Shown here one piece after another: positions 1-64,000 of a stretch of DNA of 64,000 nt (its first letter is position 1; each line of letters begins with the position of its first letter). The DNA is from Pseudenterobacter timonensis. Its GTDB lineage: Bacteria > Pseudomonadota > Gammaproteobacteria > Enterobacterales > Enterobacteriaceae. A program made the translations under genes and the position numbers. The notes below the pieces were generated by a model. It was not told the origin of the DNA. It was given only the letters and a program-made list of their open reading frames with translations, and did not search any database. The stretch spans positions 310,001-374,000 of the forward strand of contig NZ_FCOP01000012.1 in assembly GCF_900021175.1 (NCBI RefSeq). Reading direction: 5' to 3'.

Positions 1-196
1 CCAGCTCCTGGATCAGGCGCAGAATGATCGCTTTGTGGGTCAAATGGCCTTGCGCGGCGAGGATTTCGCCAGTCACTGCTTTAAGCAGGGCAGACTCGTC
101 GGCCAGCAGCTCTCCGGCGTTACGAAGATAATTAGAAAGGGCCGGGTCGGGTAAATCTGCAAAGAGATCGGGTTTCGATAGCGTAGCCTGGCTCAT
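1..196 (-). CDS. ariR: AriR/YmgB-like biofilm and acid-resistance regulator, 3' end outside window
   Basis: Partial gene running off the left edge; 65 codons are visible from an ATG at 196-194. The visible N-terminus (SNYLRNAGELLADESALLK, followed by a helical stretch ending in ILRLIQELE) has the layout of AriR/YmgB. This is a small two-helix protein of the Biofilm-dev family that affects biofilm and acid resistance downstream of BluR. It is the third gene of a minus-strand run ycgZ-ymgA-ariR, the same order as in E. coli. The ribosome binding site is weak (GGTGTGA), which fits translation from a polycistronic message. Function is transferred from the family; only the N-terminal half can be judged. 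Confidence 0.7.
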   Translation of the reverse strand, partial: MSQATLSKPDLFADLPDPALSNYLRNAGELLADESALLKAVTGEILAAQGHLTHKAIILRLIQEL

Positions 197-235
197 GATG
201 TCACACCGGTTAAAATGTAAAGTTGATGGTTAGCG

Positions 236-556
236 TTAATGTTTTTTGCTGTCGGTACCTTGCTGGCTGACGCCAAACAACGGGTAAACGTTATCATTAC
301 TGCTGCGTCTGTTCCTTTCACGCTCGTTTCTTTCCTCTTCCTTGTTGTTTCTCAACGAACCGACGTCGCTGCTGGCGATCTCCGTAATCACGCACTGCAA
401 CGCTTCGCGCCGCTCTTCATCCTGCTCATGGGTTTTCATCACCCTCAACCGCGCGATAAGTGTCTTAATGCTGATCGGACCTTTCTCTTTTAAAAGAGAT
501 AAGACCGCTTCTCCAATCAGCTCGTCGGTCAGTTGCTCTAGTTCACTTCTCTTCAT
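236..556 (-). CDS. ymgA: YmgA-like two-component connector protein
   Basis: 106-aa protein. Residues 1-65 (MKRSELEQLTDELIGEAVL, then ISIKTLIARLRVMKTHEQ) align well with E. coli YmgA, a small protein of the BluR regulon thought to act on the Rcs system and biofilm matrix genes. The C-terminal 40 residues are charged and Arg/Asn-rich (a run of EEERNERERNRR) and look disordered; they differ from E. coli. The start at 556 is preferred over an in-frame ATG at 601 because it matches the YmgA N-terminus and has an AGAG sequence upstream, while 601 has none. It lies between ycgZ and ariR in one transcription unit. Confidence 0.75.
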   Translation of the reverse strand: MKRSELEQLTDELIGEAVLSLLKEKGPISIKTLIARLRVMKTHEQDEERREALQCVITEIASSDVGSLRNNKEEERNERERNRRSSNDNVYPLFGVSQQGTDSKKH

Positions 557-698
557 AACTGCATCTCTGATTGCCTCACTCTGCTGTGCAAAACGCGGCA
601 TACAGTCAGTTCGGGTACGGTGTCGAAACAGTTACCTCTTTGTAAGGCAACGCACCGGAACTGACTACGTAAAGGGTATTCAGTAGCTGGCCAGGATC

Positions 699-938
699 TC
701 AACGGTCAAACAGCAGACCAATCAACGTGTGGTAGTGGGTCTCTTCCTCTTTATCACTCACCATTTCAAGACGGGACAGCAGCTTGGTACAGAGTGACTT
801 ACGATTCAGAATTTTGCCCTCACGCAGAATTTCCACCACAATCTGGCCAAGCGTCTCCTGCTGAGTGGGTAAGGCCGCTTTATTAAAATAGCGGGTAATG
901 GCACTCGCTGCATCCGGTAGATAACTGTTCTGGCGCAT
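699..938 (-). CDS. ycgZ: YcgZ, first gene of the BluR-controlled small-protein operon
   Basis: 79-aa protein whose whole length matches E. coli YcgZ, including AITRYFNKAALPTQQETLG and the ending HYHTLIGLLF. YcgZ belongs to the same small helical family as YmgA and AriR and modulates biofilm and envelope-stress signalling when the BluR repressor is released by BluF. It is the promoter-proximal gene of the minus-strand operon and is divergent from bluF, with a 296-bp AT-rich intergenic region holding two ACTGTACA repeats. A GGAG-type ribosome binding site (AGGAGCCCC) precedes the ATG. Confidence 0.85.
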   Translation of the reverse strand: MRQNSYLPDAASAITRYFNKAALPTQQETLGQIVVEILREGKILNRKSLCTKLLSRLEMVSDKEEETHYHTLIGLLFDR

Positions 939-996
939 GGGGGCTCCTGTAAAAGTTAATTATGTATAAGCGAAAACGTTATACAAGCTTGAAAAT

Positions 997-1017
997 ACTG
1001 TACACAAAAACTGTACA
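997..1017. promoter_or_regulatory. Paired ACTGTACA repeats, candidate BluR operator
   Basis: ACTGTACA occurs twice as a direct repeat (997-1004 and 1010-1017) in the AT-rich region between divergent ycgZ and bluF. TGTACA cores recur around bluR. BluR is known to repress ycgZ-ymgA-ariR from this intergenic region; assigning these repeats as its site is an inference. Confidence 0.45.
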
Positions 1018-1234
1018 ATTTAACAAATAAATTTTGAAATTTTTAGTGTTATCCATTTAATTCAATAACTTAATGGTTAATCAGCTATAACAATTCGCTA
1101 ACTTTGTTAAATATTTACTATGCATAGCGTAAATAGTTGCACGTTCAGACATGATTTAACCTTTTAGAAACAAGGCGACGCTTTGCCCTGTCTCTGATAG
1201 TGTGACGTTTCACTTATATCCTTTCGGACCCCAT

Positions 1235-2455
1235 ATGCTTACCACCATCATTTACCGTAGCCATATTCTTGACAACGTTCCGTCGCAGGAACTGGAAGCT
1301 ATGGTCGCTAAAGCAAATGAGATCAACAGTCGCGCTGACGTAACGGGAATTTTGCTGTTTAACGGCAAACACTTTTTCCAGTTGCTTGAGGGCCCGGAGC
1401 AGAAGGTCAGGGCGATATACGAACATATTTGCGAGGATCGCCGTCACTACAACGTCGTGGAGCTGCTGCGCGATTACGCGCCCGCGCGCCGTTTTGGCAG
1501 AACCGGCATGGAGCTGTTCGATTTACGCGAACACGACAGGGAGGAGGTGCTGCAAACCGTGCTGGATAAGGGGACCACTAAATACCAGCTGCTCTACAAC
1601 GACCGCGCGCTGCAATTTTTTCGCACGTTTGTGGAGGAGCGGGAGAAGGAGAACTACTTTGAAATTCCTCCTGCAGATAGCTGGAGCTTTGTTCCGGACG
1701 CCGATACGCCGTCGGAGCCTCCTTTACACCCCGATGAAACTGCCGACTGCCACTTCGCCTTCCAGCCCATTATTGACCCGCTGGCGCAGGAGATTATCTC
1801 CTGCGAGGCGCTGCTCCGCTCCCCGGGTGGCCATTCGCCGGAACATTACTTTGCCGGACTCAGCGGCGACGACATTTACCAGGCTGACCTGCAGAGTAAA
1901 AAAGTTGCCCTGGCGATGGCGGCGAAACTGGGGCTGCGCGAGCAGAGTCTGTCGATCAATCTGCTGCCGATGACGCTGGTGAAAGTTCCTGATGCGGTCG
2001 ATTTTCTGTTGCAGGCTATCGCGGATAACGGCTTTGTTCCTGAGCAGGTCGTCATCGAATTTACCGAGAGTGAGGTTATCTCGCGTCTGGATGAGTTTAC
2101 CGGTGCGGCCAGGCAGCTTAAGGCATCCGGGATTGGTATCGCTATCGATCACTTCGGGGCGGGGTTCGCCGGGCTGCTGCTGCTGGCACAGTTCCAGCCG
2201 GACCGAATCAAAATCAATCGGGAGCTGATCTCCGACGTGCATAAAAGCGGCCCAAGGCAGGCGATTATCCAGGCGATCATTCAATGTTGTACAACTCTGG
2301 AAATCTTGATCTCCGCGGTTGGCGTTGAAAAGCCGGAAGAGTGGATGTGGCTGGAAGCGGCGGGTATTTCGCAATTTCAGGGCTATCTCTTTGCGCCTCC
2401 AGGCTTTGGCGCCATTCCGGCGGTCGCCTGGCCGGAAAAGCGAGAGGAGCTGTAA
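1235..2455 (+). CDS. bluF: BluF, blue-light sensor with degenerate EAL domain (BluR anti-repressor)
   Basis: 406 aa (E. coli BluF is 403). Residues 1-95 form a BLUF flavin domain with Tyr7, Asn31 and Gln49, the residues of the blue-light hydrogen-bond network. Residues about 170-400 form an EAL domain. It keeps CEALLRS, but the metal-binding DDFG is IDHFG and the AEGVE motif is AVGVE, so c-di-GMP hydrolysis is unlikely. Known role of the family: after blue light and at low temperature it binds BluR and lifts repression. The ATG at 1235 is chosen over an upstream ATG at 1202 because the BLUF fold starts there. It is divergent from ycgZ, and bluR follows after 167 bp. Confidence 0.92.
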   Translation: MLTTIIYRSHILDNVPSQELEAMVAKANEINSRADVTGILLFNGKHFFQLLEGPEQKVRAIYEHICEDRRHYNVVELLRDYAPARRFGRTGMELFDLREHDREEVLQTVLDKGTTKYQLLYNDRALQFFRTFVEEREKENYFEIPPADSWSFVPDADTPSEPPLHPDETADCHFAFQPIIDPLAQEIISCEALLRSPGGHSPEHYFAGLSGDDIYQADLQSKKVALAMAAKLGLREQSLSINLLPMTLVKVPDAVDFLLQAIADNGFVPEQVVIEFTESEVISRLDEFTGAARQLKASGIGIAIDHFGAGFAGLLLLAQFQPDRIKINRELISDVHKSGPRQAIIQAIIQCCTTLEILISAVGVEKPEEWMWLEAAGISQFQGYLFAPPGFGAIPAVAWPEKREEL

Positions 2456-2470
2456 TCCGCCTGACGCAGA

Positions 2471-2565
2471 GGTTGTACAGCAGGGAAGGGGTTGATTTAT
2501 TGTCGCTATTTTGGAAAACTGATATCAAACGTTTCACAATTGTACAACATTCAAAGGTTGTACAG
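2471..2565. promoter_or_regulatory. Repeated TTGTACA motifs upstream of bluR
   Basis: Between bluF and bluR the motif GGTTGTACAG occurs at 2471-2480 and 2556-2565, and TTGTACAA at 2540-2547. A further TTGTACAA lies inside the bluF 3' coding region at 2287-2294. The shared TGTACA core with the ycgZ-bluF intergenic repeats suggests binding by the MerR-type regulator BluR and autoregulation. No strong promoter hexamers were assigned. Confidence 0.45.
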
Positions 2566-2622
2566 GCTTTCAGGATGGGTTAGCGTAACAGTTGAGTACC
2601 CGTTGTGAGCACGAGGATATCA

Positions 2623-3366
2623 ATGACCTTTTACAGCATCGGCGATGTGGCAGAGCGATGTGGAATTAATCCCGTCACGCTGCGCGCATGGCAGCGGCGG
2701 TATGGTTTGCTGAAACCCCAGCGTAGTGAGGGGGGGCACCGGCAGTTTGACGAGGATGATATTCTGCGCATCCAGGAAATTAAGCGCTGGATCGAAAGCG
2801 GCGTGCCGGTGGGAAAGGTCAAAGCGTTGCTGGACAAGGGTAAAATCCCCGCAGCGGGGGACTGGACAGCGCTGCAGGAAGAGATGATGTCAACCCTGCG
2901 GCAGGTCAGCCCGGCCAGACTGCGTACCCGCCTTGCCCTGCTGGGGCGGGAACATCCGGTTGATGCATTAATCGATCATGTTTATCAGCCAGTACGTGAA
3001 CGCCTGAGTCTGGATCTCAATACCGCCCGCGTGATGCTTAGCCTGCTTGATGGCGCGTTGATTGAACAGGCGGTGATCCATTTAGGCGAGGTGCGCCGTA
3101 AAGCGGGTAAAGATGCGCTGCTGATTGGCTGGGGAATTGACGATCGCACCAGCCTGTGGCTGGAGGCGTGGCGTCTTTCCCATACGGGCTGGCGCGTTGA
3201 CGTGCTGGCTGAACCTCTCGAAGAACTGCACCCGGAGTTTTTCCCGGGACAGCAGATTATCGTCTGGACCGGTAAACCCCTTTCACCTGACCAGGCGCAG
3301 CGGCTTGAACACTGGCGACGGCAGGGTTACGCCGTCGCCATCCATGCTCCCGCGCTTTCCGCTTAA
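2623..3366 (+). CDS. bluR: BluR, MerR-like repressor of the ycgZ operon
   Basis: 247 aa. Residues 1-70 are a MerR-type winged helix ([20 protein letters not shown], then [11 protein letters not shown]). The C-terminal 150 residues resemble the light/B12-sensor fold of BluR and MlrA but lack an obvious cobalamin-binding His motif, as in E. coli BluR. It represses ycgZ-ymgA-ariR and is released by BluF. The ATG at 2623 has GAGG seven bases upstream; a GTG at 2605 lacks a site. The last four bases overlap the stop of digH, which is convergent. Confidence 0.9.
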
Positions 3367-4667
3367 CTTCCCCAGCGGCGTTGCAGGTAGTTCACCGCCT
3401 GCTGAGCCTGCGGTTTATTGAGATAATCTTCCCTGAAGAGAATAGTGCCGTCGATATGCGGCACCGACTCGTTCAGATCCAACTGTTTCTTCAGCTCCGG
3501 CACCCCGCCGTTGACCATCCATTCCGGCTCAATACGCGACGGTTCGCCGACCTTATAGAGCGCGACCCCGATATAGAGACGGGTATGCGTCGATTTCACC
3601 ACGTCGGCCCACCAGCGGGCCAGCACATCATAGCGGGCAGCCTTGCGCGTAAAGGGCCAGTAAATTTGCGGCGCAATGTAATCAAGGTAGCCTTTCTGCA
3701 CCCACAGGCGGGTATCGGCAAACGATTCGTCGTAAGCGGCGGCGCCTGAGGTCTGCGAACCCGCCGGATCGTGAGAGCGGTTACGCCACACCCCGGCGGG
3801 GCTGACGCCAAACGCCACGTTCGGGTTGATCTGTTTGATGGTGCGGGAGACATTCTCGATCAGCAGCTGCGTATTGTGCCGACGCCAGTCCGCTTTGGAG
3901 GCAAAGCCCTGCCCGTAACGGCGGAAGGTCTGCTCATCCTGTAGGCGCGAGCCGGGCGTCTCGGTATAGAAATAGTCGTCAAACTGCACCCCGTCTACCG
4001 GGTAACGGGAAACCACTTCCGCCACGATGCTGGTGATCCAGTCGCGCACCTCCGGAATACCGGGGTCAAGTACATAGCGGTCCCCGGCGGTACGGACCCA
4101 CTCCCGGTGCAACACAAAGACGCTGGCCGGATTGAGAGAAACCGTCCGGTTCAGCTCCGCCACGGTAGAGGGTTTGATATTGGTGGAGACCCGATAGGGG
4201 TTAAACCAGGCATGAACCTGCATGCCGCGCCGGTGGGCCTCATCCAGCATAAACTGCAGCGGATCATAGCCAGGGTCCTGGCCGATGGTGCCGGTGAGCG
4301 TATCGGACCACGGTAAAATGCGCGAAGGCCAGAGCGCCGTGCCGTCCGGTTTGACCTGGAAGAAAACCGTGTTAATCCCCAGACGGCGGAGTTTGTCGAG
4401 CTTATCGGTCAGCGCCTTTTTCTGCATGGCGATGCGGGTTGCGCTATCCACTCCGTTAACCGAGGCCAGGGGCGGCCAGTCGAGCCGGGATACGGTGGCC
4501 AGCCAGATGCCGCGCATTGGCTCCCCGGGATGCTGAGGCTGAGTGGGCTGCGGCTCTCTGGCCACCGGCGGCAGGGGGGTGACCAGCGATTTTGGCGGCT
4601 TTGAGGCGCAGCTGGCGAGTAACAGCGCGCAGGCTACCAGCGCGCCGGAGCGAGTAAAAGATCTCAT
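3363..4667 (-). CDS. digH: DigH (YddW), divisome-localised glycosyl hydrolase lipoprotein
   Basis: 434 aa, close to E. coli YddW (439 aa). The N-terminus has a lipoprotein signal (LLLASC, lipid-modified Cys near residue 19). A GH10-like (DUF187/GHL10) TIM barrel fills residues about 50-400, with [16 protein letters not shown] at its start and [11 protein letters not shown] carrying the likely acidic catalytic pair. In E. coli DigH cleaves denuded peptidoglycan strands at the septum and sits in the outer membrane. It is seven bases downstream of the DUF2132 gene and probably cotranscribed with it; its stop overlaps that of bluR. Confidence 0.92.
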
Positions 4668-4674
4668 CGGGCGG

Positions 4675-4950
4675 CTACCCCTTCTGCTGGCGGTGGGTGG
4701 ACCAGGGCGACGCGGGCGCCGGCTCCGCCTGGTCTTGCAGCATCTCCAGATAAAGCGCCTCTACCTGCGCGCGCGCCCACGGGGTCCGGCGCAGAAACTT
4801 CAGGCTCGATTTGACGCTGGGATCGTTATTGAAGCAGTTGATGGTGATGCGTTTGCCCAGCTGATTCCATCCGAAGTGGGCAACCAGGGCATTGACCTGC
4901 ATCTCAAGCGTTACGCCGTGCAAAGGGTCCCTGGAGGTGTGAGCTGTCAT
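4675..4950 (-). CDS. DUF2132 (VF530-like) DNA-binding-fold small protein
   Basis: 91 aa. Residues 5-70 carry the VF530/DUF2132 signature (SRDPLHGVTLEMQVNALV, then NDPSVKSSLKFLRRTPWAR). The family has a small helical fold and no established function. The last 20 residues are a Pro/Gln-rich tail. It is the upstream partner of digH on the minus strand, separated by seven bases. An in-frame ATG is the only plausible start. Confidence 0.8.
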   Translation of the reverse strand: MTAHTSRDPLHGVTLEMQVNALVAHFGWNQLGKRITINCFNNDPSVKSSLKFLRRTPWARAQVEALYLEMLQDQAEPAPASPWSTHRQQKG

Positions 4951-5068
4951 ATATCGTCCATTAGTAAAAGTATCCGTGAAGAATAATAGGGCGCGAGGCG
5001 GCCAGGTGGCAAGCGACGACCACGGCAGGCTTTATTTTTGGACAAACGAGATATTCATCACATTTGTG

Positions 5069-5078
5069 CCATGCTTAA
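5069..5078 (+). promoter_or_regulatory. Candidate sigma-S type -10 element for the trehalose operon
   Basis: CCATGCTTAA matches 8 of 10 positions of the extended sigma-S -10 CTATACTTAA and lies 30 bp before the YghA-like start codon. No good -35 is seen, which is common for RpoS promoters. yghA and trehalose genes belong to stationary-phase regulons in enterics; the call is tentative. Confidence 0.35.
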
Positions 5079-5107
5079 TGTTCACTTACCCATCGCAAGG
5101 AGCCGCC

Positions 5108-5992
5108 ATGACGCAAGAAATCACCCAACGTTCGTTTGTTTTTCCTCCCTTTTCCGAACAGCTCCAGCCTTTTCCTGGCCTTGCCAGCAAAATGAAACCG
5201 CTGCCGGATCATGGCGAAACCTCCTATCAGGGGACCGGCCGGCTGATCGGTAAAAAAGCGCTGATTACCGGCGGCGATTCCGGGATAGGACGCGCCGTCG
5301 CGATCGCCTTTGCCCGGGAAGGGGCCGACGTGGCGATCAACTACCTCCCCGAAGAGGAGGAGGACGCGGTAGAAGTCATCCGTCTGATTAAGGCGGAAGG
5401 ACGTAAAGGCTGCGCCATTCCAGGCGATATTCGTGTGGAGTCGTTCTGCGATACGCTGGTGGAGCGCGCGGTGGCGGAGCTGGGCGGGCTGGATATTCTG
5501 GTCAATAACGCCGGACGTCAGCAGTACTGTAACTCCATTCTCGATCTCACCACCGCGGATTTTGACGCCACCTTCAAAACTAACGTCTACGCGATGTTCT
5601 GGATCACCCGCGCGGCGGTACCGCATCTGCCTGAAGGCGGCGCGATTATCAACACCTCGTCGGTGCAGGCGTTCGATCCTGACGCCATCGTCCTCGACTA
5701 CGCCCAGACCAAAGCTGCCATTGTCGCCTTCACCAAATCGCTGGCCAAACAGCTTGGCAGCAAGGGGATCCGCGTCAACGCCGTCGCGCCGGGGCCGTAC
5801 TGGACGCCGCTGCAGATCTCCGGCGGACAGCCGCAGGAGAAGATAACTTCGCTTGGCGCGCAGACGCCGCTGGGGCGCCCCGGCCAGCCGGCGGAGATCG
5901 CCTCGCTCTACGTCACGCTCGCCTCCATGCAGAGCAGCAGTTATACCACGGGTCAGGTCTGGTGTTCAGACGGCGGTAACGGCACGCTCTGA
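5108..5992 (+). CDS. yghA: YghA-like NADP-dependent short-chain dehydrogenase
   Basis: 294 aa, the exact length of E. coli YghA. Classical SDR fold after a 45-residue N-terminal extension typical of this group: cofactor motif TGGDSGIG (54-61), NNAG (133-136), catalytic Ser184/185, Tyr198 and Lys202 (YAQTK). It probably reduces aldehydes or ketones with NAD(P)H in the cytosol; the substrate is not known. The ATG at 5108 follows AAGGAG. The GH15 gene starts 43 bp downstream, so it looks like the first gene of the carbohydrate operon. In E. coli yghA is not next to trehalose genes, so the linkage here is notable. Confidence 0.85.
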   Translation: MTQEITQRSFVFPPFSEQLQPFPGLASKMKPLPDHGETSYQGTGRLIGKKALITGGDSGIGRAVAIAFAREGADVAINYLPEEEEDAVEVIRLIKAEGRKGCAIPGDIRVESFCDTLVERAVAELGGLDILVNNAGRQQYCNSILDLTTADFDATFKTNVYAMFWITRAAVPHLPEGGAIINTSSVQAFDPDAIVLDYAQTKAAIVAFTKSLAKQLGSKGIRVNAVAPGPYWTPLQISGGQPQEKITSLGAQTPLGRPGQPAEIASLYVTLASMQSSSYTTGQVWCSDGGNGTL

Positions 5993-6035
5993 CGCCCCGC
6001 AGGAAGAGAGGTTATTAACCAGCAAGGATAAATCC

Positions 6036-7850
6036 ATGAAAAACGCCGTTGTTCATACGCCCGAACGGGTAAAAGGATTTATGGGGCTGGGAGAGTACGC
6101 CGCAATCGGAGAAGGACGCTCCGTGGCGCTGATTGCGCCGGACGGGGCGATTGACTGGTGGTGCGCCCCGAACCTTGACTCTCCGCCGCTCTTTGACCGC
6201 CTGCTCGATACCCGGACAGGCGGCTATTTCGCTTTAACCCCCACGGAGCCCTATACCGTGAGTCGCGCCTACCGGGACGCGAGTAATGTGCTGGAAACCT
6301 GTTTTGAAACCGCGCGCGGCACGGTGCGAATAACCGAGTCGATCAACAGTACGCTGGCGGGCCGGTTGCCCTGGAGCGAGCTGGCAAGACGCGTCGAATG
6401 CACAGAGGGAGAGGTCAGCGTCAGGCTGGATCTCCTTTTCGGGACGGTGGGTGAAACGCTCTCCCCCTGGCGTTCAGAAACAGAGCAGGGGGGCGTTTAC
6501 CATATCGGCGATTTGATGGCGATACTGCTCCACAGTGACAACGTCACAATCAGTCATGCCTGTGATGAAAAGATCGAGGCGGAGATGGTGCTGCAGGCGG
6601 GGGAGCAGGCGGTGGTGGGACTGGTCATCACCAAAAACGAGCCGCTGGCGGTACCCGATATCACCGCGATTGACAGGCGCATCGAAACCAGTCACAAGGC
6701 CTGGACCGAATGGGCGGACGGGCTGACGTGGGAAGGCTGCTATAAAAAACATGTGGTGCGCTCCGCCCTGGCGCTGAAGTTTCTCTGGTACTCCCCGACC
6801 GGCGCCCTGGCCGCGGCGGCGACCACCTCGCTGCCGGAAGGCATTGGCGGTGCGAAAAACTATGACTACCGCTACGCCTGGGTGCGCGATGCCTGCCTTA
6901 TCATCAAATCCTTTACGATCCTGGGGGTGCTGGAGGAGTGTAAAGCGGCTTTCTCATGGCTGTCGCAAACTATCATGAAGCATGGTACCGAGATGCGCAC
7001 CTGTTACACCCTGGACGGAGAGCTGGTGCCGCGGGAACGCTATCCCGAACTGGAGGGCTACAAAGGGTCGCGCCCGGTACGCATCGGCAATAACGCCCGG
7101 GACCAGCGCCAGCTCAGCATGTATGGCGATATGCTGGGGGTGGCGAAGCTGTTTATCGAGGCGGGTCATATTCTTGACCTTAATACCTCCCGGCTGCTGG
7201 GCCAGCTGGCTAACCAGTGTGCCGACCGCTGGCGAATGAAGGACTCCGGCATCTGGGAGCTACCGGAAGAGCGGCACTATACCCACTCCAAAATGTGCTG
7301 CTGGCTGGCGCTGGATTGCGCCATCGTGCTGGCGGAGGACAAGCATATCGAGCCCACATGGAAAGGGCGCTGGGTACGGGAGCGGGACCGCATCCGCGAC
7401 TGGATAGAGGAGCACTGCTGGTCGGAGAGCCGTCAGGCTTACCGCTTTTATGCCGGGGACGATCACTATCTGGACGCCTCTCTGGGGCTGGTCTCCCGCT
7501 ATGGTAATCGCGTTAACCCCGCCAGAATGAAATCCACCTGCCACGCTATCCGTCAGGAGCTGGGGGCGGGTAGTGCCATGCTCTATCGCTACAGCGGCGT
7601 GGAGAAAGAAGAGAGCACGTTTGTCGCCTGCTCTTTCTGGCTAGTGGAAGCCTGGGCCTCGCTGGGGGAAGTCGCGCTGGCCCGCGAGAGCATGGATGAG
7701 ATTCTTCATAAGCTCTGCAACCGCGGGAATGTGGAGACCTTTAACGAGATGTTTGATATCCGAACCGGCGAGTGGCGGGGAAATATGCCCCAGGGGCTAA
7801 GCCATCTGGCGCTGATCAGCGCGGCCAAAGCCATAGCCGACAACGAATAA
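6036..7850 (+). CDS. Glycoside hydrolase family 15 (glucoamylase/trehalase-like)
   Basis: 604 aa. Cytosolic: no signal peptide. N-terminal beta-sandwich (residues 1-230) then a GH15 (alpha/alpha)6 barrel with YDYRYAWVRDACLI near residue 280. The general acid Glu408 is in GIWELPEE, and a second Glu538 in FWLVEAW fits the general base. Family members release glucose from alpha-glucans or hydrolyse trehalose; sequence alone does not decide which. Its place between the reductase and treZ points to alpha-glucan or trehalose turnover. The ATG at 6036 follows AGCAAGGA. A 13-bp palindrome separates it from treZ. Confidence 0.85.
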   Translation: MKNAVVHTPERVKGFMGLGEYAAIGEGRSVALIAPDGAIDWWCAPNLDSPPLFDRLLDTRTGGYFALTPTEPYTVSRAYRDASNVLETCFETARGTVRITESINSTLAGRLPWSELARRVECTEGEVSVRLDLLFGTVGETLSPWRSETEQGGVYHIGDLMAILLHSDNVTISHACDEKIEAEMVLQAGEQAVVGLVITKNEPLAVPDITAIDRRIETSHKAWTEWADGLTWEGCYKKHVVRSALALKFLWYSPTGALAAAATTSLPEGIGGAKNYDYRYAWVRDACLIIKSFTILGVLEECKAAFSWLSQTIMKHGTEMRTCYTLDGELVPRERYPELEGYKGSRPVRIGNNARDQRQLSMYGDMLGVAKLFIEAGHILDLNTSRLLGQLANQCADRWRMKDSGIWELPEERHYTHSKMCCWLALDCAIVLAEDKHIEPTWKGRWVRERDRIRDWIEEHCWSESRQAYRFYAGDDHYLDASLGLVSRYGNRVNPARMKSTCHAIRQELGAGSAMLYRYSGVEKEESTFVACSFWLVEAWASLGEVALARESMDEILHKLCNRGNVETFNEMFDIRTGEWRGNMPQGLSHLALISAAKAIADNE

Positions 7851-7852
7851 AC

Positions 7853-7896
7853 GTGACAGTGTCACATCATTCCTTGCAGGCTGGTCTAAGCTATTT
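7853..7896 (+). promoter_or_regulatory. Palindrome and possible internal sigma-S promoter before treZ
   Basis: GTGACAGTGTCAC (7853-7865) is a perfect inverted repeat with a one-base centre just after the GH15 stop. About 25 bp further on, GTCTAAGCTATT resembles a sigma-S -10 (CTA-N2-CTA). These could allow treZYX to be controlled separately from the first two genes. This is inference only. Confidence 0.3.
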
Positions 7897-7935
7897 TTCG
7901 TATCGCATTAACTTTACGACAGATGAGGGCAATGA

Positions 7936-9723
7936 ATGGAATCCAGAATCTTTCATAAGCACTGGGGTGCGGAATACCTTTCTGATAACAGCGTCCGCTT
8001 TCGTCTCTGGGCGACCGGACAGCAGTCGGTCACGTTACGTCTCGGTGATAAAGCGCTTCCAATGGAGCAGGCGGAGGATGGCTGGTATCAGATTACGGTG
8101 CCGGATGTACCTCACGGCACCGAATATCAGTATGAGCTGGCTGACGGGATGCGTATTCCCGATCCAGGCTCCCGGGCGCAAAAGGGCGAGGTGAACGGTC
8201 CCTCCCTGACAATCGACCCTGGTCGTTATCACCATGAAAATAACGACTGGAAAGGACGCCCCTGGGAAGAGACGGTTATTTATGAACTGCATATCGGTAC
8301 CTTTACCGAGGAGGGAACCTTCCGGGCGGCGATTGAAAAACTGCCCTACCTGGTGGAGCTGGGGATAACCCAGATAGAGGTTATGCCCGTCTCCCAGTTT
8401 GGCGGCTCGCGTGGCTGGGGCTATGATGGCGTACTGCTCTACGCTCCGCACTCCGCCTATGGTACGCCGGAAGATTTCCACGCCTTTATCGATGCCGCTC
8501 ACGGTCTGGGGCTCTCCGTGGTGCTGGATATCGTACTGAACCACTTCGGCCCGGAAGGTAACTACCTTCCATTGCTCTCGCCAGATTTCTTCCATAAGGA
8601 TCGCATGACCCCCTGGGGACACGGCATCGCCTACGAGAATGCGGCCGTCCGGCAGTATATTATCGACGCGCCGCTCTTCTGGCTGACCGAATACCGGCTC
8701 GACGGACTGCGCTTTGACGCCATCGACTGGATCGAGGACAGCGCCGAAAAGCCGCTGCTGGAGGATATCGCGGAGCGTATTCGTACCGCGATCCCCGACC
8801 GGCATATTCATCTCACCACCGAGGACAGCCGTAACGTCATCTTCCTTCATCCACGCGACGAAGCGGGTAACACGCCGCTTTTTACCGCCGAGTGGAACGA
8901 CGACTTTCATAACGCCGCGCACGTGCTGGCAACCGGTGAAACCCACGCCTACTATCAGGATTTCGCTGACCAGCCGGAGAAACATTTTGCCCGGGCGCTG
9001 GCGGAAGGGTTCTCCTATCAGGGAGAGATCTCCCCTCAGACCGGTGAGCCGCGCGGGGTGAGCAGCGTCGACCAGCCGCCGCAGGCGTTTGTCGATTTTA
9101 TCCAGAATCACGATCAGACCGGTAACCGCGCCCAGGGCGACAGGCTGATTACCCTCGCCGGACCGGAAAAAACGCGCGTGCTGCTCGCCGCGCTGCTCCT
9201 GTCGCCCCATATCCCGCTGCTGTTTATGGGTGAGGAGTATGGCGAGACGCATCCTTTCCTCTTTTTCACCGATTTTCATGGCGAGCTGGCGAAAGCGGTA
9301 CGCGAAGGGCGCGCCCGGGAGTTTTCCGGTCATGCGGGGCATGATGAAACTGTCCCGGATCCCAACGCGTTGACCACCTTTACCCGCGCGAAGCTGGACT
9401 GGAAAAAGGTGGCAAGCGAAGAGGGAAAATCCTGGCTAAGGTTTACACGTACCCTGATTGAATTGCGTCATCGTCATATTGTGCCGCTGCTGACCCCGGT
9501 CAGCCGTGTGGAGAGTCAGGTGCTGCACACCGCCCCTGGAATGGTGGCGGTTAGCTGGCGCTTTGCCGCGGGAACGCTTTCGCTGGCGCTGAATATCGGC
9601 ACCGATACGCAGGCGCTACCCGCCATGCCCGGCGAGGTGCTTTTCGCCTGGCCGGAGCAGCAGGATACGCTGACGCCGAACACGATTATCGTCCGCTTTG
9701 CTGATGGAGAAGCATTGTCATGA
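7936..9723 (+). CDS. treZ: TreZ, malto-oligosyltrehalose trehalohydrolase
   Basis: 595 aa, usual size for the family. An N-terminal CBM48-like beta domain (1-100) precedes a GH13 barrel with YELHIGTFTEEGTF at its start. Catalytic residues can be placed: nucleophile Asp261 in LRFDAID, acid/base Glu296 in TTEDSRN, stabilising Asp393 in NHDQTG. It cuts trehalose from malto-oligosyltrehalose made by TreY, in the cytosol. The ATG at 7936 has GAGGG eight bases upstream; another ATG at 7932 is out of frame. It overlaps treY by ATGA, implying translational coupling. Confidence 0.95.
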   Translation: MESRIFHKHWGAEYLSDNSVRFRLWATGQQSVTLRLGDKALPMEQAEDGWYQITVPDVPHGTEYQYELADGMRIPDPGSRAQKGEVNGPSLTIDPGRYHHENNDWKGRPWEETVIYELHIGTFTEEGTFRAAIEKLPYLVELGITQIEVMPVSQFGGSRGWGYDGVLLYAPHSAYGTPEDFHAFIDAAHGLGLSVVLDIVLNHFGPEGNYLPLLSPDFFHKDRMTPWGHGIAYENAAVRQYIIDAPLFWLTEYRLDGLRFDAIDWIEDSAEKPLLEDIAERIRTAIPDRHIHLTTEDSRNVIFLHPRDEAGNTPLFTAEWNDDFHNAAHVLATGETHAYYQDFADQPEKHFARALAEGFSYQGEISPQTGEPRGVSSVDQPPQAFVDFIQNHDQTGNRAQGDRLITLAGPEKTRVLLAALLLSPHIPLLFMGEEYGETHPFLFFTDFHGELAKAVREGRAREFSGHAGHDETVPDPNALTTFTRAKLDWKKVASEEGKSWLRFTRTLIELRHRHIVPLLTPVSRVESQVLHTAPGMVAVSWRFAAGTLSLALNIGTDTQALPAMPGEVLFAWPEQQDTLTPNTIIVRFADGEALS

Positions 9724-12248
9724 TACCTTCCGCTACCTACCGTATTCAGTTTCGCAACGGCATGACCTTCGATCGTGCCGCGGCGCTGGTGCCCTATATG
9801 AAATCATTGGGTATCAGCCATCTGTACGCCTCGCCCATCTTTACGGCGGCCTCGGGCTCCACGCACGGCTATGACGTCGTCGACCCCGACGAAATCGATC
9901 CGGCGATAGGCGGCCGGGAAGGGTTTGACCGTATGTCCGCGGCCCTACGTCAGGCGGGAATCGGGCTGATCCTGGATATTGTTCCTAACCATATGTCCAC
10001 CTCGCTGGAAAATCGCTGGTGGCGGGATGTAATCAAGAACGGGCAGAAAAGCCCTTACGCGCGTTACTTCGATATCGACTGGTCGCGTCCGCTTACGCTG
10101 CCTTTTCTGGGGGACACCTTTGAGGCGGAGCTGGAGAAGGGCGCCATCACGCTCGCCCGGGATCCTGACGACGGGCTGGTCTTTGACTACTATGAGACGC
10201 GCTATCCCCTGAACCCGGAGAGCGTTGCCGGCCAGGAAGAGGCGCTGCTGGCGAATCCCGATGTTGATACCCTGACCCGACTGCACGAGGCGCAAAGCTG
10301 GCGGCTGATGTCCTGGCGGGAGGCGCCGAAACAGCTCTCCTGGCGACGTTTCTTTGAGATCACCGGGCTGGTGGGCGTGCGGGTGGAGGATGAGGCGGTA
10401 TTTGATGCCACGCACCGGCTGATCCTCTCGCTGGTGCATAGCGGCGTGGTGGACGGCCTGCGTATCGATCATGTTGATGGGCTCGCCGATCCGCTGGGCT
10501 ATCTGCAACGGCTGCGCCAGGCTGCCGGGCCGGACTGCTACATTACCGTGGAGAAGATCCTCGCGAAGGGGGAACAGCTCCCGGAAGAGTGGCCCATCTC
10601 CGGCACCACGGGCTATGAATTTATCGCCTCGCTGGCCGAAGTACTGGTGGATGACGACCGGTTCGACACCCTGGAGCGCATCCATGACGAGGTGCTCGGC
10701 ACCACGGCAGATAAGCAAAACGAACTGCGGGATGCCAAAGGGCTGATGGTCGATCGCAATTTCGAGGGCGAATTTACCACCCTGCTTAATCTGGCGGAGC
10801 AGCTTGCCGGGGAGAACGGCGTGGAGAGTGACAGGGAGGCGCTGCACCACGCCCTCCGGGAGCTGTTGATCGCCTTTCCTGTCTATCGCACCTACGGTAC
10901 GCCGGATGGTGTGACCGCGGCGGATATCACCTTGCTGCACCGGGTTATCGGCAAAGTTAACGCCCAGGAGACGCCCCCTGAACCCGCGGCGCTGAACCTG
11001 ATCATTCATATTCTGACCGGCGAACTGATCGCGGAGAGTCTTGAAAAGGCGGGGCTGTTCAGGACGCGCTTCCAGCAGCTTACCGGGCCGCTGATGGCGA
11101 AATCGGTAGAGGATACGCTCTTCTTCCGCCACAACATGGGGCTTGCCTTAAACGAGGTGGGGGGAGATCCCAATCCACGCGCTTTCTCTCTGGCACGCTT
11201 TCACCAGGAGATGCGTATTCGTCTTGCCAGCCAGCCCGATGCGCTGCTCGGCACTTCCACGCATGACACCAAACGCGGCGAGGATGCCCGGGCGCGCCTC
11301 TATACCCTTACCGAAGCGCCGGAACGTTGGGCTGAATCGCTTGCCCGCTGGCGTCAGGTGAATCAGACCCATGTCCGCTTCCTTAATGACGGTACCGCCC
11401 CGGACGCGGCCGACACCTGGATGCTCTACCAGGCGCTGGCGGGCGTCTGGCCGGCGACCTTAACCCCCGACGATCGCGACGGCCTGCTGGAGCTGGAAGA
11501 GCGTTTTCTTGGCTTTGTCGAGAAGGCGCTGCGCGAGGCCAAGCAGCGTACCGACTGGATCGACAGTAATGAAAGTTACGAGAGCGTAGTCCTGAAGTAT
11601 GCCCGCCATCTGCTGTCCGCCGATAACCGGCTCTTTCTGGATGATTTCAACGAGAACCTGCAGCCTTTCGTGCGTGCGGGGCTGATGAACAGTCTTACCC
11701 AGACGGTCATTAAGCTGACGGCGCCAGGCGTACCTGATATTTACCAGGGGAGCGAAGGGCTGAACTTTAGTCTGGTCGATCCGGACAACCGACGGGAACC
11801 CGATTTTGCCACCCTTGCCCGGGATCTGCAGACCGCCGGACCGACGCTCTTTCAGGACGAGCAGCACTGGCGAAACGGCAGGGTGAAACAGTATGTCACC
11901 GCCACGCTGTTACGCCTGCGCCAGCACTATCCGACGCTGTTCCGCTATGGCGACTGGCTGCCGCTGAAGGTTAGCGGTAACCGGGAAGATAACCTTATCG
12001 TTTATGCCCGTGTGGAAGAGAACATGGCGCTGATCGTGGCCGTTCCGCGCCTGGTTTTTGACATCACGGCAGAGAGCCTGACTTCCGGCTATGACCAGCT
12101 CTGGGGAGATACGACCGTCGCGCTCCCTGAGAGCCTGGCGGGCCGAACATGGCGCGATCTGTTTAGCGCAGAAGAGACCCAACTGAATGAAACGCTTGAA
12201 CTGGCAGGCGCAGCAGGATGCCTGAAGATCCTGCTCACCGTCGAATAA
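9720..12248 (+). CDS. treY: TreY, malto-oligosyltrehalose synthase
   Basis: 842 aa, typical of TreY, which is larger than other GH13 enzymes because of inserted helical domains. It isomerises the reducing-end alpha-1,4 bond of maltodextrins to alpha,alpha-1,1. Motifs: SHLYASPIF near residue 38, nucleophile Asp250 in LRIDHVDGLADP, acid/base Glu278 in ITVEKIL, and STHDTKRGED as region IV. The start overlaps the treZ stop. The gene product works in sequence with TreZ, and GlgX encoded next supplies debranched chains. Confidence 0.95.
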   Translation: MIPSATYRIQFRNGMTFDRAAALVPYMKSLGISHLYASPIFTAASGSTHGYDVVDPDEIDPAIGGREGFDRMSAALRQAGIGLILDIVPNHMSTSLENRWWRDVIKNGQKSPYARYFDIDWSRPLTLPFLGDTFEAELEKGAITLARDPDDGLVFDYYETRYPLNPESVAGQEEALLANPDVDTLTRLHEAQSWRLMSWREAPKQLSWRRFFEITGLVGVRVEDEAVFDATHRLILSLVHSGVVDGLRIDHVDGLADPLGYLQRLRQAAGPDCYITVEKILAKGEQLPEEWPISGTTGYEFIASLAEVLVDDDRFDTLERIHDEVLGTTADKQNELRDAKGLMVDRNFEGEFTTLLNLAEQLAGENGVESDREALHHALRELLIAFPVYRTYGTPDGVTAADITLLHRVIGKVNAQETPPEPAALNLIIHILTGELIAESLEKAGLFRTRFQQLTGPLMAKSVEDTLFFRHNMGLALNEVGGDPNPRAFSLARFHQEMRIRLASQPDALLGTSTHDTKRGEDARARLYTLTEAPERWAESLARWRQVNQTHVRFLNDGTAPDAADTWMLYQALAGVWPATLTPDDRDGLLELEERFLGFVEKALREAKQRTDWIDSNESYESVVLKYARHLLSADNRLFLDDFNENLQPFVRAGLMNSLTQTVIKLTAPGVPDIYQGSEGLNFSLVDPDNRREPDFATLARDLQTAGPTLFQDEQHWRNGRVKQYVTATLLRLRQHYPTLFRYGDWLPLKVSGNREDNLIVYARVEENMALIVAVPRLVFDITAESLTSGYDQLWGDTTVALPESLAGRTWRDLFSAEETQLNETLELAGAAGCLKILLTVE

Positions 12249-12264
12249 TATGTGGAGAAAGTCT

Positions 12265-14343
12265 ATGCCAAAGGAAAACACGTTCGAAATCAAGCCCGGA
12301 AATTACCAGGAGCTCGGCGCTAACTTTGACGGAGAGGGGGTGAATTTTGCGCTCTTTTCCGCCCATGCGGAACGGGTAGAGCTCTGCCTGTTTGACGAAA
12401 CGGGACAACACGAGATTGCCCGTCTGGAACTGCCGGAATATACCCATGAAATCTGGCACGGCTATGTGCCCGGTCTGAAGCCCGGCGCGCTCTATGGCTA
12501 TCGGGTGTATGGCCCTTACGATCCTGAAAATGGTCACCGTTTTAACCCTAACAAGCTGCTGATTGATCCCTATGCCCGCGAGCTGGTGGGCGACATCGAG
12601 TGGAACGACGCCCATTTTGGCTACGAGCTGCTGCATGAGGAGAAAGATTTAAGTTTTGATGAACGTGACAGCGCGCCTTTTACGCCAAAATGCAAAGTAA
12701 TCGACCCGAATTACGACTGGCATGACAATCAGCGACCCGCTATTGCGTGGCCGCACACGGTTGTTTATGAGAGCCATGTCAAAGGCTTTACCCAGCTTAA
12801 TCCGGCGATCCCGCCCGAGCTGCGCGGCACCTTTGAAGGGATGGGGCATCAGGCGTCGGTTGATTACATCAAAAGCCTCGGTATTACCGCCGTTGAACTG
12901 CTGCCCGTCCACTGGTTCCCGGACGATCAGCATCTTCTCGACCGGGGGCTGAAGAACTTCTGGGGATATAACTCGCTGGCCTTTTTCGCTCCCGCCTCCC
13001 GGTACTATGGTCCCGCTGGCCTGAAAGGATTCCGCGAGATGGTGCGTGCCTATCATGACGCCGGTATCGAAGTGATCCTTGATGTGGTCTATAACCATAC
13101 GGCGGAAGGTAATGAACTCGGCCCGACGCTCTCCTTTAAGGGAATAGACAACTTCAGCTATTACCGCACCATGCCCGATCAGCATCGCTACTATATTAAC
13201 GATACCGGGACGGGTAACACGCTCAACACCTCCCATCCGCGCGTGTTGCAGATGGTGATGGACTCCCTGCGCTACTGGGCGGAAGCGATGCATATCGACG
13301 GTTTCCGTTTTGACCTCGGCACCATTCTCGGACGTGAACCGAAAGGGTTCGATCCGCGCGGCGGCTTTTTCGACGCCGTGACCCAGGATCCTGTTCTCTC
13401 TAAGCTGAAGCTTATCGGTGAGCCGTGGGATATCGGCCCTGGTGGCTATCAGGTGGGGGGGTTCCCGCCGGGCTGGGGCGAGTGGAACGATAAATACCGC
13501 GATACGGTGCGCGAGTACTGGAAGGGCGATAACGTGACCACCGATTTTGCCGCCCGTCTGCTCGGCTCCGGCGATCTCTATGATTTACGCGGGCGTCGCC
13601 CATGGGCCAGCGTGAACTTTATCACCGCTCACGACGGCTTCACCCTCAACGATCTGGTCTCGTATAACGAGAAACATAACGAGGATAACGGCGAGGATAA
13701 TAACGACGGGCATAACGATAACCGGTCATATAATTATGGCGAAGAGGGGCCGACCGAAAACCCGGATATCATCGCCATTCGCGAACAGCAGAAGCGCAAC
13801 TTCCTGACGACGCTCTTTTTCTCCCACGGTACGCCGATGCTGCTGGCCGGGGATGAGTTCGGGCGCACGCAGGGGGGTAATAACAACGGTTATTGCCAGG
13901 ACAGCGAAATCTCCTGGGTGGACTGGGAGGGGGAATGCCAGTCAGAGCAAGGGCAGGCGCTGCGGGAATTTACCCGCCAGCTGATTGCTCTGCGGGCGCA
14001 ACAGCCGCTGCTGCGTCGCGAGAGCTGGCGCGATGGCCTGGAGATCCGCTGGTTCAATGCTGGTGGCGGGGATCAGCAGCCGGAGCAGTGGGACGAGGGT
14101 TCTACCATCGGCGTCGCGATCAGCCGCCCCGATCTGATCCACGAAGAGGGCATCTGGCACGATATGCTGATGCTGTTCAACCCGTTCGAGTGCAGCGTTC
14201 AGTTCCAGATCCCGCAGTTTGGTGAAGGCGGCTGGGCGCTGGAGCTGATCACGGCCAGCAATGTTGAAACCGGTACGGTTATCACCGAACCGGTCGATTT
14301 TGAACTGCCGGGCCGTAGCATCGCACTCTTTACCCGACCGTAA
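12265..14343 (+). CDS. glgX: GlgX/TreX-type glycogen debranching enzyme
   Basis: 692 aa, slightly longer than E. coli GlgX (657). CBM48 domain (15-110), GH13_11 barrel with LDVVYNHTAEGNE, nucleophile Asp350 in GFRFDLGT, acid/base Glu386 in LIGEPWD, and NFITAHDGFTL as region IV. It hydrolyses alpha-1,6 branches of glycogen or limit dextrin, giving linear chains for TreY. An Asn/Asp/Glu-rich loop (EDNGEDNNDGHNDN) sits near residue 480 and is normal for this group. The start at 12265 is preferred because GGAG lies seven bases upstream. A separate glgX in the main glycogen operon is expected elsewhere in the genome. Confidence 0.9.
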   Translation: MPKENTFEIKPGNYQELGANFDGEGVNFALFSAHAERVELCLFDETGQHEIARLELPEYTHEIWHGYVPGLKPGALYGYRVYGPYDPENGHRFNPNKLLIDPYARELVGDIEWNDAHFGYELLHEEKDLSFDERDSAPFTPKCKVIDPNYDWHDNQRPAIAWPHTVVYESHVKGFTQLNPAIPPELRGTFEGMGHQASVDYIKSLGITAVELLPVHWFPDDQHLLDRGLKNFWGYNSLAFFAPASRYYGPAGLKGFREMVRAYHDAGIEVILDVVYNHTAEGNELGPTLSFKGIDNFSYYRTMPDQHRYYINDTGTGNTLNTSHPRVLQMVMDSLRYWAEAMHIDGFRFDLGTILGREPKGFDPRGGFFDAVTQDPVLSKLKLIGEPWDIGPGGYQVGGFPPGWGEWNDKYRDTVREYWKGDNVTTDFAARLLGSGDLYDLRGRRPWASVNFITAHDGFTLNDLVSYNEKHNEDNGEDNNDGHNDNRSYNYGEEGPTENPDIIAIREQQKRNFLTTLFFSHGTPMLLAGDEFGRTQGGNNNGYCQDSEISWVDWEGECQSEQGQALREFTRQLIALRAQQPLLRRESWRDGLEIRWFNAGGGDQQPEQWDEGSTIGVAISRPDLIHEEGIWHDMLMLFNPFECSVQFQIPQFGEGGWALELITASNVETGTVITEPVDFELPGRSIALFTRP

Positions 14344-14349
14344 AACACA

Positions 14350-14381
14350 TGCCCCTTTACGCACGCTCGCGTAAAGGGGCA
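14350..14381. terminator. Convergent hairpin after glgX
   Basis: A perfect 13-bp stem (14350-14362 with 14369-14381) and 6-base loop sits between convergent glgX and the aldo/keto reductase gene. There is no strong T tract on the plus side and only a short one (TGTTTT) on the minus side, so it may serve both directions. Confidence 0.6.
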
Positions 14382-14415
14382 GCAAACGGCGCGAAAGCAG
14401 GGGCAGGGAAGAGGA

Positions 14416-15285
14416 TTAGTCGTGGATAGTTTTCCCAAGACAGCCGCGAACAAACTCAGGATTAAAATGTTTTACCGCATCGCCCACGTAGCCTAAATCA
14501 AGCGAGCCGATTTGCGCCATCTCCGCGTCCGTCAGCGCAAAATCCCAGACAGCAAAATTCTCTTCGATACGCGCCTGGTGGGTTGATTTTGGAATCACCG
14601 TGACGCCACGCTGCACGTTCCAGCGCAGGATAACCTGAGCAACGGTTTTGTTATGCGCGTCGGCAATTTTCTTAAGCATCTCATTTTCATAAGGCTTATG
14701 CCTGCCGCCGCCCAGAGGCGCCCAGGCTTCCGGCTGCACGTTATAGTGCTTCATGGTTTCCAGCGCAGCAGGCTGGGCGAACCAGGGATGCAGCTCGACC
14801 TGATTGACCATCGGCTTAATTCTGACGGTTTCGCAGAAGTTCGTCAGCACATGAGCATAGAAATTAGACACCCCGATCGCCTTCAGCTTGTCGGCCTCGT
14901 AAGCCTCCTCCAGCGCACGCCAGGCGCTGAAATAGTCACGCATCGCCTGGTGCAGTAAATAGAGGTCAAAGTATTCCAGGCCTGATTTTTCCAGCGACGC
15001 CTCTATCCCGGCTTTCGCCGTCGCGTAGCTGGTCATATCCTGCACCCACAGTTTCGAGGTAATAAACAGTTCGTCACGGGTACACAGACCTTCGGCGATC
15101 GCTTCCCGTACGGCGTCGCCCACGGCATCCTCATTACCGTAGACCGCCGCGGTATCGATAAGACGATAGCCGGTGCGGATCGCGCTCAATACAGACTGTT
15201 TGCACTCTTCTTTATCGGTGACCTGAAATACGCCAAAACCGACCATCGGCATCTTTAAGCCATTACTTAATTGTGAATATTGCAC
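14416..15285 (-). CDS. Aldo/keto reductase
   Basis: 289 aa, single-domain AKR (AKR5-like). The tetrad is present: Asp44 (LIDTA), Tyr49, Lys78 (TSKLW) and His112 (LLHQ). It should reduce small aldehydes or ketones with NADPH in the cytosol. AAVYGNEDAVG and IPKSTHQARIEENF (NADPH phosphate binding) support the family call. It is convergent to glgX and divergent from the HipA-like gene, with 252 bp between. Substrate unknown; glyoxal, methylglyoxal or diketo-gluconate type activity is possible from family members. Confidence 0.88.
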   Translation of the reverse strand: MQYSQLSNGLKMPMVGFGVFQVTDKEECKQSVLSAIRTGYRLIDTAAVYGNEDAVGDAVREAIAEGLCTRDELFITSKLWVQDMTSYATAKAGIEASLEKSGLEYFDLYLLHQAMRDYFSAWRALEEAYEADKLKAIGVSNFYAHVLTNFCETVRIKPMVNQVELHPWFAQPAALETMKHYNVQPEAWAPLGGGRHKPYENEMLKKIADAHNKTVAQVILRWNVQRGVTVIPKSTHQARIEENFAVWDFALTDAEMAQIGSLDLGYVGDAVKHFNPEFVRGCLGKTIHD

Positions 15286-15500
15286 TGTCGCGTTCCTCCC
15301 GTGCGGTAAAGATCTGATTCTAGGATAAAACCCTCGCCGGGGTTAGAGGGGATAATGCGATTGCACTTATGCATACAAATCATAAATCAGCGCGTCATTA
15401 CGCCTGGTTCCTTGCATGGCGCATGTCGATTTTTCTGATAACAGACAGTCAACAGAAGCCGCTTGCAGAGATGACATGCCGCAACGCAGATGGTAAATTA

Positions 15501-15536
15501 TCTATTCATCTACCTATTCATAAAGCGATTCATAAA
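15501..15536 (+). repeat. Three phased 12-bp repeats over the start of the HipA-like gene
   Basis: ATTCAT occurs at 15504, 15516 and 15528, exactly 12 bp apart. The 12-bp units read TCTATTCATCTA, CCTATTCATAAA and GCGATTCATAAA and end one base before the ATG at 15538. They cover the ribosome binding region, so a bound protein would block expression. The HTH-bearing product itself is the obvious candidate. Confidence 0.7.
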
Positions 15537-15537
15537 G

Positions 15538-16842
15538 ATGGACAACCGCTCTGATACACTACGCCAGCTGCTACGTCAGGGGCCAGTAAATGCGAGGCAA
15601 CTGGCTGATAGTATTGGTATTAGCCAGCCTACAGTCTCCCGTGCCTTAAAGGCGCTGGGGGAGGATATTGTGCGCATTGGTTCGGGACCATCTATTCACT
15701 ATGCGTTACGCGATACATATCGCGGCTTTCATTCTGCGCCTGTCTATCGCATCAGCGAAGAGGGCCAGATAAAGCCACTCGGCCAGCTCATTCCGGTTCA
15801 TCCGGACGGATTTGTGATGGAGCAGGCGGACAGCGTCTGCCTCCATAGCGACGGGCTGCCGTGGTGGTTATTTGATATGCGCCCGCAGGGGTACCTCGGG
15901 CGGGCGTATGCATCAACCTATTCAGCCGGGCTGGGCTTGTCCTCTAATCCAGAAGAGTGGAGTGATGCGGAAGTGATCAGGGCCTTGCTGAACCACGGGC
16001 ACGATGCGGTAGGGAATTTGCTTATAGGGGAGCAGGCAAGAAATCAGTTCCTTGAGATGCCATTACCAACGCCCGTTTCACGCGACGCTGCGTTTCCGGC
16101 GCTGGCGTTGGCCGTCAGCTCCGGGGAAGTGCCGGGGTCATCAGCCGGTGGCGAACAGCCAAAATTTTGTACCTTTACAGAGCGGGGCCATGTGCTGGTT
16201 AAATTCTCGGCGCTGGATGATAACCCCATAAGTGAACGCTGGCGCGACCTGTTGCTGGCGGAACATCTGGCGTTAAAGGTGCTGGGCGTTGAAACCGAGG
16301 TGTTTGACATTGGCGGGCAGCGCTTTCTGGAGATCCCGCGGTTCGATCGCACAGGCCCGCTGGGCCGTATCGGTCTGTTTTCCCTGCGGGCGCTGGAAGC
16401 TGAGTTTGTTGGCCGGGCAAGAGAGACCTGGCCCATACTGGTTAACGAGTTGATTAAACAGGGCCATGTTCATCCTGACGCTGCCGCTGAAGCCGCCCGG
16501 CGCTGGGCTTTTGGGATGCTCATTGGCAATACCGATATGCATCACGGCAATCTCTCTTTCATCAGCAGTCATGGTCGGCCATACCAGCTTGCGCCCGCTT
16601 ACGACGTTCTGCCGATGGGATTTGCGCCTAAGTCAGGAGGGGAAATCGTCAATATGCTGCGACCGGCGATACTCCCGGAAGCGATAGGCGGGGAAACCTG
16701 GCGGGAAGCGCTGGAGCTGGCGGAGCGTTTTTATTCGCTAGCCTGCGATAGCGACCGCTTTTCCGCGAGCTTTGAACCCTGTCTTGCGGCGTTGCGCAGG
16801 CACCTTGACGAGGCGAGGGGGCGGATATGTCGGCTGGGGTGA
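15538..16842 (+). CDS. yjjJ: YjjJ-type HipA-like serine kinase with fused HTH
   Basis: 434 aa (E. coli YjjJ 443). Residues 5-48 are a winged HTH (NARQLADSIGISQPTVSRAL); the rest is a HipA kinase. ATP-binding loop SSAGGEQPKF (201-210), catalytic Asp333 and Asn338 in NTDMHHGN, and metal-binding Asp356 in LAPAYDVLP are all present, so it is probably active. HipA kinases phosphorylate aminoacyl-tRNA synthetases and cause growth arrest; YjjJ-type proteins lack a separate HipB and seem to carry their own DNA-binding module. The ATG at 15538 abuts three 12-bp repeats. No antitoxin gene is seen on either side. Confidence 0.85.
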   Translation: MDNRSDTLRQLLRQGPVNARQLADSIGISQPTVSRALKALGEDIVRIGSGPSIHYALRDTYRGFHSAPVYRISEEGQIKPLGQLIPVHPDGFVMEQADSVCLHSDGLPWWLFDMRPQGYLGRAYASTYSAGLGLSSNPEEWSDAEVIRALLNHGHDAVGNLLIGEQARNQFLEMPLPTPVSRDAAFPALALAVSSGEVPGSSAGGEQPKFCTFTERGHVLVKFSALDDNPISERWRDLLLAEHLALKVLGVETEVFDIGGQRFLEIPRFDRTGPLGRIGLFSLRALEAEFVGRARETWPILVNELIKQGHVHPDAAAEAARRWAFGMLIGNTDMHHGNLSFISSHGRPYQLAPAYDVLPMGFAPKSGGEIVNMLRPAILPEAIGGETWREALELAERFYSLACDSDRFSASFEPCLAALRRHLDEARGRICRLG

Positions 16843-16845
16843 TGA

Positions 16846-17100
16846 GAGGGTGGATATCATCTCAGCCTGTGGTCACTGTTAAGCTTTAAGTTTATCCGGG
16901 CTATTAGTCGATTATACAACCGTGCCATTCGTCTGCCCCGCCAGGAATATTTGCTGGGTGAGTTAAAGCAGCCACTTATCATCAGCACTTATGGCATATT
17001 TCTTAAAATTGATGGGTGTTATTGCTGGAGAAGAGCAAGAGTGATTAACTGCGCCTCAGGTTTGTTGTATATGCTTACATTTAGTAAAGCTAACACATGA
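16846..17100 (+). other. Open frame without a good start, between the HipA-like gene and the glycosyltransferase
   Basis: The yjjJ stop is followed at once by a second in-frame TGA. The same frame is then open for 84 codons up to a TGA overlapping the next ATG (ATGA at 17097). The only in-frame ATG is ten codons from the end. The predicted peptide is basic with an aromatic N-terminal part and includes RLPRQEYLLGELKQPLII. It may be the decayed end of a lost gene; no family was recognised. Confidence 0.3.
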
Positions 17101-18299
17101 ACAGAAAAATAGCGCAAAGAAAGCTACTGAAACATCACAGTAATTCTCGAAAAAATTCTCGCTTTCAGTCGGATCTATCAGGCACTGACCTACGATTCAT
17201 GGATCTCCGGAGACTTAATTTGCAAAATATCAATTTAACCGGAAGTGACCTTTCGTTTAGCGATCTGCGGGGCGCTAATTTCTCTTTAGCAAACCTCCAG
17301 GGAGCAAACCTCAGTCATTGCAGATTAGAAGGGGCTGTTTTCGATCGTGCGGTCTGTACGGGCGTGGACTTTTCGGGAAGTAATGTCGATGCCGCCAGTT
17401 TTACTGGTGCGCTTATGGAGGATAAGTACGCCGGTGTAGCTACGCAGTCTTCTCAGCCACTTGTTACTGTCTATATGCCGACATGGAACCGTGAAAAGCT
17501 GACAATACGAGCCATAGAGTCGGTCCTTAAACAAGATTATACGAACTGGGAACTGATTATCATTGATGATTTTTCGTCTTCCTTTCAACAGTTACAGACG
17601 TTTATTACTGTTCTCAATGATCCAAGGATTACGTACATTCGTAATGAATTTAATTCAGGTGCCTGTGCTGTAAGAAATCAGGCAATACAAATGGCCAGAG
17701 GTTATTTGATTACGGGCCTGGATGATGATGATGAATGGTTACCGACCCGGCTTTCTTCCTTCCTTGCATGCCGACATAAGCTTGAGCACCATGCGTTTTT
17801 GTATGCCAATGATTACCTTTGCGACAGTAGCGGTTATGACTCTTTAAGTGAATTAAAGAACTACCCAAAGCCAGCGTATAAAAAGAGTCTGTTTGATAAG
17901 AGAAATATCGTTGGCAATCAGATGTTTACATTAACGGACAGGATGCGAAAAATTTTGTTCGATGAGAAGTTGAGTGCTGCTCAGGATTATGATGCATTCT
18001 ACCGACTGGCCGAAACGTATGGTGATCCTTTCAAACTGGATGACTTCACGCAAGTGCTGTATGTCAACCATGGTGAAGCCCGAATAACGTGCTCGGGACG
18101 CAAGTTTGCAGGGTATCTGGATTTCTATCGGAAGCATAAATCCAAACTGGACGCATCGAGTAGAAAATACCAGCTTTTTACCTTGTACTACATACGCAAC
18201 AAAAGAATGAGTTCACGTACGCTAATCGCGCTGCTGACACTGCGTAATCTGAAAAGATATCTGATGATGTATTCCAGTTTCCGCAACAGAAAGTTTTAG
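17097..18299 (+). CDS. Pentapeptide-repeat / family 2 glycosyltransferase fusion
   Basis: 400 aa. Residues about 25-107 are pentapeptide repeats of the A(D/N)LXX type (DLSGTDLRFMDLRRLNL, then ANLQGANLSHCRLEGA). Residues 121-340 are a GT-A glycosyltransferase 2: VTVYMPTWNR, an Asp pair at 157-158, the metal-binding DDDD at 209-212 and QDYDAFYRL as the acceptor-side acid. The last 45 residues are basic. The enzyme probably adds a sugar to a surface glycan or lipid-linked acceptor; the repeat helix may dock it to a partner. The region is visibly more AT-rich than its neighbours, suggesting transfer. The ribosome binding site is poor and the start overlaps the preceding frame by ATGA. Confidence 0.8.
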   Translation: MNRKIAQRKLLKHHSNSRKNSRFQSDLSGTDLRFMDLRRLNLQNINLTGSDLSFSDLRGANFSLANLQGANLSHCRLEGAVFDRAVCTGVDFSGSNVDAASFTGALMEDKYAGVATQSSQPLVTVYMPTWNREKLTIRAIESVLKQDYTNWELIIIDDFSSSFQQLQTFITVLNDPRITYIRNEFNSGACAVRNQAIQMARGYLITGLDDDDEWLPTRLSSFLACRHKLEHHAFLYANDYLCDSSGYDSLSELKNYPKPAYKKSLFDKRNIVGNQMFTLTDRMRKILFDEKLSAAQDYDAFYRLAETYGDPFKLDDFTQVLYVNHGEARITCSGRKFAGYLDFYRKHKSKLDASSRKYQLFTLYYIRNKRMSSRTLIALLTLRNLKRYLMMYSSFRNRKF

Positions 18300-18651
18300 C
18301 ACTGTACTGATGACGATCATGATGATGTTTATCAGAAGAGAAGAGGTTAGCTTTGTTATCTCCCGGGAACCGTTATCGACTGCCAGATCACTTCTTTCAA
18401 AAAATAGCGAGCATGTCTGCAGGGTAATCACGTCGCTAACCATGAGATGAGTTCTTTTTTAGCATGTCGCGATCAACCAGAACAAGATCATCGCGGCCAT
18501 TCTGCAAAACGCTGGGCGAAGAGGGGCGGGAAATGGATAAACCTGTGCTTGAAGTGAAGGCGCCAGTTCGTGGATGTGCTGCGTGAGCCATATTAGTTAA
18601 TTTAACATAATATACATTATGCGTACTAACGTTGTAGGGGCTCAATGATAA
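18300..18651. other. 352-bp non-coding stretch between the glycosyltransferase and the IS left end
   Basis: No gene is supported. A short plus-strand frame around 18450-18590 (a peptide containing CKTLGEEGREMDKPVL) has no convincing start or ribosome binding site and was not recognised. It could be the remains of a gene cut by the insertion. Confidence 0.4.
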
Positions 18652-18680
18652 TGTCTATTTGTGGCTCATTAGGAATGTCC
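18650..18680 (+). repeat. Left terminal inverted repeat of ISNCY-like element
   Basis: The 31 bases from 18650 pair with the reverse complement of 21348-21379: 27 of 32 aligned positions agree with one gap. Both contain AATGTCTA, TGGCTC and AATGTCC. The element tip is taken as TGTCTA at 18652. Confidence 0.6.
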
Positions 18681-18744
18681 AGGCTATAGTTCTCAGACCT
18701 GTATGCCTAGTCAACAACTCACTTTTCCTGATGAGGAGTTTTCT

Positions 18745-20145
18745 GTGGCTATACATGACACCGGGATGTTCACCGTGAAAGAAATCAACCGCCTCAAAAT
18801 CCTTCAGGATGTCATCGACCGCAACCTGCGTCCTGGTCAGGCAGCCGAAATGCTCGGTATCACGCCGCGCCATTGCAGCCGTCTGCTGAAACGTTATCGT
18901 CAGTCCGGGCCACTGGGCATGAATAACCAGAGTCGTGGTCGCACCGGAAATCGCCTGCTTCCCGCATCATTGACTGATCAGGCCCTGAATATCATCCGTG
19001 AACGCTATGCCGATTTTGGCCCCACACTGGCGCGGGAAAAGCTCGCTGAAAATCACGGTATTGTTCTTGGTAAGGAAACGCTCAGACGGCTTATGATAAA
19101 AACCGGGCTCTGGATTCCCCGCAAGCAACGTGCGCCAAAAATTCAGCAGCCACGCTATCGCCGGGCTTGCTGCGGCGAACTGATCCAGATTGATGGTTGC
19201 GACCATCACTGGTTCGAGAACCGTGCGCCTGCCTGTACTGCCCTGGTCTACGTTGATGATGCGACGAGCCGCCTGATGCAACTCCGTTTCGTGAAATCGG
19301 AATCGACTTTCACCTATTTTGAAGCCACGCGGGGCTATCTGGAGAAGCATGGCAAACCCCTGGCGCTGTACAGCGATAAAGCCAGCGTCTTCAGAATCAA
19401 CAATAAAAACGCTACCGGTGGCGATGGTTATACCCAGTTTGGCCGTGCGATGCACGAACTGAACATCCAGACTATCTGCGCCAATACCAGCTCAGCCAAA
19501 GGCCGTGTGGAACGGGCCCATCTGACGCTTCAGGATCGCCTGGTAAAGGAGCTCCGGCTCAGGGGCATTTCCTCAGTGGATGCAGCCAATGATTTTGTTG
19601 ATGAGTTTATGACCGATTACAACCGGCGCTTTGGCAAAGCACCCCGGCATGACTTTGGTGTTCACCGGCCACTTGAAACTGATGATGATCTGACCGCATT
19701 TTTCACATGGCGGGAACCGCGCCGTGTTTCAAAATCCCTGACGGTGCAGTATGACAAAGTGCTCTATCTGATTGAAGACAATGAGTTAAGCCGAAGGGCT
19801 ATTGGCAAGTACATTGAGGTCTGGCATTACCCGGATGGCCGGAAAGAGCTCCGGCTAAACGGGGTTGTCCTTCCCTACTCCACCTATGATCGCCTTCAGG
19901 AAATCGACCAGGGGGCTATCGTGGACAACAAGCGCCTCGGGCGTACTCTTGAATTTATCAAACTGGTACAGGACAAACGCGACAAAAACCGGTCACAGGC
20001 TCTCCCTGCCGGAGATGGCCCCTCGCGCCGACGCAGGAAACCCACAGAGAAGAAATCCCAGCGATCTCTGGACGAAGACGATATGCTCAATGCGCTGAAG
20101 ACATTACAATCACGTTCTGACGAGATTTTCGGTACAAGGAAATGA
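18745..20145 (+). CDS. ISNCY/IS1202-group DDE transposase
   Basis: 466 aa from a GTG at 18745 that has GAGGAG six bases upstream; an ATG at 18703 in frame lacks a site. Residues about 8-55 are an HTH (RPGQAAEMLGITPRHCSRLL). The catalytic core is Mu/retroviral-integrase-like: first Asp in IQIDGCDHHWF, second in ALYSDKASVF, Glu in AKGRVERAHLTLQDRL. The C-terminal 60 residues are basic (RSQALPAGDGPSRRRRKP). It looks intact and would act on the ends at 18652 and 21377. An 88-bp stretch of its 3' part is repeated at 21564-21651. Confidence 0.9.
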   Translation: MAIHDTGMFTVKEINRLKILQDVIDRNLRPGQAAEMLGITPRHCSRLLKRYRQSGPLGMNNQSRGRTGNRLLPASLTDQALNIIRERYADFGPTLAREKLAENHGIVLGKETLRRLMIKTGLWIPRKQRAPKIQQPRYRRACCGELIQIDGCDHHWFENRAPACTALVYVDDATSRLMQLRFVKSESTFTYFEATRGYLEKHGKPLALYSDKASVFRINNKNATGGDGYTQFGRAMHELNIQTICANTSSAKGRVERAHLTLQDRLVKELRLRGISSVDAANDFVDEFMTDYNRRFGKAPRHDFGVHRPLETDDDLTAFFTWREPRRVSKSLTVQYDKVLYLIEDNELSRRAIGKYIEVWHYPDGRKELRLNGVVLPYSTYDRLQEIDQGAIVDNKRLGRTLEFIKLVQDKRDKNRSQALPAGDGPSRRRRKPTEKKSQRSLDEDDMLNALKTLQSRSDEIFGTRK

Positions 20146-20206
20146 CATGGAGATGATGGCAGACATAATCCCATCTTCATAGAGCTGCAATGCAAGAGAG
20201 CTTAAG

Positions 20207-20230
20207 GTCCGCTTTGAGCGAAGAGCGGAC
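20207..20230. repeat. Hairpin GTCCGCT...AGCGGAC after the transposase gene
   Basis: GTCCGCTTTGAGCGAAGAGCGGAC can fold into a stem-loop 60 bp after the transposase stop. A similar hairpin (GTCCGCTT, 8-base loop, AAGCGGAC) lies in the 57-bp right-end repeat at 21312-21335 and 23143-23166. It could end transposase transcription or be part of the element end. Confidence 0.4.
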
Positions 20231-20255
20231 CGCAAATAGTCATTGACATTGCCGT

Positions 20256-20290
20256 CGGCAAAATGGTTGTATTGCACAACTATTTTGCCG
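20256..20290 (+). promoter_or_regulatory. Near-perfect operator palindrome upstream of the MarR-GNAT gene
   Basis: Two 15-bp arms (20256-20270 and 20276-20290) agree as inverted repeats at 14 of 15 positions around a 5-bp centre. The right arm runs into the ribosome binding site GGAG (20290-20293) before the ATG at 20301. Size and position are those of a MarR-family autoregulatory operator. Confidence 0.7.
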
Positions 20291-20300
20291 GAGACTGTTT

Positions 20301-21251
20301 ATGAATCCAGAATCATCAGTTGTTCAAGGTATACGCGTCGCCTCTCGTGCTATGGTACGAGAACTGGGCTTTATGAACACCACACTGGCTGCAACAGATT
20401 ACCCACCCTCAGCTGTCCATGCCCTCCTTGAGATTGAGGCGCAGGGTTCACTGACTGCAGCCCAACTGGTGCAGATACTGGGGCTTGAAAAGTCGAGCGT
20501 CAGCCGAATGCTTGCGAAACTTGTCGATGCTGGAGAACTGGCAGAAACCCCCTCCTCTGAAGACGCCAGGGTAAAGCGTCTTTGCCTTACAGGAAAAGGC
20601 CAAAAGACTGTAATAGCCATCAATAATTACGGTGACGAACGAGTGGTCGCCGCATTACAAAAACTGGATCACTTTCATCAACAATCTGTCTATCAAGGTA
20701 TTTCTTCGTATGCCGACGCTCTGAAAGCCTGCCGCAATGATATGGAACTCAATGGGCTGAGCTGTGTAAAAATTATTTCCGGTTACCATGCGGGCATGAT
20801 TGGCCGCATTACAGAAATGCATGGCAGTTATTACGCGAGAGAACATAATTTTGGAGGTTTTTTTGAAGGTAAAGTCGCTCAGGGGCTCGCTGATTTTACC
20901 AACCGTCTTGATAAGCCATGTAATCAGATTTGGCTGGCAACGGTGAATGATCGCATTGTAGGCTCAGTGGCAATAGATGGTGAGGATCTGGGGAATAATG
21001 AAGCGCATTTACGCTGGTTTATCCTAGATGATGGCTGCCGTGGCAGCGGATTAGGCAGAAAGCTTATTCAAAAGGCGATGAGCTTTTGCGAAGAGCAGAA
21101 ATTCTCCGCGGTTCAGTTATGGACATTTAATAAGCTTACAGCGGCAAGATGGTTGTACGAATCATTTGGATTTGAATTAACGAAAGAGTGGCAGGGAGAT
21201 CAGTGGGGCAGTACCATCACTGAGCAGCAGTTCACCCGTAACATCATTTAA
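20301..21251 (+). CDS. MarR-GNAT fusion: HTH regulator with C-terminal N-acetyltransferase
   Basis: 316 aa. Residues about 30-140 are a MarR winged helix (LTAAQLVQILGLEKSSVSRM with a basic wing EDARVKRLCLTGKG). Residues about 155-310 are a GNAT domain with the acetyl-CoA loop GCRGSGLGRKL starting at residue 245. Such fusions are known in bacteria, and their targets are mostly unknown; small-molecule detoxification by acetylation with self-regulation is a fair guess. It lies between the transposase gene and the predicted right end, so it looks like cargo. The operator palindrome upstream supports autoregulation. A perfect 18-bp palindrome follows the stop. Confidence 0.88.
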   Translation: MNPESSVVQGIRVASRAMVRELGFMNTTLAATDYPPSAVHALLEIEAQGSLTAAQLVQILGLEKSSVSRMLAKLVDAGELAETPSSEDARVKRLCLTGKGQKTVIAINNYGDERVVAALQKLDHFHQQSVYQGISSYADALKACRNDMELNGLSCVKIISGYHAGMIGRITEMHGSYYAREHNFGGFFEGKVAQGLADFTNRLDKPCNQIWLATVNDRIVGSVAIDGEDLGNNEAHLRWFILDDGCRGSGLGRKLIQKAMSFCEEQKFSAVQLWTFNKLTAARWLYESFGFELTKEWQGDQWGSTITEQQFTRNII

Positions 21252-21252
21252 C

Positions 21253-21270
21253 TGGTCTCTATAGAGACCA
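21253..21270 (+). terminator. Palindromic terminator-like sequence after the MarR-GNAT gene
   Basis: TGGTCTCTATAGAGACCA is a perfect 18-bp palindrome two bases after the stop codon, followed by ATTTT. It has no unpaired loop, so hairpin formation would open the central pairs. Confidence 0.5.
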
Positions 21271-21310
21271 ATTTTAGCAGGTTCGCTTTCAGCTAACCAT
21301 TGATCAGCTC

Positions 21311-21367
21311 TGTCCGCTTCTGGCACTAAGCGGACTTTTCAACATCAGGACATTTCTAACGAGCCAG
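21311..21367 (+). repeat. 57-bp direct repeat, copy 1 (IS right-end sequence)
   Basis: Identical to 23142-23198 except for one base (C/T at 21356). It begins with a hairpin (GTCCGCTT and AAGCGGAC) and ends inside the right terminal inverted repeat (CGAGCCAG). The two copies are 1.83 kb apart in the same orientation and bracket the cupin and AraC genes. Confidence 0.85.
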
Positions 21368-21379
21368 TAATTAGACATT
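21348..21379 (-). repeat. Right terminal inverted repeat of ISNCY-like element
   Basis: Reverse complement matches the left end at 18650-18680 in 27 of 32 aligned positions. It overlaps the second half of the 57-bp direct repeat. Confidence 0.6.
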
Positions 21380-21563
21380 TTCACTGAGCTTTGACAAACG
21401 TCAGATAACGAGGATTGTAGCCAGATTGGTGCAGTAGTTAGTTCGCATAACAGTTGGATTGTCTTGCGCCCTCAGGTTCAGATTGAGGAAGTCTCCAGCT
21501 AAGCTCTCACTTTGCTGTCTTCGACAGCCCTACGTTCGAGGGATTGTGCTCGTGATTAGCTTG

Positions 21564-21651
21564 TACTCCACCGATGATCGCCTTCAGGAAATCGACCAGG
21601 GTGCTATCGTGGACAACAAGCGCCTTGGGCGTACACTTGAATTTATCAAAC
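21564..21651 (+). pseudogene. 88-bp remnant of an ISNCY transposase gene
   Basis: Matches 19876-19963 of the intact transposase gene at 84 of 88 bases and keeps the frame (DRLQEIDQGAIVDNKRLGRT). Both flanks are unrelated to the intact gene. It is too diverged to be a recent internal duplication and fits a decayed second element whose right end is the repeat at 23142-23198. Confidence 0.85.
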
Positions 21652-21697
21652 GATATATCAGACAGACCAGCCAGCCGGGCTGTCTGATACAACTCAG

Positions 21698-22060
21698 CTA
21701 GATCCAGACATCGCTTTCAGCGGTGCGTTCCCCACCCTCATGTCCGGTATTCAGCACACCACAGGGTTCTATCATCATCATTTTTACCGTCGTTTGGGCT
21801 GACGTTTTATGTTCTACACCTTTTGGTACAACGTAGATTTCTCCCGGATTAACGAGGACGTGGCCGTCGCGAAAATCGATACGCAATATGCCCTCCACTA
21901 CTATAAAGGCCTCGTCGGTTTCAGGATGTGAGTGCCAGATGAAGTCGCCCGCTATTTTCACGATTTTGAACTGGTAATCGTTCATCTGCGCAATGACTTT
22001 TGGCTGCCAATGGGTGTCGAAAAGAGAAAATTTTTGTTCCAGATTTACCGGTGAAGACAT
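21698..22060 (-). CDS. Small cupin-domain protein
   Basis: 120 aa, single cupin_2 beta barrel. Metal-binding pattern: FIWHSHPETDEAFIVVEG (His, His, Glu) in motif 1 and VPKGVEHKT (His) in motif 2. Proteins of this size bind Fe, Mn or Zn and act as dioxygenases, isomerases or ligand sensors; the substrate cannot be told. Good ribosome binding site AAGGAA. It is downstream of an AraC regulator in the same direction (75-bp gap), and both lie between a transposase remnant and a duplicate IS right end, so they may be former cargo. Confidence 0.85.
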   Translation of the reverse strand: MSSPVNLEQKFSLFDTHWQPKVIAQMNDYQFKIVKIAGDFIWHSHPETDEAFIVVEGILRIDFRDGHVLVNPGEIYVVPKGVEHKTSAQTTVKMMMIEPCGVLNTGHEGGERTAESDVWI

Positions 22061-22135
22061 GATGACATTCCTTAATGTTTAAGAAACGTCGAGGATAAAT
22101 AAAGTGGCTGTGACGGTCTTGAACGATCGTGCAAC

Positions 22136-22954
22136 TCAGACACGGTGGGGGTGAATGAAGGTTTGCCAACGGCCCGGAGAAATACCGTATGCTTTTATAA
22201 ACTGCCGTGTCATATGGCTTTGATCTGAGAACCCTGCCTCTAAAGCAGATTCTGCAAGTGACAGACCTGTCTGAATCAGCTGTCTGCAGTATGCAAGACG
22301 GCGCATTGTTACATAGCGATAAGGACTCGTACCGAAAAGCGTCCGAAAATCCCGGCTTAGGCTCCAGCGATCTTTACCACAGACGATGGATAAGGTTTCC
22401 AGCGTAATGTTTTGGCTGAATTCAGATTGTATATATTCGCGCGCGCGCTCTGCAGACTGATAATCCACAAGGCAGCGACGAAAGCGTTGCCCTCCTACGA
22501 CGGCCAAAGTCTGGGCAAGATCATAAAGTGCGTCCTCCTCTTCAAGGACATCAATAGAATCTTCTGACGCTTTTAACAGCGGTCCGGTAGCGGCAAAAAG
22601 CCGGGGATCTGCTGATAATCCACTTGGAATAAAGGGTAGTGGTTTTCCGCCCAAAATTTTCTGAATTAACGCCGGCTCGATATACAGCATCCGGTACTGA
22701 AATCCTTCTGTCGTTCCTGCCTCACCATCATGAATTTCATCCGGATGCAGGACTATTGTCCCGCCGGGTAAACTGTGTTGTTTACTATTGCGGTAACGAA
22801 AGCTTTGCACACCTGACAGTGTCCTGCCGATCGCATAAGTATCATGCCGATGAGGTTCATAACCATATCCACTGAAGTAAGCCTCCAGGCGTTCAATTTT
22901 TCCCGGCGTGTGTGCAACTCTGACCCAGTCTTTATTCGATTGTGGAGCCGACAT
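22136..22954 (-). CDS. AraC-family transcriptional regulator
   Basis: 272 aa. N-terminal cupin-like AraC ligand domain (residues 10-150; YEPHRHDTYAIGRTLSGVQ) and two C-terminal HTHs (ITLETLSIVCGKDRWSLSRD and LAESALEAGFSDQSHMTRQF). It probably responds to a small molecule and controls the adjacent cupin gene. Start taken at the ATG 22954; an in-frame GTG at 22963 with GGA upstream is equally possible. No palindromic operator was identified. Confidence 0.85.
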   Translation of the reverse strand: MSAPQSNKDWVRVAHTPGKIERLEAYFSGYGYEPHRHDTYAIGRTLSGVQSFRYRNSKQHSLPGGTIVLHPDEIHDGEAGTTEGFQYRMLYIEPALIQKILGGKPLPFIPSGLSADPRLFAATGPLLKASEDSIDVLEEEDALYDLAQTLAVVGGQRFRRCLVDYQSAERAREYIQSEFSQNITLETLSIVCGKDRWSLSRDFRTLFGTSPYRYVTMRRLAYCRQLIQTGLSLAESALEAGFSDQSHMTRQFIKAYGISPGRWQTFIHPHRV

Positions 22955-23141
22955 GCGTGACACCTGTTTCCAGTTGAAGGAGAATTTCTACCATAACCTT
23001 ATCGGGTTCGATTTTGAAAGAAGTTGATGAAAGCACGTTGGTCTCACGTTCAGCTTCGTTCTGCCAGATGCATCAAAAACTGCCAGTAAACTTGTTCAAT
23101 TCGGGACTATAAGTAATTAAAACGCGTAACCCCTGCACATA

Positions 23142-23198
23142 TGTCCGCTTCTGGCACTAAGCGGACTTTTCAACATCAGGACATTTTTAACGAGCCAG
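23142..23198 (+). repeat. 57-bp direct repeat, copy 2 (orphan IS right-end sequence)
   Basis: One mismatch to 21311-21367. The following bases (CGGATTTCCGACG) diverge from the TAATTAGACATT that completes copy 1, so the very tip is lost or different. Confidence 0.85.
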
Positions 23199-23276
23199 CG
23201 GATTTCCGACGTTCTGGTCCCTTAACGTAGATATAGGGTAAGTTTCTTTACCATCAGCGCATGACGTGAAAAAAAC

Positions 23277-23302
23277 GCCGCAAGCAGTTTCCCGCTTACG
23301 GC
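23277..23302 (-). terminator. Intrinsic terminator of yebG
   Basis: On the minus strand a GC-rich stem (8 of 9 pairs, GCCGTAAGC with GCTTGCGGC) is followed by seven T residues, 30 bp after the yebG stop. Confidence 0.8.
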
Positions 23303-23332
23303 TATAAAAGTAGTGACGACCGGTTCTGGCTA

Positions 23333-23650
23333 TCAGGCAGCTTTAACGGCTCTGATTTTTTTACTACCCGCCTCACCTGCTTCGGCTTTATCTGTTGCGG
23401 CTATAGCATCAGGATCGGGAAGCTTGCTGGTACGCAGAATATGCTGCACGGCCTCTTTCTGCTCGGCAAGATAGAGCCCAAGGTTCTCTGCCTGCGTTTC
23501 ATCCATCTGCATTCCGCTTTGTAACAGCCAGTCGGTGAACGCTTCTGCCAGGTCCAGCATTTTGTCGTAGCTGTCAGCCTCTTTCTTACTGGCAAATGTC
23601 ATTTTCTTTTCACCTTTTCTTACAACAACATAATGTGTTTCAACAGCCAT
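23333..23650 (-). CDS. yebG: YebG, SOS-inducible small protein
   Basis: 105 aa (E. coli 96). Nearly whole-length YebG family match ([20 protein letters not shown] at the start, then [19 protein letters not shown]); the C-terminus is longer and Ala/Lys-rich. Expressed in the DNA-damage response; its molecular role is not known. AGGAG precedes the ATG and a strong LexA box lies 14 bp upstream of the start. A terminator follows. It marks the return from accessory to core DNA. Confidence 0.93.
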
Positions 23651-23663
23651 AATCTACTCCTGG

Positions 23664-23683
23664 TACTGTAAATATATACAGTA
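23664..23683 (-). promoter_or_regulatory. LexA (SOS) box of yebG
   Basis: TACTGTAAATATATACAGTA is a perfect 20-bp palindrome at its ends with the core CTGT-N8-ACAG of LexA sites, just upstream of yebG. Confidence 0.9.
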
Positions 23684-23759
23684 TACCACTTCCGGAACTG
23701 TTTTGCAGCCTGAACGTGCTTACACCTATACTTTTAAAAAAGTAAAAAGGAGCATCACA

Positions 23760-24518
23760 ATGGCCGACTGGGATCCCTCTCTCTACTTACAGTTCGAGAA
23801 TGAACGTACGCGCCCTGCAGCCGATCTGCTGGCCAGGATCCGGGATAACGATCTCAACCATATCGTGGATTTAGGCTGTGGCCCGGGTAACAGTACCGCA
23901 CTGCTGCGCCAGCGCTGGCCCACAGCGCAGATCACAGGCGTGGATAACTCTCCCTCCATGCTGGAGGAAGCGCGGAAAAATCTGCCGGACTGTCGGTTTA
24001 TCGAGGCCGATATTCGCTGTTTTCGCCCGACGCAGCCGCTCGACCTGATATACGCCAACGCCTCGTTACAATGGATCCCCGATCACTATCAGCTGCTGCC
24101 ACATCTCGTTTCACAGCTCAGAATCAACGGCATACTGGCGGCCCAGGTGCCTGATAATCTTGAAGAGCCGACGCATGTATTGATGCGCGAAGTGGCTGAG
24201 GAGCAAGGTTATCCCGCCCGCGGTCGCGATCCGCTGCCCGGGGTCTATGCCTGTTTCGATATCCTCACCGAAGCGGGCTGTGAGGTGGATATCTGGCGTA
24301 CCACCTATTACCACACGATGACCTCCCACCAGGCGATTATCGACTGGGTAAGCGCGACGGGTCTGCGCCCCTGGTTAGAGGATCTTAACGAAAACGAGCG
24401 CAGGCGTTATCTGGCGCGATACCTTGAGCTGCTGACGCAGCAATATCCGCTTCAGGAGAATGGCGAGATACTGCTGGCGTTTCCTCGTTTATTTATGGTG
24501 GCCCGAAGGCTGCCTTAA
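23760..24518 (+). CDS. tam: Tam, trans-aconitate 2-methyltransferase
   Basis: 252 aa, identical in length to E. coli Tam. Class I SAM methyltransferase: [14 protein letters not shown] (37-50), acidic VDNSP after strand 2, and [10 protein letters not shown] as the substrate-side motif of Tam. It methylates trans-aconitate, a by-product that inhibits the TCA cycle, in the cytosol, mostly in stationary phase. AAGGAG precedes the ATG. It starts 77 bp past the LexA box on the other strand from yebG. Confidence 0.95.
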
Positions 24519-24793
24519 TGATGAAGGGCGAGGCGTAACGCACGTAATCATCCGCCTCGCCAGCCTGGTCATACGCAGGTTATCCTTACGATAATAAACT
24601 TTGACCACCCTTCCCGCCTTCCCTGCTCCGGCGCCACGCGCGACATCAGTCATATAGATATCTTGCAAACCAGTGCCGTTATCAAGGTGCCTTCCTGCAA
24701 AACAGGCTACCGGTGCAAAAAATAGCGGTTGTGACCCGCATGAAAATAGCAGAAGTTATTCAGCGAGATAACGACGACTAAAAAGGAGGCGCC

Positions 24794-25342
24794 ATGACTG
24801 TTCCGATCCTGACCACTGAAAGATTGCTGCTTAAACCGCTCGAGCCCGCCGATGCTGAACAGATACAGAAACGTTATCCGCAGTGGGAAATTGTGCGCTA
24901 TATGGTAGCGAGCGTACCGTGGCCCTATCCGCCAGATGGCGCTGAATTTTATGTTAATCAGGTGGCGCTGCCGGATATGGAAAAAGGGATCGCCTGGTTC
25001 TGGTCCATCCGTCACAAGGAAAACCCCGACGAGCTTATGGGGCTTATCTGCCTCTACGACCTCGAGGATAACAACCGTGGTTTCTGGTTATCGCCCGAGT
25101 TTCAGGGCCAGGGCTATATGCGGGAAGCGTGCAATGCTGTCACCGATTACTGGTTCAATACGCTCGATAAACCGGTGCTGCGCGCGCCTAAAGCGGCGGT
25201 GAACGCGCGCTCCCGGCAGATCTCCCTTAGCAGCGGCATGCGTCTGGTCCGAACGGAGAAAAAAGCGTACGTCAGCGGGATACTCGATTCAGAGCTGTGG
25301 GAGATCACCCGGGAGAAGTGGAACGCCCTGCGGCGTTCCTGA
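24794..25342 (+). CDS. RimJ/RimL-type GNAT acetyltransferase
   Basis: 182 aa. GNAT fold with LTTERLLLKPLEPADA at the start and the acetyl-CoA loop SPEFQGQGYMREA. The family acetylates ribosomal proteins, other N-termini or small molecules; the target is unknown. Very strong ribosome binding site AAGGAGG. It lies between tam and yneE, which are neighbours in E. coli, so it is an addition or an E. coli loss. Its stop is two bases from the convergent yneE stop. The 275-bp gap before it shows only an imperfect GC hairpin after tam. Confidence 0.82.
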   Translation: MTVPILTTERLLLKPLEPADAEQIQKRYPQWEIVRYMVASVPWPYPPDGAEFYVNQVALPDMEKGIAWFWSIRHKENPDELMGLICLYDLEDNNRGFWLSPEFQGQGYMREACNAVTDYWFNTLDKPVLRAPKAAVNARSRQISLSSGMRLVRTEKKAYVSGILDSELWEITREKWNALRRS

Positions 25343-25344
25343 AC

Positions 25345-26259
25345 TCAGGTAAGCTGGTAGTACTTATCCGGCAGGATGCGTGACGGCAGCACCTTCTCAT
25401 CATTCATCTGCAGCAGATCGATCTCAATAGCGTTACAGATGGCGTCCAGCGGCAGATCGTTATTCTCCACGCCGAACGGCTCCTCCAGTTCCTCCGCCAG
25501 CGCGTCGAGGGAGATAAAGGTATAGGAGATAAGCACAGAGATAAACGGCGTCATGTAATGCAGATCCACTACCAGGGCGAACGGCAGCATAATGCAGAAG
25601 AGATAGACGGTACGGTGCAAAATCAAGGTATAGGCAAAGGGCACCGGCGTATTAGCGATGCGCTCGCAGCCGGCGAGCACGACGGACATGTCGTTAAGCC
25701 GGTTATTGAGGCTATGGAACAAAATGTCGGATAAGTGCCCTTCCCGCCTTCTCGTCGCCAGCCACTCTCCCATAATCAGCAGGATCCGGTTAGCCGGTGA
25801 GCCTGAATCCATCGTCTCGCGCAGCTGCGTCTCGGTAAGGTAACGCGCCAGCTGGTTGACCTGCGGCTGACGGCGCAACGTCATGCGCAGACAGTGGGCG
25901 AAAGCGATCTGCAGGCGGACAAACTCCCCCAGGTGCGGGTCATCAGGAAGCGTGTTTTTTACCTCGCGAAACAGCGAGCGCGACGCTATCATCAGTTGCC
26001 CCCAAAGCTGGCGAGCCTCTACATAGCGTGCATAACAGGCGTTATTCCGGAACCCCAGAAAGATGGCGATGGCGACACCGAGAATACTGAACGGCGCCAC
26101 GGTAAGTTTGATTCCCAGCGAGGTGTACCACGGCAGCATGATAATGACGGCGATGGAGAGCAAAAAGTTGAGCAGCAGCCGGGTGAAGATTTTGGGTAAC
26201 ACCGAGCCATGCCAGACAAAAATCATGCGTAGCCAGTGCTGTTGAGGACGAACAATCAT
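25345..26259 (-). CDS. yneE: YneE, bestrophin-family channel
   Basis: 304 aa, like E. coli YneE and the structurally known Klebsiella KpBest. Four hydrophobic segments (about 20-60, 60-75, 213-235, 235-260) in an RFP-TM/bestrophin fold; FLGFRNNACYARYVEARQLWG is the family signature. It forms a pentameric inner-membrane channel; the bacterial homologue studied conducts cations. Minus strand, separate from uxaB by 228 bp. Confidence 0.92.
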   Translation of the reverse strand: MIVRPQQHWLRMIFVWHGSVLPKIFTRLLLNFLLSIAVIIMLPWYTSLGIKLTVAPFSILGVAIAIFLGFRNNACYARYVEARQLWGQLMIASRSLFREVKNTLPDDPHLGEFVRLQIAFAHCLRMTLRRQPQVNQLARYLTETQLRETMDSGSPANRILLIMGEWLATRRREGHLSDILFHSLNNRLNDMSVVLAGCERIANTPVPFAYTLILHRTVYLFCIMLPFALVVDLHYMTPFISVLISYTFISLDALAEELEEPFGVENNDLPLDAICNAIEIDLLQMNDEKVLPSRILPDKYYQLT

Positions 26260-26453
26260 AGTCAGCTTCGTGAAAGTAAAGAGCGCGACTATTTAACGTG
26301 ATCGTCGTCACGGTTGCAAGTCTGTTAACGGGACATTGCATTTTCTTCCTGATTAGCGAGTGTGGCACGATGGTTGAGATGTGTAATTTAAGAGCGTGGT
26401 ATATTGTATGTTGTAACTAATGAAAAGTTAAAACAGCCATGCACGAATAACGA

Positions 26454-26478
26454 CCCCTCTCCCGTTGCGGGAGAAGGG
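26454..26478 (-). terminator. Hairpin after uxaB
   Basis: CCCCTCTCCCG-TTG-CGGGAGAAGGG forms an 11-bp stem with one mismatch, ten bases beyond the uxaB stop. It lacks a T tract, so termination strength is uncertain. Confidence 0.45.
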
Positions 26479-26487
26479 TTTACACCA

Positions 26488-27939
26488 TTAGCAGAGCGGT
26501 TTCACCGCGTCACGCATGCCACGTTGCAGAATGGCGTCGAGATCCTGCGTTACCTGTTCGGCCAGGCCCGGAACCCGGGTCAGATCCTGTTCCCAGTGCT
26601 CGCTTACGCTCAACACCCCATCAACCAGCTGGCGGGTGGAGATCTGTTTATCGTGATGCAGCGCCCAGAGCTGCTGGTAGCGCTCCAGCCAGGAGGCATC
26701 ATCCTGCACCGGATAAGATTCCCCGTTGCGCTCTGCGCGATAAAAGGCGATTAGCGCCGCCAGAGCAAAAGTCAGACGGGCCGGCAGTTTCCCGGTGGCA
26801 CTCACCCCTGCCAGCAGCTGCGGCAAAATACGGGTGCGGTATTTGGTCATACCGTTGAGGGCAATCGACAGCAGCTGATGCCTGATGAACGGGTTACGGA
26901 AACGTCCCGTCACGGCGCTGGCGAAGGATTCCAGCTCGTCTTTCGGCAGATCGAGCACCGGGATAATCTCCTGGTGGATCGCCTTTTCAACAAAACCACA
27001 AATCGCCTCGTCGTTCATCGCCTCCCCGACCGTATCAATCCCGGCCTGATACGCCACCGGCACCAGAGCGGTATGGGCGCCGTTGAGAATGGCCACCTTA
27101 CGCTCTTTATAAGGTTTGATGTCATCAACGATTAAAACGTTGAGCGGCAGTTTATCCAGACGCAGCTCCCGTGCCAGGCTTTTCGGCCCCTGAATCACAA
27201 AGAGATAGAAGTGTTCCGCGGTATCGAGGAAGGCGTCGTGGTAGCCAAGTTCAGCCTCAAGCGCGGCGGCTTCGTCACGCGGGTAGCCGGTCACGATCCG
27301 GTCAACCAGGGTTGAGCAGAAGGTATTCGCCTCTGCAAGCCACTGGCTGAACTCAGCAGGCAGCGCCCACTCCTGCGCATAGCGCAGTACCAGCTCACGC
27401 AGCGCGTCGCCGTTATAATCGATAAGCTCGCAAGGGATGATGACCCAGCCTTTATCCGCGGCGCCGTTGAAATGGCTGTAACGCTCATAGAGCAGGCGCG
27501 TCAGTTTAGCGGGATAACTAACCGCCGGGGCGTCGTCAAATTTATCTCCGGCATGATAGCTAATGCCCGCCTCGGTAGTATTGGAAAAGACAAAACGCAT
27601 ATCCGGATTATGCGCCAGTTTCAGGAACTCATCGTAGTGGCTGTAGACGCTGATCTCACGGTTCACGGAACGAATCAACCGGGCGTCGCTCACCTGCTCG
27701 CCCTTCTCGTTCAGGCCGCGAATAATGGTTGTGTAAAGCCCGTCCTGGGTACTTAACGAGGGGGGGAAATCGCTCTCAATCGGACGGACAATCACCACGC
27801 CCGCGTTGAGATCGGTATGCTCGTTGAGCAGATCGATTTGCCAGTCAACAAACGCACGCAGAAAGTTACCTTCCCCGAACTGAATAATACGTTCCGGATA
27901 AAGTGCGCCAGGGAAATCCTGGCGGTTAAGTTTGTTCAC
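26488..27939 (-). CDS. uxaB: UxaB, altronate oxidoreductase (tagaturonate reductase)
   Basis: 483 aa, same length as E. coli UxaB. Mannitol dehydrogenase family: N-terminal Rossmann part ([20 protein letters not shown]) and C-terminal helical domain with the KxxxxNxxH-type active-site motif ([16 protein letters not shown]). It reduces D-tagaturonate to D-altronate with NADH in galacturonate breakdown. Known to be under ExuR control; the upstream region has AGATTGGTCTAATAACTT, a partial match to an ExuR/UxuR-type site. E. coli neighbours (yneE, dgcF) are conserved here. Confidence 0.95.
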
Positions 27940-28044
27940 AGTGGGTTCCTTTTTAATTAGTCATACAGCCTGATAAGATTGGTCTAATAACTTATCAAAC
28001 ATTTCGACCACGAACCCCTGTTTTGATCAAATGAGGCGACAATT

Positions 28045-28572
28045 TCAGAGGAACTTATAGAAAAGCGAGGTACCCGTCATCGTTCCGTCCGGCATCAGGG
28101 CGTAGCGCGGGATCTCGCCCGCCTTCTGCCAGCCCGCTTGCTGATAGAAGCTCTCCGCGCCGCTGCCGGTGGCGGTATCGAGTACCAGCACCGTTTTGCC
28201 CTGCGTGCGGGCCGTCGCTTCCAGCGCCTGCATCAACTGCATAGCGATACCCTGCCGACGCGCCTTGCTATGGACCAGCAGCTTGGCGACGTCGGCCCGG
28301 TGCGGCTGGTTTTCCGGCTGGCTGGTGATCAGCTGTACGGTACCGACATAGTCGCCCTGCGCGTCGCGGCAGGCCAGAACCGTGCGCTCCTCACGACTGA
28401 CGCTTTCAGCCATATCCTGCCAGAACTGGTGTGCCGTATGGCGGCTGAACGGCAGCATAAAGCTTACCGACGCGCCGCCCGTCACGCAGTCCTCAAGAAT
28501 GGCGCTTAGCGCGTCAAGATGGGTAATAATCGCTTCCGGGGAGAGAGTTTCAACAGAGTTTGAGGGGGTCAT
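28045..28572 (-). CDS. GNAT family N-acetyltransferase
   Basis: 175 aa. GNAT domain across residues 30-170 with the acetyl-CoA loop HSKARRQGIAMQLMQALE and a C-terminal AESFYQQAGWQKAG as in small-molecule acetyltransferases. Substrate unknown. The ATG at 28572 has AAGGAA upstream and is preferred to an in-frame start at 28602. It is inserted, relative to E. coli, between uxaB and the cyclase genes. Confidence 0.82.
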   Translation of the reverse strand: MTPSNSVETLSPEAIITHLDALSAILEDCVTGGASVSFMLPFSRHTAHQFWQDMAESVSREERTVLACRDAQGDYVGTVQLITSQPENQPHRADVAKLLVHSKARRQGIAMQLMQALEATARTQGKTVLVLDTATGSGAESFYQQAGWQKAGEIPRYALMPDGTMTGTSLFYKFL

Positions 28573-28655
28573 GATGATTCCTTTATCAGTCAACCCCTTC
28601 ACATTGCATTTAACATTTCGTTAACGCAAGCGCCACGCCATAGGCTTTTCCTATA

Positions 28656-29621
28656 TTAATGGGCAGCGCTATTTTTTTGCTTCATGGAAAACATCTTGCG
28701 ATCGGCTTCCTTCAGCCACTCTTCCAGGTCGCCATGATGATGGTCAAACTCACAAATCCCCCATGAGAAGGTCAGCGTCCAGGGATGGCTTCCGGTCTGG
28801 TTGAATTTGGCCACCTGCTCCGTCAGATATTGCATCGCAATCCAAGCGCCCTGCTCGTCGGTATCCGCAAACAGCACGGCAAACTCGTCGCCGCCATAAC
28901 GCACCAGCAGATCGGTCTCACGAAAGGCGCCGCGCAGCAGATGGGCCATCGCCTTCAGCGCTTCATCCCCCTCGCTGTGACCGAAGCGATCGTTGATCTG
29001 TTTGAAACGGTCAAGATCCATCCATGCAAGCGTCAGCGGTTCCGCGCGCCGCCGCGCGCCGGAGAGGGCGAAGGCGGCAAACTGGTTAAAGCCACGGCGG
29101 TTGATCAGTCCGGTCAACTCATCGGTGGTTGCCGCACAGGAGGCGGCGAACTCATCTTCCGCCAGCGCCGCCAGATCGCTGAGCGCAGCCAGATCCTGCG
29201 CGCTGAAGTCACGCGGCGTCTGATCCACCACGCAAAGCGATCCCACTACCGCCCCGTCAGGCAGCCGCAGAGGGATGCCCGCGTAAAAGCGAACGCCGTT
29301 CTCATGGGCCACCAGCGGATTATCGGCAAAGCGGGAATCGTCCCGGGCGTCGTTAACCACCAGCGGCTCCGGCTGAAGAATGGTATGTCCACAAAAAGAG
29401 ACCGACCTGGGCAACACCGCCGGCACCGCCCCGTCGACCGATTTGGCAATCTGGGTACGCTCATCGATCAGGTTAACCATCGCGACCGACACGTTAAAAA
29501 GCCGTTTCGCCAGGCGCGTGAGACGGTCATAAGGCTGGCGATTATCAAATTCCAGTAAGCCCGATTGCCTGAGTGACAGCAAACGTTCTGCTTCATTAGG
29601 GGGAGTTGCGGGAGTTTTCAT
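28656..29621 (-). CDS. GAF-GGDEF diguanylate cyclase, soluble
   Basis: 321 aa. GAF sensor domain (25-155; VSFCGHTILQPEPLVVNDAR) and a GGDEF cyclase domain (165-315) with intact RYGGDEF active site, so it should make c-di-GMP. No membrane segment. The GAF ligand is unknown; the FCGHT pattern is shared with a large group of GAF-GGDEF proteins. AGGAG precedes the ATG. Next to it, in the same direction, is a membrane-bound cyclase (dgcF). E. coli K-12 lacks this gene at the site. Confidence 0.88.
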   Translation of the reverse strand: MKTPATPPNEAERLLSLRQSGLLEFDNRQPYDRLTRLAKRLFNVSVAMVNLIDERTQIAKSVDGAVPAVLPRSVSFCGHTILQPEPLVVNDARDDSRFADNPLVAHENGVRFYAGIPLRLPDGAVVGSLCVVDQTPRDFSAQDLAALSDLAALAEDEFAASCAATTDELTGLINRRGFNQFAAFALSGARRRAEPLTLAWMDLDRFKQINDRFGHSEGDEALKAMAHLLRGAFRETDLLVRYGGDEFAVLFADTDEQGAWIAMQYLTEQVAKFNQTGSHPWTLTFSWGICEFDHHHGDLEEWLKEADRKMFSMKQKNSAAH

Positions 29622-29711
29622 AATGACTCCTGACGCCAGACATTTTAAAAGCGTAGCCTAAAAGCATGAGATGTCAGTGGCGTAGATACGGTTTTTGCCT
29701 TGCGCGTCGCC

Positions 29712-31160
29712 TTATACTTCTTCAGGACGGGTGTCATGTCCCTGGGGCATATCCGCGCGCTCATGACGGGCCGTGGTGCGGTTTCGCCCTGCTTTTTTCG
29801 AACGATAGAGATAGTCATCCGCCTCGGTCATCAGCCTGTTGACGATCTCGATAAGCGGCGAGGCGTCCAGCTTACTGCTACCCAGCCCAATACTCACCGT
29901 CAGGAAGAGCGACTGGTTGCGCCAGGAAAAAGGATGGAGTTCGATTGCCCGCCGGATCCGCTCGGCCAGCGCTATCCCCTGCAGCGCATTATCCGCCTGC
30001 ACCACCACCGCAAACTCCTCGCCCCCCATACGCGCCACCAGCCCCTCTTCGCCTACCTCCTCCTGCACCTTACGGGCGAAGGCGGCCAGAACGGTATCCC
30101 CGCATTCGTGACCATAGTTATCATTGATGCTCTTGAAGTAATCAATATCGAGCAGCATAACCGTCAGAAAGCGATGCCGGCGAGGCGCCTTCTCGCGCTG
30201 GAGCGCTTCGTACAGACCGGAGCGGGAGTAGACGTGGGTAAGAAAATCGTAGTCGGCGCGCAACGAGAGCTGATGCATGAGCGAGTTGATCGCCACCATA
30301 CTCACCGACACCATCACCGGGCAGATAGCCATAGTGGCAATCCCCAGACGGGCGGAGAACATCAGCGGCGTGGAGAGGGGCGTCGCCACGGCGATATTGA
30401 TAATGGAGTTCGCCACCAGAATGATCTCCACCCCGCCGGTGATAAAGGTCAAAAGACAGGTCGCCGGCAGCGAATAGCGTACCGCACACCAGATCAGCGC
30501 CGGCAGCGGAAACGCCAGGCTCCCCGCGCCGCCAATGACCACCGAGGCAAGCACCGAAACCGCCAGCGCCGCCACCGGCATCAGATCTTCAGGACGCACG
30601 GCGCGGGTAAAGACGGGCATCGTCACCGTCAGCATACAGGGAACAATCAACACCCCTGTAGAAAACTGCTCGCCGAACCAGTCGGCAAAGAGCGGCCAGA
30701 AAGAGTGACTGTCGATACCCACCGAGCCGATCGCCCCCACCACAGCACAAAGCAAGGAGGCCACCAGACAGTAGTTAAAGAGACGAAAGGCGTTAAGCGG
30801 GTCGGGTCTTTTCCTTCCTGCGCGACGATCGCGCGCCACCAGCAGCCCCACCGTGACAATAAAGACCATATTGGAGAGATTAATCAGCAGCGAGGCCAGT
30901 CCCCAACTGGTGGTGACCGCGTCATACATCAGCATGGCGACATAGCAGACCGCGTAATAGCGCAGCCGGTTCAGCCAGGGGTAACGGGCAAAGAGTCCGG
31001 CCATTACCCCGTTGAGCGGCCAGAAGAGCGAGAGAGCTTCCACCAGCCGCAGCTCTGCCCCGATAAAATAAAAGAGCGTGGTCAGCATAAAAATTCCGCC
31101 AGCGTTTCGCAGGGGCCTGTCGGGCTGAAAGGGCTTAAAGGCGGTTAACGACGCACGCAT
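29712..31160 (-). CDS. dgcF: DgcF (YneF), membrane-bound diguanylate cyclase
   Basis: 482 aa. Residues 20-290 are a MASE-type membrane sensor with eight or so hydrophobic segments; residues 310-470 are a GGDEF domain with active GGEEF (RMGGEEFAVVV). From ADWFGEQFSTGVLIVPCML onward it matches E. coli YneF closely; the K-12 protein is usually listed as only about 315 aa, so this looks like the full-length form. It should synthesise c-di-GMP in response to a membrane or extracytoplasmic signal. Confidence 0.9.
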   Translation of the reverse strand: MRASLTAFKPFQPDRPLRNAGGIFMLTTLFYFIGAELRLVEALSLFWPLNGVMAGLFARYPWLNRLRYYAVCYVAMLMYDAVTTSWGLASLLINLSNMVFIVTVGLLVARDRRAGRKRPDPLNAFRLFNYCLVASLLCAVVGAIGSVGIDSHSFWPLFADWFGEQFSTGVLIVPCMLTVTMPVFTRAVRPEDLMPVAALAVSVLASVVIGGAGSLAFPLPALIWCAVRYSLPATCLLTFITGGVEIILVANSIINIAVATPLSTPLMFSARLGIATMAICPVMVSVSMVAINSLMHQLSLRADYDFLTHVYSRSGLYEALQREKAPRRHRFLTVMLLDIDYFKSINDNYGHECGDTVLAAFARKVQEEVGEEGLVARMGGEEFAVVVQADNALQGIALAERIRRAIELHPFSWRNQSLFLTVSIGLGSSKLDASPLIEIVNRLMTEADDYLYRSKKAGRNRTTARHERADMPQGHDTRPEEV

Positions 31161-31263
31161 TCATTCTCTGTCCATAATGTTGCGCAGGGAGCGCGTCAGC
31201 AGCAGCGGAATAGAAAAGCTTAGCATGGTATGAATGACCGGGGTATAACCCAAAAATTGGGGT

Positions 31264-31626
31264 TCAGCCCCTGCCGTTCATCTGTATCACCAGCCAGTAG
31301 TGGATCACGCTGACGATATAGAGCTGCTGTGCCTCGCTCAGCGGTTCCCCCTGCGGAATATGATGCCATTTCGCCAGACAACCTCGACAGCAAGTAGCGG
31401 TGGCATGCTGGGCGATAAAGACCGGATGGCCGCGCATGGGGGTCTGCTTGCCGTCATTCGCCGGGTGCGCGGGCGCCAGACGCCGGGCAATAAAGTCCGC
31501 GGCATGCTGATCGATGGTTTCCGCCCCCTTGTCCCAGCAGTATTGCCGCTCTTTTGGCCCCAGACGAAAGCGGGAGCGAAAGGTGGAACGGGCGAGGCGA
31601 TCAAATAAGGGTTCGAGATCTTGCAT
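31264..31626 (-). CDS. yneG: YneG, DUF4186 protein
   Basis: 120 aa, whole-length DUF4186 (LFDRLARSTFRSRFRLG, then HATATCCRGCLAKWHHIP). The CCRGC Cys cluster with nearby His suggests a metal site. Function unknown. Its start shares one base with the glsB stop, so it is translated with glsB as in E. coli. Confidence 0.88.
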   Translation of the reverse strand: MQDLEPLFDRLARSTFRSRFRLGPKERQYCWDKGAETIDQHAADFIARRLAPAHPANDGKQTPMRGHPVFIAQHATATCCRGCLAKWHHIPQGEPLSEAQQLYIVSVIHYWLVIQMNGRG

Positions 31627-32552
31627 TAATAGACAGATCGTCCGAGGCGTTGGGTCAGCTTTTCCAGCACCGCAACGCCCGCCAGGGAATTACCCGTCTC
31701 ATCCAGCTCCGGGCTCCAGACCGCAATGGCCATCTCATGGGGCACAATCGCCACCACGCCGCCGCCTACGCCTGATTTGGCAGGCAACCCCACCCGCCAG
31801 GCAAACTCCCCCGCGTTCTGGTACATACCGCTTGTCGCCATCAGAGCGTTAACCTGTCGCGCCTGCATGGAGGAAACTACCGGGCTGGCAAGATGCGGCG
31901 CACGTCCGCTGTCGGCCAGAAAGAGAAACGTTCGGGCCAGCTCCACGCAGCTCATCTTCAGGGCGCAGTAGTGGAAATAGTTTTGTAGTACGGTCGCGAC
32001 ATCGTTATGAAAGTTACCGAAGGATTTCATCAGCCAGGCGATGGCCGCGTTGCGGGCGGAGTGCTCAAATTCGGAGCGGGCCACAACCTGATCGTAGCCG
32101 ATATCCGCCACACCGCTCAGCTCGCGAACAATCTCCAGCATACGCTGGCGCGGTGCGCTGAGGCGGCTTTGCAACATATCGCAGATCACCAGCGCCCCGG
32201 CGTTGATAAAGGGGTTACGCGGTTTGCCCTGCTCCATCTCCAGCTGCAGCAGAGAGTTGAACGGCTGCCCCGACGGATCTTTTCCGACGCGCTGCCAGAT
32301 CTCCTCATGCTCATACTGGCGCATGGCGGCTACCAGGCTTAACACCTTCGAAATAGACTGTATGGAAAAGCGCTCGCGGGCATCCCCCGCCTGGTAACAG
32401 GCGCCGCTCACGGTACAGATGGCGATACCGAGCTTATTGCCGCTGACGGAGGTCAGCGCCGGAATATAATCAGCTACTTTCCCCTGCCCCAGCAGCGGGC
32501 GAACCTGCGCCAGAATCTCTTCCAGCATCTCCTGATGAATGACCGCAGCCAC
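31626..32552 (-). CDS. glsB: GlsB, glutaminase 2
   Basis: 308 aa, same length as E. coli YneH/GlsB. Beta-lactamase-like serine glutaminase: nucleophile Ser66 and Lys69 in [21 protein letters not shown] and SGVGGGVVA motifs present. Converts glutamine to glutamate and ammonia in the cytosol. GTG start at 32552 with AAGGAG five bases upstream; an overlapping ATG is out of frame. Operon glsB-yneG. Confidence 0.95.
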
Positions 32553-32614
32553 ATCGACTCCTTGCCTTCAGGCCAAAAACGGGCTGCGAGTATACCAGAG
32601 AGGCGACTGTTCCG

Positions 32615-34207
32615 TCAGGCGGGAAGACGAAAGCGCGAGACCGCCTGCATCAGCTCCCAGGATTCGTTATGCAACTGCTGCGAAGCCCGGGAGGCGTCAG
32701 TGACCAGCGCATCCGTCTGGCGGGAGACCTGGCTGAGCGCATGAAGCTGGCGGGTCACCTGATGAATACTCTCTGCCTGGCCGAGCGTCGCGGCGGAAAT
32801 CTCACTGAGCAGGCCGCTGAGACTCCCCACCAGCCCCGTCACCTGTTGCAGATTCTCCTCCAGCCGGTCCACCGCTCTCGAGCCATCGTCAATTCCCTGC
32901 AGGGAGTGGTTAATCAGCTCCTGAATAGTGCGCGTCGAGTGGCTGCTCTTGCGCGCCAGCAGTCCCACTTCCCGCGCCACAACCGCAAAACCGCGTCCCT
33001 CTTCCCCCGCGTGGGCCGCCTCGATCGCCGCATTGAGAGCCAGAATGTTGGTCTGAAAAGCAACGCTGTCGATCATCGCCACGATACCGCGCATCTCTGA
33101 CGAACGCGCCACAATGGTCTGCATGGAGTCATTTACGGTGGACATCATTCTGTCACCCCCCTTCGCCACCTCCCGCGCTTCGTCAGCCCGGGTGCTGGCG
33201 AGTCTGGCGTAACCGGTATTGCCCTCGACGTGGCTCTCCAGCGTGGCGATATGCGCCGTGACGTCGTTAAGTTCGCGCGCCTGCCGGGCCGACTGCTGAT
33301 AGAGCGTCTGGTTCCCCTGCGCCAGGGAGCCGATATTTTCCACCATCGCGGTAGTGGCCTGGCTCACCTGGGTGACCAGCTGCTGTAACCCCTGCTGCAT
33401 GGTAGTGATACTGCCGCTCAGCTGGCCGATTTCCCGGTTAACCCGAGTTACCGCCGGAGGCTGTTGTGAAAGATCCCCTGCCGCCAGCCGGTTGATGTGA
33501 CCAATCAGACTGCGCAGCGGAGCGATAACCCAGCGCGACATGCCAAACCAGACGGCAATCGCGATCAGCAGCAGGATCGCCGGCGCCAGCAGAAAGAGCC
33601 ACTGCAGTTCCGTCAGCTGATTCATCAGCGACTGCCGGCCTGCGCTGGCCCGCTGTTCGCTGAGCTGCTGGTAACGGGCGTAGTTGGCATTAAAATCGGT
33701 CTGAAAGGCCTGCGCCGGTACGGCAAAAAAGGCATCAATGGTGTTAGTTTTTATCAGCCCCTCGGCCTGCTCGTTAATGGCATCGAAGAAAAGCGTATAG
33801 CTGGTCGCCAGCGCCTCATCCTGCGGGGGATTGAGCGCCAGCCAGCCGTTCCAGGCCTGCCGGGAGGCGTTCAGCGCCTGCTGCGCCTCATCCATCAGGC
33901 TATGCCAGCTTCCCTCGGAGCCGGTCTCCTTGTCCTGCATAAAATAGACTCCCGCCCGGTTAAGCAGATCGCTTGCCGCCAGCAGGGAGACGCGGGCGAG
34001 ATCCAGCTTGCCCTGCTGCTGTTGCGCCAGCTGATTAAGCGTCTCGTTGCGCTGGGCGTCGCGCAGCGACAGCGTAAGCATTAAGGAGGAGGAGAGCTGT
34101 AGCGCAGAGAAGAGGCCAATAATGCAAAAAATACTGGCCAGCAGCCCAAACTGGCGCGGCATTTTACGTTGCACAGTACGGCGAAAAATTTGCGTTAGGT
34201 TCATCAT
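32615..34207 (-). CDS. Methyl-accepting chemotaxis protein
   Basis: 530 aa. TM1 (about 22-45), periplasmic four-helix sensor (45-195), TM2 (198-220), HAMP (220-270; RWVIAPLRSLIGHINRLAAGDL) and signalling domain with the hairpin tip EMRGIVAMIDSVAFQTNILA, then NAAIEAAHAGEEGRGFAVVA. No C-terminal NWETF-type pentapeptide, so it would rely on other receptors for CheR/CheB docking. Ligand unknown. It is set between glsB and sad, which are adjacent in E. coli. Start ATG-ATG at 34207/34204 with AGAAGA upstream. Confidence 0.92.
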   Translation of the reverse strand: MMNLTQIFRRTVQRKMPRQFGLLASIFCIIGLFSALQLSSSLMLTLSLRDAQRNETLNQLAQQQQGKLDLARVSLLAASDLLNRAGVYFMQDKETGSEGSWHSLMDEAQQALNASRQAWNGWLALNPPQDEALATSYTLFFDAINEQAEGLIKTNTIDAFFAVPAQAFQTDFNANYARYQQLSEQRASAGRQSLMNQLTELQWLFLLAPAILLLIAIAVWFGMSRWVIAPLRSLIGHINRLAAGDLSQQPPAVTRVNREIGQLSGSITTMQQGLQQLVTQVSQATTAMVENIGSLAQGNQTLYQQSARQARELNDVTAHIATLESHVEGNTGYARLASTRADEAREVAKGGDRMMSTVNDSMQTIVARSSEMRGIVAMIDSVAFQTNILALNAAIEAAHAGEEGRGFAVVAREVGLLARKSSHSTRTIQELINHSLQGIDDGSRAVDRLEENLQQVTGLVGSLSGLLSEISAATLGQAESIHQVTRQLHALSQVSRQTDALVTDASRASQQLHNESWELMQAVSRFRLPA

Positions 34208-34296
34208 TTTCTTCTGTAACAATACGTTAGACGCGAGCGAGTCTACGAAACGAAAATGACAGAACCATTGCAGAAGCGTGACAGGGGGCGTTAATT

Positions 34297-34366
34297 GCCG
34301 GATGGCGGCGTCCTCTTACCCGGCCTGCATAATCGCAGGTCCGCGCAAGCGAAGCGCCACCCGGTA
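34297..34366. repeat. REP/BIME-type palindromic unit pair
   Basis: GCCGGATGGCGGCG...ACCCGGC and a second inverted unit GCGAAGCGCCACCCGGTAA form the paired hairpins of enterobacterial REP elements, between the chemoreceptor start and the sad stop. Confidence 0.7.
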
Positions 34367-34372
34367 AAAAGC

Positions 34373-35755
34373 TTACAGGCGATCCTTCCACACCGTCTGC
34401 ACATTACAGAACTCATGCAGGCCAAAATGAGAGAGCTCACGCCCGAAACCGCTCTTCTTCACGCCGCCAAACGCGACGCGCGCATCGCTTGCGCTGTAGC
34501 CATTGATAAACACCCCGCCGCACTCCAGCTCGCGGGAGAAGGTGTCAGCCAGCGCCTCGTTCGCGGTAAAGACCGTCGCCGATAAACCAAAGTCGCTGTC
34601 GTTCGCCAGCTGCAACGCATGAGTCGCATCTTTCGCCACGGTAATGGCGGCAACCGGACCAAACAGCTCCTGACGGAAGGCGGTCATCTGCGGCGTGACA
34701 TCACCGAGTACGGTTGGCGCGTAATAGTTACCTCTACCGGCCACCTTCTCCCCGCCGAGCAGCAGGATCGCCCCCTCCGCCAGCGTCGCCTGCACCTGCT
34801 GATGCAGTTCATCGCGAAGATCAAATCGCGCCATCGGGCCGATGTAGTTCTCCTCCTCGTCCGGTGCGCCCATCTTCAGCGCCGCGACCGCTTCAACGAA
34901 GCGTTGGGTAAAAGCTTCCGCCACGCCCGCTTCCACAATGAAGCGTTTGGCCGCTGCGCACACCTGTCCGGTATTCTGATAACGCCCGGCCACGGCGGCT
35001 TTAACCGCCAGATCCAGATCGGCGTCGTTCAGCACGATAAACGGATCGGAGCCGCCCAGCTCCAGCACGCATTTCTTCAGCGCCGCACCCGCCTGAGCGC
35101 CAATCGCGGCGCCTGCGCGTACGCTGCCGGTCACGGTGACCGCCGCGATACGGCGATCGTTAATCGCCTGGCTGACGCCCTCATTGGTCGCGTTCACCCA
35201 GCCAAATACCCCCTCAGGGAAACCGGCATCCGCAAACAGTTGCCCAATCAGCTCCGCCGAGCCGAGCACGTTCGGGGCATGTTTCAGCAGATAGCTGTTA
35301 CCCGCCAGCAGAATCGGCACGGCACCGCGCAGCACCTGCCAGAGCGGGAAGTTCCAGGGCATCACCGCCAGAATCGGCCCCAGCGGACGGTACTCAATCA
35401 CCGCGTTTTCAACCTGGGTAGATTCCGGGCGCAGCATCGCCGGGCCGTGTTCAGCGTACCAGTCGCAGAGGCTGGCTGATTTAGCCACTTCCGCACGCGC
35501 CTGCGCAATCGGCTTGCCCATCTCCCGGGAGATAGTCTGCGCCATCTCTTCCGCACGACTACGCAGCGCCGCACCCAGATCGCGAAGCTTCTGCGCCCGG
35601 TGCGCTACGCTTTCCTGTCGCCACTGGCGAAAACCGGTATCCGCCTGCGCAATGGCACGTTCTACCTCCTGGGGCGTTGCCCACGGATAGGCCGCCAGCG
35701 TTTCGCCGGTCGCAGGATTAACAGAGAGGGCATGGGTGGCAGGTGAATAAGTCAT
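34373..35755 (-). CDS. sad: Sad (YneI), NAD-dependent succinate semialdehyde dehydrogenase
   Basis: 460 aa (E. coli 462). Aldehyde dehydrogenase superfamily: MPWNFPLWQVLRG, TVTGSVRAG, CVLELGGSDPFIVL (general base Glu) and NTGQVCAAAKRF (catalytic Cys). Oxidises succinate semialdehyde to succinate in GABA, putrescine and arginine catabolism. ATG at 35755 with GGAG eight bases upstream. Divergent from its regulator ptrR, with 99 bp between. Confidence 0.94.
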   Translation of the reverse strand: MTYSPATHALSVNPATGETLAAYPWATPQEVERAIAQADTGFRQWRQESVAHRAQKLRDLGAALRSRAEEMAQTISREMGKPIAQARAEVAKSASLCDWYAEHGPAMLRPESTQVENAVIEYRPLGPILAVMPWNFPLWQVLRGAVPILLAGNSYLLKHAPNVLGSAELIGQLFADAGFPEGVFGWVNATNEGVSQAINDRRIAAVTVTGSVRAGAAIGAQAGAALKKCVLELGGSDPFIVLNDADLDLAVKAAVAGRYQNTGQVCAAAKRFIVEAGVAEAFTQRFVEAVAALKMGAPDEEENYIGPMARFDLRDELHQQVQATLAEGAILLLGGEKVAGRGNYYAPTVLGDVTPQMTAFRQELFGPVAAITVAKDATHALQLANDSDFGLSATVFTANEALADTFSRELECGGVFINGYSASDARVAFGGVKKSGFGRELSHFGLHEFCNVQTVWKDRL

Positions 35756-35854
35756 GATGTGCTCCACGTAATTACAGTTGATTTATTGTTGCTCACTCTG
35801 CTATTTCTTAAAAATGAATAATACTCACCACCTTATTCACGAATCGAGAACGGT

Positions 35855-36733
35855 ATGAACTTAACACAGCTGGAGATGTTTAACGCCGTCGCGCTGACCG
35901 GCAGCATTACCCAGGCGGCGCAAAAGGTACACCGGGTACCGTCAAACCTCACCACCCGTATCCGTCAGCTTGAGGCGGACCTCGGCGTGGAGCTGTTTAT
36001 TCGCGAGAATCAGCGCCTGCGGCTTTCCCCCGCCGGGCACAACTTTTTACGCTACAGCAAGCAGATCCTGGCGCTGGTCGACGAGGCGCGGATGGTCGTC
36101 GCCGGGGATGAGCCGCAGGGGTTGTTCTCCCTCGGCGCGCTGGAGAGTACCGCCGCCGTGCGCATTCCGGAAAGTCTGGCGCAGTTTAACCAGCGCTACC
36201 CGCGCATCCAGTTCGCGCTCTCCACCGGGCCATCCGGGACGATGATTGACGGCGTGCTTGAGGGGACGCTCAGCGCCGCCTTTGTCGACGGGCCCTTATC
36301 GCACCCGGAGCTGGAGGGGATGCCGGTTTACCGGGAAGAGATGATGCTGGTCACCCCTGCGGGGCACGCGAAGGTATCGGGCGCCACGCAGGTGAGCGGC
36401 TGCGACGTGTACGCCTTTCGCGCCAACTGTTCGTACCGGCGTCATCTGGAAAGCTGGTTTCATGCTGACCGCGTCGCGCCGGGGCGTATTCATGAGATGG
36501 AGTCCTATCACGGGATGCTCGCCTGCGTGATTGCGGGAGCCGGTATTGCGCTGATGCCCCGCTCCATGCTGGAGAGCATGCCGGGGCACCATCAGGTGGA
36601 GGCGTGGCCGCTGGCGGAAAACTGGCGCTGGCTCACCACCTGGCTGGTGTGGCGTCGCGGGGCGATGACCCGCCAGCTTGAGGCGTTTATAAAGCTGCTA
36701 AACGAACGTCAGCCACCAGCGTCTTCTCCATAA
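35855..36733 (+). CDS. ptrR: PtrR (YneJ), LysR-type regulator of sad/glsB
   Basis: 292 aa. N-terminal LysR HTH ([20 protein letters not shown], then [20 protein letters not shown]) and type 2 periplasmic-binding effector domain. In E. coli PtrR controls sad and linked nitrogen-source genes for putrescine or glutamine use. It sits divergent to sad as expected. Its 3' end overlaps the convergent remains of a GNAT gene by about 47 bp. Confidence 0.9.
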
Positions 36734-37074
36734 ACAGGCTCAGCGGATCCTCATTGTAGGGGGCAAACGCAGAGCGCCGTTCGTATCCACACTGTTGATA
36801 CAGACGAAAGCCGTTGCCCGCGATGGGCTGGGTCAATATAGACCCGTTTCATTTCCCCGGTCCCGTCCCCGTTCAAAACGACAGCGCCACACCCGACGGC
36901 GTTAAGTTGAGTGTCACGGATAATCATCAGGATCAGCGAGTCGTCCGGCAGTTCAGTTAAATCCAGCAGATGATTACTCTCCGCGGGATAGAGGGCGCTT
37001 TGATAACGGTCCAGCGCCGTAATCAGGGCGAGAATATCTGGATGATGGGCGGATTCAGCGGTAATAGAATACAT
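36687..37074 (-). pseudogene. GNAT acetyltransferase gene with internal deletion and frameshift
   Basis: The ATG at 37074 has a good AAGGAG. The first 70 or so residues are a normal GNAT N-terminal half ending GTGEMKRVYIDP. The expected acetyl-CoA loop and following helix are missing. The next GNAT segment (TQPIAGNGFRLYQQCGYERR, then [16 protein letters not shown]) is found in another frame, starting within a few bases, and runs to a stop at 36687. A deletion of roughly 25-30 codons at about 36838 joins the halves out of frame. In the original frame translation ends at 36751. Probably inactive. Confidence 0.8.
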
Positions 37075-37136
37075 GGCAGGCTCCTTGTCGTTTTCGTTCA
37101 ACATACCGCCCGCCCTGTATTCCGGCATCATAGTTT

Positions 37137-37949
37137 TTAACGATGACCGTCATCCTGGAGTCGAAGGAATATTTTCCCTTTCATATACAGCGTGGCCTGC
37201 CCGCCAATCAGCACGCGGTCGCCGGTCAGCTCACAGCGCAGATCCCCGCCGCGCCAGGAGACCTGGCGGGCTGTCATCTGCGTTTTGCCAAGTTTTTCGC
37301 TCCAGTACGGGATCAGCATACTGTGGGCTGAACCCGTCACCGGATCTTCCGGTACCCCTTCTCCCGGGCAGAAGAAGCGGCTGACGAAATCATACTTATC
37401 CCCCGGCGCCGTAACGCAGACCATTTTCCCCAGCGGGAGCATAGCCGTGATATCCGGCGTCAGCGCCTCTACCTGCTGCTGGCTTTCGAGCACCACCATA
37501 TAATCGCGCCCCACACGCACCTCTTTTGCCGCGTTAATGCCCAGCGCGCTGAACAGCGCTGCCGGTGGATTATCGACAACCCCGGTTGACCACGCCGGGA
37601 AATTAAGCGTCAGCCAGTCGCCGCTGCGTTTTACCGTCAGTTCACCGACAAAGCGCGTCGTGAAGGTAATTTCCGTATGCGGGTAATCCAGGTATTCGAA
37701 AATAACGTGAGAAGCCGCCAGGGTTGCGTGGCCGCAGAGGTTAATTTCATCCTGCGTGGTAAACCAGCGCAGTTCAAACCCGTTGTCCGTTCGCACAAAG
37801 AACGCTGTCTCTGACTGGTTATGCTGCTTCGCCATCTTCAGCAGCGTCTCATCCGGCAGCCACGCCTCAAGCGGACAGACCGCCGCCGCATTGCCACCGA
37901 ACGCCCTGTCGCTGAAGGCATCTACCAGATAAAAATCAATTTCCTGCAT
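37137..37949 (-). CDS. PhzF-family isomerase, copy 1
   Basis: 270 aa. PhzF/DapF-like fold: FYLVDAFSDRAFGGNAAAVC at the start, catalytic Glu in NQSETAFFV, LCGHATLAASH, and EDPVTGSAHSML near the C-terminus. Related to E. coli YddE, for which no physiological substrate is proven. It lies 21 bp after a second PhzF gene in the same direction with clear similarity along the whole length, so the pair is a tandem duplication. Confidence 0.9.
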   Translation of the reverse strand: MQEIDFYLVDAFSDRAFGGNAAAVCPLEAWLPDETLLKMAKQHNQSETAFFVRTDNGFELRWFTTQDEINLCGHATLAASHVIFEYLDYPHTEITFTTRFVGELTVKRSGDWLTLNFPAWSTGVVDNPPAALFSALGINAAKEVRVGRDYMVVLESQQQVEALTPDITAMLPLGKMVCVTAPGDKYDFVSRFFCPGEGVPEDPVTGSAHSMLIPYWSEKLGKTQMTARQVSWRGGDLRCELTGDRVLIGGQATLYMKGKIFLRLQDDGHR

Positions 37950-37970
37950 CGTTTGTTCCTCTTAGTTTTT

Positions 37971-38759
37971 TTAGCGCAGAAATACTGTGCCCTTCAGATA
38001 CAGCGACGCCTGCCCGCCCATCAGCACGCGGTCGCCCTTCAGTTTGCAGCGTATGTCTCCGCCACGGGCAGAAACCTGACGGGCAAACATCTCTTTTTTA
38101 CCGAGCCTCTCGCTCCAGTATGGGATCAGCATGGTGTGCGCGGACCCGGTAACCGGATCTTCCGGCACGGCCACGCCCGGCGAAAAGAAACGGCTGACAA
38201 AGTCATACTTTCCCTCACCCTGGGCGGTAACAGCCACTTTATGCTCGCCTGGCGCCATGGCGGAGAAGTCCGGCGTAACCGCTTCCACCTGCTCAAGGTT
38301 CTCCAGCACCAGCACCCAGGCGCGGCCTTTGCGGGCGTCCACATAGTGGCTGATACCCAGCGCGGAGAGCATCTCCGGCGGCGGCGTCTGTGACTGTGTC
38401 GGGCAGGCCGGGAAATCCAGCGTCATCCAGTCGCCTTCACGGCTGACGGTAAGGCGACCGGAGGCGGTATCAAAATGAATGCGCGAGTCCGGATAATCCA
38501 GTTCGTTAAAGAGAACATACGCCGCGGCAAGCGTCGCGTGACCGCAGAGATTGACCTCTGTGAGCGTGGTGAACCAGCGCAGCTCAATTCCCCCTTTGGT
38601 GCAGACGAAAAAAGCGGTTTCCGACTGGTTATGCTGCTGCGCCATCTTCAGCAGCATCTCATCCGGCAGCCATGCATTGAGCGGACAGACCGCCGCTGGG
38701 TTGCCGCCAAATGAGCTCTCGCTAAACGCATCTACCAGATAAAAATCAATCACCTGCAT
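37971..38759 (-). CDS. PhzF-family isomerase, copy 2
   Basis: 262 aa, same family and motifs as its downstream neighbour (DFYLVDAFSESSFGGNPAAV, NQSETAFFV with the catalytic Glu, LCGHATLAAAY, EDPVTGSAHTML). The two differ most in the middle (residues 90-170) and at the C-terminus. First gene of the pair; divergent from sotB across a 176-bp region with a CRP site. Substrate unknown. Confidence 0.9.
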   Translation of the reverse strand: MQVIDFYLVDAFSESSFGGNPAAVCPLNAWLPDEMLLKMAQQHNQSETAFFVCTKGGIELRWFTTLTEVNLCGHATLAAAYVLFNELDYPDSRIHFDTASGRLTVSREGDWMTLDFPACPTQSQTPPPEMLSALGISHYVDARKGRAWVLVLENLEQVEAVTPDFSAMAPGEHKVAVTAQGEGKYDFVSRFFSPGVAVPEDPVTGSAHTMLIPYWSERLGKKEMFARQVSARGGDIRCKLKGDRVLMGGQASLYLKGTVFLR

Positions 38760-38843
38760 CGCCTTACCGCCTGTTTTTGTTGTGTTGTGCTTTATCTTCG
38801 GGGAAAACGGCGTCCTTCGCTACCGCTGTTATAAGGTAAATTT

Positions 38844-38859
38844 TGTGATTTGAATCACA
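38844..38859. promoter_or_regulatory. CRP binding site between phzF and sotB
   Basis: TGTGATTTGAATCACA is a perfect TGTGA-N6-TCACA site, 77 bp before the sotB start and 85 bp before the phzF pair on the other strand. Which gene it controls is not decided by sequence. Confidence 0.75.
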
Positions 38860-38935
38860 TAATGATTGAGTTTTCACCGTTTAACGCTTTAAGATCGCCT
38901 TCTCATCTTTCAGGCAACGAATCCCAGATATCCTT

Positions 38936-40132
38936 ATGACAACAAACACGGTTTCCCGCAGGGTCGCGTGGCTACGTGTGGTCACGCTCGCTATCGCTGC
39001 GTTTATTTTCAATACCACGGAATTTGTTCCGGTTGGACTGCTGTCCGACATCGCCGCCAGTTTTAATATGGAGACGGCGCAGGTGGGCATTATGCTCACC
39101 ATCTATGCATGGGTGGTGGCGCTAATGTCGCTGCCGTTTATGCTGCTGACCAGCCAGATGGAACGACGCAAACTGCTGATTGGGCTGTTTGTGGTGTTCA
39201 TTGCCAGCCATATCCTGTCGTTTATGGCGTGGAACTTTACGGTGCTGGTGATAAGCCGCGTGGGTATCGCCTTTGCCCACGCCATATTCTGGTCGATTAC
39301 GGCGTCGCTCGCCATTCGTCTGGCCCCTGCGGGAAAACGCGCCCAGGCGCTGAGCCTGATTGCCACCGGTACCGCGCTGGCGATGGTGTTGGGCCTGCCG
39401 ATCGGGCGCATTGTGGGACAATACTTCGGCTGGCGCACGACTTTCTTTGCCATCGGTATGGGAGCGTTAATCACGCTGGTGTGTCTGATCAAACTGCTGC
39501 CAGCGCTGCCAAGCGAACATTCCGGTTCCCTGAAAAGTCTGCCGCTGCTGGTTCGTCGCCCGGCGCTGATGAGCATCTACCTGCTGACCGTAATTGTGGT
39601 CACCGCGCATTACACGGCCTATAGCTATATTGAACCGTTCGTGCAGGTTGTGGCAGGCTTCAGCGCCAGCTTCGCCACCGTTCTGCTGCTGATTTTGGGC
39701 GGCGCGGGGATTATTGGCAGTATTCTGTTTGGCAAGCTGGGCAATCAGCACGCCTCTGCGCTGGTGAGCTGTGCCATTGGCCTGCTGCTGGCCTGTCTGC
39801 TGTTACTGCTGCCAGCGTCAGGCAGCGAAAGTCATCTGGCCTTTCTCAGCCTCTTCTGGGGCGTGGCAATTATGATTATCGGTCTGGGGATGCAGGTCAA
39901 AGTGCTGGCGCTGGCCCCGGATGCCACGGATGTGGCGATGTCGCTCTTCTCCGGAATTTTTAATCTGGGGATTGGTGCAGGCGCACTGGTGGGAAATCAG
40001 ATCAGCCTGCATGTGTCGATGTCAGCCATTGGTTATCTGGGGGCAATTCCGGCGCTGGCGGCGCTTGTCTGGTCGGTGCTTATCTTCCGTAAATGGCCGG
40101 TAGCGCTGGAAGAACAGACCAGCCACGGTTGA
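38936..40132 (+). CDS. sotB: SotB (YdeA), sugar efflux MFS transporter
   Basis: 398 aa with 12 predicted membrane segments and the MFS loop 2-3 motif ([16 protein letters not shown]). Matches SotB along its length, with [15 protein letters not shown] in helix 1 as in the drug:H+ antiporter-1 group. Exports arabinose, lactose and IPTG-like sugars in E. coli. Neighbour of marC as in E. coli. A CRP site lies upstream. Confidence 0.92.
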
Positions 40133-40141
40133 CCTTTGTTG

Positions 40142-40170
40142 TGCCGGGTGGCGGCTTCGCCTGCCCGGCA
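40142..40170. terminator. REP-like hairpin between convergent sotB and marC
   Basis: TGCCGGGTGGCGG-CTTCG-CCTGCCCGGCA folds with an internal bulge. The sequence is of the enterobacterial REP type and sits between two converging genes. Confidence 0.6.
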
Positions 40171-40176
40171 CTGTTC

Positions 40177-40842
40177 TCAGTGATACGTCTTAACAATCTC
40201 CAGCACGCCGTTAATAATAAACTGCACGCCCATACAGACCAGCAGGAATCCCATCAGACGAGAAATCGCCTCGATCCCCCCCTTGCCCACCCAGCGCATA
40301 ATCGCGCCGGAGCTGCGAAGCGACGCCCAGACGATAATCCCTATCAGCGCAAACACCAGCGGCGGCGCAACCATAATCACCCAGTCAGGAAAGCTGGAGC
40401 CGCTGCGCACCGTGGAGGCGGAGCTGATAATCATGGCGATGGTCCCCGGCCCGGCGGTGCTCGGCATCGCTAACGGCACAAAAGCGATATTGGTGCCTGA
40501 GTCGGACTCCATCTCCTCCGATTTACTTTTCGCCTCCGGCGATTCATGCGCTTTTTGCGACGGGAAGAGCATGCGGAAACCGATAAAGGCGACAATCAAT
40601 CCCCCGGCAATACGCAGCCCTGGTATGGAGATCCCGAAGGTATCCATAACCAGCTGGCCCGCGTACCACGCCACCATCAGGATGGCAAAGACATAGACCG
40701 ACGCCATCAGCGACTGCTGATTCCGCTCGGCGCTATTCATATTGCCGGCAAGCCCCAGAAAGAGCGCCACGGTCGTCAGCGGATTCGCCAGCGGCAGCAA
40801 AACCACCAGCCCCAGCCCAACGGCTTTCATAAGATCCAACAT
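40177..40842 (-). CDS. marC: MarC-family inner membrane protein
   Basis: 221 aa, six membrane segments; [17 protein letters not shown] and [16 protein letters not shown] are family signatures. Function unknown despite the name; it is divergent from marRAB and not needed for Mar resistance in E. coli. Start ATG at 40842; the 250-bp region upstream is shared with the mar promoter. Confidence 0.93.
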
Positions 40843-40993
40843 GTGTACACCGTCCTTAATGATATTTAACGGCCCATTATAGGTGAAAAAAGGCGCTTCC
40901 AGCCATGCCAGCGCAGCCGCCCTTACGGGCCATCGTTCTCTGGCACCTCACTATCGGGTTGATTTTTCACCTTCAAAAAAAGTTCATAAAAAT

Positions 40994-41013
40994 AGTTAAC
41001 AAAAAGTGGCATT
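40994..41013 (+). promoter_or_regulatory. Marbox of the marRAB promoter
   Basis: AGTTAACAAAAAGTGGCATT agrees with the E. coli mar marbox in 16 of 20 positions and lies at the same distance from marO. MarA, SoxS or Rob would activate here. TATACT at 41035-41040 fits the -10. Confidence 0.8.
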
Positions 41014-41036
41014 AAACGTGACATCAGATTGACTTA

Positions 41037-41087
41037 TACTTGCCTGAGCAATAATATCTCCCGGTACTAAATTACTTGCCAGGGCAA
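41037..41087 (+). promoter_or_regulatory. marO: two MarR operator sites
   Basis: Site I TACTTGCCTGAGCAATA (41037-41053) and site II TTACTTGCCAGGGCAA (41072-41087) match the paired MarR sites of E. coli. Site I overlaps the promoter; site II precedes and overlaps the marR ribosome binding region. Confidence 0.88.
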
Positions 41088-41092
41088 CCATC

Positions 41093-41527
41093 TTGAAAAG
41101 CACCAGCGATCTCTTTAACGACATCATTCCACTGGGCCGACTGATCTATATGGTCAACCAGAAAAAAGATCGCCTGCTGAACGACTACCTCTCCCCGCTG
41201 GATATCACCGCAACACAGTTCAAAGTGCTGTGTTCCATTCGCTGCGAAGTGTGTATCACGCCGGTTGAGTTAAGAAAGGTGCTTTCTGTCGATCTGGGGG
41301 CGCTCACGCGCATGCTCGATCGGCTGGTCTGTAAAGGATGGGTGGAACGCCATCCTAATCCGAATGACAAGCGCGGCGTACTGGTCAAACTCACCTGCGA
41401 AGGGGCGGCCATGTGCGAGCAATGTCATCAACTGGTAGGTCACACACTGCATCAGGAATTAACAAAAAACTTAACGGCGGACGAAGTGGCAACGCTTGAG
41501 TATTTACTCAAGAAAATTCTGCCGTAA
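41093..41527 (+). CDS. marR: MarR, repressor of the multiple antibiotic resistance operon
   Basis: 144 aa, very close to E. coli MarR over its length. Winged helix with LRKVLSVDLGALTRMLDRLV and wing NPNDKRGVLVKLT; the copper-sensing Cys80 region (LVCKGWVE) is conserved. Start is a TTG at 41093 with AGGG eight bases upstream, in marO site II. Binds phenolics such as salicylate and is released from marO. marA starts 12 bp after the stop. Confidence 0.95.
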   Translation: MKSTSDLFNDIIPLGRLIYMVNQKKDRLLNDYLSPLDITATQFKVLCSIRCEVCITPVELRKVLSVDLGALTRMLDRLVCKGWVERHPNPNDKRGVLVKLTCEGAAMCEQCHQLVGHTLHQELTKNLTADEVATLEYLLKKILP

Positions 41528-41539
41528 ACAGAAAGAGGT

Positions 41540-41926
41540 ATGACGATGTCCAGACGCAATAATGACGCCATCACTATTCATAGCATTTTGGACTGGATCG
41601 AAGATAACCTGGAATCGCCGCTCTCGCTTGAAAAAGTCTCTGAGCGTTCAGGTTACTCAAAGTGGCACCTGCAACGGATGTTTAAGAAAGAGACCGGTCA
41701 TTCGCTGGGCCAGTATATCCGCAGCCGCAAGCTGACGGAGATTGCCCAGAAGCTGAAAGAGAGCAACGAGCCGATCCTCTATCTGGCTGAGCGCTACGGG
41801 TTTGAATCGCAACAGACCCTGACCCGCACGTTTAAAAACTATTTTGACGTGCCGCCGCATAAGTATCGCATCACCAGCATGCCGGGGGAGTCACGCTATC
41901 TCTATCCGCTGAAACACTGTAGTTAA
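41540..41926 (+). CDS. marA: MarA, AraC/XylS activator of multidrug resistance
   Basis: 128 aa from 41540 (a second ATG is two codons in and is the usual E. coli start). Two AraC HTHs with almost the E. coli sequence ([20 protein letters not shown] and [20 protein letters not shown]). Activates acrAB, tolC, micF and marRAB itself through marboxes. AGAGG precedes the start. Confidence 0.96.
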
Positions 41927-41957
41927 CATCGCCTTAAAAGACGTAATCGAGGAAAAC

Positions 41958-42173
41958 ATGAAAGTTATCGTCTCCGCCCTTGCCCTGCTGGCGCTCACCT
42001 GCGGCCAGAGCTATGCGGAGCAGACGCAAGATGTGAAAGATCACAACCAACGCAATGTGATGATTCTGCCCTCAGCCCAACAAAAATCGCCTTTCGATTT
42101 TAACCATATGGCATCAGGCAGCGATAAATCCGACGAGCTGGGCGTGCCCTATTATAACGGGCACGATCTCTGA
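41958..42173 (+). CDS. marB: MarB, periplasmic protein of the mar operon
   Basis: 71 aa. Signal peptide (residues 1-21, ALLALTCGQSYA) and a mature part with DVKDHNQRNVMILPSAQQKS. MarB lowers mar transcription in E. coli by an unknown route. Last gene of the operon, followed by a strong terminator. Confidence 0.9.
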   Translation: MKVIVSALALLALTCGQSYAEQTQDVKDHNQRNVMILPSAQQKSPFDFNHMASGSDKSDELGVPYYNGHDL

Positions 42174-42183
42174 TTCGTTTTTT

Positions 42184-42209
42184 GCCCCGCCTCGCGCGGG
42201 GCTTTTTTT
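42184..42209 (+). terminator. Rho-independent terminator of marRAB
   Basis: A 7-bp GC stem (GCCCCGC with GCGGGGC, 5-base loop) followed by seven T residues, ten bases after marB. The T tract overlaps the eamA stop on the other strand. Confidence 0.92.
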
Positions 42210-43107
42210 ATCCTCTGACCTGCTGCGACCGCCGCAGGCGAAAGCCAAAGACGTTAATGTATAGTCCCGCCATAATCAGCACCGCCCCCAGAAACTGAAG
42301 CGCGCTAAGCGTCTCCCCGAGCAGCAGCGCCGCACTGGCCAGCCCCACCACCGGCACCAGCAGCGAAAGCGGCGCCACCCGCCAGGTTTCATAGCGTCCG
42401 AGCAGCGTTCCCCAGATGCCATAGCCCACAATGGTGGCCACAAAGGCAAGGTAGACCAGTGACAGCACGGTGATGAGGTCGATTTCCGCCAGGCTTCTGG
42501 CGACCACCGCCGGGCCATCGAACATTAGCGATGCTGCCATAAACGGCAGAACGGGGATCAGCGCGCTCCAGACCACCAGAGACATCACCGCCGGGCGAGC
42601 CTCATGCTGCATAATCAGCTTGTTGAAGATATTGCCGCAGGCCCAGCTCAACCCCGCCGCCAGCGTCAGCATAAACCCCAGCAGCGCCACATGTTCTCCC
42701 GTGAGGCTGGCTTCGGCCAGCACCAGCACGCCAAAGACCGCCAGGGTGATCCCCGCCAGCTGTTTGCCCTGGAGCCGCTCGCCAAAGACAAACGCGCCAA
42801 GAATGATGGTGAAAAAGGCCTGCGCCTGCAGCACCAGCGACGCCAGGCCTGCGGGCATGCCGAACTTGATCGCGCAAAAGAGAAAGGCGAACTGACCAAA
42901 GCTGATGGTCAGCCCGTAGCCGAGCAGCAGTTGAAAAGGCACTTTCGGACGGGCAACGAAGAAAATGGCCGGAAACGCCACCAGCAAAAAGCGCAGCCCT
43001 GCCAGCAGCATGGGCGGCATATTATGCAGGCCGACCTTGATGACCACAAAATTGAGTCCCCACACGATCACCACCAGCAACGCCAGCAGTCCATCTTTAC
43101 GCGTCAT
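42208..43107 (-). CDS. eamA: EamA (YdeD), cysteine/O-acetylserine exporter
   Basis: 299 aa, equal to E. coli EamA. Ten membrane segments in two EamA repeats (GLLALLVVIVWGLNFVVIKV in helix 1). Exports O-acetylserine and cysteine across the inner membrane. Start at 43107 matches the E. coli protein and has GGGG upstream; an in-frame ATG at 43179 adds 24 residues not found in the family. Convergent with marB. Confidence 0.92.
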   Translation of the reverse strand: MTRKDGLLALLVVIVWGLNFVVIKVGLHNMPPMLLAGLRFLLVAFPAIFFVARPKVPFQLLLGYGLTISFGQFAFLFCAIKFGMPAGLASLVLQAQAFFTIILGAFVFGERLQGKQLAGITLAVFGVLVLAEASLTGEHVALLGFMLTLAAGLSWACGNIFNKLIMQHEARPAVMSLVVWSALIPVLPFMAASLMFDGPAVVARSLAEIDLITVLSLVYLAFVATIVGYGIWGTLLGRYETWRVAPLSLLVPVVGLASAALLLGETLSALQFLGAVLIMAGLYINVFGFRLRRSQQVRG

Positions 43108-43287
43108 ACCCTGCCCCTGAATATTAAATTTTTGTAAACAGTTCAAGGTAGCGAAAAAAAGGGCGCGCGAAAAGATCATTAATTATGGCAGTAAGTCAGG
43201 GCACGACAGAACAAATCGGGCGCTATACAACGCTCTTATGCCGTGATACTCCTGTTAACACAAATGTAACCATTACCGGGCAGTTTT

Positions 43288-44481
43288 ATGATCTCCACTC
43301 TCAGGCGCTCCACCGCAGCGCTGTTGCTGTCGTCGTTATTGCTGACCATTGGCCGCGGCGCGACATTGCCGTTTATGACCATCTACCTGACCCGCGTTTT
43401 TGGGATGAGCGTGGCGAATATTGGTTATGCCCTGACGCTGGCCCTGACAGCCGGGGTATTCGTCAGCCTGGGTTTTGGTATTCTGGCGGATAAATTTGAT
43501 AAAAAGCGCTACATGCTGCTCGCCATCCTGACCTTTATCTTCGGATTTATCGCCATTCCGCTGGTGGAAAACGTCTGGCTGGTGGTGCTCTTTTTCTCCC
43601 TCATCAACTGCGCTTACTCCGTCTTTGCGACCGTGCTTAAGGCCTGGTTTGCTGACGTGATGACCCCGCGGGAGAAGGCGCGGGTCTTTTCACTTAATTA
43701 TACCTTTCTCAATATCGGCTGGACCATTGGGCCGCCCGTGGGCACCTGGCTGGTGATGTACAGCCTGCAGCTCCCCTTCTGGCTGGCCGCAGTATGCGCC
43801 GCGCTGCCGCTGGGCTTTATCCATTTTTACGTGCAAAAAAGCGTGGCCCGGATGCAGGAAGAGACGCCCGTACCGTGGCAGCCGTCGGTGCTGCTGCGTG
43901 ACAGGGCGCTCTTCTGGTTCACCCTCTCCAGCCTGCTCGCCTCCTGCGTGGGCGGCGCCTTCGCCAGCTGCATCTCCCAGTATGTCCTGGCGGCCGATTA
44001 TGACAGCGATTTTGCGCAAAAGGTGGTTGCGGTGGTGTTGCCGGTTAACGCCGTCGTCGTGGTCACCTTTCAATACCTGATAGGCCGCCACCTGACGCCG
44101 GACAATATCCGCCCGCTGATGGCGCTGGGAACGCTCTTTTTCATACTGGGACTGGGAGGATTTATCTTCGCCGACGGCAGCCTGCTCTGGTGGGGCATCG
44201 CGACAGCGATCTTTACCATAGGTGAGATAATCTATGCGCCAGGGGAATATATGCTGATCGATACCATCGCGCCGCCAGGTATGAAGGCGAGTTACTTCTC
44301 CGCGCAGGCGCTGGGCTGGCTGGGGGCGGCGTTCAATCCTATGATCACCGGCCTTATCCTCACCGGGCTTCCTCACTGGTCGCTGTTTGTGATTATGATG
44401 GCGATGATTTTTATTGCCTGGCTGATGATTTTGCGGGGTATGCAGGTGAAAAGCTGGCGTGCCGCAACGCGAACCGCGTAA
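43288..44481 (+). CDS. ydeE: YdeE, MFS transporter
   Basis: 397 aa, 12 membrane segments, MFS signature in loop 2-3 (GFGILADKFDKKRYMLLA). E. coli YdeE exports dipeptides and has been linked to arabinose efflux; substrates here are inferred. Divergent from eamA with 180 bp between. In E. coli mgtS and dgcZ follow; here zinT does, so the order breaks at this point. Confidence 0.9.
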   Translation: MISTLRRSTAALLLSSLLLTIGRGATLPFMTIYLTRVFGMSVANIGYALTLALTAGVFVSLGFGILADKFDKKRYMLLAILTFIFGFIAIPLVENVWLVVLFFSLINCAYSVFATVLKAWFADVMTPREKARVFSLNYTFLNIGWTIGPPVGTWLVMYSLQLPFWLAAVCAALPLGFIHFYVQKSVARMQEETPVPWQPSVLLRDRALFWFTLSSLLASCVGGAFASCISQYVLAADYDSDFAQKVVAVVLPVNAVVVVTFQYLIGRHLTPDNIRPLMALGTLFFILGLGGFIFADGSLLWWGIATAIFTIGEIIYAPGEYMLIDTIAPPGMKASYFSAQALGWLGAAFNPMITGLILTGLPHWSLFVIMMAMIFIAWLMILRGMQVKSWRAATRTA

Positions 44482-44487
44482 CGGGAT

Positions 44488-44506
44488 GCCGGGTAAAATA
44501 CCCGGC
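44488..44506. terminator. Hairpin between convergent ydeE and zinT
   Basis: GCCGGGTA-AAA-TACCCGGC forms an 8-bp stem seven bases after the ydeE stop; no T tract on either side. Confidence 0.55.
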
Positions 44507-44514
44507 CCCCCTCA

Positions 44515-45156
44515 TTAGTGATGCAGCATCTCGTCCACGACCTGGGCGGTAGTCATCTCGTTCGGATAGTAGGTCGGCCAGTTATCCATCTCTTTCAGCA
44601 GCGCCTCGTGGGAGGTATTGCCCATAAAGAGGTGGAAGTGGGCGGCGTGACGCGGCGCAATGGTGTGATCGCTAAACTGCACAAACTTCGGCGCGCGGCT
44701 GGCGGAGTCGGTGCATTCAAACAGGTAGCGCACCCCTTTTTTGCCGGATGCATAGGTGAGGATCTTATAGCCGCTGTAGTCGTAGCGGCAGCTGGCGGAG
44801 CTGCTGCCGGTATGGAAGGTCATTACGTTGTCTTCGATGTCGACGGCGCTAACATCCGTTGCGTAGCCCTTACGGTAATAGGCCTTGATCTCGTCGGCGC
44901 TTTTACCGGATTCGCTCTTCGCTTTCTTCTCAAACACCGGATCCAGCGAGCCCTCCACCAGGAAGGGATAGACCGACTGCCAGGTGCCGTCCCAGTCAGA
45001 GAGCGCCCGGTCTTTGACATCCTTATCGTTAAAAATGCCTTTCGCCGCCATCTGTTCGGCTTCGCTCAACTGATGGCCATGAGAGTGGGCAGAAACCTGT
45101 GCGCTGAGCAGCAGCGCACCCAGAGTGATTGCAAATTTACCAGTGTGTCCAGCCAA
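44515..45156 (-). CDS. zinT: ZinT (YodA), periplasmic zinc/cadmium-binding protein
   Basis: 213 aa. Signal peptide (1-23) then a His-rich N-terminus HSHGHQ and the lipocalin-like ZinT domain (SDWDGTWQSVYPFL, HAAHFHLFMGN with the metal-binding His residues). Passes zinc to ZnuA in the periplasm. A TTG start at 45156 fits the length and signal peptide of E. coli ZinT and has GAGG eight bases upstream. A Zur box lies 32 bp upstream of the start. In E. coli the gene is elsewhere (near yedX). Confidence 0.94.
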   Translation of the reverse strand: MAGHTGKFAITLGALLLSAQVSAHSHGHQLSEAEQMAAKGIFNDKDVKDRALSDWDGTWQSVYPFLVEGSLDPVFEKKAKSESGKSADEIKAYYRKGYATDVSAVDIEDNVMTFHTGSSSASCRYDYSGYKILTYASGKKGVRYLFECTDSASRAPKFVQFSDHTIAPRHAAHFHLFMGNTSHEALLKEMDNWPTYYPNEMTTAQVVDEMLHH

Positions 45157-45187
45157 AATAATATCCTCGCTCCTGATTAGTCACGAG

Positions 45188-45208
45188 GATGTTATATTAT
45201 AACATTTC
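45188..45208 (-). promoter_or_regulatory. Zur box of zinT
   Basis: GAAATGTTATAATATAACATC on the minus strand is a palindrome with the AATGTTATA-N-TATAACATT pattern of enterobacterial Zur sites. Zinc shortage would induce zinT. It lies between zinT and the stop of the next minus-strand gene. Confidence 0.9.
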
Positions 45209-45220
45209 ACGCCGCAAGCG

Positions 45221-46324
45221 TTACCAGACCTCGTCGGCGATACGCGTAACCAGGCGCACCTTCTCCCACTGCTGGGATTCTGTCAGGGTATTGCCCTCTT
45301 CCGTCGAGGCAAATCCGCACTGCGGACTCAGGCAGATCTGCGATTTCGCCACATACTTCGCCGCCTCTTCCAGACGCGCTTTCACTCCCTCAGGGTTTTC
45401 CAGCTCGCCATTTTTGGTGGTGATCAGCCCCAGCACAACCTGCTGATTTCCCGGGCGGATAAAGCGTAACGGCGCAAAATCCCCGCTGCGATCGTTGTCA
45501 TACTCCAGGAAAAACGCATCCACCTTAACGGTACCGAACAAGACCTCGGCCACCGGCTCATATCCCCCCTCGGAGATCCAGGTGGAGCGGAAGTTACCGC
45601 GGCAGACATGAAGCCCGACGGTGAGATCGTCCGGTTTCCCCTCCAGCGCCTTGTTCAGCACGCGTGCGTAGGTTTTCGCCAGCTGGTCCGGGTCATCGCC
45701 GCGCTCACGGATTTGACGACGCTGATCGTCGGAGCAGAGATAGGCCCAGACGGTATCGTCCAGCTGCAGGTAACGACAGCCCGCCTCGTAGAAAGCGAGA
45801 ATCGCTTTACGCCAGGTCGTCGCCAGATCGTCAAAGTAAACATCCAGGTCGGGATAAACGGTGGCGTCGATATCCTTCCGCCCGCCGCGAAAATGCAGCA
45901 CGCTGGGGCTGGGAATGGTCATTTTTGGTTCAGCGTTACCGCTGATACTTTTCAGATAGCGGAAATCTGCCAGCATGGGATGATCGCCAAAGCCGAGCTT
46001 GCCGGTGACACGTACGCCGTGCGCTTTGGTCTGCACGCCGTTGAACTGTATGCCCTGGCTGGCGTCATAGCGCTCCACCCCTTCCAGACCGTCAAAGAAA
46101 TCAAAATGCCACCAGGCGCGGCGGAACTCGCCGTCGGTTACCACGTGCAGACCACAGGCGCACTGCTGCTCCACTACGTGGCGAATCGCCTCATCCTCCA
46201 CCGCACGCAGCTGGCGGGCATCAATATCGCCGGCGGCAAACTGCTGGCGTGCCGCTTTAATGGCATCGGGACGTAAAAAACTGCCTACCACATCGGCACG
46301 GTACGGGGCGTGTTGTCGCTGCAT
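45221..46324 (-). CDS. MetE C-terminal-like cobalamin-independent methyltransferase
   Basis: 367 aa. UROD/MetE-like TIM barrel of the YxjG/YxjH group: VVGSFLRPD, LHVVTDGEFRR, YLQLDDTVWAYL. Zinc ligands His239 and Cys241 (LHVCRGN) and Cys336 (SPQCGF) are in place. It lacks the MetE N-terminal domain that helps bind polyglutamyl folate, so the methyl donor may differ. It probably methylates homocysteine or a related thiol. The ATG at 46324 has AAGGAG; an upstream frame to 46516 overlaps the regulatory region. Three Met boxes upstream place it in the MetJ regulon. Confidence 0.88.
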   Translation of the reverse strand: MQRQHAPYRADVVGSFLRPDAIKAARQQFAAGDIDARQLRAVEDEAIRHVVEQQCACGLHVVTDGEFRRAWWHFDFFDGLEGVERYDASQGIQFNGVQTKAHGVRVTGKLGFGDHPMLADFRYLKSISGNAEPKMTIPSPSVLHFRGGRKDIDATVYPDLDVYFDDLATTWRKAILAFYEAGCRYLQLDDTVWAYLCSDDQRRQIRERGDDPDQLAKTYARVLNKALEGKPDDLTVGLHVCRGNFRSTWISEGGYEPVAEVLFGTVKVDAFFLEYDNDRSGDFAPLRFIRPGNQQVVLGLITTKNGELENPEGVKARLEEAAKYVAKSQICLSPQCGFASTEEGNTLTESQQWEKVRLVTRIADEVW

Positions 46325-46387
46325 GGTTCTCTCCTTGCACAATCGGCAAATGATTGCCGACAGTGATAATTCATTATTTGAACTTTT

Positions 46388-46411
46388 AGACATCTGGATG
46401 TCTGAACGTCC
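46388..46411 (-). promoter_or_regulatory. Three tandem MetJ (Met) boxes
   Basis: Reading on the plus strand, AGACATCT, GGATGTCT and GAACGTCC follow each other without gaps; the consensus unit is AGACGTCT (6, 6 and 5 matches of 8). They lie 64 bp upstream of the MetE-like gene. Confidence 0.75.
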
Positions 46412-46475
46412 AGTGACAATCGCATAACCGCCCCGTACCGGCAAACGAGAATTATTCACGTCACGTGAAGAAAAT

Positions 46476-46883
46476 TCATGTTGCCTGGTTCCCGGTGGCA
46501 AACGTGAAATTTTCATCTTCCCAGCCGGTAATACCGCCGATCATGATTTTGACCGGCAGCCCCAGCCGCGCCAGCGTCAGCGCCGCACGATCCGCCCCGT
46601 TGCAGTGCGGCCCAGCACAGTAGACCACAAACAGCGTCCCGGCGGGCCAGCGGCTCATGGTGGCGCTATCCATTCGTGACCAGGGCAGATGAATGGCCCC
46701 CGGCAGATGGCGGCGGGCAAACTGCTCCGCGCTTCCCACCACGTGCAGCAGGACAAAATCCTGTTGCTGATGGGTCAGCGCGTGGTGAACGTCGGCGCAG
46801 TCGGTCTCCAGCGATAAACGGCGCTGAAAATGGGCGATGGTCTCCTGCGGGCCAGCAGCGGGAAATTCTGTTACGTAACTCAT
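46476..46883 (-). CDS. Rhodanese-like sulfurtransferase
   Basis: 135 aa, single rhodanese domain with HLPGAIHLPWSRM and the active loop YCAGPHCNGAD (catalytic Cys89). Transfers sulfane sulfur or acts on arsenate/thiol substrates; physiological acceptor unknown. AGGAGGAAG ribosome binding site. Divergent from ftrA with about 95 bp between; this pairing suggests FtrA controls it. Confidence 0.88.
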   Translation of the reverse strand: MSYVTEFPAAGPQETIAHFQRRLSLETDCADVHHALTHQQQDFVLLHVVGSAEQFARRHLPGAIHLPWSRMDSATMSRWPAGTLFVVYCAGPHCNGADRAALTLARLGLPVKIMIGGITGWEDENFTFATGNQAT

Positions 46884-46977
46884 GATACTTCCTCCTTTCA
46901 GGCGATTGTGTTAACACTACTGTAACGAGTTATTCAGCCGATAAATGCCTGTAGCCATGCCAGAAAAGCGCAAAAAA

Positions 46978-47958
46978 ATGACAAACTCAGGACAACCCTC
47001 CCCGCTGGTGGTCGTCCTGGCCTATAACGGGCTCTGCACCTTTGAATTTGGCGTAGCGGTGGAGGTGTTTGGTCTGCCGCGCCCGGAGATGGGCGACGAC
47101 TGGTATCGCTTTGCCGTCGCCAGCATCGAAGAGGGAGAACTGCGGGCGACGGGAGGTATCCGGATGGTGGCCGATGGCGATCTGGCGTTGCTGGAAGAGG
47201 CCAGCATGGTGATTATCCCTGGCTGGCGCGGCGTGGAGGAGCCGGTACCGCAGGCGCTCTGCGCCGCGCTGCGTCAGGCCCACCAGCGAGGCTGCCGTCT
47301 GCTCTCTATCTGTTCCGGCGTCTTTGTGCTTGCCGCCGCCGGGCTTCTCGACGGACGCCGGGCGACCACCCACTGGCGCTACACCGCGCGCTTACGCGAC
47401 GCCTTCCCGGCGATTACCGTGGTGGAGGATGTGCTCTATCAGGATGAAGGGGACATTTTAACCTCGGCGGGCAGCGCTGCCGGGATCGATCTCTCGCTGC
47501 ACGTGGTGCGCCGGGATTATGGCACAGAGGCGGCCAACAGCGTGGCGCGGCGGCTGGTAATCCCGCCCCATCGCGACGGCTCCCAGACGCAGCAGTTCAG
47601 CCGTCCGGTTGCCCGGCTGCGTGAAAGCCAGCGGCTGGGACAGCTGTTTGACTACCTGCACCAGCATCTGGCGCAGAACCATAGCGTCAGCTCGCTGGCG
47701 AGGAGAGCTGGCATGGGCCAGCGTACCTTTTTGCGCCGCTTTCAGGAGGCGACCGGCACCACGCCTGCGCGCTGGCTGTTGAACGAACGGCTGATCCGCG
47801 CCCGGGACTATCTCGAAAACAGCCGACTCAGCGTCGACAGCATCGCCGAACAGACCGGTTTTGCCTGCTCCGCCACCCTGCGCCACCATTTTCGCCAGCA
47901 CTTTGCCCTCTCTCCCGCCCAGTACCGCAAACAGCATCTCAGCAGACAAATAACATAA
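46978..47958 (+). CDS. ftrA: FtrA, GlxA-type AraC regulator (DJ-1/PfpI plus AraC)
   Basis: 326 aa. N-terminal class I glutamine amidotransferase-like domain (10-180; LAYNGLCTFEFGVAVEVFGL, LLSICSGVFVLAAAGLLDGR with the nucleophile-elbow Cys) and C-terminal AraC HTH pair (VSSLARRAGMGQRTFLRRFQ, VDSIAEQTGFACSATLRHHF). Matches the FtrA group. Probably senses a small metabolite and regulates the divergent rhodanese gene. Start uncertain: ATGs at 46945, 46957 and 46978 all lack strong ribosome binding sites. Confidence 0.85.
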   Translation: MTNSGQPSPLVVVLAYNGLCTFEFGVAVEVFGLPRPEMGDDWYRFAVASIEEGELRATGGIRMVADGDLALLEEASMVIIPGWRGVEEPVPQALCAALRQAHQRGCRLLSICSGVFVLAAAGLLDGRRATTHWRYTARLRDAFPAITVVEDVLYQDEGDILTSAGSAAGIDLSLHVVRRDYGTEAANSVARRLVIPPHRDGSQTQQFSRPVARLRESQRLGQLFDYLHQHLAQNHSVSSLARRAGMGQRTFLRRFQEATGTTPARWLLNERLIRARDYLENSRLSVDSIAEQTGFACSATLRHHFRQHFALSPAQYRKQHLSRQIT

Positions 47959-47982
47959 AAAAAACCGCCATATTATGGCGGT
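47956..47982 (-). terminator. Intrinsic terminator on the minus strand after ftrA
   Basis: ACCGCCAT-ATT-ATGGCGGT, an 8-bp perfect stem, followed on the minus strand by eight T residues. The nearest minus-strand gene ends 190 bp away with its own hairpin, so the transcript it ends is unclear. Confidence 0.85.
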
Positions 47983-48140
47983 CAATGCTTGCATGGATAG
48001 ATTAATGTTTTGTTCTCTACATGCCCGGTATTCCTTACCGGGACAGTGGGTCGGGCTAACGTTAACACTGCAAGTCTCAACGAATGCTAAACGGAAAGTT
48101 TAACATCGGTAAAGTATTCCACCGGGATAAGACGAAATGG

Positions 48141-48167
48141 CGCCCGGCAAAAAGGTGCGGCCGGGCG
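48141..48167 (-). terminator. GC hairpin after the small exported protein gene
   Basis: CGCCCGG (48141-48147) pairs with CCGGGCG (48161-48167) around a 13-base loop, seven bases beyond the stop at 48174. No T tract follows. Confidence 0.45.
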
Positions 48168-48173
48168 AGAATA

Positions 48174-48539
48174 TCAGGACGTTTTGGTGTTGATTTGCAG
48201 ATAACGCATCAGCCCCTGTTCGGCGCTTTTTATCGCGTCACCGCTTGTGGCTTCCAGATAAAAAGGTCGGGAGACGTTATAAGGCGCTTTTTCCGCAGGC
48301 TGGACAACATACTGGAACGCGAGCCCTTTATCGGTGTTGAGGCAGTCCAGCTGCCAGCGCTGTGGTGTCAGTGGCTTGCTTTCGCAGGTCACCCTGCCGT
48401 AATCGCTGGTGAGATAAGAGCTTACTCGCGATTCCGCAGCCTGGAGATATTCTGGTTTTTCGCTGCGGGAGGCATAGCTGACAAAGGCCGTGGCCACGAC
48501 GGCAACACCCAGAATGGTAATTAAAACGGATTTTTTCAT
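48174..48539 (-). CDS. Small membrane-anchored or exported protein of unknown function
   Basis: 121 aa. N-terminal hydrophobic segment (MKKSVLITILGVAVVATAF) as a signal anchor or uncleaved signal, then a polar domain with two Cys residues (VTCESKPLTPQRWQLDCLN) that could form a disulfide. Likely periplasmic. No family recognised. It has its own 3' hairpin. E. coli K-12 does not have this gene beside rlhA. The stretch 5' of it (48540-48839) has no gene. Confidence 0.65.
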   Translation of the reverse strand: MKKSVLITILGVAVVATAFVSYASRSEKPEYLQAAESRVSSYLTSDYGRVTCESKPLTPQRWQLDCLNTDKGLAFQYVVQPAEKAPYNVSRPFYLEATSGDAIKSAEQGLMRYLQINTKTS

Positions 48540-48839
48540 TTACTCGACCGGGTCCATTGAGAAAAATCTGATTATATCGGATTTTTCAGGAATACCCAGA
48601 AATGGCAACATACCAAATATGGCAGTTAATTACATCTTGTTACCTTAAGCAAAATCCTATAAGGGAATACCTGCCAGCAGCTTGTCCTTTCGGGAGCGTC
48701 TGGCAACTATTTAAGAAAATTAAATAAAGAAGTAATAACTCAGGGCAATTACTTTCCTGATATCAGGGAAGCGTCAATAAAAAATATTAACAGGCTGCGC
48801 GATAACCCCTTCCGGGAGATATCGCACAATTCCGACCTG
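48540..48839. other. 300-bp AT-rich intergenic region before the rlhA stop
   Basis: No coding frame. Holds the promoter side of the small exported protein gene and a 12-bp palindrome CCTGATATCAGG at 48756-48767. A GATAACCCCTTCCGGGAGATATC inverted repeat near 48802-48824 could be part of the rlhA terminator region. Confidence 0.5.
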
Positions 48840-50804
48840 TCAGGCGCCCTTGCGCTTCGGCAGGGTTTTCAGCAGATCTTCCGGGCTGACGGAGGCGACA
48901 ATGCTGCCCGGTGGCGGCATTTTGAAGATGTGATTTTTCATTTTGCCGATCACATGCATCTCGCAGGGGCGGCAGTCGAATTTGAGGGTCAGCACCTCGT
49001 CGCCGTTGACCAGCTGCATCGGCGTCGCTTTCCAGCTCTTGATATTGCCTTTGGCCTGTTTCGGGCAGAGGTTAAAGGCGAAACGCAGGCAGTGCTTGGT
49101 AATCATCACCGGCACATCGCCCTTCTCTTCGTGCACCTCATAGGCGGCGTCGATCAGCTCCACGCCGTAGCGGTGATAAAAGGCGCGCGCCTTATGGTTA
49201 TAGACGTTCGCCAGGAAAGAAAGATGCGTTTGCGGATAGACCGGCGGCGGCACCGATACCGGCTTGCGACTGCCACGGACATAGTGCGCCAGCCGCGCCT
49301 CGTCCAGCATCTGCGCGGTATCACGACGGAACTGGTTAAGCAGACTGTTGGGCACAAAGAGCGCGCCCGGCAGATTAACCTGCACGTCGCGAGCGTAATA
49401 GATAGTCTGGCCCAGCTTCGCGATCCCCTCTTTCAGGCCGTTAAGCGCTTTTTCAGCGTTGTTGGCCTCCTCAAACAGCCCCTCCAGAGTGTGGGTAACG
49501 CTGATCCCCTCCTCGCTGGTCATGGTGAGGATAAGCTGCTCCTCCCAGCCGCCCAGCTCAATATCCACCGCCACGCGGCGTTCGCTGGAGGTTTTCAGCA
49601 GCGCCTGCTGCCAGTTATGGTCGAGGTTACGGTTGAGCGCCTGATGCGGACGCACTTTATGCAGGTCGGCAGGCATCTCGTTCGGCCAGACGCGGTAGCG
49701 GTTTTCACCCGTTTTCTCCACCGTGTTGGCGCGAAAACCGACAACCTCGCGTTTGATCATCACATTCAGCCCGTCGCCGTTGGCCAGCGGCTCGGTCACT
49801 TCCACGTCAAGGTGATCCTTCGCCACCTTCAGCACTTCGCCCACCGGCAGACCGATAAATTTCGGCGAATCAAAGGCGCCGATATCCCCTTTACGGGCAT
49901 TGACGAAGTAGTCGGTGCTGCCGCGGTGGAAGGTCTTGTCGGTGGAGGGAATAAAGAAATGTTCCGTGCGCCCGGCGGAGGCGCGCGCCAGATCGCCCCG
50001 CTCTTCGATGATGGCATCCAGCATCTGGCGGTAGTGGGCGGTGATATTTTTAACGTAGCTCATATCCTTGTAGCGCCCTTCAATCTTGAAGGAGCGAACG
50101 CCCGCGTCAATCAGCGCGCCGAGGTTGGCGCTCTGATCGTTATCTTTCATGGAGAGCAGATGCTTTTCAAACGCCACCACGCGCCCCTGATCGTCTTTCA
50201 GGGTATAGGGCAGACGGCAGGCCTGAGAGCAGTCGCCGCGGTTGGCGCTGCGTCCGGTCTGGGCATGGGAGATATTGCACTGGCCCGAATAGGCCACGCA
50301 CAGCGCACCGTGGATAAAAAACTCGATGGTGGCGTCGGTGGCCTGATGGATGTCGCGGATCTGGTTCAGATTCAGTTCGCGCGCCAGCACGATCTGGCTG
50401 AAGCCCACGTCGGAGAGAAACTTCGCCTTTTCGACGGTGCGGATATCGCACTGGGTACTGGCGTGCAGCTCGATCGGCGGGATATCCATCTCCAGCACCC
50501 CCATATCCTGCACAATCAGCGCGTCAACGCCGGTCTGATAGAGATCGGTGATCAGCCGCTGCGCCGGCTCCAGCTCATCATCATGCAGAATAGTATTGAG
50601 CGTAACGAACACTTTTGCCCCGAAGCGGTGGGCGAATGGCACCAGCTCCGCGATATCACGCAGGCTGTTACTGGCGTTATGGCGGGCGCCAAAGCCAGGG
50701 CCGCCGATGTAGACGGCGTCGGCCCCATGAAGGATCGCCTCGCGGGCGATCCCGGCATCGCGGGCCGGGCTTAAGAGTTCAAGATGATGGGATTGCAGGC
50801 GCAT
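48840..50804 (-). CDS. rlhA: RlhA (YdcP), 23S rRNA C2501 hydroxylation protein
   Basis: 654 aa (E. coli 653). Peptidase U32 family TIM barrel; the four Cys residues expected to hold an iron-sulfur cluster are Cys169, Cys176, Cys192 and Cys196 (SGQCNISHAQTGRSANRGDC). C-terminal DUF3656 region follows. Required for 5-hydroxycytidine at 2501 of 23S rRNA, depending on prephenate and iron. Divergent in E. coli order from sutR/ydcO, kept here. Confidence 0.94.
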   Translation of the reverse strand: MRLQSHHLELLSPARDAGIAREAILHGADAVYIGGPGFGARHNASNSLRDIAELVPFAHRFGAKVFVTLNTILHDDELEPAQRLITDLYQTGVDALIVQDMGVLEMDIPPIELHASTQCDIRTVEKAKFLSDVGFSQIVLARELNLNQIRDIHQATDATIEFFIHGALCVAYSGQCNISHAQTGRSANRGDCSQACRLPYTLKDDQGRVVAFEKHLLSMKDNDQSANLGALIDAGVRSFKIEGRYKDMSYVKNITAHYRQMLDAIIEERGDLARASAGRTEHFFIPSTDKTFHRGSTDYFVNARKGDIGAFDSPKFIGLPVGEVLKVAKDHLDVEVTEPLANGDGLNVMIKREVVGFRANTVEKTGENRYRVWPNEMPADLHKVRPHQALNRNLDHNWQQALLKTSSERRVAVDIELGGWEEQLILTMTSEEGISVTHTLEGLFEEANNAEKALNGLKEGIAKLGQTIYYARDVQVNLPGALFVPNSLLNQFRRDTAQMLDEARLAHYVRGSRKPVSVPPPVYPQTHLSFLANVYNHKARAFYHRYGVELIDAAYEVHEEKGDVPVMITKHCLRFAFNLCPKQAKGNIKSWKATPMQLVNGDEVLTLKFDCRPCEMHVIGKMKNHIFKMPPPGSIVASVSPEDLLKTLPKRKGA

Positions 50805-50883
50805 ACGTCGTCTTATCCGTTATGGTCAAAATGGCGGCTATTGTAGTCAGAACGCTGCGCCAGTGAAACAGTTTTGCGCGGTT

Positions 50884-51411
50884 TCAGCGGGGATAGTGAA
50901 TGAGTGAATGAAAGTGCACCGTTTCCCCGCCGCTGTTGCGGTAGGCGTGCGGTTTATCGCCGGCGAAACGCACCCCGCTGTCGGGCAGCAGCGTCTGCCA
51001 CTCTCCCCCGATACGCAGCTCCAGCTCGCCGGCAATCACCACCACGTGCTCCACCACGCCCGTCTCGTGCGGCGTCGATTCGCTACAGGCGCCCGGCGCC
51101 AGGGTAATTGAAAAGTGATCGTATCTAAGCTGCTCGTCCCAGGGGAAAAGCGGCTTTACCACCATCGCCTGCTGCTGCGGATCGAAGACCGGCTGGGCGC
51201 TGGAGGCGGGAGTAATAAAGGCGGAAAAAGGGACATTGAGGCCGGTGGCGATTTTCCAGAGGGTGGAGACCGTCGGACTCGATTCGTTGCGCTCGATCTG
51301 GCCGAGCATCGCTTTCGAAACCCCCGTTTCGTCGGCAAGCCTGGAGAGACTCCAGCCGCGCGACTGGCGCAGGGATTTGAGGGTAAAAGAGAGATGTTGT
51401 GCAAGATCCAT
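50884..51411 (-). CDS. sutR: SutR (YdcN), XRE-cupin regulator of sulfur use
   Basis: 175 aa. N-terminal XRE HTH (LSRLADETGVSKAMLGQIER) and C-terminal cupin (GVVEHVVVIAGELELRIGG, then HAYRNSGGETVHFHSLIHY). In E. coli it adjusts genes for sulfur-source use. Divergent from ydcO; the 91-bp gap contains two identical 15-bp sites. Start ATG at 51411 with GGAGG upstream. Confidence 0.92.
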   Translation of the reverse strand: MDLAQHLSFTLKSLRQSRGWSLSRLADETGVSKAMLGQIERNESSPTVSTLWKIATGLNVPFSAFITPASSAQPVFDPQQQAMVVKPLFPWDEQLRYDHFSITLAPGACSESTPHETGVVEHVVVIAGELELRIGGEWQTLLPDSGVRFAGDKPHAYRNSGGETVHFHSLIHYPR

Positions 51412-51444
51412 AGTGCCTCCTGTGGAGGCCAGTCTATCACTTGT

Positions 51445-51491
51445 ACGTTATAACGCACAGTGCTACAGTGCCTCGGACGTTATAACGCACA
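51445..51491. promoter_or_regulatory. Two identical 15-bp sites between sutR and ydcO
   Basis: ACGTTATAACGCACA occurs at 51445-51459 and 51477-51491, 32 bp apart (about three helical turns). Each holds the palindrome CGTTATAACG. The second copy ends two bases before the ydcO ribosome binding site. SutR is the likely binder. Confidence 0.7.
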
Positions 51492-51502
51492 ACGGAGAGA
51501 CT

Positions 51503-52669
51503 ATGCGTCCTTTCACCACGCTTTTTCCCGCCGCGCTGGCCGGTTTTGTCGCCGTACTGGTCGGTTACGCCAGCTCAGCGGCCATCGTCTGGCAGGCGGC
51601 TATTGCAGCAGGCGCTACCCCGGCGCAAAGCGCCGGGTGGATGACTGCCCTGGGGTTGGGAATGGGGATCAGCACCCTCGCCCTGTCGCTCTGGTATAAG
51701 GCTTCGGTACTTACCGCCTGGTCTACGCCCGGTGCGGCGCTGCTGGCAACCAGCCTGCATAACGTCACGCTGGCGGAGACCATCGGGATTTTTATCTTCG
51801 CCAACGCGCTAATCCTCCTCTGCGGGATCACCGGCCTCTTCGCGCGGCTGATGCGGATCATTCCCCCGACGCTGGCGGCGGCGATGCTGGCAGGCGTGCT
51901 GCTGCGCTTCGGCCTGACCGCCTTCAGCCATCTTGAAGATCGGTTTGTCTTGTGCGGGAGTATGCTGCTGGCCTGGATTGTGGCTAAAGCGCTGGCGCCG
52001 CGCTACGCCATTATCGCCACGCTGCTGGCGGGTGTGGTTGTCGCTTGGCTGAAAGGTGACGTTGTCACCTCTGCGCTTAACTTCTCCTTTGCTATGCCGC
52101 AGCCCGTCGCCCCCGTCTTTCATCTCTCCAGCCTTATTAGCATCGGTTTGCCCTTCTTTCTGGTCACCATGACCTCCCAGAACGCTCCCGGGTTTGCCAC
52201 TCTGCAGGCGGCGGGTTACCGGGTGGCGGTTTCGCCGCTTATCGTGGTCACCGGCGGGCTGGCGCTACTGCTTTCGCCTTTCGGCGTCTATTCCATCTGT
52301 ATCGCCGCCATCACTGCCGCTATCTGTCAAAGCCCGGACGCCCATCCCGATCGTAACAAACGCTGGCTCGCCGCAGCCGCAGCCGGGCTGTTCTATCTGC
52401 TGGCTGGGGTTGCGGGCGGTTCGATTGCCGGTCTGCTTACGGCGCTCCCTGCGGGATGGGTGGAGATTCTGGCGGGCCTGGCGCTGCTGGGCACCATCGC
52501 GGGCAGCCTGGCGCAGGCGCTTAGCCAGCCGACTGAGCGGGACGCGGCCATTATCACCTTTCTGGTGACCGCCAGCGGCGTCACGCTGGCGGGTATCGGC
52601 TCCGCCTTCTGGGGACTTATTGCGGGCGGGATTTGTACGGTGGCGTTTTCACGCTTTCGCCGCGCGTAG
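51503..52669 (+). CDS. ydcO: YdcO, BenE-family transporter
   Basis: 388 aa (E. coli 391). BenE/benzoate-transporter family of the APC superfamily, about 12 membrane segments; VLVGYASSAAIVWQAA in helix 1 and MTSQNAPGFATLQAAGY are typical. Substrate unproven; the regulator suggests a sulfur-related or aromatic compound. GGAGAG precedes the ATG at 51503. The last 21 bp overlap the convergent AraC gene. Confidence 0.92.
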   Translation: MRPFTTLFPAALAGFVAVLVGYASSAAIVWQAAIAAGATPAQSAGWMTALGLGMGISTLALSLWYKASVLTAWSTPGAALLATSLHNVTLAETIGIFIFANALILLCGITGLFARLMRIIPPTLAAAMLAGVLLRFGLTAFSHLEDRFVLCGSMLLAWIVAKALAPRYAIIATLLAGVVVAWLKGDVVTSALNFSFAMPQPVAPVFHLSSLISIGLPFFLVTMTSQNAPGFATLQAAGYRVAVSPLIVVTGGLALLLSPFGVYSICIAAITAAICQSPDAHPDRNKRWLAAAAAGLFYLLAGVAGGSIAGLLTALPAGWVEILAGLALLGTIAGSLAQALSQPTERDAAIITFLVTASGVTLAGIGSAFWGLIAGGICTVAFSRFRRA

Positions 52670-53521
52670 CTGCGAGGGGGTAACGCCCCAGGCGGCTTTA
52701 AAGCGGTTGCTGAAGTGGCTGGCCGAGCTGAAGCCGCAGGCCAGCGCGATCTCGGTAAGGGGCGTTCTGCTTCCCTCCACCTGCGCTTTCGCCTGGGCCA
52801 TCCGCTGGCGCATCACATACTGGTGCGGCGCCACCTGCATTGACTGGCGGAACATGCGGGCAAAATGATATTCGCTCAGCGCCGCCTGCCCCGCCAGCTC
52901 TGCCAGCGTCAGGGGCCGGGCGAGGTTGGCGTCGATATACTCCAGCACGTTGCGCAGCACATACGGAGAGAGCCCGCCGGTGACAGCCGGCAGGGTCCAC
53001 TGCACGCTGGCGTAGTGCTGGATCAGGTGGGTTAACAGCAGCGTGCTGGCGGTGCTGAGCGTCAGGTGGTTAGCCTGCTCCTGCCAGTCGCATCCGAGCA
53101 GAAACTGCCGGTAGAGGGCGGTGATCTTCCCGTCACTGGCGAAGGTCTTTTCTGCAAGCTGGATCGCCCGCGGGCTTTTGTCCCAGATTTTCTCCCCGAT
53201 ATCGCGCAGGTGTTCGTCGGTGCAGTAGAGATGAACGAAATGCAGATCGTCACGAATATCCCAGCTCGATTCGCTCTCCTGGGGCATCAGGCAGAAGCGG
53301 TCAGGGCCGCCGCCGTTCTTCCAGCCGAAGGGGGTTTTATGGTAGCTCTCGTAGCCATCCGCCACGTAGAGACTCAGGGTATGGTGGTTGCTTTTCACCG
53401 TTACCCTGTCGTTGTGGTTAAACCAGGCCGCCAGCTGAATACCCGAGCTGAGGGCTACCGTGTCCCGGAGGACGGCATTCTGCAGACGGAGCGTTTCAAA
53501 GGTATCGTAAGCGCGGTTCAT
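52649..53521 (-). CDS. AraC-family regulator
   Basis: 290 aa. Poorly conserved N-terminal effector domain (1-180) and C-terminal AraC HTH pair (LTLAELAGQAALSEYHFARM, LTEIALACGFSSASHFSNRF). Divergent from the EamA transporter gene (173 bp apart), which it probably controls. Not present in this place in E. coli. Start at the ATG 53521; a TTG three codons upstream is less likely. Confidence 0.88.
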   Translation of the reverse strand: MNRAYDTFETLRLQNAVLRDTVALSSGIQLAAWFNHNDRVTVKSNHHTLSLYVADGYESYHKTPFGWKNGGGPDRFCLMPQESESSWDIRDDLHFVHLYCTDEHLRDIGEKIWDKSPRAIQLAEKTFASDGKITALYRQFLLGCDWQEQANHLTLSTASTLLLTHLIQHYASVQWTLPAVTGGLSPYVLRNVLEYIDANLARPLTLAELAGQAALSEYHFARMFRQSMQVAPHQYVMRQRMAQAKAQVEGSRTPLTEIALACGFSSASHFSNRFKAAWGVTPSQLRAAKA

Positions 53522-53694
53522 CTTTATCAATTAACAGGCCAACAGATCCCCAGTCTAGAGGTTGCCCGCGCGTGCGACCAGAGGTGCCGCGTTAAAAAGC
53601 GCAAGAATATGCAAGTGGTGCGCAAGCCTGTGCAGGCGCGCCACCAGCCGGTTATGCACACTCTCCTCTCTGGCGGTAACCTGAGAGAGATAAG

Positions 53695-54591
53695 ATGAAC
53701 GCACTGTTATATGGTCTGGTTGTAGCGATCTGGGGCACCACCTGGATTGCGATTTTTCTTCAGCAAGGGAGCGTGGCGGCCCCTGTCTCCATCTTCTGGC
53801 GCTTCGCCGTGGCCAGCCTGACCATGATTGTCATGCTGGTGGCGCTCAAAAAATTGCGCAGAATAACGCTTCGGGATCACCTCTTCTGCCTGCTGCAGGG
53901 CTGCTGCGTCTTTTGTTTCAATTTCTGGTGCTTTTACACCGCGGCGGCGTGGATTAATACTGGCCTGGAGTCGGTTATTTTCTCCATGGCGGTGCTCTAT
54001 AACGCCATTAACAGCTTCCTTTTTTTCGGGCAGCGCCCTCCCGCCCGTTTCTGGACCGCCGCGCTGCTGGGCCTGCTCGGTATTGTTACCCTATTCTGGG
54101 ACGATCTGCTCCACAGCGGCTGGAGCCCGGAGCTGCTGCTGGGCATTGGCCTGTCGGCGCTGGGCACCTACGGTTTTTCGCTCGGCAATATGATAAGCCT
54201 TCGCCACCAGCGCCGCGGTCTGGAGACAATGACCACCAACGCCTGTGCAATGCTCTACGGCACGCTGGTAATGGGCGCCATCGCTCTGGCGCGCGGCGAC
54301 AGCTTTGTCCCCGAATGGACGGTAAGTTATCTTGGCGCGCTGCTGTATCTGGCGCTCTTCGGCTCAGTCATCGCTTTTGGCGCCTACTTTACGCTGGTGG
54401 GGCGGATCGGCCCCGGCAAAGCCGCCTACAGCACCCTGCTCTTTCCGCTGGTGGCGCTCTCCATCTCGACGGTTTATGAGGGGTACGTCTGGCAGATGAA
54501 CGGCGTGCTGGGACTGCTGCTGATCCTGACCGGGAATCTGGTGATGTTTGCTAAGCCGGAAACCTGGTTCAGCAGGTTGAAAACGGCCTGA
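53695..54591 (+). CDS. EamA/DMT-family exporter
   Basis: 298 aa, ten membrane segments in two EamA repeats (ALLYGLVVAIWGTTWIAIF at the start; FTLVGRIGPGKAAYSTLLFP near helix 9). Probably an amino-acid or metabolite exporter paired with the divergent AraC regulator. GAGAGATAAG precedes the ATG. A hairpin follows the stop. Confidence 0.87.
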   Translation: MNALLYGLVVAIWGTTWIAIFLQQGSVAAPVSIFWRFAVASLTMIVMLVALKKLRRITLRDHLFCLLQGCCVFCFNFWCFYTAAAWINTGLESVIFSMAVLYNAINSFLFFGQRPPARFWTAALLGLLGIVTLFWDDLLHSGWSPELLLGIGLSALGTYGFSLGNMISLRHQRRGLETMTTNACAMLYGTLVMGAIALARGDSFVPEWTVSYLGALLYLALFGSVIAFGAYFTLVGRIGPGKAAYSTLLFPLVALSISTVYEGYVWQMNGVLGLLLILTGNLVMFAKPETWFSRLKTA

Positions 54592-54616
54592 AAAATGGCC
54601 TGCCGGGTGGCAGGCC
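54591..54616 (-). terminator. Terminator between the EamA gene and ydcL
   Basis: GGCCTGCC-GGGT-GGCAGGCC, an 8-bp GC stem, with five T residues on the minus side; placed to end ydcL and probably also read by the convergent gene. Confidence 0.8.
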
Positions 54617-54623
54617 AGAACGG

Positions 54624-55295
54624 TTATTTAGTGCCTTTCACGTCGAACATGGCGGTATCGGTCGCCATGTCGTCAATCACTTGCTTGAGCGTCGCAAGCG
54701 TCATCGGCGTCGACTCGTTGCTCAGATCTTTGCCTTCGCCCATGCGCACCACTTTCACTACCGGCTTGTTGGTGGCTGCGTCAATCAGCTCCCCTTCAAA
54801 GAAGAGATGGGTATCCATGGTGCGATGGCCGGTCGCCATCTCGGTTCCGGCCACGACAAGCGCGACAGGCACCACTTCATAGAACTGAAGACCCTCTTTC
54901 TTCGCGCTTACGCCGGTTATCGCTCCGCGGAAAATCAGGCTACGCGGCCCGGCCGTTTTGACCAGCGGCTTATGCTGGGCAACGGCGGTCTTGATCTTCT
55001 CGTTGGTATAGCTGCGCAGCTCATCAAGCGTACGCTGCCCAATCTTCGTAGAAGCCTTAGGCACCGGATAGTAGGTAATATCGTGATAAACGATATTGTC
55101 GTAATGCGCCGGATTGTAAGAGGGATCGACCCAACGCAGCGTCGGTTTCCCGGTTGCGGAGGTGGTTTGTTGAAGGTTCGAATAATCTTTTAAAAATCCA
55201 GAATATTGATCGGGTTCGGCCACCTTAGAGGCACATCCCGTTAATGCCAACAGACCAGAAAGCACTGCAACTTTAAATAAAGTGTGAGTACGCAT
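54624..55295 (-). CDS. ydcL: YdcL, DUF3313 lipoprotein
   Basis: 223 aa (E. coli 222). Lipoprotein signal with LSGLLALTGC (Cys21) and a DUF3313 domain (YSGFLKDYSNLQQT, RWVDPSYNPAHYDNIVYHDI). Envelope protein of unknown role. E. coli order ydcO-ydcL-tehB is kept apart from the inserted AraC/EamA pair. Confidence 0.9.
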   Translation of the reverse strand: MRTHTLFKVAVLSGLLALTGCASKVAEPDQYSGFLKDYSNLQQTTSATGKPTLRWVDPSYNPAHYDNIVYHDITYYPVPKASTKIGQRTLDELRSYTNEKIKTAVAQHKPLVKTAGPRSLIFRGAITGVSAKKEGLQFYEVVPVALVVAGTEMATGHRTMDTHLFFEGELIDAATNKPVVKVVRMGEGKDLSNESTPMTLATLKQVIDDMATDTAMFDVKGTK

Positions 55296-55435
55296 GATGA
55301 AATTCCGTGTTATTCAGATATGCAGCCGAGGTTATAGCAAAAAATAACGTTCGGCGTCGTGATAAAAAATGATGTTAACCGCACATTTTGCAAAAAAGCG
55401 CGCGCGGTTCAGCAATGAACCACGCGTACTCACGG

Positions 55436-56029
55436 TCAGGGTTTACGCGCCAGCATAGTGGCAAAACGCAGCTTGATCCGGTTGCCGTTAGCGTCGGTGC
55501 GGTGCAGCTCCCCTGGCTCTTCGTTATATTTCACCAACTCCCAGCCCTGGTAATATCCGCTCAGCTCTCCCGTTTTGAAGGCGAAAGGAAAGCCTACCGT
55601 GCAGGGATAATCATCGGTATCCATCGCCGCAACTATCAGATTATAGCCACCCGCCCGGGTGCAGCGCTGCATATTGGCAATCAGCCCGGGGATGGTTTCC
55701 GGCTGAAGGAACATCATCACCACCGTGGAGAGGATAAAATCATATTCGCCCTCAAAAGAGAGGCTGTTGAGATCCTGAACAGCGGTGTGCAATCCGGTCA
55801 GCCCTTCTGCGGTCCGGATGCGCTCAATCGTATCGATGCTCATGGGATTTTTATCCCAGGCGGTGACATCATAGCCGTTTGCCGCCAGGTAAAGGCTGTT
55901 GCGGCCATTGCCGCAGCCGAGATCCAGCGTTTTGCCAGGCTTAACAATCCCCGCGCTATACAGCACTTCAGAATGGGTACGGGTCAGGCCATATTTATCG
56001 GTAAAGTAATTTTCATCGAAACGGGTCAT
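55436..56029 (-). CDS. tehB: TehB, tellurite methyltransferase
   Basis: 197 aa. Class I methyltransferase with [15 protein letters not shown] (35-49) and [15 protein letters not shown]. Methylates tellurite, selenite or selenate to volatile forms using SAM. Overlaps the tehA stop by ATGA, so it is coupled to it. Confidence 0.94.
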
Positions 56030-57030
56030 TCTTTTTCCTCATCGTGAAGAAGAGTTGAGCGCGGTGAACGCACCAGCAGTTTACCCTGCATCAGCAGAAT
56101 AAGCGTGCGAACCAGCAACAGCGCAATAATAGCGTTGGTAAAAATAAAGAGCGGGATCGCCAGGACGTGGAAGAACCCTGACGGGCTGGCGTGGCCCAGA
56201 TGGAGCGCGGTGGTTGCCAGCGCCGACACCCCAAACGAGAAGCTCCAGAAGGAGGCGTTAAAAGGCCGGGAGAGATACCACGGCATCAGGCGCAGCATAA
56301 ACAGCAGCTGCAACAGGCCATAGCCAAAGAGCATTTTTGCGAAGGTATCCGGCTCGCCACCGTTAACGCTGAGCCAGGCGCTGCACGCCACCAGGGCGGG
56401 GGCAAGCTGAATGCCCAGCGAAGTGCGAAGCGCGACGGGCAGTTCCCCTGCGCTGCGCAGCCGGTGCAGGATCGTCGGCTCCAGGCTCAGCCAGGAAAAA
56501 ACCCCCGCCCCCAGGAAAACCTTCCCTGCATCGTGAAAGCCCAGCGCGCCACAGGCCATGGCGCTGATGAAATTGTTCGCCACCGTCGGAAGGTAAAGAC
56601 CCGGCGTGGTCGCCTCCGGCGGATGAGCGCCGCGCCACAGCCCGCCACTCTGCCAGGCGGCATAGGCGAGCTGCATCGCTACTCCCACAGCGAATAAGAG
56701 CAGCGAAAGCGGACGATACCAGGGAACAACGGCTATCGAAACCAGCAGCGTGGTGGCTGGAAAGAGACTGACAAAGCTGCTCATCACCGGATGGCGCATC
56801 TCCGCCAGCACGCTACGCGGGAAGCGGACGGCGCGTGTAAGAAAGGCCAGAGTGAGCAGCAGCCAGACGCCCACCGCGAGGGCGACAAGCCCGTCGCCAG
56901 GCCAGCGGGAGACAGGCCAGATTGTCGCGGCGTAGCGCCAGGCGAACCCCATGCCGATCATCCCCAGCACCATGCCAAAATAGCCGGATGGCAGATTAAG
57001 TACCTGCCGTTCAGTGTAATTCTTACGCAT
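56026..57030 (-). CDS. tehA: TehA, SLAC1-type anion channel
   Basis: 334 aa (E. coli 330). Ten membrane segments of the TDT/SLAC1 fold; [20 protein letters not shown] and [17 protein letters not shown] are family regions. Homotrimeric anion channel in the inner membrane, linked to tellurite resistance when overexpressed with TehB. Divergent from ydcK with 121 bp between. Confidence 0.94.
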
Positions 57031-57151
57031 AAATTTGAAATTATAAAATATATTTTAAATACTAGTTTAAGGGGTTTCCGCAGCGGTTGCCAGTACTTCG
57101 AAAGGCGTAAAGTTTGCTACGTTTAGTTAAACCCACAGCGGAAAAAGAACG

Positions 57152-58132
57152 ATGAAAAAATACCGGCTTAGCGACGAAACGCGCCTCTGGCATGGAGAGT
57201 ATAACGGGGAAAAGTTTGGGGTGACCCTGCGCCAGCTTATCGCCCTGCGCGATTTTAGCGATGTCCCGTCCGGCGCCCGGGGCGGCTGGGTGGAGGATGA
57301 AACGGCACTCTCCCAGGAGGGGTTATGCTGGATCTACGACGAAAACAGCGTGGTTTTTGCCGGCGCGATCGTCCGGGATAATGCCCGCCTGACGCAGCCC
57401 TGTGTGGTAAGCCACGACGCCTCCATAAGCGGCAACGCGTGGCTCGACGCCGCGCAGGTGAGTCACCATGCACAGATAAGTGACAACGTCACTGTTCAGC
57501 ATTCGATGGTGCGCGGCGAGTGCCGCATTTTTGGCAATGCCCGCATCCTGCACAACAGTACGGTGATTGCCGCGCAGGGCATGACTCCTGACGCGAAAAC
57601 GCTGCTGCAAATCTATGACAACGCCACCGTAATGCACTCCCGGGTGGTGCATCAGGCGCAGATTTACGGTAACGCCATGGTCAGCCACGCCTTTATCGAA
57701 CACCGGGCCGAAATTTTCGATAACGCCCTGCTGGAAGGCAACGAGGTTAACGACGTCTGGGTCTGCGACTGCGCCCGGGTATACGGCGACGCCCGCCTGC
57801 TGGCAGGGATGGAAGAAGATGCTATTCCCACCCTGCGCTATGGCTCGCAGGTCTCAGGCCGCGCGGTGATTGAGGGGAACTGTGTGCTCAGGCAACATGT
57901 GCGGGTCGGCGGTGAGGCGCGGCTCTCCGGCGGACCCATCATGCTTGACGATGGCGTGGTGATAGAGGGACGCGCCCGCATCAGCGGCAATGTGCTGATC
58001 GAGCATCAGGTGGAAATTACCGACGACGCGGTTATTGAAGCCCTGGAGAAGGAGAGCATCCACCTTCGGGGGGCGAAGGTGGTCAACGGCGAGACGCGTA
58101 TCACCCGCACGCCGCTGCTGGGGGCGCTATAG
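57152..58132 (+). CDS. ydcK: YdcK, left-handed beta-helix protein
   Basis: 326 aa, same length as E. coli YdcK. Residues about 60-310 are hexapeptide-like repeats (e.g. [20 protein letters not shown]) as in acetyltransferase beta helices, but no catalytic His pattern of known enzymes is clear. Function unknown. The last six bases overlap the convergent rimL stop. E. coli neighbours tehA and rimL are kept. Confidence 0.9.
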
Positions 58133-58675
58133 CCGGACGATCTTCGCCCAGGTGTTGACGTCGTGAAACTCCCCGTGGAGGTACTCCGCCTCTTTGAGGC
58201 ACCCCTCGAGGGTAAAGCCGTTACGTTGCGCCACCCGGTTGCTTTGCAGATTGGCCACCCGCGCCTTGATCACAAAACGGCGCACCTCGCCCCGCTCCGC
58301 GTAGTAGCGCATAAAGGCCTGCAGCGACTGCGACAGCAGCCCCTGCCCCTGGCAGCCCTTATCGATCCAGTAGCCGATATAGCCCGTTTTATTGACGGGC
58401 TCGATGGCGTTAAACGAGAGTACGCCCCTCAGCGCCTCGTCCTGAAAAATCAGGAACATTTTGGCGTAGCCGCGCGCGTGCAGCATCTGGTTACTCTGCA
58501 CGTTGCGCCGGGTATCCTCTTCGCTGCCAATATGCTGCGCCCAGTCAAAGGCGCTTTGCAGCCAACTGCTGTTTTTCACGACCAGCGCGTGCAGGTCGGC
58601 GGTGTAACGGTCGTCGACGGCGCGCAGTTCGATGCGGTCGTTGACGGGGATGATCTCAGATTCGGTCGTAGCCAT
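58127..58675 (-). CDS. rimL: RimL, ribosomal protein L12 serine acetyltransferase
   Basis: 182 aa (E. coli 179). GNAT fold; [20 protein letters not shown] is the acetyl-CoA loop and [20 protein letters not shown] the C-terminal signature. Acetylates the N-terminal Ser of L12 to give L7. The first ten residues are more variable than the rest. Same order as E. coli (ydcK on the other strand). Confidence 0.93.
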
Positions 58676-58720
58676 AACCCCTCCCGGTAGCTTCCCCCCT
58701 GCGGGGAGAAGCGGTACAGA

Positions 58721-60376
58721 TTAACGCATGATCCTGTCGTCGACGTAATTACGTTTGTCCGGCGCAGGCGGGAAATATTGATAGAGCCATGTTTCACTGA
58801 TCGCCTCGCCCTGACAGCGCAGAAAGAGCCGCATCTCCACCGGGTCGGTGGCGTCAGAGGTGGGATACCAGTCAAACAGGATCCTGTAGCCGTCGAACGG
58901 CTCCACGTACAGAATCTCCACCTGTCTCGCTTCGCCGCTGGAGAGTGTAATGACCGGCTCGATCCCTTTCGGCGCGGCCGCCTTCAGATCGCCGCCGACA
59001 AAATCAATGGCGAAGCGGCGCGCCCAGACTGTCGGGTAGTGTTCGCCCGGCGCCCAGCCTTCCGGAAAACCGCCCATACCGGTGCGGGTGGCGTAAACAT
59101 TGGCCAGCGGGGAACGTACCGGCGGCTTCGCGCTCCAGTAAAGCCGATAGTTAAAGGAGAGCGAATCCCCCGCCTTCACCGGTTTTTCCGGCTGCCAGAA
59201 GCAGACCACGTTATCGAGCGTTTCGCCCGTGGTGGGAATCTCCATCAGCGAGACGGTGCCCGCCCCCCAGGCGTTACGCGGCTCGACCCACAGGCTCGGG
59301 CGCTTGTTGTACCAGCCCATCACATCCTGATAGTGAGAAAAGTCGCGGTCGAGCTGCAGCAGACCAAAACCTTTCGGGTTTTTATCCGTAAAGGCGTTGA
59401 ACTGCAGTTTCTGCGGATTATTGAGCGGACGGCAGATCCACTCCCCGTTACCACGCCACATGGCCAGACGGTCGGAGTCGTGGATCTGCGGGTGAATGGT
59501 GTCGCACATCCGGCGTTCGTTATTGCCGCAGCTGAACATGCTGGTCATCGGCGCGATGCCGAGCTGTTTGATATCCCTGCGCGCGTAGAGGTGGTTATCC
59601 ACTTCCATCACCACCTGATTTTTTTCACAGTGGATGATGAATTTATAGGCGCCGGTGATGCTCGGGCTGTCGAGCAGGGTATAGACGGTAAAGGTGGTGT
59701 CGCCAGGCTTCACCGTCTCAAACCAGAAGGCGGAAAAGTCAGGAAACTCTTCCGGCGTATCGGTAAAGGTATCGACCGCCAGACCACGGGCGGAAAGGCC
59801 ATACTGGTAAGTATCATCCACCGCGCGGAAGTAGCTCGCCCCGAGGAAGGAGACCACATCCCGGCGCGCCAGTTCTGGCGCCTTAAAGGCGCGGAAACCG
59901 GCAAAGCCTAAATCGCTCAACCCCTCCAGCTGACGGGTATCGACCCCCGTCCCTTCGTAGCTGAAAAGCTCCGGACGGAAATGGATTTCCCGCGCCTGCT
60001 CGGTGGCCGGATCGAGAGAGAACATTCGCACGCGACGGCGAAAGCCCATCCCCATATGGAAGAACTGCACGTCAAGCTGCCGCCCTTCGACATTATTCCA
60101 TAAAGACTGGCTGGCGTCGTAACGGATGGCGTTATAGGCCTGCGGCGTCATGGTCGCCAGCGTATCGGGCAACGGACGCGGCGCGCCGCCCCAGGGCTGC
60201 TGCGCCAGGTCATGCGCCATGGACTGCAGCACGGAGAAGTCAAAACGACGGCTCTGACCGTCGGCGATATCCGATTCGGCGGCAAAGGCCGCGCGGGAAA
60301 AGAGCGTCGAAAATCCGGCGGTGCCGCCCAGCGCAGCGACAGCCAGTGAGCCCTGTAAAAAACGTCTGCGGTTCAT
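58721..60376 (-). CDS. opgD: OpgD (MdoD), glucans biosynthesis protein D
   Basis: 551 aa, exactly the E. coli length when started at 60376. A Tat signal peptide ([10 protein letters not shown], cleavage near residue 32 after AFA) and the OpgG/OpgD beta-sandwich fold follow. It acts in the periplasm on linear osmoregulated periplasmic glucans to set their length; E. coli work reports beta-1,2-glucanase activity. AAGGA precedes the ATG. An in-frame extension to 60448 would spoil the Tat signal. Confidence 0.95.
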
Positions 60377-60560
60377 GCCAAAAACCGTCCTTATGGTCGT
60401 GTGAATGAGTTTCGCGGCCAGCGAGAGGAGCGGCACGAAAGAACGCACAGCCTAAACAAAAACGGTTAAAAATCCAATTGTTGACCGGAGATAATCTGAG
60501 CAAAGCGAGAAATATTTTCTGTCGACCGGACTGGCCTGAAAGCGGGGTAAAGTTATGTAT

Positions 60561-60588
60561 AAAAATCCGGGCAGAGGCGCCTGCCCGG
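60561..60588 (-). terminator. Terminator of the aminotransferase-binding protein operon
   Basis: CCGGGCAG-AGGCGC-CTGCCCGG is an 8-bp perfect stem, followed on the minus strand by five T residues, seven bases beyond the stop at 60595. Confidence 0.9.
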
Positions 60589-60594
60589 GGTGAT

Positions 60595-61365
60595 TTATTT
60601 CACGCGGACGTCGATGCCCGGGAAATATTTTGCAGCGAGTTTATCGATGGTGCCGTCGGCGCGCACTTTCTCAATCGCCGCGTCAAGCTGTTTACGGGTA
60701 GCCTCATCCCCCTTACGCAAGCCAAAGCCGATGCCGCTGCCCAGAATGGTGTCGTCAGAGACCGGCTTGCCGATAAAAGCAAACCCCTTACCCTGTGGCT
60801 TGCTGAGAAAGCCCGCCTGCCCGGCGGCGGACATCACCAGCGAGGCGTCGATACGCCCGTTGAGCAGATCGCCCCACGCCATGTTCTGATCTTTATAAGA
60901 GACGACGGTAACGCCCTGCTTCTCCCAGTGCTCTTTTGCGTAGGTCTCCTGGATGGAGCCCTGCAGCACGCCGATGGTTTTTCCTTTCAGCCCCTCAGGG
61001 GTCGCTTCCATGCCGCTGCCCGCCTTCCCCACCAACTGTGAGGGAATACGGTAGATCGGCTGGGTAAAATCGATGCTCTGGCGACGCTGGTCGGTGATAT
61101 TCATCGCTGAATTGATGGCGTCGAACTTCTTCGCCATCAGCCCCGGGATCAGGGCATCAAACGAGGTTTCCACCCAGCTGCACTTCAGGGCCGCGGCCTG
61201 GCAGATCGCCTTGCCGAGATCGATATCAAATCCTTCCAGCTCGCCTGCGGCGTTGCGGCTTTCAAACGGGGGATATTCCGCTTCCACGCCGTAGCGCAGC
61301 TCGGTGGCGGCAAAAGTGGAGAAAGAACACAGCAGTCCCATGCCGATTAACGCGTTAATTTTCAT
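60595..61365 (-). CDS. Periplasmic basic amino-acid binding protein (ArgT/HisJ-like)
   Basis: 256 aa. Signal peptide (1-19, LLCSFSTFA) and a type 2 solute-binding fold: LRYGVEAEYPPFES, GFDIDLGKAICQA, AINSAMNITDQRRQSIDFT. Looks like a lysine/arginine/ornithine-type binding protein. No permease or ATPase genes are next to it; it is 10 bp downstream of an aminotransferase gene and shares its operon. It may feed a general histidine/lysine permease encoded elsewhere. Confidence 0.88.
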   Translation of the reverse strand: MKINALIGMGLLCSFSTFAATELRYGVEAEYPPFESRNAAGELEGFDIDLGKAICQAAALKCSWVETSFDALIPGLMAKKFDAINSAMNITDQRRQSIDFTQPIYRIPSQLVGKAGSGMEATPEGLKGKTIGVLQGSIQETYAKEHWEKQGVTVVSYKDQNMAWGDLLNGRIDASLVMSAAGQAGFLSKPQGKGFAFIGKPVSDDTILGSGIGFGLRKGDEATRKQLDAAIEKVRADGTIDKLAAKYFPGIDVRVK

Positions 61366-61375
61366 CGGAGGCTCC

Positions 61376-62545
61376 TTAGCGGGGTTTTACCTGGCACAGG
61401 GCGTGCGCGCCTGCCCGTAATGTCGCCTCATCTTTGGCAAAAGAGAGACGAATCAGTTTATTGTCAGTTCCGTCGGTATAAAAGGCCGACAGCGGAATGG
61501 TGGCCACTCCATACTCGACGATCAGCCGCTGCACCAGCGCGCTGTCGCTCTCCTCGCTGAAGTGGCTGTAGTCCGCCAGCAGGAAGAACGACCCCGCCGA
61601 GGGGAGCAGCCGGAACGGGGAGTCAACAAGCAGGCTCTGCAGCAGGTCGCGCTTGCGCTGGTAAAACGCGGCGAGCGACAGCCAGCTCTGCGGATCGGCC
61701 ATCTGTTCGGCAAACGCGTACTGCATCGGCGTATCGGCAGAGAACATCAAAAATTGATGCACCTTGCAGATCTCCTCCATCAGCTCCGCCGGGGCGACGC
61801 AGTAACCCACGCGCCAGCCGGTGACGTGATAGGTTTTGCCAAAGGAGGAGACGATGACGCTGCGTTCCGCCAGCTGTGGATGGGTGGCCATACCGTGATG
61901 CGCCGCGCCGTCAAAGACCACATGCTCGTAGACTTCATCCGAGAGGATAAGGATATCGGTCTGGCGGGTGATCGCCGCCAGCTCGGCCAGATCGTGCGCC
62001 GACAGCACCTGGCCGCTGGGATTGTGGGGCGTATTGATGATAATCATCCGGGTGCGCGGATTCACCGCTGCCCGCACCTCCTCCCAGTTAACGGTAAATT
62101 CGGGCGCATTCAGCTTAATGGCGACCGGTTTCGCCCCCTGCAGGCGGACCACCGGGGCATAGCTGTCAAAAGAAGGCTCAAAATAGATCACCTCATCCCC
62201 CGGATGAACCAGCCCGCTGATGGCCGCGTAGAGCCCTTCGCTGGCGCTGGCGGTGACCAGCACCTCCCGGTCGGCGTCGTAGCGAGTACCATAGAGGGTG
62301 GCGATTTTATCGGCGATGCGCGTTTTAAGCGCCTGCAGGCCAGTCATCGGCGCGTACTGATTATGCCCCGCCGTCATCGCGCGGGTGACGCCTGCCACCA
62401 GCCCGGGATCGCAGGCGAAATTGGGCGCGCCCTGAGAAAGATTGATAGCGTTATGGCGAGCGGAAAGTTCTCCGATGACGGTAAAAATGGTGGTACCGAC
62501 GTCGGGAAGTTTGGAGCGGGTTTGCACCGGTGTACGCAGGGTCAT
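61376..62545 (-). CDS. YbdL-like PLP aminotransferase (methionine/aromatic type)
   Basis: 389 aa (E. coli YbdL 386). Fold type I aminotransferase: NLSQGAPNFACDP, NTPHNPSGQVL, DEVYEHVVFDG and SSFGKTYHVTGWRVGY with the PLP Lys. The family transaminates methionine, also His and Phe. Start ATG at 62545 has AAGGA six bases upstream; several in-frame ATGs further up (to 62632) lie over the promoter. First gene of a two-gene operon, divergent from a LysR gene that likely controls it. Confidence 0.9.
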   Translation of the reverse strand: MTLRTPVQTRSKLPDVGTTIFTVIGELSARHNAINLSQGAPNFACDPGLVAGVTRAMTAGHNQYAPMTGLQALKTRIADKIATLYGTRYDADREVLVTASASEGLYAAISGLVHPGDEVIYFEPSFDSYAPVVRLQGAKPVAIKLNAPEFTVNWEEVRAAVNPRTRMIIINTPHNPSGQVLSAHDLAELAAITRQTDILILSDEVYEHVVFDGAAHHGMATHPQLAERSVIVSSFGKTYHVTGWRVGYCVAPAELMEEICKVHQFLMFSADTPMQYAFAEQMADPQSWLSLAAFYQRKRDLLQSLLVDSPFRLLPSAGSFFLLADYSHFSEESDSALVQRLIVEYGVATIPLSAFYTDGTDNKLIRLSFAKDEATLRAGAHALCQVKPR

Positions 62546-62568
62546 CATCGTTCCTTCTGGCGTTGTCA

Positions 62569-62621
62569 TTGCATAACTATTCATGCAATATCCCGCAAGC
62601 CACGACAACCGAATTGTTGTC
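62569..62621. promoter_or_regulatory. Two inverted repeats between the aminotransferase and LysR genes
   Basis: TTGCAT-N8-ATGCAA (62569-62588) and GACAAC-CGAATT-GTTGTC (62604-62621) are both perfect. The spacing between centres is 34 bp. A LysR-type tetramer could bind them as recognition and activation sites. Confidence 0.6.
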
Positions 62622-62658
62622 ATAATAGCCATGACAAAAAAGCATAGCTGGAGAAACC

Positions 62659-63501
62659 ATGTCGCGCCGCAGCTTCCCTCACAACACCGTCGACGCTTTT
62701 CTGGTCACCGCCCGTTATCTCAACCTGACCCACGCCGCGAAGGCGCTCTGCCTGACGCAGGGGGCGGTGAGCCGCAAAATTGCCGCGCTGGAGAGCTGGT
62801 TCGGCTTTGCGCTTTTTGAGCGCCACGCGCGCGGGCTACGCCTCTCTCCGCAGGGCAGCGCCCTGCTGCCGGAGCTGCAGGCGGCCTGGGAGCAGGTGAT
62901 GACGGTGGCAGAACAGGCCCGCGCCCAGCAAACGGTAGTGCGCCTGAAAGCGCCCACCTGCGCCATGCGCTGGCTGATCCCCCGCCTGCTACAGCTAGAG
63001 CAAACCCTGCCCGAACTGCAAGTCGCGCTGACCACCACCACCGATCACGGGGTGAATTTCAAAACCGAATCCTGCGACGCGGCGATCGTCTTTGGCACCC
63101 AGCTGAGCGCAGGCGATCTGCTGTTTGAGGAGGCGCTGACGCCGGTGATCGCGCCGTCGCGTTCAACGGAGCCGCTGGAGAGTCTCACCTTTTTACACCC
63201 GACGCGGGACAAAACCGACTGGTCGCTCTGGCTTGCCAGGCAGCCTTTGCCCCCGCTCGCTATGCATAAAAATCAACACTTCGATACCATGGATCTGGCG
63301 ATTACCGCCGCGATCCAGGGGCTGGGCATCGCCATTGCCGATGAAACGCTGGTGGAAGAGGATATCCGCAGCGGACGGCTGGCGCGCCCTTACGCCAGCA
63401 GCGTCCACACCGGCGCCAGCTACCGGCTGATGTTGCGGGAGTCCGCAGAGAAAAAGAGCGCGCTGGCGGCGTTTCGCGACTGCCTGCTTAATCCAGGGTA
63501 A
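62659..63501 (+). CDS. LysR-type (GcvA-like) transcriptional regulator
   Basis: 280 aa. N-terminal HTH (LNLTHAAKALCLTQGAVSRK) and effector domain (MRWLIPRLLQLEQTLPELQV, GLGIAIADETLVEEDI) of the GcvA/AmpR type. Divergent from the aminotransferase/binding-protein operon and the likely regulator of it, through the two palindromes between them. Overlaps the convergent carboxylesterase 3' end by 14 bp. Confidence 0.9.
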   Translation: MSRRSFPHNTVDAFLVTARYLNLTHAAKALCLTQGAVSRKIAALESWFGFALFERHARGLRLSPQGSALLPELQAAWEQVMTVAEQARAQQTVVRLKAPTCAMRWLIPRLLQLEQTLPELQVALTTTTDHGVNFKTESCDAAIVFGTQLSAGDLLFEEALTPVIAPSRSTEPLESLTFLHPTRDKTDWSLWLARQPLPPLAMHKNQHFDTMDLAITAAIQGLGIAIADETLVEEDIRSGRLARPYASSVHTGASYRLMLRESAEKKSALAAFRDCLLNPG

Positions 63502-64000
63502 CGTGCTGCTTCATTACCCGCCGGAAGAGACTCATCCGGGCGCGCATGAAGCGGTTTTCAAGGCGGAATCCCGCATGTTTATTCAGGCCGATACGGAGCA
63601 GTACGTCCCGCCCGCGCCGACAGGCGGGCCAGCGCGTCGGTCCGTGCAGCGCATCGTGCTGAGGGCCGGCGTGACGGGCAAACTCCGCCCAGTAATCCGC
63701 CACCTGCGAGGCGAAGGCCAGGTCGCGCTCGTTAACATACTGGCGCGACGGCTCAATCTCCCCCAGCGTATCAAATACATAAGGCACCTCGTTACCGTGC
63801 CAGGCGCCGTGGCGGTAAGTCTCATGCTCCGCTTCCGCCACATAGTCAAACCAGTAGCGCCAGCAGGGTTGCCCCACCCGCTGCTGGGCCTGCATTACCA
63901 CAAAACCCATCGTGGTGAAGGCCATATCCCGGCAGACCTGACGCCCCAGCTCCTCGTCCCCTTTCACCCTCGGGTAGAGCAGCCGGATAAGCCCCAGGCC
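63488..64000 (-). CDS. Carboxylesterase type B, C-terminal part
   Basis: Partial; the frame is open to the right edge and 170 codons are visible. The catalytic His region HGAWHGNEVPYVFDTLG is characteristic of carboxylesterase/para-nitrobenzyl esterase (PnbA) proteins, as is the preceding VMQAQQRVGQPCWRYWFDYV. The nucleophile Ser and catalytic acid would be outside the window. Probably a cytosolic esterase; substrate unknown. Convergent with the LysR gene. Confidence 0.85.
   Translation of the reverse strand, partial: GLGLIRLLYPRVKGDEELGRQVCRDMAFTTMGFVVMQAQQRVGQPCWRYWFDYVAEAEHETYRHGAWHGNEVPYVFDTLGEIEPSRQYVNERDLAFASQVADYWAEFARHAGPQHDALHGPTRWPACRRGRDVLLRIGLNKHAGFRLENRFMRARMSLFRRVMKQHVTLD

What the first reader, a model, noticed from the sequence alone, without database searches (positions are those of the whole stretch)
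17097..18299. Pentapeptide-repeat domain fused to a family 2 glycosyltransferase
About 80 residues of pentapeptide repeats precede a GT2 domain with an intact DDDD motif. The gene is AT-rich compared with its neighbours and lies beside an IS, a HipA-like kinase and gene debris. The repeat helix could be a docking or dimer module.
Basis: seen in the sequence. Interest (0 to 1): 0.55.

Follow-up and report, generated by a model that had tools for sequence, protein, structure and literature searches.

The report
Mobile WcaA-like glycosyltransferase with repeat helix
A second, mobile copy of a bacterial slime-capsule enzyme, fused to a small repeat-helix domain, travels on lambda-like phages and is kept intact by selection, which suggests that phages use it to change the surface of the bacteria they live in.

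Summary
Window 17097-18299 (+) is one intact 400-residue gene: a basic helix, about 80 residues of pentapeptide repeats, a loose linker, and a GT2 domain with its catalytic motifs. The GT2 domain is a paralogue of WcaA, the colanic acid glycosyltransferase; the same genome also has the ordinary wcaA in its cps operon.

The fusion is not an artefact: 16 full-length in-frame copies of the close family (the window's included, several near-duplicates) share the domain order, with median dN/dS about 0.13 for the repeats and 0.06 for the enzyme.

The informative relatives lie in lambdoid phages: 8 IMG/VR contigs, a prophage in genome G306 and one on a plasmid. There the gene sits at several different places, mostly on the strand opposite its larger neighbours, with its own leader of about 100 nt. 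Other copies, like the window's, are chromosomal orphans; some lie beside ISNCY-type elements.

Best reading: a mobile "moron" gene that adds a second, active WcaA-type enzyme to the host's colanic acid pathway, the repeat helix being a tethered docking or dimer module; the likely benefit is a surface that hinders other phages. Enzyme class, conservation and mobility are shown; substrate, docking role and phage exclusion are inferred.

The parts
16990..17096 (+). conserved leader upstream of the gene, probably promoter and 5' untranslated region
   Evidence: Shared at 70-78% identity over 60-138 nt (matches run a few bases into the gene) with nine other loci; upstream of it homology to the window ends. 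TTAACT, a possible -35 box, stands in 10 of the 11 leaders aligned. The consensus promoter scan found no more sites than shuffles and none in the leader, so promoter function is inferred.
17097..18299 (+). pentapeptide-repeat / WcaA-type GT2 fusion gene (400 aa)
   Evidence: Intact frame; Pfam and NCBIfam hits; 77-81% identical full-length relatives; purifying selection.
17097..17156 (+). N-terminal basic helix (about residues 3-19), N-cap of the beta-helix
   Evidence: AlphaFold2 model, block pLDDT 82 and 90; basic composition read from the sequence.
17169..17411 (+). pentapeptide repeats, residues about 25-105 (about four coils of beta-helix)
   Evidence: PF00805; period-five test 0 of 2000 shuffles; block pLDDT 87-92 for residues 21-80, falling to 73 by residue 100; median dN/dS 0.13.
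17412..17450 (+). linker, residues about 106-118
   Evidence: pLDDT below 50 at residues 103-117; weakest constraint (median dN/dS 0.51).
17451..18296 (+). WcaA-type GT-A glycosyltransferase domain, residues 119-400; DD157-158, DDDDEW209-214, NIxGNQ270-275, QDYD296-299
   Evidence: NF007453 409 bits over 119-388; motif columns invariant in A1 and between fusion and canonical WcaA; GT-A fold matches in PDB.

Best explanation
The gene is a mobile accessory gene ('moron') of the lambdoid phage and prophage gene pool of Enterobacteriaceae, here stranded in a chromosome. It encodes a second, active WcaA-type glycosyltransferase. The enzyme most likely adds a sugar to the undecaprenyl-linked colanic acid repeat unit (or a close variant), in competition with or in addition to the chromosomal WcaA. 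Its N-terminal pentapeptide beta-helix, on a flexible tether, most likely holds the enzyme to itself (dimer) or to a partner of the polysaccharide machinery. The expected result is an altered or increased surface polysaccharide in the lysogen, which shields it from other phages. Shown: fusion, WcaA kinship, conserved catalytic residues, purifying selection on both domains, several phage positions, shared leader. Inferred: catalytic activity, donor and acceptor, docking role, effect on phages.
For: WcaA model score 409 bits against a cut-off of 382 (NF007453). The own canonical wcaA is 59% identical over residues 109-388 and lies in a cps operon whose part seen (wza to manC, named by eye from ORFs of L055) looks intact. 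Full-length fusions: six contigs of five assemblies, 77-80% identical; one conjugative plasmid, 78%; IMG/VR, 8 of 11 loci at 78-81%, one cut at the contig edge. Phage context by PHROGs: between O/DnaC-type genes and NinB/NinG/Q (scanned in L080; L079 and L081 share the gene clusters); beside HNH and RusA (scanned in L078; prophage L048 shares them); behind central tail fibre J and tail fibre (scanned in L082; L085 shares them, L083 the near flank); behind Q (L084). In 7 of 8 viral contigs the gene runs against its larger neighbours. Leader shared across contexts. Median dN/dS: repeats 0.132, GT 0.060. No catalytic motif among the 29 fixed differences from canonical WcaA. All 11 of 11 family genomes with a stand-alone copy also hold a canonical wcaA, while 100 of 392 have any such match. 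Colanic acid overproduction blocks phages (passages of PMC12753057); a lambdoid prophage sRNA that reduces phage infection also altered transcription of colanic acid genes (passages of PMC12803456).
Against: No enzymatic or phenotypic data exist. The window copy and those in L005, L007/L008, L009, L010 and plasmid L017 show no phage genes among the neighbours looked at (one or two scanned per locus at most), so phage carriage may be only one vehicle; in L007 ISNCY-type pieces bracket the gene. No terminator was found downstream in the window and no shared downstream element. Relatives L053, L054 and phage contig L098 lack the repeats (L098 by eye), so the repeats are not essential to every member. 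The co-occurrence with canonical wcaA is confounded by kinship. TIGR04017, the stricter WcaA model, is not met (410.7 against 495.75). Synonymous sites are near saturation, so the dN/dS values are rough.
Confidence: 0.5

Rival explanations
1. A converting enzyme with changed target: it keeps the WcaA chemistry but glycosylates another envelope polymer (O-antigen, ECA or another EPS), in the manner of phage gtr genes.
For: 29 fixed differences from canonical WcaA, many at residues 300-335 and in the C-terminal helix and tail, 5 of them tail positions that canonical WcaA lacks; GT2s 38-40% identical occur in other cps clusters (L089, L090); phage L084 carries a second moron glycosyltransferase (phrog_1579).
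Against: 137 of the 166 positions fixed in both groups are the same, and WcaA kinship is far closer than to any other GT2 model (next non-WcaA NCBIfam model 85 bits). All 11 genomes with a stand-alone copy have canonical wcaA.
Confidence: 0.23
2. An ordinary chromosomal wcaA paralogue for stress exopolysaccharide, moved by IS elements and occasionally picked up by phages, with no phage-related role.
For: Chromosomal copies with a fixed downstream context in three genomes of genus g68 (L049-L051); orphan copies in several genomes; ISNCY-type pieces on both sides in L007 and an ISNCY beside the window copy.
Against: Sporadic presence in the own genus (4 of 61 genomes, two-match rows), low GC, several phage positions with a shared leader. 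The window IS and the L007 transposase are only 48% identical, so they are not one carrier.
Confidence: 0.18
3. A decoy: the repeat domain plus an enzyme fold displaces host WcaA and shuts colanic acid off, for example to keep receptors of the own phage accessible.
For: 59% identity to host WcaA and a possible oligomer module make mixed complexes conceivable.
Against: Catalytic residues are fully conserved and the enzyme domain is the most constrained part (median dN/dS 0.06), which a mere decoy does not need.
Confidence: 0.07
4. Artefact: chance fusion, assembly error or decaying pseudogene.
For: Gene debris and IS fragments lie downstream.
Against: Sixteen intact in-frame copies from many assemblies; purifying selection.
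Confidence: 0.02

Closest known systems
WcaA, colanic acid biosynthesis glycosyltransferase (NCBIfam NF007453 / TIGR04017)
   Same: GT-A domain of about 270 residues, mostly 57-64% identity, all catalytic motifs.
   Different: Extra 118-residue N-terminus with pentapeptide repeats, lies outside the cps operon, mobile, extra C-terminal tail, below the TIGR04017 cut-off.
Pentapeptide-repeat proteins (PF00805; solved examples All3740 3du1, NP275, MfpA, QnrB1)
   Same: Period-five repeats, predicted beta-helix.
   Different: Only about four coils, fused to an enzyme; far below the Qnr and MfpA cut-offs (27.8 of 240 and 23.8 of 360 bits).
Phage lysogenic-conversion glycosyltransferases (gtrABC serotype conversion, PHROG 'moron' glycosyltransferases)
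   Same: Phage-borne GT2 enzyme in an accessory position.
   Different: Best such PHROG hit is weak (phrog_22739 GtrB-like, E 8.7e-7); no GtrA or GtrB among the 29 phage-neighbour ORFs scanned; kin of a colanic acid enzyme.
Prophage NC-SV sRNA svsR (PMC12803456, passages read)
   Same: Lambdoid prophage factor that limits other phages and also affects colanic acid genes.
   Different: A regulatory RNA that represses lamB and other maltodextrin genes, not an enzyme.

Membership tests
Glycosyltransferase family 2 (PF00535) | Profile above gathering score and DxD-type motif | tested here: met
   92.9 bits against 23.3; D209-D212 invariant.
WcaA proper (colanic acid operon enzyme) | Score above NCBIfam cut-offs | tested here: inconclusive
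   NF007453 met (409.2 of 382); TIGR04017 not met (410.7 of 495.75).
WcaA proper (colanic acid operon enzyme) | Location in the cps/wca operon | tested here: not met
   The operon copy is a different gene at G000:C13:476011-476850.
WcaA proper (colanic acid operon enzyme) | Places with canonical WcaA in a tree | tested here: not met
   21 canonical rows form one group (100/100); the window gene lies outside.
WcaA proper (colanic acid operon enzyme) | Transfers the WcaA sugar in colanic acid synthesis | not testable with these tools
   Needs biochemistry; the reference study (PMC6445743) was not held.
Pentapeptide-repeat family (PF00805) | Tandem pentapeptides above gathering score | tested here: met
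   67.3 bits against 20.2; 0 of 2000 shuffles.
Qnr/MfpA gyrase-protecting pentapeptide proteins | Curated Qnr or MfpA score | tested here: not met
   NF033086 27.8 of 240; mfpA model 23.8 of 360.
Phage moron / lysogenic-conversion gene | Same gene at different places among phage genes | tested here: met
   Nin region, RusA/HNH, tail-fibre end, behind Q; the first two may be one insertion, as L078/L048 and L079 share flanks.
Phage moron / lysogenic-conversion gene | Own promoter and terminator | tested here: inconclusive
   Shared leader; no promoter-like site in the leader and no terminator by scan.
Phage moron / lysogenic-conversion gene | Changes the phenotype of the lysogen | not testable with these tools
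   No expression or phenotype data.
gtr serotype-conversion cluster | gtrA flippase and gtrB beside a third transferase | tested here: inconclusive
   No GtrA or GtrB among the 29 phage-neighbour ORFs scanned, but not every ORF was scanned; L084 has a phrog_1579 glycosyltransferase about 5 kb away with unscanned neighbours.

The most novel reading that the evidence does not exclude
Lambdoid phages carry a dedicated enzyme that enters the host's own colanic acid assembly line. It is a WcaA paralogue tethered by a pentapeptide beta-helix to the polysaccharide machinery, so that a lysogen makes a phage-specified variant of colanic acid that excludes competitors. This would be capsule conversion by a single enzyme added to a host Wzx/Wzy-type pathway, and a scaffolding role for pentapeptide repeats in polysaccharide synthesis.
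Probability: 0.25. Interest if true: 0.72.

Novelty: new variant of a known kind. Interest (0 to 1): 0.5.

Why it matters
Phage conversion of O-antigen by gtr genes is textbook knowledge (recalled). A phage-borne enzyme aimed at colanic acid, the stress capsule of enterobacteria whose overproduction blocks phages, would be a new route. The pentapeptide fusion also offers a concrete test of what short pentapeptide helices do outside gyrase protection. The fusion is easy to miss: the one plasmid record with a full-length copy annotates it as wcaA with a start codon that leaves the repeat domain out.

Tried and rejected
Rcs regulation: the best match to the RcsAB box consensus in 22 leaders scores 8-11 of 14, as in 1000 simple shuffles (7-12). 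The control upstream of wza scores 11, but so does another site inside the operon, so the test is weak. Left as unsupported.

IS mobilisation: one transposase cluster (five ORFs) appeared beside the gene in L007, L008, L009 and the window. The window IS is a plasmid ISNCY, 48% identical to the L007 transposase. My first view, that this was chance, did not hold on rechecking: in L007 and L008 a stretch of about 214 nt upstream of the leader is 79% identical to the 3' part of the L007 transposase gene, which in L007 lies whole on the other side of the gene. The L009 ORF joined the cluster only through an antisense frame over the leader. IS-assisted spread in some hosts therefore stays open; a single IS carrier for the whole family is not supported. 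One rival was raised by 0.01 for this.

Phage remnant around the window gene: only window 18280-18710 was searched against phages, with one 31-nt match; window 16843-23700 was searched against plasmids. No remnant was found there.

Canonical WcaA derived from the fusion by domain loss: trees place canonical WcaA inside a fusion grade, but holding all 18 stand-alone rows together is not rejected (p-AU 0.132), and long branches are involved; left open. Outgroups L089 and L090 gave extreme branches and were dropped.

First alignment with canonical WcaA used the wrong strand for L002 and is disregarded for that row.

Literature: 'pentapeptide repeat' + glycosyltransferase + wcaA, 0 papers; pentapeptide repeat + prophage + moron, 2 papers, unrelated by the titles and abstract starts seen; pentapeptide repeat + glycosyl transferase + fusion + phage, 1 review, listing only.

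Rows dropped before counts: dN/dS used 11 of 22 coding sequences (near-duplicates L008, L048, L080, L081, L083 and the distant L049-L054 left out); of 55 pairs, dS was finite in 43 for the repeats and 36 for the GT domain, and the medians rest on those. The FastTree run used 26 of 29 canonical rows (three failed the start or length filter). and 56 further dropped near-duplicates L030, L031, L032, L036, L043, L008, L080, L048, L083.

Full report
Observation. The reported region is one intact frame, window 17097-18299 (+), 400 residues. Pfam gives PF00805 Pentapeptide (E 7.9e-19) and PF00535 Glycos_transf_2 (E 2.7e-26). The repeats are not a chance pattern: 12 consecutive period-five hydrophobic centres, 0 of 2000 shuffles as long. 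The region has 42% GC, against 53-62% upstream (8-16.5 kb) and 46-53% downstream (18.5-23.5 kb).

What the enzyme is. NCBIfam identifies the GT2 half as WcaA-like (NF007453, 409 bits, above its cut-off; TIGR04017 410.7 bits, below its stricter cut-off; the next non-WcaA model scores 85 bits). The same genome holds a canonical wcaA at G000:C13 (59% identity to residues 109-388). Its surroundings (L055) read as the first part of a colanic acid operon: wza, wzc, wcaA, further transferases, gmd, fcl, wcaI, manC. These names rest on ORF order and my reading of protein starts, not on a family scan, and the rest of the operon was not looked at. The gene in question is therefore a second, stand-alone WcaA paralogue.

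The fusion is real. Sixteen full-length copies of the close family, the window's included, translate without internal stops at 400-401 residues; several are near-duplicates, and L048 and L078 were trimmed to the homologous start. Pfam finds the repeats in the window protein and in 8 of 10 other family proteins scanned; L053 and L054 lack them, and their N-termini fail the periodicity test. Phage contig L098 has a WcaA-like gene without repeats by eye (324 aa, 70% identical to the L049 type over the GT part). So the GT domain can exist without the repeats, but where repeats are present they are kept: median dN/dS is 0.132 for repeats, 0.060 for the enzyme and 0.51 for the linker among 11 members (55 pairs; dS finite in 43, 36 and 28 of them), with synonymous sites near saturation. 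Trees put canonical WcaA in one well-supported group and the stand-alone types around it; one clade of all 18 stand-alone rows is not rejected (p-AU 0.132), and the root is not resolved.

Active site. Invariant columns of the 15-row alignment include D157, D158, D209-D212, E213, W214, N270, G273-Q275, Q296, D297 and D299. Against 21 canonical WcaA rows the 12 phage-type rows show 29 fixed differences (5 of them tail positions that canonical WcaA lacks) and 137 shared fixed positions; none of the differences hits those motifs. An active enzyme is the simplest reading. Which sugar WcaA adds was not established here; the key paper was not held. Two papers, passages only, list WcaA among the enzymes of the colanic acid repeat unit.

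Structure. The AlphaFold2 model (mean pLDDT 75, pTM 0.60) has an N-terminal helix 3-19, a beta-helix at about 25-102 (block means 87-92 over residues 21-80, 73 by residue 100), a low-confidence linker 103-117 and a GT-A domain. The best PDB fold matches are GT-A enzymes such as TarS, TarP, RmlT, AvpGT and chondroitin polymerase K4CP. A short confident beta-helix on a flexible tether suits a docking or dimer role, but nothing here tests that.

Where it lives. The IMG/VR scan returned 11 loci, 8 of them of this family at 78-81% identity, one cut at the contig edge. PHROG scans of neighbours show lambdoid phages; where only one contig was scanned, the others share its gene clusters. In L079-L081 (scanned: L080) the gene lies between O/DnaC-type replication genes and NinB/NinG/Q. 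In L078 (scanned) and prophage L048 it lies beside RusA and HNH genes; these share flanking DNA with L079 (84% over 688 nt upstream), so this may be the same insertion. In L082 (scanned) and L085 it lies behind central tail fibre J and a tail fibre; L083 shares the near flank; L006 also has a tail-fibre chaperone domain (Peptidase_S74) next door. In L084 it follows Q. The E. roggenkampii plasmid copy L018, truncated, lies near tail-fibre assembly and dinI genes. In 7 of 8 viral contigs it runs against its larger neighbours; in L084 it runs with them. The DNA around L079 matches Gifsy-2, SPN3UB and mEp237 at 77-82% over 14-27% of the 10.9-kb query. Other copies lie in chromosomes or on a conjugative plasmid with no phage gene among the neighbours looked at, as in the window. 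Three genomes of one genus share a fixed downstream context, a TonB/FecCD iron-uptake cluster (L049-L051). No partner gene recurs in all contexts.

Insertion sequences. The window gene is followed by an ISNCY element common on Klebsiella plasmids, present once in full in this genome. In L007 the gene is bracketed by pieces of another ISNCY-type element (48% identical transposase): the whole transposase gene downstream and a 3' remnant of about 214 nt (79% identity) upstream of the leader, also seen in L008. IS-assisted spread in some hosts is therefore open, beside phage carriage.

Mobile unit. About 100-110 nt upstream of the window's start codon are shared with nine loci in other contexts and then homology to the window stops. 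TTAACT in this leader stands in 10 of 11 sequences. Downstream homology to the window ends at the stop codon. A promoter scan found no more than shuffles and no terminator, and an Rcs box is not supported.

Distribution. In the family, 100 of 392 genomes have a match at E 1e-60 or better, mostly canonical wcaA. Eleven have a stand-alone copy (nine with repeats, two without), and all 11 also have a canonical wcaA; kinship confounds this. In the own genus 4 of 61 genomes have the stand-alone type. Among 5426 E. coli genomes none has a place covering 80% of the gene; none of the 190 matching phage records and 1 of the 643 matching plasmid records does. The genus is probably Enterobacter: G407 appears to be the E. 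chuandaensis genome of L005, because the matches have nearly the same coordinates.

Mechanism. I commit to a mobile moron-type gene that supplies an active WcaA-type enzyme to the host colanic acid pathway, with the beta-helix as a tethered docking or dimer module and altered surface polysaccharide as the benefit. Colanic acid overproduction gives broad phage resistance (PMC12753057, passages), and a lambdoid prophage sRNA that limits phage infection also altered transcription of colanic acid genes (PMC12803456, passages). These are analogies, not evidence for this gene. Novelty: no paper in the held library combines pentapeptide repeat, glycosyltransferase and WcaA; two further searches showed nothing relevant in their listings. 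It is a new variant of a known kind.

Noticed in passing
L017:5445-5795 (NZ_CP042572.1): The annotated wcaA of plasmid pE5_001 starts at 5796 and leaves out the pentapeptide part, which is open and in frame from 5445; such start choices may hide this fusion elsewhere.
   Followed up: partly
L007:7614-7830 and 9285-10625; L008:7617-7831: An ISNCY-type transposase gene and a 3' remnant about 79% identical to it bracket the fusion gene in L007 (remnant also in L008), in the same orientation; a possible second vehicle.
   Followed up: partly
L098:5007-5981: A viral contig carries a WcaA-like gene without pentapeptide repeats just behind tail genes, a second kind of phage-borne WcaA.
   Followed up: partly
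L053:9519-10664 and L054:9502-10668: Stand-alone WcaA paralogues whose N-terminal extension of about 100 residues has lost, or never had, the repeat periodicity.
   Followed up: yes
L084:14449-15906: The same phage contig that carries the fusion behind Q also carries a PHROG moron glycosyltransferase (phrog_1579), suggesting two surface-modifying genes in one phage.
   Followed up: no
window 21311-21367, 23142-23198, 21564-21651: 57-nt direct repeat pair and an 88-nt piece of the ISNCY 3' end; debris that looks like plasmid-type IS insertions.
   Followed up: partly
window 20301-21251: MarR-type regulator fused to a GNAT acetyltransferase downstream of the IS.
   Followed up: no
L008 (CACSKA010000015.1): Record titled Chryseobacterium carries an Enterobacteriaceae copy and equals contig G258:C15 in length, so the title or the binning looks wrong.
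   Followed up: partly
L104:1081-2958: A 625-aa ORF in an unnamed family genome holds a pentapeptide stretch 42% identical to the window repeats, without a GT2 domain apparent by eye.
   Followed up: no
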